A stretch of DNA of 48,138 bases from Gammaproteobacteria bacterium (lineage in GTDB: Bacteria > Pseudomonadota > Gammaproteobacteria > Thiohalobacterales > Thiohalobacteraceae), in the NCBI GenBank assembly GCA_016218375.1, contig JACREG010000053.1, forward strand, positions 1-48,138, read 5' to 3'. Under the pieces are notes generated by a model. It was not told where the DNA came from, did no database searches, and saw only the letters and a program-made list of their open reading frames with translations. The position numbers and the translations under genes were made by a program. Positions 1 through 48,138 of the stretch are shown here, one piece after another (position 1 is the first letter of the stretch; each line of letters begins with the position of its first letter).

Positions 1-1
1 C

Positions 2-472
<471 letters not shown>

Positions 473-494
473 GCATGCGCTGAAATGCGTGAAC

Positions 495-520
495 GGGGGA
501 CAGACTTAAGTCTGTCCCCC
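495..520. repeat. 26-bp perfect palindrome between nirS and nirE
   Basis: Both arms of 13 bases are exact reverse complements, centred on CTTAAG, with outer runs GGGGGACAG / CTGTCCCCC. It lies 23 bases after the nirS stop and 27 before the nirE start. As RNA it would be a strong hairpin without a U-tract, so it may protect the abundant nirS message 3' end or lower read-through to the cofactor genes. The GGGGACAGACTT core also recurs as a dispersed repeat in many proteobacteria (from memory). Confidence 0.7.
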
Positions 521-546
521 TCATCGCAATAACAACAGGGGGCCGT

Positions 547-1335
547 ATGCGCAACGAAGCTTGTGTTTATCTGGTCGGCGCCGGTCCCGGCGATCCCGAG
601 CTGCTCACCCTCAAGGCGTATCGGCTGCTACAAGAGGCCGATGTCGTTGTGTATGATCGCCTCGTGTCGCAGGCGATTCTCGATCTGATTCCTGCCGGTA
701 CCAGCCGCATTTTCGTCGGCAAGGCGTCCGGCAATCATCATATGAACCAGGAGGAGATCAATGAACTCCTGGCCGGTCTCGCGCGCCGTGCGCGCAACGT
801 CGTGCGGCTCAAAGGCGGCGATCCACTGATCTTCGGCCGCGGCAGCGAAGAGGCCTTACATCTCGTGCGCCAAGGCGTGCGTTTCGAAATCGTTCCCGGC
901 ATTACCGCCGCCTCGGCCTGCACGACCTATGCGGGCATCCCGCTCACGCATCGTGGGCTGGCCGGCAGCGTGCGCTTCATCGCCGGTCATTGCCGTGGCG
1001 ACCAGCCGCTGGAATTGAATTGGAAAAGCCTCGCCGATCCCGACACCACACTGGTGATTTACATGGGACTGGCGAACCTGGAGGAAATCCAGTATCAATT
1101 GATAACCGCGGGACTGAGCGCCTCCACACCCGTGGCCTTGATCGAAAACGGCAGCACCCAACAACAGCGTCGGTTGCTCGCGCGCCTCGACAGTCTCGCC
1201 GCCACGGCATGCGCGGAACAAGTTGTATCGCCCGCGTTGGTGGTGATCGGTCGCGTCGTCGCGCTGGCCGGCGAGTTGGATTGGTTTGCGGAGATGGCGA
1301 CGGATGACTACCTCGATTGCAGCGCGCAGGCTTAG
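547..1335 (+). CDS. nirE: Uroporphyrinogen-III C-methyltransferase for heme d1 synthesis
   Basis: 262 residues, the usual length of a single-domain SUMT. It methylates uroporphyrinogen III twice with SAM to give precorrin-2, the entry step to siroheme and heme d1, in the cytoplasm. Visible motifs are the N-terminal LVGAGPGDPELLTLKA loop, then VVYDRLVS, and RLKGGDPLIFGRGSEE near residue 85; all are signature SUMT segments that bind SAM and substrate. It lacks the CysG oxidase/ferrochelatase half, so siroheme must be completed by another enzyme not in this window. The start ATG follows a GGGGGCC stretch. The end overlaps nirC by 32 bases. CobA/SumT is the generic alternative; the location inside the nir cluster favours NirE. 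Confidence 0.92.
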   Translation: MRNEACVYLVGAGPGDPELLTLKAYRLLQEADVVVYDRLVSQAILDLIPAGTSRIFVGKASGNHHMNQEEINELLAGLARRARNVVRLKGGDPLIFGRGSEEALHLVRQGVRFEIVPGITAASACTTYAGIPLTHRGLAGSVRFIAGHCRGDQPLELNWKSLADPDTTLVIYMGLANLEEIQYQLITAGLSASTPVALIENGSTQQQRRLLARLDSLAATACAEQVVSPALVVIGRVVALAGELDWFAEMATDDYLDCSAQA

Positions 1336-1666
1336 TCTGCTGTTCGCAGCGGCGAGCGTACTGATCGCCAGCAGCGCGCCGGCCTTGTCTGTCGAACCAT
1401 CGATTGAGGTGTCTATTGCACCGGGCCGTCAGGCACAACTCAAATACCTGCTCGCGCAGGATTGCGGTTCCTGCCACGGTATGACGCGCAAAGGCGGACT
1501 TGGACCCGCGCTGCTGCCCGATAATCTCGCCGGCAAACCAGACCAACTCTTGGTCGCGACCATCCTCGACGGACGCACCGGCACCGCCATGCCGCCCTGG
1601 CGCGGCCAGCTCACCGAAGCCGAAGCGGCCTGGCTGGTGCAGCAACTGCGACGGGGTGTGGAGTAG
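1304..1666 (+). CDS. nirC: Periplasmic monoheme cytochrome c (NirC-type)
   Basis: About 120 residues with a signal peptide (SLLFAAASVLIASSAPALS), one heme-binding CGSCH (Cys54, Cys57, His58) and a probable axial Met in TAMPPW (Met96). NirC (cytochrome c55x) is a small electron carrier encoded with NirS, proposed to reduce NirS or to serve heme d1 assembly. The ATG at 1304 was preferred over an upstream in-frame codon at 1286 because it puts basic residues (ARR) directly before the hydrophobic core. It overlaps nirE, so the two are probably translationally coupled. The stop lies two bases before the first possible nirF ATG. Confidence 0.85.
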   Translation: MTTSIAARRLSLLFAAASVLIASSAPALSVEPSIEVSIAPGRQAQLKYLLAQDCGSCHGMTRKGGLGPALLPDNLAGKPDQLLVATILDGRTGTAMPPWRGQLTEAEAAWLVQQLRRGVE

Positions 1667-1668
1667 AT

Positions 1669-2976
1669 ATGTCTATGTGTCTGAACCGCCAAGACGCCAA
1701 GCAGGACTTTTTGGAACCGCCAAGGCGCCAAGACGCCAAGTTTTTTTTACTTAAAAACGATTTTCTTGGCGCCTTGGCGCCTTGGCGGTTCGTTCTGGTG
1801 TGTCTTGGTGTCTTGGCGGTTTTCAGGTCTGGGCGGTTCCACGTCGTGTTCCTGGCTGCATTGCTCACCGCCTGCGCCGCCACGCCGCTACGCGGTACCG
1901 GCGATCTGGGCGTAGTGATCGAACGTGCCTCGGGCAGTGTGTTGATCGTCGATACCACGCACATGAGCACGCTGGCGCGCGTGCAAGGTCTGGGCGATCT
2001 GTCGCATGCTTCGCTGGTGTATTCGCGCGACGAGCGTTATGCCTATGTATTCGGCCGCGACGGCGGACTGACCAAGATCGACATCCTCACCGCGCGCATC
2101 GTCAAGCGCATCGTCCAATCCGGCAACAGCATCGGTGGCGCCATTTCCCAGGACGGCAAACTCATTGCCGTCTCCAATTACGAACCCGGTGGCGTGAAGG
2201 TGTTCGACGCCGAGACGTTGGAACAGGTCGCCGATATTCCCACTGGCGTAAAAGTCGTCGGGCTCGCCGACGCGCCGGGCCAGCGTTTCGTCTTCAGTTT
2301 GTTCGAGAGCGGCGCCATCTGGATCGCGGATTTCAGCGCGGGTCGAACACCTGAACTGACCAAGTTCGACCACATCGGCCGCGAACCCTACGACGGTTTG
2401 GTGTTCGGCGACGGACGTTATTATCTGGCCGGCCTGTTCGGCGAGAACGGCCTGACGGAACTCGATCTCTGGCATCCCGAGGCCGGCGCGCGCCGTGTAC
2501 TGCCGGAGTATGGCAAGGGCGAACAAAAACTGCCGGTGTTCAAGATGCCGCATCTGCAAGGCTGGTCGCTGGCCGGCGACCCTATCTTTGTCCCCGCCGT
2601 GGGTCTGCACGAAGTCTTGGCGATCGAGCGCGGCACCTGGAAGCAAATCGCGCGCATCCCCGTGCATAGCCAACCGGTGTTCGTGATCGGTCGCCCCGAT
2701 GCGCGCCAAGTGTGGGTGAACTTCGCCCATCCGGACAACGACACCGTGCAAGTGATCGACGTCGACACGCTCAAGGTCGTCGATACCTTCAAACCCGGCA
2801 AGGCCGTGCTGCATTTGGAATTCACCCCGCGCGGCGAGGCGGTGTGGATTTCGCTGCGCGACGAAGACCGCATCGACATCTACGACACCGCGACCCTCAA
2901 GCGCCTCGGCACACTGCCGGCGGAAAAGCCCAGCGGCATCTTCTTCACTCACCGCGCGCATCGGATTGGCTTGTGA
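1669..2976 (+). CDS. nirF: Heme d1 biosynthesis protein NirF with repeat-derived N-terminus
   Basis: The body (from about residue 75) is a NirF beta-propeller: periplasmic, d1-heme related, required for heme d1 formation. It contains repeated blade strands such as VLIVDTTHMSTLARV, TKIDILTARIVKRI and VQVIDVDTLKVVDTF. A lipobox LLTAC places the mature Cys at residue 69, so it is likely an outer- or inner-membrane lipoprotein. The ATG at 1669 has a GGAG five bases upstream, yet residues 6-50 are the translation of a hairpin repeat (NRQDAK...FLGALAPWRFV). A GTG at 1798 would give a normal-length lipoprotein signal (26 residues to the Cys) but lacks a good ribosome site. Either the long leader is translated or initiation moved; the sequence alone does not decide. 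The end overlaps the possible GTG start of nirD. Confidence 0.85.
   Translation: MSMCLNRQDAKQDFLEPPRRQDAKFFLLKNDFLGALAPWRFVLVCLGVLAVFRSGRFHVVFLAALLTACAATPLRGTGDLGVVIERASGSVLIVDTTHMSTLARVQGLGDLSHASLVYSRDERYAYVFGRDGGLTKIDILTARIVKRIVQSGNSIGGAISQDGKLIAVSNYEPGGVKVFDAETLEQVADIPTGVKVVGLADAPGQRFVFSLFESGAIWIADFSAGRTPELTKFDHIGREPYDGLVFGDGRYYLAGLFGENGLTELDLWHPEAGARRVLPEYGKGEQKLPVFKMPHLQGWSLAGDPIFVPAVGLHEVLAIERGTWKQIARIPVHSQPVFVIGRPDARQVWVNFAHPDNDTVQVIDVDTLKVVDTFKPGKAVLHLEFTPRGEAVWISLRDEDRIDIYDTATLKRLGTLPAEKPSGIFFTHRAHRIGL
1684..1822. repeat. Hairpin repeat element, copy 1 (nirC/nirF)
   Basis: Left-arm units AACCGCCAAGACGCCAAG at 1684-1701 and 1715-1740 are followed by a T-rich, then A-rich loop and a right arm at 1765-1790 (CTTGGCGCCTTGGCGCC...), plus a decayed right-arm unit to 1822. 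The 26-base arms 1715-1740 and 1765-1790 pair almost completely. The element lies wholly within the open frame of nirF and keeps it open. Relatives of this repeat occur at 4999 and 6379. Confidence 0.9.
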
Positions 2977-2981
2977 CGACC

Positions 2982-3449
2982 ATGGACCACCGCGCCGACC
3001 TGACCGAGCTCGAACGCCGATTGCTGGATCGTTATCAGCACGGCTTGCCGTTGTCGGCCACGCCCTATGCGGATATGGCCGCTGCGTTAGACGTGCCCGA
3101 AGCCGAGGTGTTGGCGGCGCTCGATCGCATGCAGCAGCTCGGCGTACTCAGCCGCGTCGGTCCAGTGTTCCGCACTCATGCGGTCGGCGTCTCCACGCTG
3201 GCGGCCATGGCCGTTCCGGAGGCGCGGCTCGACGAAGTCGCCGCCATCGTCACCAGCTTCGCGGCGGTCAACCACAATTACGAACGCGAGCACCGTTTCA
3301 ATCTCTGGTTCGTCGCCACCGCCGCCAGCGACGCGGAGTTGGCCGAGGTGCTGGACAAGATCGAGCAATTGACCGATATCAAGGTCATGCCTTTGCCGAT
3401 GCTGGAGGATTACCACATCGATCTGGGATTCACGCTGCAATGGACATGA
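2982..3449 (+). CDS. nirD: Siroheme decarboxylase subunit, NirD-like (AsnC/Lrp family)
   Basis: 155 residues: an N-terminal winged-helix part (LTELERRLLDRYQHGLPLSATPYADMAAAL) and an Lrp-type sensor fold with the FNLWFVATA segment. In denitrifiers NirDLGH together decarboxylate siroheme to 12,18-didecarboxysiroheme. Length and order after nirF match P. aeruginosa NirD. A GTG at 2973, overlapping the nirF stop, would add three residues; ATG 2982 is taken here. The conserved segment EVAAIVTSFAAVNHNYEREH carries the His-Asn-Tyr stretch typical of this subunit type. It is followed by nirL with overlapping ends. Confidence 0.85.
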   Translation: MDHRADLTELERRLLDRYQHGLPLSATPYADMAAALDVPEAEVLAALDRMQQLGVLSRVGPVFRTHAVGVSTLAAMAVPEARLDEVAAIVTSFAAVNHNYEREHRFNLWFVATAASDAELAEVLDKIEQLTDIKVMPLPMLEDYHIDLGFTLQWT

Positions 3450-3994
3450 AAACCACACACCCCGGTTTTGGTCGCGATGCGGTACGCATTCCGCTCAGCG
3501 AACTGGACTTGGCCGTGATCGGCGCCATTCAGGCGGGCCTGCCGTTGGTGTCGCGTCCGTATGCCGCGCTGGCCGCGCAACTCGGCATCGCCGAAGCGGC
3601 GTTGGTCGAACGCTTGGCGTCGTTGCATGAACGCGGCGTCATCAAACGCATGGGTCTGGTGGTGCGCCATCGTGAACTCGGCTACGGCGCCAACGCCATG
3701 GTGGTCTGGGATGTGCCCGATGGCGAGGTCGCCGAACTGGGCCGTTGTCTGAGTAAATTCGATTTCGTCACCTTGTGTTACCGCCGCCCGCGTCAGGGCC
3801 GCGACTGGCCCTACAATCTGTTCTGCATGATCCACGGCCAAGACCGCGAGGAAGTGCGCGGCAAGCTGCGCCAGTTGGTGCAATGCTGCGGCCTCGAAGA
3901 CATCCCGCACACGCTGTTGTTCAGCCGCCGCCGTTTCAAACAACGCGGCGCGCGTTATCGCAACGCCGCCGAACGCGAGCCGGTGACATCATGA
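3440..3994 (+). CDS. nirL: Siroheme decarboxylase subunit, NirL-like
   Basis: 184 residues with the same AsnC/Lrp architecture: helix-turn-helix-like LDLAVIGAIQAGLPLVSRPYAALAAQLG, then GVIKRMGLVVRHRELGYGANAMVVWDVP and a C-terminal CYRRP...WPYNLFCMIHG segment. The WPYNLF motif separates the NirL/NirH type from the NirD/NirG type. It is predicted to pair with NirD or NirG in the siroheme decarboxylase. ATG codons at 3440 and 3446 are both possible; the latter forms an ATGA overlap with the nirD stop. It ends in an ATGA overlap with nirG, indicating coupled translation. Confidence 0.85.
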   Translation: MDMKTTHPGFGRDAVRIPLSELDLAVIGAIQAGLPLVSRPYAALAAQLGIAEAALVERLASLHERGVIKRMGLVVRHRELGYGANAMVVWDVPDGEVAELGRCLSKFDFVTLCYRRPRQGRDWPYNLFCMIHGQDREEVRGKLRQLVQCCGLEDIPHTLLFSRRRFKQRGARYRNAAEREPVTS

Positions 3995-4476
3995 CCGCGC
4001 AGGCGCAACGACGCGAAGTCGAGACCGTCACGCTCGATCTGCTCGACACGCAGATCGTCAACCGTCTGCAAGACGGCTTTCCCATCAGCGAACAACCCTA
4101 TGCCGACGTCGCCGCCGAGCTCGGTACCGACGAGGCCACGCTGATCGCACGCATCGACGCGCTGCTCGATGCGGGTATCCTGACCCGCTTCGGGCCGCTG
4201 TATCACGCCGAACTGCTCGGAGGCGGACTCACCCTGGCGGCGATGCGTGTCGCGCCCGAGGATTTCGAGCGCGTGGCCGCGCAGGTCAACGCATTTCCCG
4301 AGGTCGCGCACAACTACGCACGCGATCATGAACTGAATATGTGGTTTGTGCTCGCCACCGAAACGCCGCAACGCATCGCGCAGGTCGTGCAGGCCATCGA
4401 AGCGGTCACTGGCTATCGCGTCTACAACATGCCCAAGAAGGAGGAATTCTTCGTGGGCCTGAAATTCAAGGTCTGA
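3991..4476 (+). CDS. nirG: Siroheme decarboxylase subunit, NirG-like
   Basis: 161 residues, resembling the NirD-like protein: LDTQIVNRLQDGFPISEQPYADVAAEL, GILTRFGPLYHAELLGGGLTLAAMRV, EVAHNYARDHELNMWFVLAT. The start ATG overlaps the nirL stop (ATGA). It belongs to the four-gene decarboxylase set acting on siroheme in the cytoplasm. D/G and L/H assignments are by position and length; the pairs are paralogues and may be swapped in automated annotation. Confidence 0.84.
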   Translation: MTAQAQRREVETVTLDLLDTQIVNRLQDGFPISEQPYADVAAELGTDEATLIARIDALLDAGILTRFGPLYHAELLGGGLTLAAMRVAPEDFERVAAQVNAFPEVAHNYARDHELNMWFVLATETPQRIAQVVQAIEAVTGYRVYNMPKKEEFFVGLKFKV

Positions 4477-4480
4477 ACCG

Positions 4481-4990
4481 ATGGCCGCCGTACTCGAACC
4501 GCTATGCGAAGGCATCGACGCCACCGACCGGCGCATCGTCCTCGCCACACAGGCCGGTTTGCCGCGCGTGTCGCGGCCGTACCATCAGCTCGCCGCCGAC
4601 CTTGGCCTGACGGCGGACGAAATCATGTCGCGCCTGCAACGCATGCAGCGCGACGGCATCATCCGCCGCATCGGCGCCGTACCCAATCACTACAAGCTCG
4701 GCTTCAAAGGCAATGGCATGTCCGTCTGGGATGTGCCGGATGCCGATGTGCGCGTACTCGGGCAACGCATCGGTGCGCTGGAGTCCGTCAGCCATTGCTA
4801 TCACCGCCCGCGCCACCTGCCGCATTGGCCGTATAACCTGTTCGCCATGGTACACGGCCGCGACCGCGTCGAAGTCTTTATGCACGTCGCGCGCATCGCC
4901 GAACTGCTCGGCGATTCTGTGCGCAGCCACGATGTACTGTTCAGCACGCGCATCCTGAAGAAGACCGGTATGCGCCTATTGGCGGAATGA
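4481..4990 (+). CDS. nirH: Siroheme decarboxylase subunit, NirH-like
   Basis: 169 residues; paralogue of the nirL product with IDATDRRIVLATQAGLPRVSRPY, GIIRRIGAVPNHYKLGFKGNGMSVWDVP and CYHRPRHLPHWPYNLFAMVHG. It starts four bases after nirG and closes the D-L-G-H block that removes two carboxyl groups from siroheme. After its stop a hairpin repeat separates it from nirJ, so translation of nirJ relies on its own ribosome site. Confidence 0.86.
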   Translation: MAAVLEPLCEGIDATDRRIVLATQAGLPRVSRPYHQLAADLGLTADEIMSRLQRMQRDGIIRRIGAVPNHYKLGFKGNGMSVWDVPDADVRVLGQRIGALESVSHCYHRPRHLPHWPYNLFAMVHGRDRVEVFMHVARIAELLGDSVRSHDVLFSTRILKKTGMRLLAE

Positions 4991-4998
4991 AATCCTTG

Positions 4999-5135
4999 AA
5001 CCGCCAAGACGCCAAGGGTGCCAAGAAAGATGTTTGAACCGCTAAGGCGCCAAGTTTTTTCAATAAAAAGGATTTTCTTGGCGTCTTGGCGCCTTGGCGG
5101 TTCAAACAGGTTTTCTCTTCGCGTCTTGGCGGTTC
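4999..5135. repeat. Hairpin repeat element, copy 2 (nirH/nirJ)
   Basis: Left units at 4999 and 5037-5054 (AACCGCTAAGGCGCCAAG), a T/A-rich loop, right arm 5077-5102 (CTTGGCGTCTTGGCGCC...) and an extra right unit ending at 5135. It is intergenic here, unlike copies 1 and 3, and fills almost all of the nirH-nirJ gap. Confidence 0.9.
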
Positions 5136-5164
5136 AATATAATTGAGAAGATCAGGAGATAACT

Positions 5165-6367
5165 ATGTTCCGGATCACGCAATACCTGCAAGCGTTGGCC
5201 AACGATACGCCGCTCGGGCCGAAGCGCACGCCGCCCGGGCCGGTGGTGATCTGGAATCTGATCCGGCGCTGTAATCTCGCTTGCAAACACTGTTACTCGA
5301 TTTCCGCCGATCATAATTTTCCCGGCGAGCTGAGCACCGACGAAATCTATACGGTGATGGACGACCTCAAGGCCTTCGGTGTGCCGGTGTTGATTCTGTC
5401 CGGCGGCGAGCCGCTGTTGCGACCGGATATCTATGCCATCTCGAAACGCGCCAAGGCCATGGGTTTCTATGTCGGCCTGTCGACCAACGGCACGCTGATC
5501 GACGAGAACAACATCGCGCAGATCGCCGAGGTCGGTTACGACTACGTTGGCATCAGCATCGACGGCTTGCGCGATACGCACGATAAATTCCGCCGCCTCG
5601 ACGGCGCCTTCGATGCCTCCATGCACGGCATTCGCCTGTGCCAGCAGCACGGCATCAAAGTCGGGCTGCGCTTCACGATCACCCAGGACAACGCTGCGGA
5701 ACTGCCGGCGATGCTGGATCTCATGGAGGAGATGGACATCGACAAGTTCTATCTCTCGCATCTCAACTATGCCGGCCGCGGCAATCGCAACCGCAAAGAC
5801 GATGTCGTGCATCAGATGACCCGCAACGCCATGGACCTGCTGTTCGAGCGCTGCTGGGCCGGTATCCAGGACGGCAAAGCGCGCGAGTTCGTCACCGGCA
5901 ACAACGATGCCGACGGCGTGTATCTGCTGTACTGGGTGCAAAAACATTTCCCGGAGAAAGTCGCGGCGATGCGCGCGCGGCTGGCGCAATGGGGCGGCAA
6001 CGCCTCGGGCCTGTGGATTTCCAACATCGACAACCTCGGCAACGTACACCCCGATACTTTCTGGTGGGACTACACCCTGGGCAACGTGCGCGAACGGCCG
6101 TTCTCGCACATCTGGCCGGATACATCAGACCCGCTCATGGCCGGTTTCAAACACCAGCCGCGCCCGGTGAAAGGCCGCTGCGGCGCATGCCAATATCTGG
6201 ATATCTGCGGCGGCAACACCCGCGTGCGCGCCTGGTCGCTCACCGGCGATCCCTGGCAGGAAGACCCCGCGTGTTATCTGTCCGACGAGGAAATCGGCGT
6301 GAGCGGTGAACATGAACGCCTGCATGTCACACCGTATCGACGGACCATCCGCATAAAACAGGCCTGA
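5165..6367 (+). CDS. nirJ: Radical SAM enzyme NirJ, heme d1 biosynthesis
   Basis: 400 residues. The N-terminal radical SAM motif RRCNLACKHCYS has Cys36, Cys40 and Cys43 binding the 4Fe-4S cluster; SGGEPLLRPDI follows as the SAM-binding GGE segment. The C-terminal SPASM-like region has GRCGACQYLDICGG and a later Cys (about residues 339-370) for a second cluster. NirJ replaces propionate side chains of didecarboxysiroheme by oxo groups in the cytoplasm. A strong ribosome site (AGGAG) lies eight bases before ATG, directly after the repeat. It is in operon order with nirN but parted from it by another repeat copy. Confidence 0.93.
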   Translation: MFRITQYLQALANDTPLGPKRTPPGPVVIWNLIRRCNLACKHCYSISADHNFPGELSTDEIYTVMDDLKAFGVPVLILSGGEPLLRPDIYAISKRAKAMGFYVGLSTNGTLIDENNIAQIAEVGYDYVGISIDGLRDTHDKFRRLDGAFDASMHGIRLCQQHGIKVGLRFTITQDNAAELPAMLDLMEEMDIDKFYLSHLNYAGRGNRNRKDDVVHQMTRNAMDLLFERCWAGIQDGKAREFVTGNNDADGVYLLYWVQKHFPEKVAAMRARLAQWGGNASGLWISNIDNLGNVHPDTFWWDYTLGNVRERPFSHIWPDTSDPLMAGFKHQPRPVKGRCGACQYLDICGGNTRVRAWSLTGDPWQEDPACYLSDEEIGVSGEHERLHVTPYRRTIRIKQA

Positions 6368-6375
6368 CAATAAAT

Positions 6376-8070
6376 ATGAACCGCCAAGACGCCAAAAAGA
6401 ATTGTGGAACCGCCAAGGCGCCAAGACGCCAAGAAGGATTAGGAAACCGCCAAGGCGCCAAGACGCCAAGATTTTTTACTGAAAACGATTTTCTTGGCGC
6501 CTTGGCGTCTTGGCGGTTCGTAACGGCTTTTCTCGGTGTCATGGCGATTCATCAAACAGCCTTTGCAGCACAAGATGCCCCGAAGGTCGATGCACGCAAG
6601 CTCTACACCCAACACTGCGCCGAATGCCACGGCCCGGCGCGTCTCGGTGCGATGGGTCCGGCGTTGTTGCCGGACAATCTCGGGCGCTTGAAAGAAGGCG
6701 AGGCGGCGGCGGTTATCGCCAACGGTCGGCCGTCGACGCAGATGCCGGCGTTTGCCGCCAAGCTCAAGCCGGAAGACATCGCCGCGCTCGCCCAGTATGT
6801 GTTCACCGAACCCGCCGTCGTACCGCAATGGACGTTGGACGACATCAACGCGAGTCACATCGTTGCACATCCCGAGGGCAGTCTGCCGGACACACCGAGC
6901 TTCAAGGCCGACATGCAGAACCTGTTCATCGTCGTCGAGGTGGGCGACCATCATGCGACAGTGTTGGACGGCGACAGCTTCGAGCCGATCCACCGCTTCG
7001 CCACCCGCTTCGCCTTGCACGGAGGACCGAAGTATTCGCCGAGCGGACGTTATGTGTACTTCGGCTCGCGCGACGGCTGGGTCAGCAAGTTCGACATCTA
7101 CAATCTGAAGACCGTCGCCGAGATTCGCGCCGGCATCAACACGCGCAATATCGCCGTGTCGCACGACGGCCGCTATGTGATGGTCGGCAATTATCTGCCG
7201 AATACACTCGTGCTGCTGGATGCACGCAACCTAGATCCCATCAAAGTGATTCCGGTACAGGACGATCACGGCAAGACTTCGCGCGTCAGCGCTGTGTATA
7301 CCGCGCCGCCGCGTTCGAGTTTCGTCGTTGCGCTGAAGGATCTGCCCGAGGTGTGGGAGATCAACTACTCGGACAATCCCGAGCCGGTGTTCCGCGGCAT
7401 GGTGCATGACTATCAATACATGGAAGGGCTTGCCGAAAAAGGCCTGTTCCCGATCCGGCACATCAAGCTCAACGATTACCTCGACGATTTCTTTTTCGAT
7501 CCAAGCTACACGCACCTGATGGGCGCGGCGCGCGACGGCAAGAAAGGCCAAGTGGTCAACATGACCGTGGGCCGCAAAATCGCCGACCTCGACCTCGACG
7601 GCATGCCGCATCTTGGTTCCGGCATCACCTTCGACTACAAAGGCCATCGCGTGCTGGCCACGCCGCACTTGAAGAAGGCCGAAGTCAGCGTGATCGACCT
7701 GACCGACTGGAAGACCATCAAGCGCATCAAGACCGACGGCCCCGGCTTCTTCATGCGCAGCCACGAGAACTCGCCCTATGCCTGGGTCGACGCCTTCTTC
7801 GGCCCGAGCAAAGACACCGTACACGTCATCGACAAACGCACCCTGGAGATCGTCAAAACCCTGCGCCCCGCGCCCGGCAAAACCGCCGCGCACATCGAGT
7901 TCACCCAGGATGGCAAATACGCGCTCTTGAGCATCTGGGACATGGACGGCGCCGTCATCGTCTACGACGCCAACACCCTGCAAGAGATCAAACGCATTCC
8001 GATGAAGAAACCGTCGGGCAAGTACAACGTCTGGAACAAGACGCATTATTCGGAGGGGACGAGTCACTGA
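6376..8070 (+). CDS. nirN: NirN, cytochrome c / d1-type propeller protein, repeat-derived N-terminus
   Basis: A NirS paralogue: a heme c domain with CAECH (Cys81, Cys84, His85 in this frame) and STQMPAF as probable axial Met, then a d1-binding propeller ending KPSGKYNVWNKTHYSEGTSH. NirN is periplasmic and completes heme d1 (dihydro-heme d1 dehydrogenase) and hands it to NirS. Residues 2-50 are the translation of a hairpin repeat. ATG 6376 lacks a clear ribosome site. ATG 6541 leaves only MAIHQTAFA, too short for export; a TTG at 6502 inside the repeat would give a good signal peptide (MASWRFVTAFLGVMAIHQTAFA). The true start is therefore uncertain. Its last 164 bases recur at 10754-10917. Confidence 0.85.
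   Translation: MNRQDAKKNCGTAKAPRRQEGLGNRQGAKTPRFFTENDFLGALASWRFVTAFLGVMAIHQTAFAAQDAPKVDARKLYTQHCAECHGPARLGAMGPALLPDNLGRLKEGEAAAVIANGRPSTQMPAFAAKLKPEDIAALAQYVFTEPAVVPQWTLDDINASHIVAHPEGSLPDTPSFKADMQNLFIVVEVGDHHATVLDGDSFEPIHRFATRFALHGGPKYSPSGRYVYFGSRDGWVSKFDIYNLKTVAEIRAGINTRNIAVSHDGRYVMVGNYLPNTLVLLDARNLDPIKVIPVQDDHGKTSRVSAVYTAPPRSSFVVALKDLPEVWEINYSDNPEPVFRGMVHDYQYMEGLAEKGLFPIRHIKLNDYLDDFFFDPSYTHLMGAARDGKKGQVVNMTVGRKIADLDLDGMPHLGSGITFDYKGHRVLATPHLKKAEVSVIDLTDWKTIKRIKTDGPGFFMRSHENSPYAWVDAFFGPSKDTVHVIDKRTLEIVKTLRPAPGKTAAHIEFTQDGKYALLSIWDMDGAVIVYDANTLQEIKRIPMKKPSGKYNVWNKTHYSEGTSH
6379..6518. repeat. Hairpin repeat element, copy 3 (nirJ/nirN)
   Basis: Three left-arm units (from 6379, from about 6410, and 6445-6470) and one right arm 6493-6518. 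Arms 6445-6470 and 6493-6518 pair over 26 bases with two mismatches (G-U capable in RNA). The whole element is read in frame at the 5' end of nirN. Copies 1 and 3 code for nearly the same peptide, DFLGALA(P/S)WRFV. Confidence 0.9.
7907..8070 (+). repeat. 164-bp direct repeat, copy 1 (3' end of nirN)
   Basis: Identical to 10754-10917 except for three base changes (at 7911, within GCGCTCTTG, and within CCGTCGGGC), with no gap. Similarity stops immediately after the shared TGA, which marks one edge of the 2.7-kb insertion. Confidence 0.92.
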
Positions 8071-8415
8071 GGCGAGCCGACGGCTACTCGAGGAGTAGTG
8101 TCGCGGGTTCGTCCCAGTGCCGCGTCGTGGGCCTCACTTAGGCATCGCGACCCATCTCATAGACTTCAGTCTAAGGGTTATGTCCTTGCGTTTCGAGAGC
8201 ACACTTTTTGTAATATTAAGATACACAGCAGACTGGAGGACAGGTAATCGATGATCTGAATTCTCTAATATTAGCGCAGACCGTGCCGTGCCCCGATTTA
8301 TGAGTGCAGATAAATCCATCCTTCGATTCAATGATTAAAATAATTCGTGTATTTTATGCGCTGCAAGTTAATTCACGACTTGCGGATAATAGATAACAAC
8401 CATGGAGGATGCTAA
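8071..8415. other. Gene-free stretch after nirN
   Basis: No convincing gene. A small hairpin (CTACTC / GAGTAG) lies about 8084-8098, just after the nirN stop, but has no U-tract. The DNA turns visibly AT-richer towards 8350 and ends with a good ribosome site GGAGG before the ATG at 8416. The right part probably holds the promoter of the next gene. Confidence 0.5.
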
Positions 8416-9693
8416 ATGAAAAGTAGAGCTCTTAGCTGTATTCTCATCGCAATATTCGCGACCGCATCATCAACTGCCTATTGCGCAACAAATCTCAATA
8501 ACAGCAATGCCAGTACCGTGTCATTACAAACTCAGTGTGGATCAACGAGTGACTGCGCAGAAAGTATGTATGATCTCCTGACCTGGATATGGGGCACAAA
8601 ACATCCAAGTGCGGTTAACCCGTTGTTAGTGAATATCGGACCCGGTAATTTTCCTGTCAATGATCCATCTACAGGTTCTGGAATGCAGTTTTGCAATAAC
8701 AATGGTTATGTTACGTTTCGAGGGGCTGGTCGTGGAACAACGACAATCACAGGTGAAGGATATAGTGGTATTAAGGCTGGGTTTACAAGCTTAGGCTCTG
8801 TTGTATTAATAAAGAATTGCCAACAACTGTCATTCGAAGATTTAACAATAAGCGCTCCGCTCGATGGAGATATGAATGATAATGCAATAGGTTGGATAGG
8901 TGGAGGAAGTTCCAATTGGACCAATGTCGAAGTGGTCGCGGCCTATTACCCATGGGTGGATATATGTGCATCGGGCAGCACAGTCGTTGGTACCCATAAT
9001 TGGTTTAGTTCTTCGCTTGTGTCGAATGGCTCTGGCATATTGAATACCGGGTATAGGTCGGACTGCGGAATATCGGAAATATACGGGAGTAAAATATTCT
9101 CAACCAAAACTGCGAGAGGTGGCCTTTGGTCAATACTCGGTGTGGAAGCAGGAGCCCATGGACATGTTGAGATTTATGGGTCATCGGTGAAAGTCCTAGT
9201 GCCTGCGAATGCCGATCCTAGTATTGTTCTGCCAATTATGGCAGACCCCGTTACCGGCGCTTATGGTCAGGGAGGGTTGCTGGCGTTGGATGGGGGCGTC
9301 ATACATATGCATGGCGGTGTTGTATCGGTACGTCATGAGATTGATGGCGTAAACAGTTCAGTATTCGGTGCCAGGACTGTTGGAGCTGGTTCTTCAATAC
9401 ACACGCCAGATACCGCGTACGGCATGAAGGCGAGTGGTTCGGGTATCCTGGCGCGAGTCATGACGGACGGCGGTATGGTGATGGCGCCATTCCAATGGCC
9501 GCAAGGCGATACGCCACCGGTAATTACTTCGGCCAACGGTGCGGATTCGTTCGTTGAAACGGATTGCAACGCATCCGGCGTGTGTGATGGTGTGCCTACG
9601 GATCAGCAAATGCCCCACATGATGATATATAACGCCAATTGCGTGGCCAATGGCCCGTGGTTTGATGAAACAATGAATAGCTGTAGACAATAA
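8416..9693 (+). CDS. Secreted protein of unknown function, probable right-handed beta-helix
   Basis: 425 residues. It has a clear signal peptide (ILIAIFATASSTAYCA) and then a Gly/Ser/Asn-rich chain with short hydrophobic strands (VTFRGAGRGTTTITGEGYSGI, LSFEDLTISA, WTNVEVVAAYYPWVDICASG, HVEIYGSSVKVLVP, GVIHMHGGVVSV). GRGTTTI followed by LSFEDLTI is typical of pectate-lyase-like parallel beta-helices, where the second segment names the strand-turn repeat. Several Cys pairs suggest disulfides. No enzyme motif was recognised, so substrate is unknown; polysaccharide binding or lysis is one possibility. Codon use is AT-richer than in all neighbours, and the gene sits inside an insertion, which points to acquisition by transfer. 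A hairpin terminator follows. Confidence 0.75.
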   Translation: MKSRALSCILIAIFATASSTAYCATNLNNSNASTVSLQTQCGSTSDCAESMYDLLTWIWGTKHPSAVNPLLVNIGPGNFPVNDPSTGSGMQFCNNNGYVTFRGAGRGTTTITGEGYSGIKAGFTSLGSVVLIKNCQQLSFEDLTISAPLDGDMNDNAIGWIGGGSSNWTNVEVVAAYYPWVDICASGSTVVGTHNWFSSSLVSNGSGILNTGYRSDCGISEIYGSKIFSTKTARGGLWSILGVEAGAHGHVEIYGSSVKVLVPANADPSIVLPIMADPVTGAYGQGGLLALDGGVIHMHGGVVSVRHEIDGVNSSVFGARTVGAGSSIHTPDTAYGMKASGSGILARVMTDGGMVMAPFQWPQGDTPPVITSANGADSFVETDCNASGVCDGVPTDQQMPHMMIYNANCVANGPWFDETMNSCRQ

Positions 9694-9706
9694 CTCTGAA
9701 AATTCG

Positions 9707-9735
9707 CCCGAGGTAACCGGAGCGGTTGCCTCGGG
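9707..9735 (+). terminator. Hairpin after the beta-helix gene
   Basis: Arms CCCGAGGTAACC and GGTTGCCTCGGG around GGAGC, followed by TGTTCTC. It is a plausible rho-independent stop with a weak T-tract, 14 bases after the stop codon. Confidence 0.6.
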
Positions 9736-9747
9736 TGTTCTCATATC

Positions 9748-9781
9748 GATCAGCGGGAATATGTGGCCTGCCCCCGGATTC
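9748..9781 (+). repeat. 34-bp direct repeat, copy 1
   Basis: Begins GATCAGCGGGAATATGTGG and ends GCCCCCGGATTC. It recurs with one mismatch at 10716-10749. The two copies bracket hicBA and the hipA remnant. Confidence 0.9.
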
Positions 9782-9822
9782 TGGTATAGCATCCCAATAA
9801 GCGAGTAATCGAGGCAATCACC

Positions 9823-10029
9823 ATGCAATTCATCATTACCGTTGACCGCGATGAAGATGGGATGTGGGTAACCGAGTGCCCATCGATACCGGGCTGCATC
9901 AGTCAGGGCGCAACGAAGGATGAGGCTATCGCCAATATTCAGGAGGCCATTCGGCTGTGCCTGGAAGTCCGCGCGGAACGCGGCATGCCCCTGACCATCG
10001 AGACCCGGCAACTCGAAATCGCCGTGTAA
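9823..10029 (+). CDS. hicB: HicB-like antitoxin
   Basis: 68 residues of the HicB partial-RNase-H fold: FIITVDRDEDGMWVTECPSIPGCISQGATKDEAIANI. Short HicB proteins of this type neutralise the HicA mRNA interferase; no C-terminal DNA-binding domain is visible, so autoregulation is unclear. A GAGG lies nine bases before ATG. The stop codon overlaps the hicA start (TAATG). The antitoxin-first order is the less usual hicBA arrangement. Confidence 0.88.
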   Translation: MQFIITVDRDEDGMWVTECPSIPGCISQGATKDEAIANIQEAIRLCLEVRAERGMPLTIETRQLEIAV

Positions 10030-10253
10030 TGCCTGCCTTACCAACCCTCAGCGGACGCGAGCTCGTTAGAGTTTTCGAATCCCTCGGATGGAAATCCGTC
10101 CGGCAACGGGGCAGCCATATTATTCTCGTCAAGGACAACCACATTGCGACATTGTCGGTGCCCGATCATAAAGAAGTCGCCAAAGGTACGCTGCGGAGTT
10201 TGATTCGCACCGCCGGGATTACAGTCGACGAATTTATGGACGCTGCCAAATAA
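10029..10253 (+). CDS. hicA: HicA-like mRNA interferase toxin
   Basis: 74 residues with the HicA dsRBD-like fold: GRELVRVFESLGWKSVRQRGSHIILVKD. The GSH motif contains the catalytic His that cleaves mRNA. It is complete and ends in TLRSLIRTAGITVDEFMDAAK, as in the family. Translation is coupled to hicB through TAATG. A hairpin follows 11 bases after the stop. It probably stabilises the insertion. Confidence 0.9.
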   Translation: MPALPTLSGRELVRVFESLGWKSVRQRGSHIILVKDNHIATLSVPDHKEVAKGTLRSLIRTAGITVDEFMDAAK

Positions 10254-10264
10254 GATCGGGGAAC

Positions 10265-10284
10265 AAAATCCGCCCCCGGATTTT
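10265..10284 (+). terminator. Hairpin after hicA
   Basis: Perfect arms AAAATCCG and CGGATTTT with a CCCC loop. The A-run before and T-run after make it a possible two-way terminator. The right half resembles the end of the 34-bp repeats (CCCCCGGATT). Confidence 0.6.
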
Positions 10285-10329
10285 CGTGCATGTCATGGCA
10301 TCACACTCATTTGCAGTGCCTGATGGATA

Positions 10330-10710
10330 TTGAATGGGCTATTGACCGGTTTAGATCAGATAGCGGTCCGTGCGATCATTTTTTATACCCTTCGTCCGAT
10401 TTTCTATCTGATGTGTACCGCCGTCTACCCGGATTTTACCGACAAGCTCGCCATGAAGATCGGTGGCGAAGACCGCCCGGAGTGGATCATCGAGCGTCGC
10501 TGGCAAACCTTCGCCGAGGACATCGGTGTGGGCTACAAGCTGGTACGGCAACGATTGATGACCATGAAGGAATCCATCCAAGACGCTACCCAGGGACTCC
10601 GCGATGAATTTGTGTCAGAGCATGGCCCATGCCCTGTGCTCGATAAGATTCTGGGTGTTATTAAGCAGCGCCACAACAAAGCCACGCACGCGCTGAACGC
10701 GGCCGGGTGA
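10330..10710 (+). pseudogene. HipA-family kinase toxin, C-terminal remnant
   Basis: The frame carries the end of a HipA protein: FYLMCTAVYPDFTDKLAMKIGGE, then IIERRWQTFAEDIGVGYKLVRQRL. The VYP...MAMKIGG...RRW...FA pattern is diagnostic for the HipA C-terminal helical part. HipA proteins have about 400-440 residues, so the N-subdomain and the kinase catalytic core are missing, and no HipB lies nearby. The first ~25 codons of the frame do not match the family. It is best read as a dead fragment left by deletion. It ends six bases before the second 34-bp repeat. Confidence 0.75.
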
Positions 10711-10715
10711 TTATA

Positions 10716-10749
10716 GATCAGCGGGAATATGTGGTCTGCCCCCGGATTC
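10716..10749 (+). repeat. 34-bp direct repeat, copy 2
   Basis: Same as 9748-9781 with one T/C change (GTGGTCTG for GTGGCCTG). Its last three bases (TTC) are also the first codon of the duplicated nirN segment, so repeat and duplication abut. Confidence 0.9.
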
Positions 10750-10753
10750 CCCG

Positions 10754-10917
10754 AGGACGGCAAATACGCGCTATTGAGCATCTGGGACATGGACGGCGCC
10801 GTCATCGTCTACGACGCCAACACCCTGCAAGAGATCAAACGCATTCCGATGAAGAAACCGTCAGGCAAGTACAACGTCTGGAACAAGACGCATTATTCGG
10901 AGGGGACGAGTCACTGA
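10754..10917 (+). pseudogene. nirN: Duplicated 3' end of nirN
   Basis: Codes the last 53 residues of NirN (DGKYALLSIWDMDGAVIV through EGTSH) and shares its stop codon. It has three mismatches to 7907-8070. Two more codons to the left (TTC CCC GAG against TTC ACC CAG) are still related, so homology may begin at 10747. It has no start region or signal peptide and cannot make a functional protein. Its left edge touches the 34-bp repeat; its right edge probably preserves the original downstream flank of nirN. Confidence 0.9.
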
Positions 10918-11011
10918 TCCATTGACCATCGTAGGGCGTATCTGGCCAAAGGCCGTAATGCGCCGAATATGTTGAGGGTTGGATGGGTTACGCTTCGTAT
11001 GGCGTCGATTG

Positions 11012-11454
11012 CTAATGGACCCGATAGGCCGCGTGACAGGCCACGCATTGTTGAGTGACCTTGGATAGCGAGCCAATTGCCCGCTTCACATCTCCATCCA
11101 CGGCACTTTCCTGGGCGGCGAGCGCGAACTGACTTGCCGATTTGTGCATTTGCGTGCCAATGCTCTGCATGTCCTTGGCATGTACTGAGCCATGTGCGCG
11201 GCGTTGTGATAAATCAGCGAGGACATGCCGATCCGTGTCTCCGCAACATCCGCCGCCTTATCGAACTCGCCTGCGCCGAGCAATTCCTGGATCTCGGTCA
11301 GAGCCAGGAGATGGTCGCGCATATTCGCGAGCATGTGCCCGCGCATCGGCGCCGGCATGTCGACCAGGGTGCGTGGAAGAGCGTCGTCGCCGATGGCGGG
11401 TGACAGATGTGTCAGTGTGACGGCGAACATGACGATGGAGGTTTTCTTGAGCAT
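11012..11454 (-). pseudogene. Class II-type cytochrome c, single-base frameshift
   Basis: From ATG 11454 the frame gives a signal peptide (MLKKTSIVMFAVTLTHLSPAIG) and helical text (MRGHMLANMRDHLLALTEIQELL, AAHMAQYMP). Near 11172-11178 the sense frame jumps by one base; the continuation reads KDMQSIGTQMHKSASQFALA and ends TQQCVACHAAYRVH followed by TAG at 11012. A single C-terminal CxxCH on a helical chain of about 148 residues fits class II (c'-like) cytochromes. Total length 443 bases is one short of a whole number of codons, so one base was lost, or the read is in error. A c'-like cytochrome would fit nitric oxide handling next to nir genes (inference). Confidence 0.8.
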
Positions 11455-11663
11455 GTGGATTCTCTGCGGAAAAGGCATCAGTACCGAATGGCACTTACTT
11501 AGGCTCGATGTAGGCTGGGTTAGCGAATTTTGCGTAATTCCACCAGGCGGTGCGCGGTAACACAACACTTTGTTAATGTGTGCCTGACGGCCCCCTGTGA
11601 CGTGCGTTGGCACGCAAGCTCGGCGTGTCGGAGCAAAACGATTTTGCACTGTGCGCACCTCGT

Positions 11664-11963
11664 TCAGCCGCGACCGGCTTCGGCATGCAACTTCAGCCCA
11701 AGCGCACCGATGACTTTGAGAATGGTGTCGAAGCCCGGACTACGCTCGCCGGAAAGCGCTTTATAAAGACTCTCGCGGGATAGCCCCGCATCGCGTGCAA
11801 CCTGTGACATGCCTTTGGCACGAGCAATATCGCCAAGTGCCTTCGCAATGAAGGCAGCATCTCCGTTAGCCTCTTCAAGGCAGGCTTCAAGATAAGCAGC
11901 CATTTCCTCGGGGGTTCTGAGGTGTTCGGCGATGTCGTAGCGAGTGGTAATGGTCTTGCTCAT
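11664..11963 (-). CDS. HTH antitoxin of an addiction module (HigA/DNA-binding antidote type)
   Basis: 99 residues. The N-terminal YDIAEHLRTPEEMAAYLEACLEEANGDAAFIAKALGDIARAKGMSQVARDAG and the helix-turn-helix GLSRESLYKALSGERSPGFDTI are typical of the putative addiction-module antidote family. It should bind the upstream toxin and repress the shared promoter. It starts five bases after the toxin stop, with GGAG before ATG. The toxin-first order is that of higBA-like modules. It is the last gene of the cassette array; no clear attC was found beyond its stop. Confidence 0.88.
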   Translation of the reverse strand: MSKTITTRYDIAEHLRTPEEMAAYLEACLEEANGDAAFIAKALGDIARAKGMSQVARDAGLSRESLYKALSGERSPGFDTILKVIGALGLKLHAEAGRG

Positions 11964-11968
11964 GGCGG

Positions 11969-12265
11969 CTACTCCGAAAGATTACGTGCGAGGCGCAAAG
12001 CGGCCTTGATGTCTTTGGCTTGGGTAGTCTTGTCCCCACCAGCCAACAGAATAATCAGCTCTCGCCCGCGCTTCTTGAAATACACCCGGTAACCGGGGCC
12101 GTAGTTGATTCGCAATTCCGAGACACCTTCGCCAACGGACTCGACATCGCCAGGGTTCCCAGCAGCAAGCCGTTCAATCCTGGCTTGGATGCGCGCTCTT
12201 GCCTGGAGATCGCGAAGCTCGTCGAGCCATTGAGCGAAGAGGCGAGTTTTGCGAATTTCGATCAT
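11969..12265 (-). CDS. RelE/HigB-like toxin (phage-derived Gp49-like killer family)
   Basis: 98 residues: IRKTRLFAQWLDELRDLQARARIQARIERL, GVSELRINYGPGYRVYF, LIILLAGGDKTTQAKDIKAALRLA. These are hallmark segments of the addiction-module killer family, a RelE-fold mRNA interferase. It overlaps nothing upstream and has its own sigma-70 promoter directly before ATG. Toxin-antitoxin cassettes with private promoters are common in large integron arrays, where they prevent cassette loss. Confidence 0.88.
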   Translation of the reverse strand: MIEIRKTRLFAQWLDELRDLQARARIQARIERLAAGNPGDVESVGEGVSELRINYGPGYRVYFKKRGRELIILLAGGDKTTQAKDIKAALRLARNLSE

Positions 12266-12271
12266 GCAGCC

Positions 12272-12300
12272 ACTGTATCCATGCGGCTACACGTTGTCAA
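12272..12300 (-). promoter_or_regulatory. Sigma-70 promoter of the toxin-antitoxin cassette
   Basis: On the minus strand TTGACA (12300-12295), a 17-base spacer, then TACAGT (12277-12272). The expected transcription start is at or next to the A of the ATG at 12265, so the message would be leaderless or nearly so. Confidence 0.7.
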
Positions 12301-12322
12301 TGCCATGAGCGGGAACCTGAGG

Positions 12323-12390
12323 TTTCAACGCAGAGCTAACCTGCGAGTGGCGCGTCAGCGCCACGAGTCAGGTTGAGCGACGTGTTATAA
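12323..12390 (-). repeat. attC site D (cassette recombination site)
   Basis: On the minus strand it runs from TTATAAC (which includes the TAA stop of the preceding gene) to GTTGAAA. Inside, AACCTG and CAGGTT and then GTGGCGC and GCGCCAC pair around a short loop. The 68-base imperfect fold with outer RYYYAAC/GTTRRRY-like boxes is the attC pattern. Confidence 0.72.
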
Positions 12391-12813
12391 GCCATCTGTT
12401 AAGTCCTTCCGGTGCTCAGCGAGCCATGCAAAGAAGCGGGGTGTTTCGCTTGTAGCTGTTTTGTCGTGAGTAGCCAAATTTGTAACAGCTCGAACAATAT
12501 ACTGAATCGCCTGCGTCTCAAGCTCTATATCCATATATTCGTCATCCTTCATTTCCTTCCAGTGCTTTAGCCAGTTCTTTGCTTTGTTTAGGTATTCTTG
12601 CGAAAGAACGGGACCTGGTATTCCGTACTTAGTAGATAGCGATTCTTTCAACTTTCGGAATGCGGATTCAGAAGTCACTGCCTCGCCGATAATTTCTTCG
12701 GCAGCACCCGCAAGCGTAATTGCCGGAACATATGCCTTGTGGTCGAGAAACAGTTTGATCGCCCAATCCAGTTGATCAACAGCGGCATCTATTTTCCCGA
12801 CACGATAGTTCAT
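12385..12813 (-). CDS. Cassette protein, HEPN-like helical protein of unknown function
   Basis: 142 residues, all predicted helical: KIDAAVDQLDWAIKLFLDHKAYVPAITLAGAAEEIIGEA, then NKAKNWLKHWKEM and IQYIVRAVTNLATHD. The first half resembles HEPN-superfamily helices, where AGAAEEI is a common phrase, but the catalytic RNxxxH is not present in the canonical form. No signal peptide. It starts four bases after attC site C and its stop is inside attC site D, so it is a one-gene cassette. Function unknown; a role in stress or phage response is a guess from its neighbours. Confidence 0.7.
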   Translation of the reverse strand: MNYRVGKIDAAVDQLDWAIKLFLDHKAYVPAITLAGAAEEIIGEAVTSESAFRKLKESLSTKYGIPGPVLSQEYLNKAKNWLKHWKEMKDDEYMDIELETQAIQYIVRAVTNLATHDKTATSETPRFFAWLAEHRKDLTDGL

Positions 12814-12816
12814 GGC

Positions 12817-12879
12817 TTATAACGTGAAATTGAGGGGTAACCCGCTTCTGGGCTGTCCCTCTCGAATGGCGGGTTAGCG
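12817..12879 (-). repeat. attC site C
   Basis: On the minus strand CGCTAAC (one base after the upstream gene's TGA) to GTTATAA (four bases before the next ATG). The left half CGCCATTCGAGAGGGACAGCC pairs imperfectly with the right half GGTTACCCCTCAATTTCACG. Length 63. Confidence 0.75.
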
Positions 12880-12880
12880 A

Positions 12881-13429
12881 TCACTGCGGCTCAACTATTA
12901 GAGTTGATATCTTTACGGCAAGAGTCAGATATCTGTCAGCCTCATCGCGGCTGACGCTGAAGTCTGGAAGATGAGCAGCCTGGTTTCGTAAATCTCGTAG
13001 CACCTCGACAAGCTTGATGCTGTTCGAGGGAAGCTTTCCTTCTCGAATAAGCCAATCCACAAACAACATTGGATTTATTCGTGGATGAGCAGCTCCTTGC
13101 ACAAAGCCGGATTGGCCAGCAGCTGATTCAATGAGCAGCCAAGCTTCAAGAATTGCTGCTCTTGGCGAGATATCCGCAATTCGTTGCAACTGCTCAAGTT
13201 TCGATATTAGTTCAACGCTCGGACGAGTTGATGGAGTCTGCTGAGTTATTGACTCTGCTTTACTCTCAGCCTCCTTGAGTTCCCTTTCAAAGGAGGCTTC
13301 CATATCTTTGTACTTTAGCCGAGACATTCGGGATGCTAAGCCGCGAATTTCACCGCGAAATAGGTACGCGATCCACACAGTCGCGGCTGGCCATGCTAAT
13401 GCAGATATTAAAGCTACGAGTTCTTTCAT
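12881..13429 (-). CDS. Cassette protein: membrane anchor, coiled coil and HEPN-type C-terminus
   Basis: 182 residues. One N-terminal membrane helix (ELVALISALAWPAATVWIAYLF), then a charged, coiled-coil-like stretch (YKDMEASFERELKEAESKAESI) and a helical C-terminal domain (EQLQRIADISPRAAILEAWLLIESAA ... VEVLRDLRNQAAHLPDFSVS). RNQAAH is an exact RNxxxH motif, the active site of HEPN ribonucleases. The plan, a membrane-tethered HEPN domain, suggests an RNA-cleaving effector or a DUF4145-like helper at the inner membrane. It starts 14 bases after attC B and ends directly at attC C. Family name not recognised with certainty. Confidence 0.75.
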   Translation of the reverse strand: MKELVALISALAWPAATVWIAYLFRGEIRGLASRMSRLKYKDMEASFERELKEAESKAESITQQTPSTRPSVELISKLEQLQRIADISPRAAILEAWLLIESAAGQSGFVQGAAHPRINPMLFVDWLIREGKLPSNSIKLVEVLRDLRNQAAHLPDFSVSRDEADRYLTLAVKISTLIVEPQ

Positions 13430-13442
13430 GTTCTGCCTAGAT

Positions 13443-13499
13443 CGCTAACGAACAAGCGAACCGGCGGCGGAGCCGTCCGGGTTGCGCGCCTGGTTAGGG
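13443..13499 (-). repeat. attC site B
   Basis: On the minus strand CCCTAAC to GTTAGCG over 57 bases, with central stem GGACGGCTCCGCCGCC and flanking halves (CAGGCGCGCAACC / GGTTCGCTTGTTCG) that pair with the asymmetry usual for attC. It is the most textbook-like of the four. Confidence 0.85.
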
Positions 13500-13530
13500 G
13501 GCGTTTTTTGTATATAAGTTGCGTTTCGCT

Positions 13531-14196
13531 TCATTTGTTCACAGGCACCACTGCCGCGCGGCAAAATTTTCCATCTTTGGGGCTTTCGTACACTCTGAAC
13601 TCTATTTCCAGAATTCCTTCGCTGGGTCGATTCCTCATTCCGTACGCGACGTCCGGTTTGGACAGGAAATGCGACTTATCTTCCTTCATCAAAACGTGAT
13701 TCTCGACAAGAAGCAGCTTGTTACCGTTCTTGAGGGCATTCCGATACATAGTAATGACCTCAGCTCCATCGGAGCGGTGGAAATTCATTTGATACTCCAT
13801 ACTAAACACTGTGTGATCAAGTTCTGCCAATGTTTCTCTGGCATATACGGAAAGATTGTAATCAGGAGGCAATCCATCTGTATACCTCAACGTGTAGCAC
13901 TTTCTCAAAAAGTCTAAGAACTCCATATTCAGTTTTTTAGCTAAGTCTGGTAGGAAGTTCTTTAGGGATGAAATATGGCTTTTCTTAAGATGTCCCTGAG
14001 TATTTTCGCCACGTATTGCCAAAAGTGCTTTTATATATTTCTCGACTGCCGAACTCCCAAGAGTCGCACCTTGCAATGGTAGCTGCTCCAATAGCAGCGC
14101 TCTCGCTCCTATATAATCCTTGTATCCAAGTCCAGTAAACTCGAGAGCGCGTGATACACGCGCCTGGTCAGAAGTCGCTTTTCGATTTTTCGCCAT
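13531..14196 (-). CDS. Cassette protein with HEPN domain
   Basis: 221 residues. Residues ~15-110 form a HEPN-like domain: YIGARALLLEQLPLQGATLGSSAVEKYIKALLAIRGE, then HLKKSHISSLKNFL and FLRKCYTLRYTDGLPPDYN. The helix with SSAVEKYIKALL and the K-YTLRY-D segment are typical of HEPN proteins fixed to nucleotidyltransferase or cassette systems. The C-terminal ~100 residues (MEYQMNFHRSDGAEVITMYRN ... GILEIEFRVYESPKDGKFCRA) look like a beta-rich extra domain that I do not recognise. No signal peptide. DNA is AT-richer than the core genome. Flanked by attC A and attC B as a single-gene cassette. Confidence 0.75.
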   Translation of the reverse strand: MAKNRKATSDQARVSRALEFTGLGYKDYIGARALLLEQLPLQGATLGSSAVEKYIKALLAIRGENTQGHLKKSHISSLKNFLPDLAKKLNMEFLDFLRKCYTLRYTDGLPPDYNLSVYARETLAELDHTVFSMEYQMNFHRSDGAEVITMYRNALKNGNKLLLVENHVLMKEDKSHFLSKPDVAYGMRNRPSEGILEIEFRVYESPKDGKFCRAAVVPVNK

Positions 14197-14200
14197 AGCC

Positions 14201-14267
14201 CCCTAACGTTTGAATTCATCGGCCTGCGCGGCATTTCGCGCAGGTCCGGTGAAATGATAGGTTGGGC
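14201..14267 (-). repeat. attC site A
   Basis: On the minus strand GCCCAAC (a perfect RYYYAAC box) to GTTAGGG over 67 bases. Centre: CCTGCGCG AAATG CCGCGCAGG; flanks CTATCATTTCACCGG and CCGATGAATTCAAACG pair imperfectly. It starts seven bases after one gene's stop and ends five bases before the next ATG. Confidence 0.85.
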
Positions 14268-14273
14268 TGCAAG

Positions 14274-14588
14274 TCAGAAGCCATACTCGCGCTCGACACG
14301 GCAGACCCGGACGCGAAATGCCCGATACCAGTCCTTTGCTCGGCCCTGGGCTTGGCGATGAACGATGTTTTCCTTCCAGGCCGTTATTGCTTCCTGGCTC
14401 ACCCAATATGAAACGGAGATTCCGATTTCTTGCCTTGCACTCTCGAAGCCAAGAAAGCCCGGTTGTTCGGAGGCAAGCTCCAACATTTGTTTTGCCGTCT
14501 TGCCATAGTCGTTGTCACCGTCAGTACGAACGGACGTAAAGATGACAGCGAAGTATGGTGGCTGTGGTGTTTGCGCGGGGGAAACCAT
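14274..14588 (-). CDS. Antibiotic biosynthesis monooxygenase (ABM)-domain protein
   Basis: 104 residues of the dimeric alpha/beta-barrel ABM fold: YFAVIFTSVRTDGDNDYGKTAKQMLELASEQPGFLGFESAR, ISVSYWVSQEAITAWKENIVHRQAQ, WYRAFRVRVCRVEREYGF. QPGFLGFESAR and SYWxxxEAIxAW are diagnostic. Such proteins act as small cytoplasmic oxygenases or heme/aromatic binders; the substrate cannot be told. ABM proteins are frequent integron cassettes. It is the first unit of the array; its stop is seven bases from attC A. Confidence 0.88.
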   Translation of the reverse strand: MVSPAQTPQPPYFAVIFTSVRTDGDNDYGKTAKQMLELASEQPGFLGFESARQEIGISVSYWVSQEAITAWKENIVHRQAQGRAKDWYRAFRVRVCRVEREYGF

Positions 14589-14930
14589 CTACGCTCCTTT
14601 TGTGGCCCAACTACAATTGGGGAGCCTAAATGTTCCGTTGTAAACGGCGCAATCGGACTCCATAATCAATCCACCCTCAACGGAGCCAAGGGCATGGGTT
14701 CCTGTTAGGGAGCCTACACCTAACCGCAATAGAAAACGGAGCAGGATAGTTCCTTCGGTTGCCTGCCAAAGTATCGGTCTTGAGATCATCCTTGATTCAG
14801 TGTTCGCTTTTTCACTTCGTTCCAGGGCGCGCCGGCTGCGGTGTCGCCGACGCTTATTGGTTTCATGGGTGCCGAATCTAGCAGCGTCCCGGATTCCCGA
14901 CAACCGCGGGCGTGCGGGCGTCTCGATCCT

Positions 14931-14942
14931 GCTGTGTGAAAT
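14931..14942 (+). repeat. Shared 12-base upstream motif, copy 1
   Basis: GCTGTGTGAAAT, followed by GCCGCAACCGC. The same 12 bases occur at 16137-16148, followed by CACGCAGCCCGC. Both copies lie 130-175 bases before a copper-region start codon, so a common regulator site is possible. Confidence 0.4.
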
Positions 14943-14987
14943 GCCGCAACCGCCCCTTAGCCCTAGCAACTGCACCCGCTCAACTCC

Positions 14988-15001
14988 TTGATAAATATCA
15001 T
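14988..15001 (+). promoter_or_regulatory. FNR/DNR-type binding site
   Basis: TTGATAAATATCAT matches TTGAT-N4-ATCAA with one mismatch. A -10-like TGCTATG lies at 15024-15030, placing the box centre about 42 bases before the predicted start point, the class II position for FNR-type activators. It suggests low-oxygen or nitric-oxide control of the barrel/OprC pair. Confidence 0.65.
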
Positions 15002-15103
15002 CTGGCCGCGCTGGCCCGGCCCTTGCTATGGCTCTCCGTATACCTTGGGACATGCGGCCCCGTGGTTGATAACGATGCGATAAAAATAATCGACGGAGGC
15101 TTT

Positions 15104-16081
15104 ATGCACACACATTCCAAGTCCGCGGGTGCGCGGCGTCTCGCTGTTGTGGCCATCGCGGTTGCGGTGCAGTTGGGCTATTCGGTTGCGGCGCAGGCGA
15201 GTTGCGGCAGCGCGTTCTGCGGTGTGAACACGAGTTGGGATGCGCAAGGTGAATGGACGCAGCCCGGGCTGCGCGCCGATCTGCGCTTTGAGTTCATCGA
15301 TCAGGATCAGCCGCGCCACGGCAGCGACAAAGTCGCGTTCGGCGAGATCGAGCGGCATCACGACGAGGTGCGCACGCTCAATCGCAATTGGTTGCTGAAT
15401 CTGGATTACGGCTTCGATGCGCATTGGGGCGTGGCGCTCACGCTGCCGGTGGCGAATCGCGATCATGACCATATTCACAATCATCACGAGGCTGGAGGGG
15501 TAGAGCATATTCCGGAGGCGTGGAATTTCACCGAGGTCGGCGATGTTCGGGTACTGGGCCGTTACCGCATGACTCAAGCCGCCGGCGTGAAGTTCGGCCT
15601 TAAATTGCCGAGCGGTGACCACGAAGTGGCCAACGACGAGGGCGATCTGGCCGAACGCACTCTGCAACCCGGCAGCGGCACCACGGATATTCTGTTGGGC
15701 GGTTTCTATCAGGGCGGCAACAAGGGCGCCCCGCTGCATTGGTTTACGCAGGCCTTGTGGCAGCATCCGCTCAACGAACGCGCCGATTTCAAGCCCGGTT
15801 ATCAGCTTGGGATCGATGCCGGCATCGACTATCCACTGGCGCAGAATCTGTCCGGTCTGCTGCAAGTAAATGTGCAGATCAAGGGCCGCGACAGCGGCGC
15901 CGATGCGGAACGCGAAGACAGCGGCGCGCAGACGCTCGCGCTGAGTCCTGGGCTTAGCTATGCCGTCACACGCAGCACGCGCGTGTACGGTTTTGTGCAG
16001 TTGCCGGTGTATCAATACGTCAACGGCGTGCAGCTCACGGTGGATAGGGCCTATGTCGCGGGCGTAACGATGATGTTTTGA
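15104..16081 (+). CDS. Outer-membrane beta-barrel protein next to copper receptor
   Basis: 325 residues. Signal peptide MHTHSKSAGARRLAVVAIAVAVQLGYSVAAQA, then a mature start CGSAFCGVNTSWDAQGEW with two Cys, amphipathic strands (LRADLRFEFID, WLLNLDYGFDAHWGVALTLPV, VRVLGRYRMTQAAGVKFGLKLPSG, PGYQLGIDAGIDY) and a C-terminal strand ending in Phe (AYVAGVTMMF), the outer-membrane signature. A His-rich loop (NRDHDHIHNHHEAGGVEH, near residue 125) could bind metal. Start chosen for GGAGG nine bases upstream. It precedes the OprC-like receptor by about 200 bases and is under a putative FNR-type box. Transported substrate unknown; copper is suggested by context only. Confidence 0.75.
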   Translation: MHTHSKSAGARRLAVVAIAVAVQLGYSVAAQASCGSAFCGVNTSWDAQGEWTQPGLRADLRFEFIDQDQPRHGSDKVAFGEIERHHDEVRTLNRNWLLNLDYGFDAHWGVALTLPVANRDHDHIHNHHEAGGVEHIPEAWNFTEVGDVRVLGRYRMTQAAGVKFGLKLPSGDHEVANDEGDLAERTLQPGSGTTDILLGGFYQGGNKGAPLHWFTQALWQHPLNERADFKPGYQLGIDAGIDYPLAQNLSGLLQVNVQIKGRDSGADAEREDSGAQTLALSPGLSYAVTRSTRVYGFVQLPVYQYVNGVQLTVDRAYVAGVTMMF

Positions 16082-16113
16082 GTGTCTCCACACCCTCCGA
16101 GGTGAATACGAAC

Positions 16114-16135
16114 GCCTGCGGCATATGCCGCAGGC
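16114..16135. terminator. Palindrome between barrel gene and oprC
   Basis: A perfect 22-base palindrome, arms GCCTGCGGCAT / ATGCCGCAGGC, 33 bases after the stop. There is no U-tract, so it may slow rather than end transcription, or act as an operator. Confidence 0.5.
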
Positions 16136-16136
16136 C

Positions 16137-16148
16137 GCTGTGTGAAAT
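16137..16148 (+). repeat. Shared 12-base upstream motif, copy 2
   Basis: GCTGTGTGAAAT, identical to 14931-14942, directly after the palindrome and 131 bases before the oprC start. Confidence 0.4.
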
Positions 16149-16278
16149 CACGCAGCCCGCTCGCGTGCGTCCGCTCGCACTGATCTAAGCCTCTGAAATC
16201 CCATCGACGCCGCGCCTGGCTTGGCGCTTGCAATGCGCGGTTATTCGTCATCCATCCACCCACGTAAGAGGTGCTCGC

Positions 16279-18318
16279 ATGTCCCGGCGCGTAATTATTC
16301 CCGGCCTGATCGGTTTGTGTGTCGTGGCCAGTGCCCAGGCCGATCACGTTCCGCTCATCCATATCGAAGGCGAATTACCGGAGCAGATGGGCGAGGTCGT
16401 CGAGCCGCAACGAGAAACCGCCGCGCCGGCGGATACGGGCGATTGGTTGCGTTCCTTGCCGGGCGTGTCCGGTACGCGCCTCGGCGGGCACGGCATCGAT
16501 CCGGTGGTGCGCGGTCAGGGCGAGACGCGCGTGAACGTGCTGCTCGACGGCGCGTATGTACACGGCGGCTGTCCCAATCGCATGGACCCGGCGACCTCGT
16601 ATGCGCCGTTGACCCGTTACGACAAGATCACGCTGATTCGCGGTAATCAGACGGTGCGTTACGGCGGTGGCGGCAGCGGCGGCACGCTGCTGTTGGAGCG
16701 CGACACGCCGCCGTTCGCACCGGGCGAGCATCCACGCCTGCGCGCCGATGCCGGTTACGGAAGCAACGGCGACCGTCGCGAGGCCACGCTCGACGGCGCG
16801 CTCGGCAGTGAACTCGGTTATGCGCGCGTCATCACCGGCCTGTCCAAGGCCAACAACTATGCAGACGGCGACGGCAACGAGGTGCGCAGCGGCTTCGACG
16901 AACGCGGCGCGAATCTGTTGCTCGGTTACACGCCGAACGCGCAAACGCGCCTGGAGTTGGGCGTCGAAGCGGTGCGCGGCGAAGACATTCTGTATGCCGG
17001 CAGCATGGATGCGCCTACAAGCGATCACAATGCGGTGCGTCTGAAGTTCTCTCAACAGGCGGAAGAAGCCGCGCGCGGTCGTGTCAGCGCGGAGCTGTAT
17101 CGTTCCGATGTCGAACATCTGATGGACAATTATTCGCTGCGTCCACTGGGCATGATGGCGACGCCCATGAGCGTGCCTTCGGATTCAACGACCGACGGCG
17201 GCCGTGTACAGTATGAAACAGACGGCGCGCACGCTTGGCTGGTCGGCGTCGATACGCAACGCAATGACCGCGAAGCTATCCGCTACAGCGACCTGGCGCA
17301 GACCCTGGTGAATTCATACATGTGGCCGGGCGTGTCGATGGATCAATGGGGTGTGTTCGTCGAGCACGATATCGAACTTGCCGAACGTCAGAAGTTACGT
17401 ACCGGTCTGCGTTACGATCAGGTCGATGCCGCGGCCGATCTTGCCAATCTCGACCCAGTAGGCATGCCGATGAGTCCGAATCAACTCTATGCGCTGTATT
17501 ACGGCACGACCGCGCAGGATGTCGGCGAACATAACGTCGGTGGTTTTCTGCGCTATGAGCATGATCTGGAGCACAGCCCGATCACCTGGACCGCGACACT
17601 CAGCCGCAGCGTGCGCACCGCCGATGCGACCGAACGTTTCATGGCCGCGAACGGCATGACGGCGGACGCGCGCTGGGTCGGCAATCCCACGCTCGATCCG
17701 GAACAACATCACCAGTTCGAGTTAGGCGCGCAGGCCAAGACGCGCGGGTGGGATTTGAACGGTGCGGTGTATGTCGATCAGGTCGACGATTACATCCTGC
17801 GCGACCGCGCGCACTCGACCAATCCGATGCTGGGCAACGCAACGATTTACCGCAATGTCGATGCGCGGCTATACGGCACGGAACTCGGCGCTGCGCGGAC
17901 CTGGGCGACTGTGTGGCAGAGTCGCGCGACGCTGGCCTATGTCCACGGCCAGAACCGCAGCGACGCTCATGCATTGGCGCAGATCGCACCGCTGGAGCTG
18001 GGATTGGAACTGCGCTATGCGCGGAGTGCGTGGGACTTCGGCGGCAGGCTGCGCGTGGTCGACAAGCAGAATCGCGTCGACGACGATTCCACCACCGGCA
18101 GCGGCCTGGACAGCGGCGAGACTTCGGGTTTTGCCGTGTTGGATCTGAGCGGACGTTATGCGCTGAGCAAACAGGTCGATGTGAAGCTCGGCGTGGACAA
18201 TGTATTCGACCGCAGCTATGCCGAACATTTGAACCGCGCCAACGATTTCGATCCGACGGTGGTGCAGATCAACGAGCCGGGTCGGAATGTTTGGTTGCGC
18301 CTGAGTGCGGCGTTGTAG
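16279..18318 (+). CDS. oprC: TonB-dependent copper receptor (OprC/NosA type)
   Basis: 679 residues: signal peptide (VIIPGLIGLCVVASAQA), plug domain (DWLRSLPGVSGTRLGGHGIDPVVRGQGETRVNVLLDGAYVHG) and a long barrel ending in WLRLSAAL. The plug segment GGCPNRMDPATSYAPLTRYDKITLIRGNQTVRYGG matches OprC/NosA, where the Cys-x(n)-Met pair (CPNRM) binds copper. It imports copper across the outer membrane with TonB energy; in denitrifiers it supplies nitrous oxide reductase. ATG 16279 has AGAGGTG upstream and gives a clean signal peptide; an earlier in-frame ATG at 16228 does not. It is convergent with the sigma-54 activator that follows. Confidence 0.87.
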   Translation: MSRRVIIPGLIGLCVVASAQADHVPLIHIEGELPEQMGEVVEPQRETAAPADTGDWLRSLPGVSGTRLGGHGIDPVVRGQGETRVNVLLDGAYVHGGCPNRMDPATSYAPLTRYDKITLIRGNQTVRYGGGGSGGTLLLERDTPPFAPGEHPRLRADAGYGSNGDRREATLDGALGSELGYARVITGLSKANNYADGDGNEVRSGFDERGANLLLGYTPNAQTRLELGVEAVRGEDILYAGSMDAPTSDHNAVRLKFSQQAEEAARGRVSAELYRSDVEHLMDNYSLRPLGMMATPMSVPSDSTTDGGRVQYETDGAHAWLVGVDTQRNDREAIRYSDLAQTLVNSYMWPGVSMDQWGVFVEHDIELAERQKLRTGLRYDQVDAAADLANLDPVGMPMSPNQLYALYYGTTAQDVGEHNVGGFLRYEHDLEHSPITWTATLSRSVRTADATERFMAANGMTADARWVGNPTLDPEQHHQFELGAQAKTRGWDLNGAVYVDQVDDYILRDRAHSTNPMLGNATIYRNVDARLYGTELGAARTWATVWQSRATLAYVHGQNRSDAHALAQIAPLELGLELRYARSAWDFGGRLRVVDKQNRVDDDSTTGSGLDSGETSGFAVLDLSGRYALSKQVDVKLGVDNVFDRSYAEHLNRANDFDPTVVQINEPGRNVWLRLSAAL

Positions 18319-18363
18319 GCGGCGCATTATTGGGCTGGTGCGGGAAACCGATCAGCCACCGTC

Positions 18364-18377
18364 ATTGCGAGCGCAAT
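18364..18377. terminator. Small hairpin between convergent genes
   Basis: ATTGCG-AG-CGCAAT in the 80-base gap between oprC and the minus-strand activator. It is short and without a U-tract. GTCATTGCGAGCG also begins the dispersed repeat at 25346, so it may be a repeat remnant. Confidence 0.35.
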
Positions 18378-18398
18378 AACGGGCCGGGATAGTCGGTG

Positions 18399-19742
18399 TC
18401 AGTTCGGCGTGTGATGTTGACAGCTATGGTAACTCTTGAGGCGTCGATACAGCGTGCGTTCGCTGATGCCCAGGATGGAGGCGACCAGTTTACGGTTGCC
18501 ATTGTGCTGTTGCAGTAAAGAGCGGGTGTATTCCCGTTCGATCTCGCTGATGGGTCGCGCATCGCTGCACGCGGCGTGCGATGTATGGATGTTTTCGGCG
18601 GCTTCGGCGGCCGGTTTCAGATTGAGATGCTCGACACCGATAACGCCGTCGTGTGCATGGGCGGCGGCGCGTTGCACGATGTTGCGCAGTTCGCGCACAT
18701 TGCCCGGGAAGCTGTAACTCTCCAGCGCCTGTAGCGCGGCACGACTGAAATGCAGCGTTTGTCCGCATTGAGTGCCGATGCGCACGGCGAGGAATTCGGC
18801 CAGGGCACCGATGTCGCGGCGGCGTTCCCGCAGTGGCGGGATGCGCACGGCCAGGGCCGCGATGCGGTAATAGAGATCGGCGCGGAAGCTGCCGGCCTCG
18901 ACCATCTTCGCCAAATCGCGATTGGTGGCCGCGATCACGCGCACATTGGCGCGGTGCAGGCTATGACCGCCAACGCGGCGGAATTCCCCGTTGTCCAACA
19001 CCCGCAGCAGCTTGGCTTGAATGGACAACGGCAATTCGCCGATCTCGTCCAGAAACAAGGTGCCGCCGTCGGCGAGTTCGTATAGACCCTTGCGCGCGCC
19101 CGCGCAGCCGGTAAACGCGCCTTTCTCGTGACCGAAAATTTCCGACTCGAAGAGCGCCTCCGGAATCGCGGCACAGTTCAGTTCGATATACGGACCGGCG
19201 GCGAGCGCGGAATGCTTATGCACGAACTGTGCGGCGAGTTCCTTGCCGACACCGCTCTCGCCGTTAATCAGCACCGGCGCATCCATTTTGGCCGCGGCCA
19301 TGATGTTTTCCATGAACCCGACGAAGGCCTTGGAGCGTCCGATCATGCGCATATCGTCGCAGGACAGTTCGAGATCGGGCGCGATACGGTGGATCACTTC
19401 CAGGAGATAGGTGCTGTTGGCCGCACCCTTGAGCGGATAGGACTTGATGCGTACATAGTCGGGTTCGCCGGTGGCGTCGAAATGCGTGTGCAGCACCTGC
19501 ACCGGCACATGGGCCTCGAAGATAGCCTTGTGCGGACATTGTTCGCCGTGCTCATGGCAAGGCTCGGACGAACGGTGCGATACCTCGTGACAACGATGAT
19601 TCAGAATCTCCGCGGGCGAGATGCCATAGGATTCGCAGTAGGTCACGTTGGCCGCGATGATTTTGTAGTCACAGTCGATGATGACCGCGGGTTCGTCGTG
19701 TGCGTCGACGAGCGACTGTAGTTCGATCGCAGGTTTGCGCAT
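18399..19742 (-). CDS. Sigma-54-dependent activator with Cys/His-rich PAS sensor
   Basis: 447 residues. Residues 1-120: PAS domain (PAVIIDCDYKIIAANVTYCESYGISPAEILNHRCHEVSH) with the cluster RCHEVSHRSSEPCHEHGEQCPH. Residues ~130-370: AAA+ domain with Walker A GESGVGKE, the sigma-54 contact loop GAFTGC, Walker B GGTLFLDEIGEL and ATNRDL. C-terminus: Fis-type helix-turn-helix (EREYTRSLLQQHNGNRKLVASILGISERTLYRRLKSY). The Cys/His group may sense metal or redox state (inference). ATG has GGAGG nine bases upstream. It is divergent from a sigma-54 promoter at 20074 and is the obvious activator of that unit. Confidence 0.9.
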   Translation of the reverse strand: MRKPAIELQSLVDAHDEPAVIIDCDYKIIAANVTYCESYGISPAEILNHRCHEVSHRSSEPCHEHGEQCPHKAIFEAHVPVQVLHTHFDATGEPDYVRIKSYPLKGAANSTYLLEVIHRIAPDLELSCDDMRMIGRSKAFVGFMENIMAAAKMDAPVLINGESGVGKELAAQFVHKHSALAAGPYIELNCAAIPEALFESEIFGHEKGAFTGCAGARKGLYELADGGTLFLDEIGELPLSIQAKLLRVLDNGEFRRVGGHSLHRANVRVIAATNRDLAKMVEAGSFRADLYYRIAALAVRIPPLRERRRDIGALAEFLAVRIGTQCGQTLHFSRAALQALESYSFPGNVRELRNIVQRAAAHAHDGVIGVEHLNLKPAAEAAENIHTSHAACSDARPISEIEREYTRSLLQQHNGNRKLVASILGISERTLYRRLKSYHSCQHHTPN

Positions 19743-19955
19743 GACTGGTTTCCTCCAACAGCAGGTGGGTCGCTCGACCCGACGCGGCCGATAGTCGACG
19801 CGCGAAATTTTCCCGCTTTTTCAAATTTCCTGCCCACGTATTTCTGCGTGTGCGCATCGGTGTGGAAAGCGCCCGATTCGCTTGTCGTAAAAGACGTTTC
19901 CGGGTTTTCCGGTAATTTACGATGGCAGTCGATTGGGCATATGTCAACGGAAGAA

Positions 19956-20027
19956 TGCGGCATTTGGCAAAGTCGACCGACTCTGCCAAGTCGACACTGA
20001 CAATTTGTCAGTCACTGCGGCATTTGG
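19956..20027 (+). promoter_or_regulatory. Probable upstream activator sites for the sigma-54 promoter
   Basis: Contains a 13-base direct repeat TGCGGCATTTGGC (19956-19968 and 20015-20027) and, between them, a perfect 17-base palindrome ACTGACAA-T-TTGTCAGT (19995-20011). It lies 47-118 bases before the -24 element, where bacterial enhancer-binding proteins bind. The palindrome is the best candidate operator. Confidence 0.6.
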
Positions 20028-20073
20028 CGGGGCGCGTTGTCGTATCTGTTTGTTTGTCTGTCGATTCGGGCGC

Positions 20074-20088
20074 TGGCACAGGGCTTGC
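20074..20088 (+). promoter_or_regulatory. Sigma-54 promoter
   Basis: TGGCAC-N5-TTGC with exactly ten bases between the invariant GG and GC, a near-consensus -24/-12 element. The leader to the first ATG at 20223 is about 120 bases. Confidence 0.85.
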
Positions 20089-20222
20089 GTTATAGCCCTC
20101 GGGGCGCCCGTCTGTACCCACGAACTCGCTGCAGATCGGGGATCGCCCTCACGCGACATGCGTACCGCCGGTGCCATGTCGTAAACACCAAAAACAAACG
20201 ATATGGCTCGGAGGAGATCTCA

Positions 20223-20819
20223 ATGAAAGTTGCAAAGGCAATAGGTATTCCATTGCTGTTGGCCGGCGTCGCCCTGGCCGGCAGCGCCAACGCCGCTCTC
20301 GTGTCGCGTAATTTCGAGTGGGTGGGTGTAGTTGGTCTGAACGGTAACAACCCCGGTTACACCGCGTCGGGCACGTTCACCTACGACGATAGTTTCGCCA
20401 TCGTCGAGGCCGAAGGCGCCTTGAACGGAAATTTCAACAACGGTCTCGATGCGCTGACCATCAGCTTCTTCGACGATACGAACGCGCTCTTGGGTACGTT
20501 CAACGATGTCGTCGCCGGGGTGAGCTATTACGACTTCCTGACCTTCCAATTCGATACCGCAACGCAGCAATTCACCAACCTGTTCGACATGGGCCAGGAT
20601 GCCGGAAACATCTACGAGTATTACATCGCCGGCACCATCGGCGGCCAGTCCTGGTTGGTGGAGTCCGACAGCCTGAACGATCTCAACAGCATCGCTCACG
20701 GCACCAGCATCGCCGTCACGTCCGCGCCTGCCGTTCCAGTTCCCGCCGCCGCCTGGTTGTTCGGCACGGGACTGGCGGGTCTGGTGGGTGTCGCGCGTCG
20801 TAACGGCCGTACAGCCTGA
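20223..20819 (+). CDS. Exported protein with PEP-CTERM-like (VPxPAAAWLFG) sorting tail
   Basis: 198 residues. Signal peptide (AIGIPLLLAGVALAGSANA), a beta-rich middle (FEWVGVVGLNGNNPGYTASGTFTYDDSFAIV, ALTISFFDDTNALLGTF) and a tail VPVPAAAWLFGTGLAGLVGVARRNGR: motif, membrane helix, basic end. This is the gammaproteobacterial variant of the PEP-CTERM signal processed by exosortase-like enzymes and tied to cell-surface or extracellular matrix material. The product's own function is unknown. First gene after the sigma-54 promoter, with GGAGG nine bases before ATG. Likely co-transcribed with the large exported protein 100 bases downstream. Confidence 0.85.
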   Translation: MKVAKAIGIPLLLAGVALAGSANAALVSRNFEWVGVVGLNGNNPGYTASGTFTYDDSFAIVEAEGALNGNFNNGLDALTISFFDDTNALLGTFNDVVAGVSYYDFLTFQFDTATQQFTNLFDMGQDAGNIYEYYIAGTIGGQSWLVESDSLNDLNSIAHGTSIAVTSAPAVPVPAAAWLFGTGLAGLVGVARRNGRTA

Positions 20820-20919
20820 CATTATGAAAAACCGAAGACATGGAGCCGACCTTGGCGTCGGCGTATGCCACACATAACCCGCAACCCTTTTCCGCGGGCG
20901 AACTCTCGGAGGAATGAAC

Positions 20920-23541
20920 ATGAATAGAACAACACCTGTACAACAACGCTTCGGCCGTTCGGCGCTGAATATCGCCATCACGGCCGCGCTGTCGGCCAGC
21001 GCTTTGTTGGTCGCGGTCGATGCCCAGGCGCAAGCGCCCAAATATCTGCTGGCGTGGATGAGCGATCAGATGCTCGACGGCAACAATCATAGCCCGCTCG
21101 ACGGCGTGCTGGGTCTGCCGGCCGGTACGCTGCCCGATGCGGATTTCGTCGCCGTCATCGATGCCGACCCGACCTCGCCGACCTACGGCAAAGTCGTCAA
21201 CACGGCGGAAATGCCCGCCATTTACGGCCAGCACTTGTTGTCGGTGACGGAAGACTTCGTCGACGACGCATTGGATCTGGCGTTGGCGAATGCCTCGCCG
21301 CAAAGCCTGCCGGGCAATCCCAACGGCGTGGCCGACGACGACATCCTCGGCGGCGTGCCCAACTTCAATCCCGCCAACGGCCTGCCATCGGTGGTGCCCG
21401 CGCCGTCGTCGGTGTTGAACGAAGCGCATCACCATTCGGTGCGTCCCTATGTCAATCCGACCACCGGCCGCATTCAAGCCTATTACGGCGGCTTGATCAG
21501 TGCCAACGTGTTCGGCTGCGATATCACCGATCCGTTGCACATCACGCCGGCGCCGGGTTCGACGGCCGAGACCGATACCGCCAACGGCGGTTTGAACCTG
21601 CACGGTGGCAGTAACACCAACGTCTGCGGCCTGTCGGTGAGCGGCGCGGTCAACAACACCGTCACCGGCACCGACGACCTGGAATACAACCCGACCAACG
21701 GTCACTACTACACCACCATGATGGGCGCCGGCGGTTCGTTCTCCGCGACCGGCACCACGGCGTTGAGTCTGCCGCCGGTGTTGACCACGCCGGGCGGTTT
21801 GCAGGAATTCGATCCGTCGACCGACGCGGTCATCGGCGATTACTCGGGCGTACCGACGGCGCCGGTGTATGGCCACGGCACGTATGCCAACGGCAGCACT
21901 ATGATCGGACCGAAGCGTTATGCGCCGCGCGTGCAAGTCGCCTTCGGCGGCGTCGACGGCAACGGCAATTGCAGTTCCGCGACCATCATGACGGCGGTCG
22001 GTGCGAATGCCTGGAATCTGTGTACGCCGGGCGTGTCGCCGCACAATCAGATCGGTGCGGATAGCGGTGCGGTGAATCTTTCCGCCGGCATCAACGAAGG
22101 TCCGGACACCGGCCTGCTGGCGCATCCGCACGGCATCGGCTTGCGTTCCGATCTCAACGGTCAGATCGCCAATGCCAACGGCACCGTCATCGGCACCACC
22201 CACGGCATCATCATGACCTCCGACTATGCCGATCCCGTGAGCCTGGCCTTGACCGGTTCGGGTTCGGGTCCGGCCTCGTCGAAGCAAAACCTGGGCACGA
22301 CCATCCGTCTGTGGGATTTGAGCAATCCGGCGGCCGGGCCGTATCAGGTCATTCAGATGCCCGACGGCAATCGGCATGAAGACAACGCCATTCACGAAGA
22401 GCCGGAAGGTCTGATGGCAATGCGCATGACGCACAGCCACACCGGTGCGTTCGTGGCGTCCATGTGCGGTGGCAGTATCTACTACTCGCCGGACATCACC
22501 ATCGCCAAGCCCGACTTCAAGCTGGTCTACGACTTCGGTGCGTGCACCGGTACGTCGGTATTCACCATCACCCAGGACGACGGTGTCATGTTCGTGCCGA
22601 TCTCCGGTATTCAGACCACCGGCGATCCGATCAAGGATCGCGACTACGCGGGCGAACACAACCGTCGCGTCGCGGTGCTGGATATCCGCGGTCTGCTGGC
22701 GGCGGGAACGAGCCACGGTTGCGACATGCCGCCGGCTTCGGCCTGGAACAACACCGGCGCCACATCGCCGCTGGGTCAGCCCGTCACTCTCGGCACGGCA
22801 GGTGTGACGTATACGAATGCCGGCGATCGTTTCAACGGCACGGTCTACCACCCGAACAACGGCAATAACAATTGTCCGAAGCTGGTGGACGACGTGGACT
22901 TCAGCGGTGCCGGCGAAGATCGCATTCTCGCCACCGCCGACGATCACCCGGACAACGAAACCAGCCGCGGCGGTCCGCACTTCACGGTGCACGACGAGAA
23001 CGACAAGTATGTCGCGACCAGCAACTACTTCGTCGATCTGCGCGAGTTCGCCATCAAGGACGTCGACCTGCTGTTGTCCGCGCTGGGCCTCGGCCATGCC
23101 TGGAACAACGGCTCGGGCGGCGCCATTCCCAATGCCTATCCGCCGGGCGGCCCGAATCCGGGCGACTTCCCTCCGGGCGGTCTGGGTGGCGTGCACGCGG
23201 CGCTGGGTATTCCCGGCGGACAGGGTAACGCACTGCCCGGCACCGGTTCGGTGGGCGACGATACCATCTGCATGATGAAGTGGGATCGCAACCGCATCAA
23301 CCTGAAGCTCGACACCAGCTTCAATGCGGGCGATGCCAACTCGCCGCGCGGCTGCGTCGATATGGACTTCGGCGATACCGGCGCAAGCTGGCCGGCCGCG
23401 GGCACGCGTGTTGCCGCTGCCGGTAACGCAACGCCGCACGGCATGTCGTTCATCACGGTGGGTTCGACGAGCTTCTTCACCAACGGTGAAATCGGCGGCA
23501 GCGGTGGCCATCACAGCGGCGGCAACACCGGGCATCACTAA
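20920..23541 (+). CDS. Large exported protein, distantly like SBP56/methanethiol oxidase
   Basis: 873 residues. A long signal peptide (ALNIAITAALSASALLVAVDAQA), then a chain with repeated propeller-like strands. Segments LNEAHHHSVRPYVNP, DDLEYNPTNGHYYTTMMG, LLAHPHGIGLRSDLN, TIRLWDLSNPAAG, ETSRGGPHFTVHDENDKYVATSNYFVD and VDMDFG...ATPHGMSF are spaced like the conserved His blocks of selenium-binding protein 56, whose bacterial members are copper-containing methanethiol oxidases. It is nearly twice their usual length, with a Gly/Pro-rich insertion near residue 740 and a His-rich end (GGHHSGGNTGHH). ATG 20920 is preferred to 20914 because GGAGG is then seven bases upstream. Enzyme activity is not shown; the SBP56 link is distant. 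Confidence 0.65.
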   Translation: MNRTTPVQQRFGRSALNIAITAALSASALLVAVDAQAQAPKYLLAWMSDQMLDGNNHSPLDGVLGLPAGTLPDADFVAVIDADPTSPTYGKVVNTAEMPAIYGQHLLSVTEDFVDDALDLALANASPQSLPGNPNGVADDDILGGVPNFNPANGLPSVVPAPSSVLNEAHHHSVRPYVNPTTGRIQAYYGGLISANVFGCDITDPLHITPAPGSTAETDTANGGLNLHGGSNTNVCGLSVSGAVNNTVTGTDDLEYNPTNGHYYTTMMGAGGSFSATGTTALSLPPVLTTPGGLQEFDPSTDAVIGDYSGVPTAPVYGHGTYANGSTMIGPKRYAPRVQVAFGGVDGNGNCSSATIMTAVGANAWNLCTPGVSPHNQIGADSGAVNLSAGINEGPDTGLLAHPHGIGLRSDLNGQIANANGTVIGTTHGIIMTSDYADPVSLALTGSGSGPASSKQNLGTTIRLWDLSNPAAGPYQVIQMPDGNRHEDNAIHEEPEGLMAMRMTHSHTGAFVASMCGGSIYYSPDITIAKPDFKLVYDFGACTGTSVFTITQDDGVMFVPISGIQTTGDPIKDRDYAGEHNRRVAVLDIRGLLAAGTSHGCDMPPASAWNNTGATSPLGQPVTLGTAGVTYTNAGDRFNGTVYHPNNGNNNCPKLVDDVDFSGAGEDRILATADDHPDNETSRGGPHFTVHDENDKYVATSNYFVDLREFAIKDVDLLLSALGLGHAWNNGSGGAIPNAYPPGGPNPGDFPPGGLGGVHAALGIPGGQGNALPGTGSVGDDTICMMKWDRNRINLKLDTSFNAGDANSPRGCVDMDFGDTGASWPAAGTRVAAAGNATPHGMSFITVGSTSFFTNGEIGGSGGHHSGGNTGHH

Positions 23542-23562
23542 GCGCTAACGCGCGGAAGGGAC

Positions 23563-23595
23563 GCCGACCCGACCGGATTATCCGGCCGGGTCGGC
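23563..23595 (+). terminator. Strong hairpin after the SBP56-like gene
   Basis: Arms GCCGACCCGACCGG and CCGGCCGGGTCGGC around ATTAT, followed by CTGTTTAAG. It probably ends the sigma-54 transcription unit, with possible read-through to the ankyrin gene. Confidence 0.75.
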
Positions 23596-23633
23596 CTGTT
23601 TAAGAACATACAATTCATAACGGTGGGTGAATC

Positions 23634-25337
23634 ATGGCACTGCATCCAAACACTATGACCAAGCTTACATTGATCCTGCTGCTGGCCACGCCGTGCCTGA
23701 GCACGGCCACGCAAAACAGCGCAATGGAAAACAGCGCGGAGCAGAACGCCGCCGCGCAGCAAGCCGCGCCCGAGACCGATCCGGCAGTCGATCCAGAAGT
23801 TGATCCAGCAGTTGATCTGGAAGCGCAGACCTTTCTCGAAGCGGTGAAACAAGGCAAGACGCAATTGGTTAAGGATCTGCTGAAGTCCAACAAGAATGTC
23901 GACCGGGTCGACGCGACGGGTTCGACGGCGCTGCACGAGGCGGCCTGGGCCGGTTATACCGAGATCGGCACGGCGCTGATCGAACATGGCGCGGGCATCG
24001 ACAAGGGCAACAAGTCCGGTGACACGCCGTTGTTGGTCGCCGCCGAACAGGGTCATGTGGATTTCGTAAACATGCTGTTGGATAAAGGCGCGCGGCTGCG
24101 GGCCGAGAACGAGCAAGGCGTGAATGCCTTGATCCACGCCGCCTACGAAGGGCATGTCGATGTCATGAAAGTGTTGATCGAGCATGGTCTGGATATCAAT
24201 GCGACGGACGATGACGGCGCCACGCCGCTGATCAATGCGCTGAACGGCAAGCAAGGTGAGGCCGCGCGTTTCCTCGTCGGCAAGGGCGCGGACATTTCGG
24301 CGCGCGACGAGTTCGACAATACCGCACTGCTGGTTGCCGCCCGCAACGACGATGCCGAAACCGTCAAACGGCTGATCGACAAAGGCGTCGATCTGGGCGA
24401 ACAGGACAGCGTCAACAATACTGCCTTGATTTACGCCATCTGGAAAAAGAACGCGGAACTGGTCGATGTCTATCTCAAGCATGGCGTGAGCATCGAGTCG
24501 CAGTTCGTGCAGGGCGCCCGGCCGTTGATGGTCGCGGCCGGTCTCGGCGATATGGAGATGCTTGAATTCTTTGTCGAGAAGGGCGCAGAGATCGACGCCG
24601 CGGACGGTTCCGGTGCGACGGCGCTGATCTACGCCGCGCGGCAGAACAAACCGGAGGCGGCCGAATATCTGCTCAAGCGCGGCGCGAATATCGATCACGC
24701 CGATCGACAAGGCCGGAATGCCTTGGCCATCGCCGCGACGCTGGGTCAGGCCGATGCCATGAAGGTGTTGCTCAAAGGCAAGATCGACATCGAGAAGAAG
24801 GACGCGATGGGTCGTTCCGCGCTCATGTGGGCCACGGAACATACCCGTACCGATGCGGCTCTGCTGTTGATCGAGCACAAGGCCGATCCGAACACGCGCA
24901 ACGGTAAGAACGTCACACCGTTGATGCGCGCCGGCACGCTGGGCGCGACCAAGATCGGCACCGCGCTGTTGGACAAAGGCGCCGATATCAATGCCAAGAG
25001 CGACGGCGGCGTGACCGCGCTGATTTTCGCCGCGTTGGCCGGCAAGGCGCCGATGGTCGAGTTGTTGATAAAACGCGGTGCGGACGTCAATCAGTTGGAC
25101 GATTACGGGCGCAGCGCACTGTTTTATGCGGCGGGCAACGGCTTTATGAATATCACGCGCGTGCTGCTGGAGAAGGGCGCGAATCCCAGCGTGGTCGATA
25201 CGCAGAAGAAGACCGCCATCGACTATGCGCTGGAGTCCGACAAGATGCCGGTGGTCGATCTGCTGCGCGAGCATGGCGGCAAGGCCGCCGCCGAACTCGC
25301 GACGCAGAACAAGGTCAGCGCCACCGAAACGCACTGA
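23634..25337 (+). CDS. Exported ankyrin-repeat protein
   Basis: 567 residues. N-terminal export signal (MTKLTLILLLATPCLSTA, preceded by seven residues if ATG 23634 is used; ATG 23655 is the alternative), a short Gln/Ala/Pro-rich spacer, then about 14-15 ankyrin repeats of 33 residues from residue ~63 to ~555, e.g. GSTALHEAAWAGYTEIGTALIEHGAGID and GVTALIFAALAGKAPMVELLIKRGADVNQ. Ankyrins bind proteins; periplasmic ones often protect secreted enzymes (AnkB beside catalase is a known example). It lies between the SBP56-like gene and cusB. Partner unknown, possibly the SBP56-like protein. Confidence 0.87.
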   Translation: MALHPNTMTKLTLILLLATPCLSTATQNSAMENSAEQNAAAQQAAPETDPAVDPEVDPAVDLEAQTFLEAVKQGKTQLVKDLLKSNKNVDRVDATGSTALHEAAWAGYTEIGTALIEHGAGIDKGNKSGDTPLLVAAEQGHVDFVNMLLDKGARLRAENEQGVNALIHAAYEGHVDVMKVLIEHGLDINATDDDGATPLINALNGKQGEAARFLVGKGADISARDEFDNTALLVAARNDDAETVKRLIDKGVDLGEQDSVNNTALIYAIWKKNAELVDVYLKHGVSIESQFVQGARPLMVAAGLGDMEMLEFFVEKGAEIDAADGSGATALIYAARQNKPEAAEYLLKRGANIDHADRQGRNALAIAATLGQADAMKVLLKGKIDIEKKDAMGRSALMWATEHTRTDAALLLIEHKADPNTRNGKNVTPLMRAGTLGATKIGTALLDKGADINAKSDGGVTALIFAALAGKAPMVELLIKRGADVNQLDDYGRSALFYAAGNGFMNITRVLLEKGANPSVVDTQKKTAIDYALESDKMPVVDLLREHGGKAAAELATQNKVSATETH

Positions 25338-25345
25338 CAGTTGTC

Positions 25346-25431
25346 CGTCATTGCGAGCGAAGCGAAGCAATCTCCCAACAGCAGAGCCAATGATTGGAGA
25401 TTGCTTCGTCGCTGCGCGCTTCGCAATGACG
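25346..25431. repeat. Dispersed inverted repeat (GTCATTGCGAGCGAAGC type)
   Basis: Left arm CGTCATTGCGAGCGAAGCGA, then AGCAATCTCC; right arm GGAGATTGCTTCG, then GCGCTTCGCAATGACG. It is a well-known type of intergenic inverted repeat in many bacteria. It fills the ankyrin-cusB gap and could end or process the upstream message. Confidence 0.85.
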
Positions 25432-25473
25432 GGTCTTGTGAATGTATTAGAGATTCCCTAAGGTGACGCGGTG

Positions 25474-26826
25474 ATGCGCAGAATCCTCACTATCGTCTTC
25501 ATCCTTACAACCGGTGTACTCTTGGGCCGTTATCTCTGGCCGGCGCAGAGGCCGGTCGCGTCCATCGAAGCAATCGTGGGCGAAGAAATCGTGGACGCCG
25601 CCGATGGGCATGACCACGCCCCGGCGGCGGCGCCCTACGTCTGTCCGATGCACCCCGATGTCGTATCCGACAAACCGGGCACCTGTCCGATCTGCGGCAT
25701 GGCGCTGGTGCAGGCCAAGCAAGACGGCGTCGAACACGGCCATGCCGAGCATGCGGAGAACATGGATGCGGACGCGTCCATGCATCCCGCCGTCCGCATC
25801 GCACCCGAGGTTGTCAACAACCTGGGCGTGAAGACCGCGCCGGTCATGCGCACGACCTTGATGCGGCGCATCGATACACCGGGATTTGTTCAACAACTCC
25901 AGCCGGGACAAAACAAACGCGTGACGGCGCCGTTCGACGCGCGCATCGCGGCGGTACAGTTCGCGACCGGGCAGTGGCTCGAAGCCGGCAAACCGCTGCT
26001 GGTACTCGAATCCGAAACCTTACGCAGCGCCGAACAAACACACCTCGCGTTGTTGGAACGGAGTGCTGCGCCGGCCACACCCGCCGCGATATCGCCCGCA
26101 ACACCTGCTGTGCAAGCCGCCGACACAAAACCCGCAAGCCTGGACGACTCGCGTCGCGCCTTGGCGCAGCTTGGGTTGTCCGGCGCGGACATTCAGCGTT
26201 TGGAACAAACGCGCGAAGCGTCCGCGCAGTTGACGTTGTATACGCCGTACCCCGCCCTGGTTTCCAGCGCGCGGCTTGCAGTAGGCGGCGAAGTCCGCAG
26301 CGGCGCACTGCTGTTCGAGCTGACCGGCATGGCGCGCGCCTCGGTGCTCGCCAACGCCTTTCAACGCGATGCAGCGTGGATTCAAACCGGCCAGCCGGTC
26401 GAGGTACGGTTGCCGCATGTCTCCGGAGAAGTGTGGAAGGGCGTGGTCAACCAGGGCGCCGTGTCCATCGATCCGGATTCGCAGAACATTGGTGTGCGCC
26501 TGTCGTTCTCGGCGCCGACGCAACTGCTCAAGAGCGCCATGTATGTCGTGGCCACGATTCTCGGCGATGCCCGCGAAGGCGTGTTGGCGGTGCCGCAGGA
26601 AGCCTTGATCCGCACCGAAGCGGAAGACCGCGTCGTCGTCGCGCAAGGCGGCGGGCGCTTCAAACCCGTACCGGTCCGCGTCGGCATCGAGACCGGCGGC
26701 CAGGTCGAGATATTGAGCGGGCTGAAGGAGGGCGATCAAGTCGTCGTGTCGGCGCAGTTCATGATCGACTCCGAAAGCAGTTTGCAAGCGAGCTTCCTGC
26801 GCATGTCGGGACAAGACGCGGAATGA
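25474..26826 (+). CDS. cusB: RND efflux periplasmic adaptor, CusB-like, with heavy-metal-binding domain
   Basis: About 450 residues: one N-terminal membrane anchor (ILTIVFILTTGVLLGRYLW), a metal-binding motif YVCPMHPDVVSDKPGTCPICGM (residues ~56-77), a His-rich linker (DGVEHGHAEHAEN) and the membrane-fusion protein core (GFVQQLQPGQNKRVTAPFDARIAAVQFATGQWLEAGKPLLVLES). The hairpin helices are short and carry an Ala/Pro-rich stretch. CusB links the CusA pump to an outer-membrane channel for copper/silver export. GTG 25471 directly before ATG is an alternative start. Ends in an ATGA overlap with cusA. No CusC outer-membrane partner is seen in the window. Confidence 0.88.
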   Translation: MRRILTIVFILTTGVLLGRYLWPAQRPVASIEAIVGEEIVDAADGHDHAPAAAPYVCPMHPDVVSDKPGTCPICGMALVQAKQDGVEHGHAEHAENMDADASMHPAVRIAPEVVNNLGVKTAPVMRTTLMRRIDTPGFVQQLQPGQNKRVTAPFDARIAAVQFATGQWLEAGKPLLVLESETLRSAEQTHLALLERSAAPATPAAISPATPAVQAADTKPASLDDSRRALAQLGLSGADIQRLEQTREASAQLTLYTPYPALVSSARLAVGGEVRSGALLFELTGMARASVLANAFQRDAAWIQTGQPVEVRLPHVSGEVWKGVVNQGAVSIDPDSQNIGVRLSFSAPTQLLKSAMYVVATILGDAREGVLAVPQEALIRTEAEDRVVVAQGGGRFKPVPVRVGIETGGQVEILSGLKEGDQVVVSAQFMIDSESSLQASFLRMSGQDAE

Positions 26827-29800
26827 TTGCGCGTCTCATCCGCTGGTCCACCGTCAACCGACCGTTGGTGTTGTTGGTCACGTTGCTGTTGGCCGGGTGG
26901 GGCATGTATTCGGTGCGCCACACCGCGCTCGATGCGATTCCGGATTTGTCCGACGTACAAGTCATCGTCAAGACCACCTTCCCCGGTCAGGCGCCGCAGG
27001 TCATGGAAGATCAAGTGACTTATCCGCTCACCAGCGCCATGCTGGCCGTGCCAGGCGCCGAGCATGTGCGCGGCTATTCGTTCTTCGGCGAATCCTATGT
27101 CTATATCATTTTCGAGGACGGCACTGATCCGTATTGGGCGCGCACGCGCGTGCTCGAATACCTGAGCCAGGCGCGCGATCAATTGCCGGCCGGGGCGAAA
27201 ACGCAACTCGGTCCCGATGCCAGCGGTGTGGGTTGGGTGTACGAATACGCGCTGGTCGACCGCAGCGGTCAACACGATCTCGCGCAACTGCGCAGCATTC
27301 AGGATTGGTTCCTCAAATTCGAATTGCAGACTGTGCCCGGCGTGGCCGAGGTCGCCAGCCTGGGCGGCATGGTCAAGCAATACCAAGTCGTGCTCGATCC
27401 CGGCCGCATGCGTGCGCATTCGCTGTCGCTGTCGATGATCCGGCAGATGATCCTCGATGCCAATCAGGAAGTGAGTGGTTCGGTCATCGAAATGGGCGAA
27501 GCGGAGTATCTGATTCGCGGCAAGGGTTACATCAGAAACCTGTCGGACCTGGCACGGATTCCCTACATCGGCCGTCGCGAGGCCGGTGCTGCGTTATTGA
27601 TGCAGGACTTCGCCGATATCCGCATCGGCCCGCAGATGCGTCGCGGCATCGCCGATCTGAACGGCGAAGGCGAAGTCGCCGGCGGTATTGTGGTGATGCG
27701 CTGGGGTGGCAACGCGCTCACCACCATCGAACACGTCAAGGCCAAACTGGAGGAACTGAAAAAAGGCTTGCCCGCCGGCGTGGAGATCGTCGAGACCTAC
27801 GACCGTTCGGCATTGATTACGCGCGCGGTGAGCACGCTCAAGTCGCGGCTGGTCGAGGAATTCCTGTTGGTGGCCGTGGTCTGCGCCGCGTTCCTGTTTC
27901 ATCTGCGCTCCTCGCTGGTGGTGGTGTTCACCTTGCCGGTGGGCATCCTCGCGGCGTTCATCGTCATGCACCTGCAAGGTATCAATGCCAACATCATGTC
28001 CCTGGGCGGTATCGCCATCGCGCTCGGCGCCATGGTGGATGCGGCGATTGTGATGATCGAAAACGTACACAAACGCCTGGAGCAACAGCCTTCCCCGAGC
28101 GGTGATGCCGCCGCGCGTGCTGATCGACTAGAGGCAATGCAACAGGCCATGGTCGAAGTCGGCCCACCGTTGTTCTTCTCGCTGCTGATTATCACGCTGT
28201 CGTTCCTGCCGGTGTTCGCCTTGCAGGCGCAAGAAGGCCGCTTGTTCGCGCCGCTCGCTTACACCAAGACCTATGCGATGGCGGCGGCGGCGGGTTTGTC
28301 GGTGACGTTGGTGCCGGCGCTGATCGTTTCGTTGGTGCGCGGGCGCATCCGCGAAGAACGCGCGAATCCACTCAACCGCGTGCTGGTGGATGCTTATCGT
28401 CGAGTGATCGATGCGGTGCTGCATCGCCCGCGCGTCACGCTGCTGATCGCCGTGCTGCTGGTTGCCAGCAGTCTCTGGCCCTTGATGCGATCGGGCTCGG
28501 AGTTTATGCCGCGTCTCGACGAAGGCGATCTGTTGTATATGCCGACCACGCTGCCGGGTATTTCCGCCGGCAAGGCGCAACAACTGCTGCAACAAACCGA
28601 CCGTTTGATTAAAACCGTGCCCGAAGTCGAGCGTGTATTCGGTAAGGTCGGTCAGGCCGAAACGGCCACCGATCCCGCGCCCTTGACCATGTTGGAAACC
28701 ACCATCCGCCTGAAGCCGTACACGCAATGGCGCGCCGGCATGACCTTGCCAAAACTCATCGAGGAACTCGACGCGCGCGTGCAGATTCCCGGCCTCACCA
28801 ATTCCTGGCAAATGCCCATCGCCACGCGCATCGACATGCTCGCCACCGGCATCAAGACACCGCTCGGCGTGAAAATCGCGGGACCGGATTTACGCATGCT
28901 CGACAGCATCGGCGCGCAGATCGAGGGCCTGCTGCGACCGTTGCCGGGCACCGCCTCGGTGTATGCCGAACGCGCCGCGCGCGCCCGTTATATCGACATC
29001 GATGTGGATCGCGACGCGGCCGCGCATTACGGCCTGAGCGTAGCGGATCTCTACGAGACGATTTCCATGGCGGTCGGTGGCATGAACATCAGCTACACGG
29101 TGGAAGGCCGCGAGCGTTATCCGATCAATGTGCGTTATCCGGCCGAGGTGCGCAATTCGCTGAGCAAGTTGCAGGAGCTGCCGGTGTTTCTGGCGACCGG
29201 GCGGCAAGTGCGCCTCGACGATATCGCCGATGTCGCCATCAAAGACGGCCCCGACATGATCCGCAGTGAAGACGCGCGCTTGAACGGTTGGGTCTATGTC
29301 GACATCGCCGGACGCGATCTGGGTTCGTATGTGGCGGACGCACAGCAGGTGGTGGCCAACCATGTGCAACTGCCGCCGGGTTACTCGATCAGTTGGTCCG
29401 GCCAGTATCAATACATGCAGCGCGCCAGCGAGCGTTTGCAGTACATCGTGCCGCTGACGTTGGCCTTGATCTTCCTGCTGCTGTATTTGAATTTCCGCAA
29501 CATGACCGAAGCGCTGATGGTGATGGGCGCCTTGCCGCTGGCGCTGGTCGGCGGTATCTGGTTGTTGTACGCCTTGGATTATCAACTCTCGGTCGCGGTC
29601 GGCGTGGGCTTTCTTGCACTGGCCGGCGTCGCCGCCGAGTTCGGCGTGGTGATGCTGGTGTATCTGGATCAGGCCGTGAAACGCCATCGACCGAAGACGC
29701 TGAGCGAATTGCACGCCGCCGTCATCGAAGGCGCGGTGTTGCGCGTGCGTCCAAAGGCCATGACCGTCGCAGTGGTGATCGCCGGTTTGTTGCCGATCAT

Positions 29801-29945
29801 GATCGGCGCCGGCACGGGTTCCGAAGTGATGCGGCGCATTGCCGCGCCGATGATCGGCGGCATGATTACCGCGCCGCTGGTGTCGATGCTGGTGATACCG
29901 GTGTTATATGTCGTGTGGAAGCAGCGCGGGCTGGCCGTCCGATAA
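26823..29945 (+). CDS. cusA: Copper/silver efflux RND pump, CusA-like
   Basis: 1040 residues, the usual size for HME-RND pumps. N-terminal helix NRPLVLLVTLLLAGWGMYSV, porter domain (ALDAIPDLSDVQVIVKTTFPGQAPQVMEDQVTYPLTSAM), and the proton-relay helix GGIAIALGAMVDAAIVMIENVHKR, whose Asp is essential in the class. DAIPDLSDVQVI and the C-terminal GVAAEFGVVMLVYLDQAV are typical of CusA/CzcA. It exports Cu(I)/Ag(I) from periplasm or cytoplasm through CusB. The start ATG overlaps the cusB stop. CzcA is the alternative, but VMEDQVTYPLT and the heavy-metal domain on the partner favour CusA. Convergent with the next activator gene, three bases apart. Confidence 0.9.
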   Translation: MIARLIRWSTVNRPLVLLVTLLLAGWGMYSVRHTALDAIPDLSDVQVIVKTTFPGQAPQVMEDQVTYPLTSAMLAVPGAEHVRGYSFFGESYVYIIFEDGTDPYWARTRVLEYLSQARDQLPAGAKTQLGPDASGVGWVYEYALVDRSGQHDLAQLRSIQDWFLKFELQTVPGVAEVASLGGMVKQYQVVLDPGRMRAHSLSLSMIRQMILDANQEVSGSVIEMGEAEYLIRGKGYIRNLSDLARIPYIGRREAGAALLMQDFADIRIGPQMRRGIADLNGEGEVAGGIVVMRWGGNALTTIEHVKAKLEELKKGLPAGVEIVETYDRSALITRAVSTLKSRLVEEFLLVAVVCAAFLFHLRSSLVVVFTLPVGILAAFIVMHLQGINANIMSLGGIAIALGAMVDAAIVMIENVHKRLEQQPSPSGDAAARADRLEAMQQAMVEVGPPLFFSLLIITLSFLPVFALQAQEGRLFAPLAYTKTYAMAAAAGLSVTLVPALIVSLVRGRIREERANPLNRVLVDAYRRVIDAVLHRPRVTLLIAVLLVASSLWPLMRSGSEFMPRLDEGDLLYMPTTLPGISAGKAQQLLQQTDRLIKTVPEVERVFGKVGQAETATDPAPLTMLETTIRLKPYTQWRAGMTLPKLIEELDARVQIPGLTNSWQMPIATRIDMLATGIKTPLGVKIAGPDLRMLDSIGAQIEGLLRPLPGTASVYAERAARARYIDIDVDRDAAAHYGLSVADLYETISMAVGGMNISYTVEGRERYPINVRYPAEVRNSLSKLQELPVFLATGRQVRLDDIADVAIKDGPDMIRSEDARLNGWVYVDIAGRDLGSYVADAQQVVANHVQLPPGYSISWSGQYQYMQRASERLQYIVPLTLALIFLLLYLNFRNMTEALMVMGALPLALVGGIWLLYALDYQLSVAVGVGFLALAGVAAEFGVVMLVYLDQAVKRHRPKTLSELHAAVIEGAVLRVRPKAMTVAVVIAGLLPIMIGAGTGSEVMRRIAAPMIGGMITAPLVSMLVIPVLYVVWKQRGLAVR

Positions 29946-29948
29946 ACG

Positions 29949-30908
29949 CTAGTCGATGGCGTACTTTTTCAACCGATACAGCAGCGTGTCGCGCGTGAGC
30001 CCGAGCAGGCGCGCGGCGCGCGAGCGGTTGCCGGCGGTTTGCGTGAGTGCCTGACGGATCAGCGTGACTTCGAGTTCGTCGAGGCGCACGCCTTCCGGCG
30101 GTAGATGGAAGCTGGCGTTGTGGGTTGCGTGTTGCGGCATCGGGCGCATCTCGGCCGGCAGATTCTCCGGCGTAATCTCGCGTCCGCCGCACAGAATCAC
30201 CAGGCGCTCGCACAGATTGCGCAGTTCGCGCACGTTGCCCGGCCAGTCGTAGGCGTGCAGTTGCCGCAGGGCGGCGCGACTGTAACGCGGTGCCGTCAAG
30301 CCATAGCGCCGCGCCAGTTGCTCGGCGTGATGGTGCAGCAGCAAGGCGATATCGTCGCCGCGCGTGCGCAGCGGCGGCAGGCACAACGGCACCACATTCA
30401 AGCGATAGAAAAGATCCTGACGGAAACGTCCCGCCGCGACTTCGGCGGCGAGATCGCGATTGGTGGCGGCGATAATGCGGACATCGACGTGCGTGGCGCT
30501 GCCGTGGCCCACCGGCTGGCATTCGCCCGATTCCAGAAAGCGCAGCAGCTTGGCTTGAATCGCCAACGGCAGTTCGCCGACTTCATCGAGGAACAGTGTG
30601 CCGCCCGCCGCTTGCGGGATATAGCCGATGTGATCGGCCACCGCGCCGGTGAAGGCGCCCTTGCGATGACCGTACAACAGCGACTCGGCCAAGTTCTCCG
30701 GCAACGCGGCGCAATTGACCGTAATCAGCGGACCGCCACGGCGCGGACTGTCGCGATGCACGCGCGCGGCGAGCAATTCCTTGCCGGTGCCGCTTTCGCC
30801 TTGAATGAGCACCGGCGCGTCGGTCATCGCGACCAGGCGCGCGGCGCGCAACACGGCGCCGAGTTCGGGTGAATTGCCGATGAGAGTGTCTGTGTTGATA
30901 TTAGTCAT
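29949..30908 (-). CDS. Sigma-54 activator without sensor domain (PspF-like architecture)
   Basis: 319 residues: the AAA+ domain starts almost at the N-terminus (LIGNSPELGAVLRAARLVAMTDAPVLIQGESGTGKELLA), with GAFTGA loop, GGTLFLDEVGELPL and ATNRDLAA, followed by a C-terminal Fis-type helix-turn-helix (LTQTAGNRSRAARLLGLTRDTLLYRLKKYAID). With no input domain, activity is probably set by a partner or by expression, as for PspF. ATG 30908 has AGGTG upstream; a GTG at 30917 is the alternative. Its target promoter is not evident in the window. It lies downstream of, and on the same strand as, the SafE-type gene. Confidence 0.88.
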   Translation of the reverse strand: MTNINTDTLIGNSPELGAVLRAARLVAMTDAPVLIQGESGTGKELLAARVHRDSPRRGGPLITVNCAALPENLAESLLYGHRKGAFTGAVADHIGYIPQAAGGTLFLDEVGELPLAIQAKLLRFLESGECQPVGHGSATHVDVRIIAATNRDLAAEVAAGRFRQDLFYRLNVVPLCLPPLRTRGDDIALLLHHHAEQLARRYGLTAPRYSRAALRQLHAYDWPGNVRELRNLCERLVILCGGREITPENLPAEMRPMPQHATHNASFHLPPEGVRLDELEVTLIRQALTQTAGNRSRAARLLGLTRDTLLYRLKKYAID

Positions 30909-30981
30909 GACACGCACCTGATGCTTTAAAAATAGGGCTCAAAGTGACTACACCATAGCAACGATGCGCAGGCGCGTCCAC

Positions 30982-31719
30982 TTATGGCGTGTCGTCTGAC
31001 AGGCTGTCAGTGACTGTCGTATTGGCATGGCCCGCATGCACATGTTCGGGCACGAACCACACGCTCGCCAGACCGAACACAATCAGACTCACGCCGATGA
31101 CCGCGCGCGTTTTCGGTTGGCGCATCAGCCGGGTCATCCACCCGGCGAGCAGGCCGGTGGTCAGCACCGCTGGCAAGGTGCCCGCGCCGAACGCCACCAT
31201 ATATAAGGCGCCGCGTCCGGCACTGCCCGAGGACGCCGCCCACAACAGCGTCGAATACACCAAGCCGCACGGCAGCCAGCCCCAGACCAGCCCGAAGCCC
31301 AAGGCCTGCGGCAGCGAACGCACCGGCAACAGCCGCTGACCGAGCGGTTCCAAGCGTTTCCACAAGGGCACGCCGAGACGTTCCAACTGCGCGAACTTGG
31401 GAAACCAGCCGGCCAGATACAAACCCATGCCGACCAGCAGCAGCGCCGCGAGCCCGCGCAACACCGCGTGTCCGAATTCGGGACTGAGCGTGCCGAACAC
31501 CCGCCCGCCCAGCCCGCCCATCAATGCGCCGGCCAGCCCATAACTGAGAATGCGCCCGGCGCTATAGGTGAGGGTGTAGGTCAGCAAATATACCCGCTGC
31601 GCGCGCACCGCCGGCGGCAGACTCAGGCTCAACGCGCCGATAATCCCGCCGCACATACCCACGCAATGCAGCGCACTGGCGAGGCCGATCAGGAAGGGGG
31701 CGAGCAGCAGCAGGTCCAA
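30982..31719 (-). CDS. TauE/SafE-type membrane protein (cbb3/copper-associated HCVGMCGG type)
   Basis: 245 residues, six or more membrane helices, starting LAPFLIGLASALHCVGMCGGIIGALSLSL. The HCxGMCGG motif in helix 1 defines the UreH/SafE group often placed beside cytochrome cbb3 or copper-handling genes; the Cys pair could move metal or electrons. Helix rich text: GRILSYGLAGALMGGLGGRVFG, FGLVWGWLPCGLVYSTLLWAASSG. The start is a TTG at 31719; no ATG or GTG precedes the motif. Substrate unproved; sulfite export is only the generic label. It is divergent from the TetR gene. Confidence 0.8.
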   Translation of the reverse strand: MDLLLLAPFLIGLASALHCVGMCGGIIGALSLSLPPAVRAQRVYLLTYTLTYSAGRILSYGLAGALMGGLGGRVFGTLSPEFGHAVLRGLAALLLVGMGLYLAGWFPKFAQLERLGVPLWKRLEPLGQRLLPVRSLPQALGFGLVWGWLPCGLVYSTLLWAASSGSAGRGALYMVAFGAGTLPAVLTTGLLAGWMTRLMRQPKTRAVIGVSLIVFGLASVWFVPEHVHAGHANTTVTDSLSDDTP

Positions 31720-31953
31720 GCGAAATCCGGGGCAGGCGGTTAGCGATGAAGGTGTAATGGTACGTCAGCCCGCGGCATTTCCGAACCGAAAAGACGTCCT
31801 CCCGCCGAGCATCGGGGCGGACTGCAATTTCTCCGAAATCGCCTCATATATAACAACGCGTTAGAGTTCGTCATGGTGTAATCCTTCTAACCCGTCTTTC
31901 CTAAATACTTAGGGTAGTCTATAAATATAAAGACCTTCCGAAGGAGAGAGCCC
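31720..31953. other. Divergent region between SafE-type and TetR genes
   Basis: 234 bases without a gene. An AT-rich part at 31840-31930 contains TATAAATATAAAG, probably the promoter of the regulator. No clear operator palindrome was seen. Confidence 0.4.
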
Positions 31954-32697
31954 ATGCCAGCCCCGACCCCGGCCACCGTCTCCACCGCCAGCCCCGTCTC
32001 CAGCCCCGCAAAGATCCCGCTGCGCGAACGCAAGTACTACCAGACCCGCATCCGCCTCGCCCGCGCCCTGCGCGAACAGCTCGAACAGGTATCGCTCGAC
32101 GACCTCAACGTGCGCGACCTGTGCGATGTGGTCGAAGTGTCCGAGGCGACCTTCTTCAATTACTTCCCCAAGAAGTCCGACCTGCTCGCCTATCTCAGCC
32201 AACTCTGGTCGGTGGAGCTGGCCTGGCACGGCCAACAGGCCTTGGCCGCGCCAAGCAGTGGCGGGAGCCCTGGGGCCGGCAGCGGTTTGGGCGTCGTGCA
32301 AGCCGTGTTCGAACGCGCCGCGCAGCAATTCCAAATCGCCCCCGGTGCCGCCGGCGAACTCATCGCCTGGCAAGCGCGTACCCGCCAACGCCAAGCGCCC
32401 GCGCAACTCGACGTCAGCGAACGCCGCCTGGCGTTCCCCGAACAACCCGGCATCGAAACCATGACCGATCAAAGCCTGGAACAAGTCCTCGCCACCGCTC
32501 TGCAACGCGCTATCGATCAAGGCGAACTGCCGCGCAACATCCACCTGCCGACGACGATGGTCGCACTGGTGTCGGTCTTCTACGGCGTCCCGCTTGCGCT
32601 GCGCCTGAGCAACCCCGCCGGCATCGGCGCGATGTATCGCCAACAACTCATGATCCTTTGGACAGGATTACGGCAAGTGGCGGCGGCGCGGGGATAG
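31954..32697 (+). CDS. TetR-family transcriptional regulator
   Basis: 247 residues. An extra N-terminal tail (APTPATVSTASPVSSPA), then the TetR helix-turn-helix (TRIRLARALREQLEQVSLDDLNVRDLCDVVEVSEATFFNYFPKKSDLLAYL) and a helical ligand domain. DLCDVVEVSEATFFNYFPKK is the family signature. Ligand unknown. AAGGAG lies ten bases before ATG. Divergent from the SafE-type gene, which it may control; next on the strand is an RDD gene with a 108-base gap. Confidence 0.88.
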   Translation: MPAPTPATVSTASPVSSPAKIPLRERKYYQTRIRLARALREQLEQVSLDDLNVRDLCDVVEVSEATFFNYFPKKSDLLAYLSQLWSVELAWHGQQALAAPSSGGSPGAGSGLGVVQAVFERAAQQFQIAPGAAGELIAWQARTRQRQAPAQLDVSERRLAFPEQPGIETMTDQSLEQVLATALQRAIDQGELPRNIHLPTTMVALVSVFYGVPLALRLSNPAGIGAMYRQQLMILWTGLRQVAAARG

Positions 32698-32805
32698 CGA
32701 AGACTGTGCATGGAAAAAGGAACGGAGAGAATAAATTTTGAGCAGTCTATTTTGGCCAGGGAATAAATAATCCCTACGCGTATTTTCATAGTCGGAGCAC
32801 GCCCA

Positions 32806-33249
32806 ATGTCAGACCAAGACATCCACTACGCCGGCTTCTGGATACGCGTCGGCGCCAGCTTGATCGACACCGCGCTCATTCTGGTCGTCACCTTTCCGTT
32901 GCTCTATGCCATTTACGGTAAAGCCTACTTCAATGTTGACATCACCGGCTTCATCGCCGGCCCCGCGGATTTTTTGATTTCCTGGGTGCTGCCGGCAATC
33001 GCCATCATTCTGTTTTGGATCAACCGGCAGGCCACGCCGGGCAAGATGGCTTTATCGCTGCGCATCGTGGATGCGGACACCGGTGGCGCGTTGTCCGTGG
33101 GGCAAAGCGTGGGTCGTTACTTCGGTTACTTTGTGTCGACGATCCCGTTGGGCCTGGGTCTGATCTGGGTCGCGTTCGATAAGCGCAAGCAGGGATGGCA
33201 CGACAAGCTGGCGCACACCGTGGTCGTTCGGTCGCAGCGTAAGGCATAA
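32806..33249 (+). CDS. RDD family membrane protein
   Basis: 147 residues, three to four membrane helices. The first, YAGFWIRVGASLIDTALILVVTFPLLYAIYG, carries the Arg-Asp pair of the RDD family; a second block is QATPGKMALSLRIVDADTG, and the end is KRKQGWHDKLAHTVVV. Such proteins are poorly understood; some act in sodium/proton exchange. The stop TAA runs into the A-tract of the adk terminator. Confidence 0.87.
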   Translation: MSDQDIHYAGFWIRVGASLIDTALILVVTFPLLYAIYGKAYFNVDITGFIAGPADFLISWVLPAIAIILFWINRQATPGKMALSLRIVDADTGGALSVGQSVGRYFGYFVSTIPLGLGLIWVAFDKRKQGWHDKLAHTVVVRSQRKA

Positions 33250-33276
33250 AAAAACGGGACGTGTTGCCACGTCCCG
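33248..33276 (-). terminator. Rho-independent terminator of adk
   Basis: CGGGACGTG-TTGC-CACGTCCCG (33255-33276). On the minus strand it is followed by seven U. It sits between the convergent adk and RDD genes. Confidence 0.88.
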
Positions 33277-33292
33277 CTTCATTTTCATATTC

Positions 33293-33320
33293 CGTTATGC
33301 CCGCGCAAACGGGAATAACG
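33293..33320. repeat. Second inverted repeat behind adk
   Basis: CGTTATGCCCG and CGGGAATAACG pair around CGCAAA, two bases after the adk stop. It may support termination or protect the message end. Confidence 0.55.
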
Positions 33321-33322
33321 AA

Positions 33323-33967
33323 TTATTTCATGCCGATCTTGTTCTTGATGGCGTTGATGACGTCGTCGCTCGATGTGGCGGTGACGGTCATCAGCATGCC
33401 TTCCTTCTCGTAGAAGCCGGCCAGCGGCGCGGTCTTCTGGTTGTACACGTCCAGACGGTTGCTGATGGCTTCTTCGGTTTCGTCGTCGCGCTGTACGACC
33501 GGGCCGCCGCACTTGTCGCACACGCCGGAGACTTTCGGCGGGTTGGACTTGACGTTGTAGATGGCGTTGCAGCTCGTGCAGGTGCGGCGCGTGGTGAGGC
33601 GATCCAGGATCACGTCGCGCGGCACGTCGATGTTGACCACGCAGTCGAGCTTCTCGCCCATGTCGGCCAGCATCTTCTTCAGCGCTTCGGCCTGCGGAAT
33701 GGTGCGCGGGAAGCCGTCGAGCAGGTAGCCGTTCTTGCAATCGTCCTGTTTCAGACGCTCGCCCATGATGCCCATGATGAGGTCGTCGGAGACCAGGTCG
33801 CCGGCCTTCATGGCGGCTTCGGCCTTCTTGCCGAGTTCGGTGCCGGCGGCAACCGCGGCGCGCAGGATGTCGCCGGTGGAAATCTGTACCGAGCCGTCCA
33901 ACTGGGTGAGCAGTTTGGCGACAGTGCCTTTGCCAGCGCCGGGGGCGCCGAGGAGAATCAGTTTCAT
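33323..33967 (-). CDS. adk: Adenylate kinase
   Basis: 214 residues, the standard long form. ILLGAPGAGKGT is the P-loop, DGFPRTIPQA the NMP/core segment, and the LID has a Cys4 zinc site (CTSC ... CDKC). It balances AMP, ADP and ATP in the cytoplasm. The zinc-type LID is less usual in gammaproteobacteria, whose LID often uses His/Ser/Asp in place of Cys. GGAG lies before ATG. Monocistronic, with its own terminator. Confidence 0.96.
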   Translation of the reverse strand: MKLILLGAPGAGKGTVAKLLTQLDGSVQISTGDILRAAVAAGTELGKKAEAAMKAGDLVSDDLIMGIMGERLKQDDCKNGYLLDGFPRTIPQAEALKKMLADMGEKLDCVVNIDVPRDVILDRLTTRRTCTSCNAIYNVKSNPPKVSGVCDKCGGPVVQRDDETEEAISNRLDVYNQKTAPLAGFYEKEGMLMTVTATSSDDVINAIKNKIGMK

Positions 33968-34288
33968 GGGAGTACTCCGTTTATAGGTTAATCAACGATA
34001 TTTATTGCGTAAGGAAATCATTGGCCTAGGCCATGCGCGCGCGGCGCGGTGCGTTCACGAGGGCGCATTGTGCGCATGATCGGGCGCATATACAACCGTG
34101 CGAGTCGAGAATGGCGCGGGCGAGCGCCGGTTGCGCGGCCTGTTCCAGGCCCGTCGGCCCGTGTGTGTGGAGGGATTTGCTATGGTTAGAGTGAGGTGCG
34201 CGGCGGCGTTGGATTCGCCAGTTTCCGCGATCGAATCCCTATCTCTGTGGGGCGCGCATCCGCAAACCCATGAGCCCGGAGGTGCACC
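33968..34288. other. Gene-free stretch between adk and a small exported protein
   Basis: 320 bases. The left part should hold the adk promoter (AT-rich 33985-34010). The rest is GC-rich with no gene, clear promoter or repeat that I can name. Confidence 0.4.
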
Positions 34289-34621
34289 ATGAACAGAACT
34301 GTCAGCGCATGCCTGTGTTTCCTCGTCGCAATGGTTGTTACCGCCCCCGCCATGGCGGATCGGGGTCGCGATTACAAAGGCCATCACGGTTACCGGGAGC
34401 ATCCCTACGACAAACACCGCCATTACGAACACCGCGAGTATCGCGGACACAGATACGACTATCAGGGACATTGGCGATCCTGGGACGAGTGGGGCGGCTA
34501 TTACCGGGCGCATCCCTGGCTGCATGAGCATGGACATTACTATCGGGATGAGGGCCATCTGATGTTCCAGTTCTGCGATCCCGAGAGCGGTGGTTGTTTC
34601 TTCTTCTCGATCGGGCAGTGA
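34289..34621 (+). CDS. Small exported His/Tyr/Arg-rich protein
   Basis: 110 residues: signal peptide (MNRTVSACLCFLVAMVVTAPAMA), then a very polar, His- and Tyr-rich chain (YKGHHGYREHPYDKHRHYEHREYRGHRYDYQGHW) and a more hydrophobic end with two Cys (FCDPESGGCFFFSIGQ). Over a dozen His in the mature chain suggest metal binding or envelope structure. No family recognised. GGAGG lies eight bases before ATG. Confidence 0.75.
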   Translation: MNRTVSACLCFLVAMVVTAPAMADRGRDYKGHHGYREHPYDKHRHYEHREYRGHRYDYQGHWRSWDEWGGYYRAHPWLHEHGHYYRDEGHLMFQFCDPESGGCFFFSIGQ

Positions 34622-34731
34622 ACGGCGGGATGCATCGGCCTGAATGGCGGTGCTGCACCAGCATCGGGCTATAGCCTGAGATCGGGTACAATGACGTTCC
34701 TACCCGATCCGATTCCGTGCAGGTAAGTCCG

Positions 34732-35271
34732 ATGGCAAATTCGTTTGGCGATCAGTTTCTCAAGGCGGGCCTGGTGAATAAGACGCGGCTCAACGAGGCG
34801 CAGAAGTCCAAGAACAAGCAGCAGAAACAAAAGAACAAACAGAAGATCGAGACGGTCGACGAGGCCGCGGTGGCTGCCCGACAGGCCGCGGCGGATAAAG
34901 CCGCGCGCGACCGCGAACTCAATCGCCAGCAAAAGGATGAGGCCGAGCGCAAGGCGATACACGCGCAAATTCGTCAGTTGGTCGAATTGAATCGCCTGCC
35001 GCGCGACGGCGGCGAGGTGGGTTATAACTTTCAGGACGACACCGCGATCAAAAAGATCTTCGTCGCGCAAGAGATCCACGACAAGTTGGTGCGCGGGCTG
35101 CTCGCTATCGTCAGGTTCGACGGTGGATATGCGGTGATCCCGTCGGTGGTCGCTGAGAAAATCATGCTGCGCGACGCATCCTGCATCGTCAGCAATGCAA
35201 CGACTCGATTGGAGAGCGGGGAAGACGATCCGTACGCGGATTACAAGGTTCCCGACGATTTGATGTGGTAG
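34732..35271 (+). CDS. DUF2058 family protein
   Basis: 179 residues. N-terminal SFGDQFLKAGLVNKTRLNEAQKSKNKQQKQKNK, a charged coiled coil, and ending HAQIRQLVELNRLPRDGGEVGYNFQDDTAIKKIFVAQEIHDKLVRG ... LRDASCIVSNA: the whole length matches DUF2058 (YaiL-like, nucleoprotein or polysaccharide-linked in name only). Function unknown. An upstream in-frame GTG at 34717 is less likely than this ATG. A TACAAT about 45 bases upstream could be its -10 box. Confidence 0.88.
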   Translation: MANSFGDQFLKAGLVNKTRLNEAQKSKNKQQKQKNKQKIETVDEAAVAARQAAADKAARDRELNRQQKDEAERKAIHAQIRQLVELNRLPRDGGEVGYNFQDDTAIKKIFVAQEIHDKLVRGLLAIVRFDGGYAVIPSVVAEKIMLRDASCIVSNATTRLESGEDDPYADYKVPDDLMW

Positions 35272-35293
35272 CCCTGGCGCGCATGCGCGCGAC

Positions 35294-36034
35294 TCAACGC
35301 GCCAGATCCCATAATCCCAGGCCGCTCACCACCATCAAGCCCACGCCGATCCAGCGTTTGAACGTTCGGTCGTTGCGGATGATCGCGTCGTGCGCCTTGA
35401 GGCCGAGCACATGGCCGATGGCGGCGACCGGCAGCAGCATCAATGCCGTTTGCACATGCAGATCGACACCGACCGCGGCAAAGGTGCTCATCTTGATCGC
35501 CACCAGGACGAACCACAGCACGAACAGCGTATCGCGCAGTTGCTCCTTGGCGACGTTGCGCATGTACACGGCGACCATCAACGGCGCACCGGTGAGCGAA
35601 GTGCCGGCGATATAGCCGCCGAGGATGAGCAACAGCTTGTCGACGCCATCGTGACGGCTGTGAATGGCCCAGTTCATCGTCCAGATGAAGGCGTAGAACA
35701 GGGTGATGGAATAGATGAAGACCAACAACCAGCGATTCGGCAGGTTGAGCAGGCCGAACACGCCGACCAGCGCGGCGGGGATGATGAACAGCGCCGAGCG
35801 TTGCAGATAGCGCCAGTCGACGTTGTTCAACCGCGTGCGCAGGGTTAGGCCGGAGAACAACAGCAAATGCGAACCGATGATCGGCAGCCACAGCAAGGGC
35901 TGGTTGTCGATGAACAGCATCAAGGGCAGGCCCAGCGCCGCGCCACCGAAGCCCAAGCCGGTGCGCACGAAACCGGTCCAGACGAAAATCAGGCCGATCA
36001 GCAGGGTTTGAAGCAGGTCGAAATGCAACAACAT
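35294..36034 (-). CDS. TauE/SafE-family membrane permease
   Basis: 246 residues with eight or so membrane helices: LQTLLIGLIFVWTGFVRTGLGFGGAALGLPLML at the N-terminus is the family's first repeat, and LLILGGYIAGTSLTGAPLMVAVYMRN the second. Members export sulfite or sulfonate-derived anions; substrate here unknown. ATG 36034 (MLLHFDLL) was chosen; the frame is open further upstream but that part is charged and lacks a start context. Distinct in type from the SafE protein at 30982. Confidence 0.83.
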   Translation of the reverse strand: MLLHFDLLQTLLIGLIFVWTGFVRTGLGFGGAALGLPLMLFIDNQPLLWLPIIGSHLLLFSGLTLRTRLNNVDWRYLQRSALFIIPAALVGVFGLLNLPNRWLLVFIYSITLFYAFIWTMNWAIHSRHDGVDKLLLILGGYIAGTSLTGAPLMVAVYMRNVAKEQLRDTLFVLWFVLVAIKMSTFAAVGVDLHVQTALMLLPVAAIGHVLGLKAHDAIIRNDRTFKRWIGVGLMVVSGLGLWDLAR

Positions 36035-36117
36035 ACGCGCCCATCCACAGTGGCAGCGGACTATACACCAGACGCCGCGCTTGGCAATGCCGCGCAATTG
36101 GCCAAGAATGTGCGGGC

Positions 36118-36990
36118 ATGCACAAGACGCCGCCCATGCCCGACTGGCATCCCGATTTCGCCCAGCGCTCGCCGCTGTTCGAGCCGCTGCGCGGAATCTC
36201 GATGTCGGCCGGGACGCCGACGTTCGCGCGCTTCGCGCAGGGTTGGCCGAATCTGGAGCACTATCAGCAGATGCTGGCGTCACTGCCCGAGCCGATCCTC
36301 ACCCACGGCGGCCAGCCACTGAAAATCGTAGCGCAAGACAGCCGCCCGCAACGCTTCGAGGAACATTACGCGCCGCGTATCCACATGACCGGCGAATTGC
36401 AGACGCGTCGCGAAAACTGGCACGACTTCTTTCAGTTTCTGACTTGGCTGATCTTCCCCAAGACCAAGGCGACGATCAACGCGCTGCATGTGCCGCACGC
36501 GCAGGCGCGACTGGCTGGCGGTGTCGATCCGGGACGCCGCACGCCGCTGGAGAATATGTTGTCGCTGTTCGACGAGGGCGGTGCCGTGGTGTTGGCGAGC
36601 GACGCATCCTTGCTGCAACTGATCCGCGCGTTTCGCTGGAAGACCTTGTTCTGGGAACGTCGCGCCGAACTCGCACACAGTCTGCGTTGCATCACCTTCG
36701 GCCATGCCGTGTATGAAAAGGCGTTGCGACCGTATGTGGGGATGACGGCGAACGCCGTCCTGCTGGAGGTCGAGCCGGAACTGCTCGCGGAGCCGATGAA
36801 GCGCTTGCTGCCGCGGCTGGATGAGCGCCTGGCCACGGTGTTTGCGCGCGGCGATACGTATGCGCAACCGCAGGACCTGCAACCCTTCCCGATCCTGGGC
36901 ATGCCCGGCTGGGACCCCGCCAATGCCGATGCGGCCTACTACGACGACACTCGATATTTCCGGCCCGGGCGGACGCGCGGACCCGTGTAG
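36118..36990 (+). CDS. DUF3025 family protein
   Basis: 290 residues. [44 protein letters not shown] is the family core (NWHDxFxxLxWLxFPxTKAxxNxxH). The C-terminal part has [27 protein letters not shown]. Found across Beta/Gammaproteobacteria, function unknown. ATG 36136 is an alternative start. It lies 62 bases before gltA on the same strand. Confidence 0.85.
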
Positions 36991-37052
36991 ATTTCCCGAA
37001 TCGGCGGTATGCTGATGCCGCAACGTCGGCTATTCACCTGGATGAGCACACT

Positions 37053-38339
37053 ATGAACCCACGCAACGCCACCCTCAGCATCGACGGCAAGCCCATCGAA
37101 CTGCCCACCCTCGATGGCAGTCTCGGTCCGGCCGTCGTCGACACCCGCACGCTCGGCAGTCATGGCTGTTACACCTATGACCCCGGATTCCTGTCCACCG
37201 CCAGTTGTTCGTCCGGCATCACCTACATCGACGGCGAACAGGGGCTGTTGTATTACCGCGGCTATCCGATCGAACAGCTCGCGGAGAAGTCGGACTGCCT
37301 CGAAGTCGCCTACCTGCTCTGGCATGGCGAGTTGCCCGACGCCGCGCAGAAGCGCGCGTTCGACCAACTGGTCACGCACCACACCATGCTCCACGACCAG
37401 ATGCTGTCGCTGTTCAAAGGCTTTCGCCGCGACGCGCATCCGATGGCGGTGATGGTGTCCATCATCGGCGCCATGGCCGCCTTCTATCCGGAGAGCAGCG
37501 ATGTGACCGATGCACAGCAACGCGGGATATCCATGTTCCGCCTGCTCGCCAAGGTGCCGACCGTCGCGGCCTGGTCGTACAAATACAATCAGGGCATGCC
37601 GTTCACCTACCCGCAGAACCGGCTCGGCTATGCGGAAAATTTTCTGTACATGCTGCACGCCACGCCTTGCGAGGACTACGTGCCGAACCCGACCCTGGCG
37701 CGCGCCCTGGACCGCATTTTCATCCTGCACGCCGATCACGAACAGAACGCGTCGACCTCCACCGTGCGCATGGCCGGTTCCAGCTACGCTAATCCGTTTG
37801 CCTGCATCGCGGCCGGCACCGCCTGTCTGTGGGGTCCGCTGCACGGCGGCGCCAACGAATCCGCGCTGGCCATGCTGGAAGAGATCGGCGACATCTCGCG
37901 CATCGGCGAGTTCGTCAACCGCGCCAAGGACAAGACCTCCGGCTTCCGCCTCATGGGCTTCGGCCACCGCGTGTACAAGAACATGGACCCGCGCGCAGCG
38001 ATCATGCGCCAGACCTGCCATGAAGTGCTCGACGAACTCGGCCTGCACGACGACCCGCTGTTCAAGATCGCGCTGAAGCTGGAGAAGATCGCGCTGGAAG
38101 ACGACTATTTCATCGAGAAGCGCCTCTATCCGAATGTCGATTTCTATTCCGGCATCGTCCTGCGCGCGCTCGGCATCCCCACGTCGATGTTCACCGCCAT
38201 CTTCGCCCTGGCGCGCACCGCCGGCTGGATCGCGCAATGGAATGAAATGATCGAAACCCCCGGCCACAAAATCGCCCGCCCGCGCCAGCTCTACACCGGA
38301 CCGCAGCGGCGGGAGTTTGTGGGGATTGGGGAGCGGTGA
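37053..38339 (+). CDS. gltA: Citrate synthase (type II, hexameric-like)
   Basis: 428 residues. Condenses acetyl-CoA and oxaloacetate to citrate. Visible are [36 protein letters not shown], the catalytic-His motif [15 protein letters not shown] and [13 protein letters not shown], plus a catalytic Asp near the C-terminus. The N-terminal beta-rich stretch ([29 protein letters not shown]) marks the Gram-negative type. Monocistronic as far as seen. Confidence 0.96.
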
Positions 38340-38426
38340 ATCGCTTGCTGCGCCCTGGCCTTTGATAACAAGGGATGAATAACTGCCGATATAAATGAAT
38401 GCGTGTATTACTGTGCCGGAGCCGGA

Positions 38427-39047
38427 TTACTTCTCCTGCGTACCCCAGAGTTCCTCCAGACGCTGATCGCGTCCGCAGCTGTAGCGGTAATACTTGTAGC
38501 GCACGGGATTTTTCCGGTAGTAATCCTGATGGTAGTCCTCGGCTGCATAGAACGGAGCAGCCGGCCGGAGAGCAGTTGCGACCGGACGTCCAAGTCGGTC
38601 CTCGACGGTGGCTTTCGACTGTTCCGCGAGCTTCTTCTGTTCCTCGTTCTGGTAGAAGATCACAGACAGGTACTCCTGGCCGCGGTCGCAGAACTGACCA
38701 CCGTCATCGACGGGATCGATGTTGCGCCAATAGACGTCCAACAATTCCTGATAGCTGAGCTGCGCCGGGTCGTAGCTTATCTGTACTGCCTCGACATGCC
38801 CGGTGCCGCCGGAAGAGACGTCTTTGTAGCTCGGGTTCGCCTGATGTCCGCCGGTAAAGCCCGAAGTGGTTGCTGTCACGCCCGCCAGGGCATCGAACGG
38901 CGGCTCCATACACCAGAAGCAGCCGCCCGCGAAAACGGCCGTTGCCGGCGCGTTGCCCTGAGCCGCAGGTTCGGCGGCCATGGCCATCGACACGGTGCCC
39001 AGCCACAGCCCGAACAGTGCCGACGCGAATCTTGCCAGGGCATGCAT
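38427..39047 (-). CDS. msrA: Exported peptide methionine sulfoxide reductase A
   Basis: 206 residues. A signal peptide (HALARFASALFGLWLGTVSMAMAAEP) precedes the MsrA domain: GGCFWCMEPPF contains the catalytic Cys, followed by GFTGGHQANPSYKDVSSGGTGHVEAVQI and DRGQEYLSVIFY. It repairs oxidised methionine, here in the periplasm or as a membrane-anchored form, unlike the usual cytosolic MsrA. ATG 39047 has GAGGG upstream and was chosen over 39077. It suits an envelope exposed to reactive nitrogen and copper stress (inference). Confidence 0.92.
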   Translation of the reverse strand: MHALARFASALFGLWLGTVSMAMAAEPAAQGNAPATAVFAGGCFWCMEPPFDALAGVTATTSGFTGGHQANPSYKDVSSGGTGHVEAVQISYDPAQLSYQELLDVYWRNIDPVDDGGQFCDRGQEYLSVIFYQNEEQKKLAEQSKATVEDRLGRPVATALRPAAPFYAAEDYHQDYYRKNPVRYKYYRYSCGRDQRLEELWGTQEK

Positions 39048-39271
39048 TGACGTTCCCTCTTGAAATGGCGCGTGCACCTACGGCCGCGGATTCGGTCAAT
39101 GGTTGCACACGGTAGCGGTGATGATAGTCCGTTTTTTCAACAGGAAAGAAAAGGGGAGAGATTTATTTAATAGGCACTAGAAGCGACACGTTGATCGCCG
39201 GCCCATCTGATGAGGATGGCTGCTTGGTACATAAATGGGTGTCCCCTTTGTTCGTCACGATCGCGCTGTCG

Positions 39272-40015
39272 CTATACAACCGCTGGCATTCCGTCCCAGG
39301 TCTTTCCCGCAAAAATCCGGCCATTGTCTTTCTTCGGCCGCCTCTTGCCATCTGCGCCCCAGCCACCCCACTGCTTGAAGAAAAAGATCGCGCCTTGCTT
39401 CTCACATTGCTTCTTGATCGCATCAACCCACTCGGGTTTCATCGGGCGCGCCTTCGGACCGGATTCTCCTCCGACAATGACCCAGTGAATCCCTTTGAGA
39501 TTCACTCTCCCGATATCCTCAAGCAGAGGCTCCACAGATAGAAAACGTATCCGCGCCCTGATCTCTCTCAACTCATCGATTCGGGGCAAGCCATACTTCC
39601 GGTTCTCCACTGAAACTCCGAGCCACACGTTATCCGGAACTGATCGCTCAGCCTGACTGAAGTACTTACGCATTCTGGCAGCCCGTTTGGTCAAAATCTG
39701 GTACGTGTGCTGGGGCGTCCGTCTGATGACATCGAATACCTGATCGAGGAATTCAAACGGGATGTCGTTGTGGAACAGATCGCTCATTGAATTAACGAAA
39801 TACATCGTCGGCTTCCGGCGTTTCAGCGGCTCGGCTAGACGCATAGGCAGAATACTCAGCTTGAATCCGTTCTCGTAGCCTTTCGCGCCCATGGCCTGCA
39901 AGCGCACTGCCATGGTTTCCGCATAGCAATGCTTGCACCCCGGAGAAACCTTTGTGCAGCCGGTGGTCGGATTCCAGGTTTGTTCAGTCCATTCAATCTT
40001 TGTTGTGGTCGTCAT
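39272..40015 (-). CDS. Three-Cys-motif (phage Gp37/Gp68, DUF5131) family protein
   Basis: 247 residues. N-terminal TKIEWTEQTWNPTTGCTKVSPGCKHCYAE contains the three Cys (C-x6-C-x2-C), like a radical SAM cluster motif, followed by YFVNSMSDLFHNDIPFEFLDQVF, TYQILTKRA, VWLGVSVEN and WVIVGGESGPKARPM. This is the Gp37/Gp68 (DUF5131) family found in phages and accessory islands, possibly radical SAM enzymes of unknown substrate. ATG 40015 with AGGAGG five bases upstream overlaps the tcmP stop (ATGA), so the two are translationally coupled. They form the known conserved pair. Confidence 0.9.
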   Translation of the reverse strand: MTTTTKIEWTEQTWNPTTGCTKVSPGCKHCYAETMAVRLQAMGAKGYENGFKLSILPMRLAEPLKRRKPTMYFVNSMSDLFHNDIPFEFLDQVFDVIRRTPQHTYQILTKRAARMRKYFSQAERSVPDNVWLGVSVENRKYGLPRIDELREIRARIRFLSVEPLLEDIGRVNLKGIHWVIVGGESGPKARPMKPEWVDAIKKQCEKQGAIFFFKQWGGWGADGKRRPKKDNGRIFAGKTWDGMPAVV

Positions 40016-41184
40016 ACACACCTCCTGAGACGCTCACCTTTGTCGAAGTGCACCGGATGCTTAGTACGCTTTCCGGCTGCATCCAGATTCTCGACCTTCA
40101 ATTCTGAAATCAAATCAGCCATGGCAACCTCGAAGTCACGAATAAGCCATCCGGTTTCTTCGAGCATATCCGCAAGTCGCGCTTCGTCGAATCTTACCGG
40201 CTCACCTGACAATTGATTGAGCCAGTAGGCCTTCACATCGTCTATGCTCGCCTTCGAACTATCCTGGCTTTCCGCCTCATCCTCAGCGGAGAATAGGGGC
40301 ATCTGCTCTTTTGCATTCTGCCGGGTCTGAATGCGCACAACCCTTTGTATGAAATCGGCGTCTTGTGAACTCTCCGCGAACTTCACGATCCCCTTGTGAT
40401 GCCTCGTCAAGTAGACGAGATGGTAATGCGTTCTTTCCTTGTCCTTGTTCAGTATCTCTGCGTGATATGACCGAGCCGGATAATTTCCATCTGGCCCCAT
40501 GTCGGCCTTCAGCTGTTCACGATACATCCGGACGACAGCCTCTCCCCGATCTTTGGCCGACATGGCGGATAGCCGCTGTAAATCCCCCTCCGTAAGCTCA
40601 CCCAGAGACTTCTGAACTTGGTGCCGGAAATCAGGCATTCCTATTGCGCGATTCAGAAAATCGTACATGAAGTTAATCAGAAACTCTGAACGCGGTCTGC
40701 GCAGTAATTTCGATAACTTGTTTACGCTTACGTCCGTCCACCCTTTTGGGTCAACGAAGAAGAACGCAAAACTGTTGTCGCCGCACAGTTGGAGAATTTC
40801 ATCCTGCAAATCGGCGTAATCTCCTTGCAATGCATGACACGTTATCCCGTCCGGACAATTTCCACTGAGATACGTCGTCAGCCGCTTATGGCTCCTCTTG
40901 GATTTCTCAACATAGATAGCCTTGAATCTGACACCCGTCATGCCGTGTTTGTTGGCAAGCATCTCTCTGACATGGCTAATAATGTCCAGAGATATTGCAA
41001 TCGATGTCCCTGCCAACGACTCGCTGTCTGTACCCCATGGGCCTGCGAAACAATCCACATACACGATCTCTCTCGACCCACCCGACACGCCAATGATAGA
41101 AAGGAGTTTTTCCAAATAGCCCTTGAGCAGCTCATGCTTGATCAGCGAGTGCTCACGTCCTTTGTAGGCCTCATCGATTTCCAT
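40012..41184 (-). CDS. tcmP: Three-Cys-motif partner protein TcmP
   Basis: 390 residues. HSLIKHELLKGYLEKLLSIIGVSGG, then IVYVDCFAGPWG and YVEKSKRSHKRL, ALQGDYADLQDEI, FAFFFVDPKGWT: a pattern like a Rossmann-fold methyltransferase (the VDPKGW block in the place of the catalytic motif). The name comes from its constant partnership with the three-Cys family, encoded next. Biochemical role is undefined; the pair travels in mobile or defence-rich regions. GAGGTGAT stands directly before ATG. Upstream lies a DNA-methylase-like tail and a Fic gene. Confidence 0.9.
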   Translation of the reverse strand: MEIDEAYKGREHSLIKHELLKGYLEKLLSIIGVSGGSREIVYVDCFAGPWGTDSESLAGTSIAISLDIISHVREMLANKHGMTGVRFKAIYVEKSKRSHKRLTTYLSGNCPDGITCHALQGDYADLQDEILQLCGDNSFAFFFVDPKGWTDVSVNKLSKLLRRPRSEFLINFMYDFLNRAIGMPDFRHQVQKSLGELTEGDLQRLSAMSAKDRGEAVVRMYREQLKADMGPDGNYPARSYHAEILNKDKERTHYHLVYLTRHHKGIVKFAESSQDADFIQRVVRIQTRQNAKEQMPLFSAEDEAESQDSSKASIDDVKAYWLNQLSGEPVRFDEARLADMLEETGWLIRDFEVAMADLISELKVENLDAAGKRTKHPVHFDKGERLRRCV

Positions 41185-41206
41185 ATCACCTCATCCTCGG
41201 ATCAAT

Positions 41207-41329
41207 TCAAGCCAATTTCTTCAACGACTCGATTCCGCGATTATCCACGATCTTCACCGCCACCTTGCGGTTATCGCCCGCCTCGAAGGGCGGTGACACG
41301 GTGCCACGGAACTGCCCAGGTATTACGGC
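41207..41329 (-). pseudogene. C-terminal scrap of a DNA methylase-like protein
   Basis: Forty codons directly after the fic stop read AVIPGQFRGTVSPPFEAGDN, then RKVAVKIVDNRGIESLKKLA and TGA. The text resembles the end of large restriction-associated DNA methylases (RGTVSxPFxxGxxxxVAVKxxDxRG), recalled from memory rather than by alignment. No start or catalytic part is left. If right, a methylase gene once stood upstream of tcmP and was cut when the fic segment arrived. Confidence 0.45.
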
Positions 41330-42457
41330 TCAGAGTAAAAACTCCCGCGCCCCCTTGTCCAGCCCCACCAACGAATAACCACTACTCCGCCCGCCCCCCG
41401 CATCCTTCCTCAACACCCCGCGCTCCACCAGATCGAGAATGTCGCGGTACGCTGTGTCCTGCGAGCACTTGGCGAGCTTGGCCCATTTGGAGGTGGTCAA
41501 TTTGCCTTCGAAGCCGTCGAGCAGGCGGTTGAGCACGTCGATCTGGCGCGCGTTCATTGGTGTCTTGGCGAAGCGTTCCCAGAATTGCGCTTTGTGCAGC
41601 ACGGCGCTCAATGTTTCCTGCGCGCCGGCGATGGCGCGCGACAGGCAGCCGAGGAACCAGGCCTGCCATTCGGTGATATCGAGCGTGCCTTTCTGAGTGG
41701 TTTCCAGCAGGCGGTAGTAATCGTCGCGCTCGCGGCGGATCTGCGCCGACAGGCTGTAGAAGCGCTGGCCGGTTTTCTCGGAACGGGCGAGCGCCATGTC
41801 TGCAAGCGCGCGGGCGATGCGGCCGTTGCCGTCATCGAACGGATGCACGGTGACGAACCAGAGGTGCGCGAGTCCGGCCGTGAGCAGCGGATCGGTGTCG
41901 TTCGCTCGTTCGAACCAATCGAGAAAGTTCGTCATCTCGGCGGCGAGGCGCGTGGCGGGCGGCGCTTCGTAGTGCACCTTTTCCTTGCCGATGGCGCCGG
42001 AGACGACTTGCATGGGGCCGGTGCTGTCGTCGCGCCAGGCGCCGACGCGGAGGCTGTGCATGCCGTTGCGACCGGTCGGAAACAGCGCGGCGTGCCAGGC
42101 GAACAGCCGTGCTTCGGTCAGCGGCTGTGCTGCTTGGCCGGTCGCGTCCAGCATCATTTCGACGACGCCATCGACCTCGCGGTCGGAGGGCACGAGCCCG
42201 GCGACATCCATCCCGAGCCGCCGGGCGATGGACGAACGGACCTGATCGCGCTCCAGCACTTCGCCTTCGATCTCGCTGGACTTGACCACCTCTTCGGTCA
42301 GGGTGCGCAAATGGGCCTCGCCGCGCAGCTCGAAACCCAGCGCCTCCAGCCGGCCCAGTAACCGGCCCTGTTCGCGCGACACCTGGGCAAGCGGCTGCGC
42401 CAGGCGCGTTTCGTCCCAGGTGAAGGCGGGCCAGTCCGGGCGTTCCCAGATATACAT
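41330..42457 (-). CDS. Fic family AMPylase-like protein with inhibitory helix and winged helix
   Basis: 375 residues. N-terminal DUF4172-like part, an inhibitory motif SSEIEG (S-x3-E-G) near residue 60, the Fic core with HPFDDGNGR, and a C-terminal winged helix (MNARQIDVLNRLLDGFEGKLTTSKWAKLAKCSQDTAYRDILDLVERGVL). Fic enzymes move AMP or other nucleotides onto proteins; this class is held off by its own N-terminal helix. The winged helix may bind the two mirrored sites just upstream. ATG 42457 with AGAGG at proper distance was chosen; the upstream in-frame start at 42478 falls inside the first operator. Confidence 0.9.
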   Translation of the reverse strand: MYIWERPDWPAFTWDETRLAQPLAQVSREQGRLLGRLEALGFELRGEAHLRTLTEEVVKSSEIEGEVLERDQVRSSIARRLGMDVAGLVPSDREVDGVVEMMLDATGQAAQPLTEARLFAWHAALFPTGRNGMHSLRVGAWRDDSTGPMQVVSGAIGKEKVHYEAPPATRLAAEMTNFLDWFERANDTDPLLTAGLAHLWFVTVHPFDDGNGRIARALADMALARSEKTGQRFYSLSAQIRRERDDYYRLLETTQKGTLDITEWQAWFLGCLSRAIAGAQETLSAVLHKAQFWERFAKTPMNARQIDVLNRLLDGFEGKLTTSKWAKLAKCSQDTAYRDILDLVERGVLRKDAGGGRSSGYSLVGLDKGAREFLL

Positions 42458-42466
42458 GTATGCCTC

Positions 42467-42492
42467 TAATCTCCGCACATCCTGCGGAGATA
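42467..42492 (-). promoter_or_regulatory. Operator-like palindrome 1 before fic
   Basis: ATCTCCGCA-CATCC-TGCGGAGAT: a near-perfect palindrome ten bases before the fic ATG, in the leader or core promoter. Confidence 0.7.
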
Positions 42493-42520
42493 GTGGCTCA
42501 GATGCGCCGCTAGGGCAAGA

Positions 42521-42547
42521 TAATCTCCGCAGGATGTGCGGAGATTA
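42521..42547 (-). promoter_or_regulatory. Operator-like palindrome 2 before fic
   Basis: AATCTCCGCA-GGATG-TGCGGAGATT: the same site as palindrome 1 in opposite orientation (the centre CATCC is inverted to GGATG). The two centres are about 54-55 bases apart, five helical turns, as for co-bound regulators. Confidence 0.72.
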
Positions 42548-42597
42548 GCCGGCCTAAGCTCCGCAGGCGTTATTCTTGAAGGGGTTTTGTCGCCGCG

Positions 42598-44406
42598 TTA
42601 GGCGGGCGCCCGCTCTGCGAGATACGCCCGCCAGCCGCCGAGTTCGGTAACGTCGGTCGCCGTGCGCGTCGCGTGTTCCTCGCAGAGAAATCCGCACACC
42701 CAGCTACCGTCTTCGAGCTCCAGTTTGCCGATGCCGAGCGGCGCGGGAATGGCGGCGACGAAGCCGCCGAAGGTTGCGAGCGGCACATCCCAGACCTCGA
42801 CTTCGATGCGCGCGCCGCGTGTCGCGCGTACCAGTCCCGGGCGTTGCGGTGTTCCGCCGGGCAGCGCATACAGGCGATAACAGGGCGCGGTGCGGGTACG
42901 CGCGAGCAATTGGCCGCCGCGTTCGGTGAGCTGATGATTGAGCGACAGTCCGCTCATGTGCGCGCCGCACACGGCGACCCGCACGTAGTTGTCCGCGGGT
43001 TTGCGTTGGCGTTCATGCGCGGGCAGTGCGACGCCCATTGCGCCCAGTGTGTACGCGTGTTGCCGTTGCCACGTGTCGGCGATATCCAGCAAGGCGTTAT
43101 CCTTAAATGCGGGCGCGCACAGTGTAATGCCGAACGGCAAGCCGTCGTCGCGGAATCCCGCCGGCACGGCGACCGCGCATAGATCCAGCAGGTTCATGTA
43201 ATTGGTGTAATAGCCGAGGTTGCTGTTGAGACGTACAGGATCGGCGTTCACGGCGTCGATGCGGTAGTGCGTGCCGGCGGTGGGTGTGAGGATGACATCG
43301 ACGCGCGACCAGACGGCTTCGCTGGCGCGCTTGAGTTCGGCGAGGCGGTAGCGGGCGGCGAAGGCATCGAGCGCGCTGGGTTTGCTGCCGGCGGCGATGA
43401 TCTCGCGGGTCACGGGGAACACGCTCTCCGGCCGTTGTTCGATGATCTCGCGAATGGCGAGATAGCGTTCCGCCACCCACGGGCCTTCGTAGAGCAGGCG
43501 CGCGGCCTGCAAAAACGGGCTGAAGTCGATCTCGCGGACATCGACGCCAAGCTCGCGCAGGTGTGCGACGCTGGTTGCGAACAGGCGCGCATAGTCCGCA
43601 TCGCCGAAAAATTCCAATTGATCGGCGCGCGGTACGCCGCAGCGCAGGCCTTGCGCGGGCAGGTGCGTATCGACACACGCGGGCGTGCGCCGGGCGAAGG
43701 GTTCCTCGGCATCGTAGTGTGCAAGCACGGCAAGCACATCGCGCGCATCCGCGGCGCACAGCGCGAACACCGACACGCAATCGAGGCTGCGGCAGGCCGG
43801 CACCACGCCGCGCGTGCTGACCAGTCCGCGCGTGGGCTTCACGCCGATCAGATTATTGAACGCCGCCGGCACGCGCCCCGAGCCGGCGGTGTCGGTGCCG
43901 AGCGCGAAACTCACTTGACCGACCGCGACGGCCACTGCCGAACCGGAACTCGAACCGCCGGCGATGTAGTCGGCATCGAAGGCGTTCTGACAGGCGCCAT
44001 ACGGCGAACGCGTGCCGACCAGCCCCGTGGCGAACTGATCGAGATTGGTCTTGCCGATGGGAATGGCGCCGGCGTCGATCAAGCGTTGCACGGCATACGC
44101 GGAGTGTTCCGGTGTATAGGCAAAGTCGGGACAGGCGGCCGTGGTCGGCGTGCCGGCCAAGTCGATGTTGTCCTTGATGGCGAAGGGGATGCCGTACAAG
44201 GGCAGGTGCGTGGGGTTGTGCGCGCTCAGCGCATCGGCATAGACCAGCAGGCGCTCGCGCGGCAGCACGTCGATCCAGGCATGTCGATCCGGTTGTGCCG
44301 CGATGCGCATCAGCACAAGTTCGACGAGGTCGCGCGGCGTGAACTGCCCTGACGCGTAACCACTGTGCAGCGCGGCGATGTCCAGGCTTTGATTCGTGTC
44401 GATCAC
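42598..44406 (-). CDS. atzF: Allophanate hydrolase
   Basis: 602 residues. N-terminal amidase domain with Lys in FAIKDNIDLAG and the Ser pair in AGGSSSGSAVAVA and GTDTAGSGRVPAAF; a C-terminal ~150-residue allophanate hydrolase domain (VAVCGAHMSGLSLNHQLTERGGQLL ... GLVRATRGARIEVEVWDVPLATFGGFVAAIPAPLGIGKLEL). It splits allophanate to ammonia and CO2, the second step of urea amidolysis. The start is a GTG with GAGGTGG before it, 22 bases after the urea carboxylase stop; clearly one operon. Confidence 0.93.
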   Translation of the reverse strand: MIDTNQSLDIAALHSGYASGQFTPRDLVELVLMRIAAQPDRHAWIDVLPRERLLVYADALSAHNPTHLPLYGIPFAIKDNIDLAGTPTTAACPDFAYTPEHSAYAVQRLIDAGAIPIGKTNLDQFATGLVGTRSPYGACQNAFDADYIAGGSSSGSAVAVAVGQVSFALGTDTAGSGRVPAAFNNLIGVKPTRGLVSTRGVVPACRSLDCVSVFALCAADARDVLAVLAHYDAEEPFARRTPACVDTHLPAQGLRCGVPRADQLEFFGDADYARLFATSVAHLRELGVDVREIDFSPFLQAARLLYEGPWVAERYLAIREIIEQRPESVFPVTREIIAAGSKPSALDAFAARYRLAELKRASEAVWSRVDVILTPTAGTHYRIDAVNADPVRLNSNLGYYTNYMNLLDLCAVAVPAGFRDDGLPFGITLCAPAFKDNALLDIADTWQRQHAYTLGAMGVALPAHERQRKPADNYVRVAVCGAHMSGLSLNHQLTERGGQLLARTRTAPCYRLYALPGGTPQRPGLVRATRGARIEVEVWDVPLATFGGFVAAIPAPLGIGKLELEDGSWVCGFLCEEHATRTATDVTELGGWRAYLAERAPA

Positions 44407-44428
44407 AGGACCACCTCAACAAAATAAT

Positions 44429-47400
44429 TCATTCATCCGGCCGCAGAATAATCAGCGCTTGTCCCGCCGACACCGAGCCGCCCGGCGCGCAGAGAATCTC
44501 TTCGACCACACCCGCGCCGTCGGCCTCGATGCCGATTTCCATTTTCATGGCCTCGACCACGATCAATGTCTGGCCATCGCTCACGCGCTCGCCGGGTTTG
44601 ACGTTCACTGCCCAGACGCTGCCGGTGACCGAAGCGGCGATAGCGATGCAACCCTGCGGGATCGCGAGGCCGGCATCGGCGCTGGCCGTGTCGCCGCCCG
44701 GATCGATTCCGGTGTCGGCGCTGTACTGCGCCTGCCCGCTGGCGATCCAGCGTTCGCGTTCGGCGTCGAAGGCGGACTGTTGGGTAGTCTTGAACGCTGT
44801 GATCGACGCTTCGTTGTCGACAAGGAAGCGGTTATAGGCGGCCAGATCGAGCTCGGCTTCCTCGATGCGCAGTTTGAATCTGCCCAGCGGAAAATCCTCG
44901 CGCATCTGCGTGAGTTCTTCCGCGCTCACTGGATAGAAACGGATCTGGTCGAAGAAACGCAGCAGCCAGCGTTTGCCGTCGGTGAAGTCGGCGGTCTGAT
45001 GATGACGATTCCACATCTGGATGGTGCGACCGACGAACTGGTAGCCGCCCGGACCTTCCATGCCGTACACGCACATATACGCGCCGCCGATGCCGACGGC
45101 GTTTTCCGGTGTCCAGGTGCGCGCGGGATTGTATTTGGTTGTGACCAGACGATGGCGTGGATCGAGCGGTGTGGCCACCGGCGCACCGAGATAGACATCG
45201 CCCAGGCCCATCACCAGGTAGCTCGCATCGAAGACGATACGCTTAACATCCTCGATGCTGTCGAGGCTGTTGATGCGGCGGATGAACTCGATGTTGCTCG
45301 GACACCAGGGCGCATCCTTGCGCACCGATTGCATGTATTTGTCGATGGCCAGCCGCGTCGACGGATCGTCCCAGGACAGCGGCAGATGCACGATGCGGCT
45401 GGGCACGCGCATGGCGGCGATGGGAGGTAGCTCGGCTTCGGCGGCGCGTAGGGTTTCAAGCAGCGCCGCTTGCGAGATGACGTTGCTGTCGTAATGCACC
45501 TGCAAGGAACGGATGCCGGGCGTGAGATCGAGAATGCCCGGGAGTTGCGCAGCCTGTAGCCATTGCATTAGCGCATGCACGCGGAAGCGCAGATTGAGAT
45601 CCAGTTCCAGCGGGCCATATTCGACCAGGATATTGCGGTCGCCGGCCTGACGATAGGTCACCGCGACGCGCGCATCTTCTTCTGGATGCAAGGCCAGTCC
45701 GTAGCCTGGGTTGAGCGACAGCGAAACCCGGGTTTCACTTTGTTCAACCCAGGCTACGGTTTGTTCTGGCTCCGTGGATGGAGTTGGGCGCGCAGCCCCG
45801 TAAACCGATTCCGGCTGTTGCGCGAGTATCGGCGAGGTATCGACGCCAGGGATGCGCGTCTTCAGAAGATTAAGCATGTTCGATGCGAGTGTCGCGATGG
45901 CTTGGTTCTGCGCCTGCTCCAATCGGGTGGCATCCTCGACGGCGATGCAGCGAAAACGCACGTGATCGCCGGGCTTGAGCTGCCCGACCTTCCATAACTC
46001 CGCTTGCACGATGGTCGCCGGGCAGACGAAGCCGCCGAGGCTCGGGCCGTCGGGGCCGAGGATCACCGGCATGTCGCCGGTGAAGTCGATGCTGCCGATG
46101 GCGTAGGCGTTATCGTGAATGTTGGAGGGATGCAGGCCGGCCTCGCCGCCGTCGCGTCGCGCCCACTCCGGCTTCGGTCCGATCAGGCGCACACCGGTAC
46201 GGCTGGAGTTGTAATGCACTTCCCAGTCGGTGGCGAAGAAGATGGCGATATCTTTGTCGGTGAAAAAATCCGGCGCGCCGTGCGGGCCGTAGAAGACGCC
46301 GATGTCCCAGTGCGTGCTGTACTCAGGCACCAGATCGGCGGGCAATGCGGATGCCGGTGCCTGTGCACTCGGCGCAGAACCCAGATGCAGCACGTCGCCG
46401 GTACGCAGCGTGCGGCCGCCATGACCGCCGAACCGACCCAGCGTGAACGTCGCCGTGCTGCCCATGTACGCAGGCGCGTCGAAGCCGCCGCGCACGGCCA
46501 GATAGCTGCGCATGCCCGCGCCGTCGACCGCGCGCAGCTTGAGCGTCTGTCCCGCGCGCACCGGAACCGACTGCCAATAAGCGACCGTCTCGCCGTCGAG
46601 TTCCGCGCGCATGTGCGCACCGGTGAGCGCGATCACGGTGTCGCTGTTGAAGCGTAGCGTCGGGCCGTTGAGCGTGAGTTCCAGCGCCGTCGCACCTTGC
46701 GAATTGCCGACCAGCCGATTGGCGAGACGGAAGGCGAGATGATCCATCGGTCCCGACGGCGGCACGCCGATGTCCCAGTAACCGACGCGGCCGGGCCAAT
46801 CTTGCAAGGTCGATTGCGTGCCGGGTTGCAGCACATCGACGGTCAGCGGCTTATAGACGAAGCTGTCGAGATGGCGCGTGTACTGCCGGCCTTGTTGAAA
46901 GACCTCATCGGCCAACACTTGGCGCAGATAGTCGAGGTTGGTCTCGATACCCTGCACGCGCGTTGTGGCCAGCGCGGTCTGCAAAGCGCTCAGTGCCTCG
47001 CCGCGGGTTGCGCCGTAGCCGATAAGCTTGGCCAGCATGGGATCGTAATTGGGCGGGACTTCGAGGCCGGTCTCCACCCAGGTGTCCACACGTAGGGTTT
47101 CCGGGAACGCGATTTCGGTCAGCAGGCCGCTGGAAGGTTGAAAATGTTTGTTGGGATCTTCCGCATACAGACGCACTTGAATCGAATGTCCGCGTGGCGC
47201 GGCGACGAAATCGACAAGCACCGGCGGTTCGCCCGCCGCGGTGCGCACCATCCACTCGACCAGATCGACACCCGTGACTTGCTCGGTCACGCCGTGTTCG
47301 ACTTGCAGGCGCGTGTTCACTTCCAGGAAATAAAACTGGTCGGTGTCGGCATCGACGACGAATTCAACCGTGCCGGCGGAACGGTAGTTCACTGCATGGC

Positions 47401-48138
47401 CCAGACGCACCGCCGCTTCGGCGAGTGCGGCACGAGTGCTATCCGGAAGATTCGGCGCCGGTGTTTCTTCGATGACTTTCTGATTGCGGCGCTGCACCGA
47501 GCAATCGCGTTCGCCCAGCGCGACGACATGGCCGGCGCCGTCGCCGAAGATCTGCACCTCGATGTGGCGCGCGCGCTGGACGTATTTTTCCAGGAAGATG
47601 CCGCCCTGGCCGAAGCTGCTGCGCGCCAGGCGTTCGACCGAGTGATACGCCGCTTCGAGCTGCGCGGCATCCCAACACAATTGCATGCCGATGCCGCCGC
47701 CGCCGGCCGTGCTCTTGAGCATGACCGGGAAGCCGATGCGTTGCGCTTCGCTGTGCGCTTGCGTCAGATCGTCGAGCAGCCCGCTGCCCGGTAACAGCGG
47801 CACATGGTTATGTTGCGCGAGTTCGCGCGCCGTGTGTTTCAGGCCGAAGTCGCGCATCTGCTGCGGCGTCGGGCCGATGAAGGCGATGCCGGCATGTTCG
47901 CAGGCCTCGGCGAAGGCGGCGTTCTCGCTCAGGAAGCCGTAGCCGGGATGGATCGCCTGCGCGCCGCTCGCGCGCGCCGCGTCGAGAATCTTCTGTTGAT
48001 CCAGGTAACTCTGCGCCGCCGGTGCCGGGCCGATGCATATAGCATGATCGGCTTGGCGTACATGCAGCGAATGCCGGTCGGCCTCGGAATACACGGCGAC
48101 CGACTGGATGCCGAGGCGTTTGAGCGTGCGGATGATGC
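44429..48138 (-). CDS. Urea carboxylase (N-terminus beyond window edge)
   Basis: About 1236 codons are present; only ~15-20 N-terminal residues are missing (text enters as [26 protein letters not shown]). Order: biotin carboxylase ([13 protein letters not shown] grasp, [18 protein letters not shown]), then AHS2/KipA-like ([31 protein letters not shown]), AHS1/KipI-like ([51 protein letters not shown]) and a biotinyl domain with VEAMKMEIG. It carboxylates urea with ATP and biotin to allophanate, used by the next gene. The linker between AHS2 and AHS1 holds a repeat-derived 19-residue insertion. No urea transporter or KipI-type helper lies in the window. Confidence 0.95.
45701..45757. repeat. 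57-bp inverted repeat inserted in frame within urea carboxylase
   Basis: Arms GTAGCCTGGGTTGAGCG and TTCAACCCAGGCTAC around CAGCGAAACCC and its mirror. The type GTAGCCTGGGTTGAGCG is a dispersed intergenic repeat in proteobacteria (from memory). Here it is exactly 19 codons ([19 protein letters not shown]) and leaves the reading frame intact. Confidence 0.88.

Follow-up and report, generated by a model that had tools for sequence, protein, structure and literature searches.

A multicopy palindromic element lies a few codons behind the apparent native start of nirF, and we consider it probable, from sequence comparison, that it is read through from ATG 1669 into the leader of the NirF lipoprotein. 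The window (the whole 48,138-nt stretch analyzed, from a 2.79-Mb draft assembly of 198 contigs, 86% complete) carries a heme d1 operon in which the end of a cytochrome cd1 gene is followed by nirE, nirC, nirF, nirD, nirL, nirG, nirH, nirJ, and nirN, with the letters within the nirD/L/G/H set assigned by gene order. Assignment of nirF was based on a match to the Cytochrom_D1 beta-propeller (PF02239, 6.5e-110) spanning residues 76 to 429 and on its operon context, as nirE, nirC, nirD/L/G/H, nirJ, and nirN lie alongside and relatives have the identical order. Its lipobox, LLTAC, predicts a lipoprotein form; NirF is a membrane-anchored lipoprotein in P. aeruginosa and soluble in Paracoccus pantotrophus (PMC3694632). 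The features discussed below, all on the forward strand, are as follows.

1286 to 1666, forward: nirC-like cytochrome c gene, the 5′ neighbor of nirF (Cytochrome_CBB3, 7.6e-13; stop TAG at 1664-1666)
1660 to 1663, forward: GGAG, a Shine-Dalgarno-like site for ATG 1669 (from the sequence; anti-SD duplex of -6.3 kcal/mol)
1669 to 1671, forward: ATG, inferred native and favored present nirF start, adjoining the nirC stop as in repeat-free relatives
1669 to 2976, forward: nirF open frame of 435 codons, with a 68-codon leader, the lipoprotein Cys, and the Cytochrom_D1 propeller (PF02239)
1683 to 1839, forward: palindromic element GAACCGCCAAG...CTTGGCGGTT...GGGCGGTTC in the nirF leader, 157 nt (from arm pairing, family pattern, and fold)
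1684 to 1701 and 1804 to 1821, forward: outer arms of the nirF element (from arm pairing)
1714 to 1740, forward: inner left arm, pairing with 1765-1791 (26 of 27 positions complementary)
1765 to 1791, forward: inner right arm, pairing with 1714-1740 and reading LGALAPWRF in the nirF frame
1774 to 1815, forward: alternative in-frame starts within the hairpin (TTG 1774, GTG 1798, TTG 1813; from the sequence)
1840 to 1875, forward: remaining end of the native signal peptide, HVVFLAALLTAC, with the lipobox (from the sequence and comparison with relatives)
4998 to 5135, forward: second element copy (from the arm pattern), between nirH and nirJ, the latter with a normal start at 5165
6378 to 6519, forward: third element copy, apparently read through to form the nirN N-terminus (ORF 6376-8070), its right arm entering the signal peptide

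The arms of the element consist of ~8-nt units, GAACCGCCAAG-GCGCCAAG-ACGCCAAG, together with their reverse complement, and a degenerate additional right unit extends the nirF copy to position 1839. Three copies of this palindrome occur inside 5 kb of the window. Searching the draft genome with the arm pattern yielded 44 forward and 45 reverse sites, corresponding to ~20 elements, and the reversed control pattern gave 0 and 1 matches in the same genome. When folded as RNA, the nirF element region reaches -124 kcal/mol (z = -7.9). The palindrome therefore exceeds chance by its fold, by the size of its family, and by comparison with the single match of the reversed control. A known structured RNA was considered and rejected, as Rfam returned nothing above its gathering score in the window and only sub-threshold hairpin matches. 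Within the library searched, literature searches using the arm sequence retrieved no described repeat carrying it. The exact ends of the nirF element are uncertain, its 157 nt being no multiple of three, as 159 nt would be. An exact empty site was sought and discarded, since cutting 157 nt breaks the frame and cutting 159 nt yields MSMCLVVFLAALLTAC. Two other repeats were observed in the window. A 171-nt direct repeat, 97% identical, links the 3′ end of nirN (7900-8070) to 10747-10917, 2.8 kb downstream, and this duplication surrounds a region with few good genes. At 42466-42548, two 26-bp arms form a perfect inverted repeat, CTAATCTCCGCACATCCTGCGGAGAT, around a 31-nt spacer.

The initial annotation had placed a good ribosome site and ATG ahead of the repeat and the lipobox 69 codons further on. 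Both observations hold: GGAG and ATG 1669 come just after the nirC stop, and the lipoprotein Cys is codon 69 (1873-1875) in a frame open for 435 codons to position 2976. The frame from ATG 1669 crosses the entire element and then the lipobox without a break and continues into the Cytochrom_D1 domain. The repeat-derived stretch is free of stops, as had been noted, though at about 52 codons (1683-1839) it is longer than the 45 first given. An open frame through an element is weak evidence by itself. Counting all six frames, 38 of 102 element frames (37%) are fully open in this genome. Here and below, element counts are drawn from extracted genome stretches and, for a congeneric genome (G002), from the matches listed. 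Openness as proof of selection was accordingly rejected, 24 to 37% of element frames being open.

Comparison with relatives placed the native start upstream of the element. In three repeat-free genomes of the same family (G003, G006, and G007), the nirF start adjoins the nirC stop and the leader has 17 to 26 codons; for repeat-free relatives in general, the leader has about 17 to 27 codons. The distance from the element to the Cys codon in the window is just 33 nt (11 codons), and the only starts in this interval are GTG 1846 and TTG 1861, which lie 9 and 4 codons ahead of Cys and were judged unusable; the native nirF start must thus have been upstream of the element, where ATG 1669 is suitably placed. 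These two results bear out the earlier suggestion that the insertion occurred just behind a native start codon. Relatives were also checked for a nirF that has a ribosome site of its own and starts well after the equivalent of position 1822, and none was found.

Different repeats occupy the same position in other members of the family. In G002, which belongs to the same genus and whose NirF is 83% identical, a palindrome of another type (AACCACRAAGGACACRAAG / AACCACRAAGG) lies at the same nirC/nirF junction; the frame upstream of it has a stop, and nirF must therefore start in or near its loop (MSAYPHKNMFTLCPSCPLWLILLTALLIGC). Furthermore, two genomes of a sister genus, G004 and G008, carry a third repeat type, CCGTCATTCCGGCGCAGGCCGGAATCCAG..., in frame within the nirF leader. 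This repeat contains no in-frame ATG, GTG, or TTG, and none behind it is usable, so that translation of nirF in these genomes must, barring rarer start codons, begin at an upstream ATG and continue through the repeat. G010, of the same genus as G004 and G008, has nirF without a repeat and with the frame kept, its leader being 24 codons shorter. Across 93 surveyed nirF loci, a strong leader palindrome was present in only four, all within one family (this window, G002, G004, and G008), with scores of 21 to 24 versus at most 12 elsewhere. The nirF leader of another genome, G001, was discarded, its contig ending within nirF.

A similar arrangement was found at nirN, where the right arm of a palindrome enters the signal peptide in this genome (G000), G001, and G002, ending in each case 48 to 49 nt before the same protein point. 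The loop is common to G001 and G002 and includes a probable start, ATGTTTTCACAA, and nirN of these two genomes probably starts there. Between G001 and G002, six of 27 positions differ on each side of the palindrome, all of them compensated and within signal-peptide-coding sequence (window 6378-6519; L131, L132), and the arms are fully complementary inside each genome (28/28 and 27/27, respectively). These compensated changes could stem from template switching, from a copy taken from another element, or from selection acting on the hairpin; two sequences are too few to distinguish these. In G004, G008, and G010, a further repeat type reaches the nirN leader, and GTG starts behind the repeat could serve there.

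Most elements nevertheless stay out of genes. For the 100 elements listed from G000 and G002, the genes that start alongside an element number 97, with the first ATG at a median of ~30 nt, indicating that elements normally remain outside coding sequence. To this placement nirF is a clear exception in both G000 and G002, as is nirN on inspection, which fits ancestral genes whose start codons nearly touched the preceding stop. For at least 12 of the 19 G000 element sites, the orthologous G002 junction is also occupied by an element (loci L003-L018, L131, L143-L212), and four of these shared sites, nirF and nirN included, differ in element type (CCGCCAAG versus ACCACRAAGG). Loops are shared at several orthologous sites, suggesting that the elements there are old and changing. 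At nirH/nirJ (window 4998-5135; L131 6440-6680), the G002 element appears nested in the remnants of another palindrome (GAACCACCA...TGGTGGTTC). Similarly built palindromes of different sequence (CGCGCAAAGGCGCGAAG) were also observed at the nirG-nirH, nirH-nirJ, and nirJ-nirN junctions of G024, from another family of the class (L141).

The start codon that nirF uses at present was then weighed among ATG 1669 and the other in-frame candidates, ATG 1675, TTG 1711, TTG 1774, GTG 1798, and TTG 1813. Among them, the best usable ribosome site, rated fair, is that of ATG 1669, probably the start in use, while a start inside the right arm appears to be the less likely option, though a serious one. Under the latter, the element would have inserted as proposed and NirF would begin at TTG 1813, GTG 1798, or TTG 1774 with a signal of conventional length, the ATG 1669 frame being open by chance. 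We regard this complete scenario as rather unlikely. Initiation at TTG 1813 would produce the most ordinary signal for a lipoprotein, with the canonical length of 20 residues before Cys (MAVFRSGRFHVVFLAALLTA-C), the 37% openness of element frames makes a fortuitous open frame plausible, and starts in an element loop have parallels in G002 nirF and, probably, in nirN of G001 and G002. However, the three codons lie within the stem, with a mean accessibility of 0.20 to 0.32, TTG and GTG are poor starts, their anti-SD duplexes are weak or badly spaced, and a good ribosome site has been kept at ATG 1669 beside the nirC stop. The initial annotation had opposed a long leader to a weak GTG 1798 after the hairpin. 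The long leader is the favored side of that choice; GTG 1798 actually falls after the inner right arm and before the outer one and has no advantage over TTG 1813 or TTG 1774, all three being inside the hairpin. The choice is also less sharp than it looks, as repeat-derived residues are part of the NirF leader whichever viable start serves.

Read-through from ATG 1669 has its own costs, since the leader contains two hydrophobic stretches that could confuse topology and the hairpin stem starts 14 nt after the A of the start codon, where it may hinder initiation. The stable hairpin at this distance could also mean that the element inactivated nirF or left it poorly expressed, the open frame being a passing state. 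This is highly improbable given that the frame of the mature protein is undisrupted, conserved at 83% identity with G002 across 372 residues, and of coding type in its codon use, and that sister species retain an intact nirF behind insertions of their own. An assembly misjoin driven by the repeat is less credible still: the repeat is multicopy and the assembly fragmented, but relatives share the gene order nirE-C-F-D-L-G-H-J-N, and the separately assembled G002 has elements at orthologous junctions.

Under the favored reading, in which nirF is translated from ATG 1669 through the element, a multicopy palindromic repeat would have settled in the tight nirC/nirF junction, and the frame would have stayed, or been restored, open through it into the old signal-peptide core. 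The predicted pre-NirF leader would then extend over 68 residues ahead of the lipidated Cys, compared with about 17 to 26 otherwise, about 52 of its codons being repeat DNA. Its lipobox end would still direct export and lipidation, and the leader would be removed at Cys69. The element may have been tolerated owing to its stop-free arms and its landing in a loosely constrained part of the protein sequence, and it presumably confers no benefit. In the families examined, arms are stop-free in nearly all frames, the left arm being hydrophilic and often basic and the right arm more hydrophobic. This polarity arises because the right arm reverse-complements such codons; it is not necessarily adaptive, yet it is the order of a signal peptide. 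A bolder proposal, which we put forward with considerable doubt, is that palindromes act as ready-made signal peptides, so that NirF and NirN have had their export signals renewed time and again by element turnover and arm rewriting instead of by ordinary codon-by-codon selection; elements would then serve as donors of export signals.

These loci provide a natural series at one gene start, with no repeat, one repeat, or two other, unrelated repeats. The series makes it testable how an operon whose genes abut can withstand an insertion at one of its start codons, and whether a palindromic repeat can provide a working signal peptide. It also carries a warning for annotation, as a conserved enzyme may in truth begin with a spurious-looking repeat peptide such as NRQDAK....

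With respect to known systems, the element shares short palindromes, inverted pairs, and a mostly intergenic location with REP/REPIN sequences, but its ends are GAACC...GGTTC, with CGTC/GACG only as part of the arms. The GTAG tag is absent from the three window copies, and no element arms were found beside Y1_Tnp genes at four loci (L223-L226, a set without the second G000 locus). A REPIN/RAYT system was rejected on the lack of a GTAG/CGTC end tag and of element arms at the Y1_Tnp loci examined. Coding palindromes and template-switch correction offer another parallel, as the reports concerned describe palindromes that may be coding and whose arm complementarity can be kept by templated mutation; the cases described there are mitochondrial, yeast, and RNA genes, whereas those found here concern bacterial signal peptides (PMC6649704, PMC8604942, PMC8794818). 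Rickettsia palindromic elements (RPE) are numerous 100-150 bp palindromes that occur in frame in conserved protein genes and are translated (PMC2229807). The present element likewise is a multicopy palindrome within the size range of about 100 to 250 nt taken for RPE-like elements, and in nirF and nirN its open frame is fused to a conserved gene. The likeness is one of description. Unlike RPE, this family is mainly intergenic, its in-frame cases are N-termini of exported proteins, and the element type turns over at one spot. In Yersinia, a hydrophobic frame of the RU-2/YPAL repeat partly forms the predicted signal peptide of the YPO1552 fusion (PMC2229807). YPO1552 is a putative new protein, whereas here the conserved enzymes NirF and NirN carry the repeat, and the repeats differ by lineage. 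A repeat-written export signal is thus unusual, yet has precedents in Rickettsia and Yersinia; what is new here is that conserved enzymes are affected, that one site is reused by unrelated repeats, and that a sister genus shows forced read-through.
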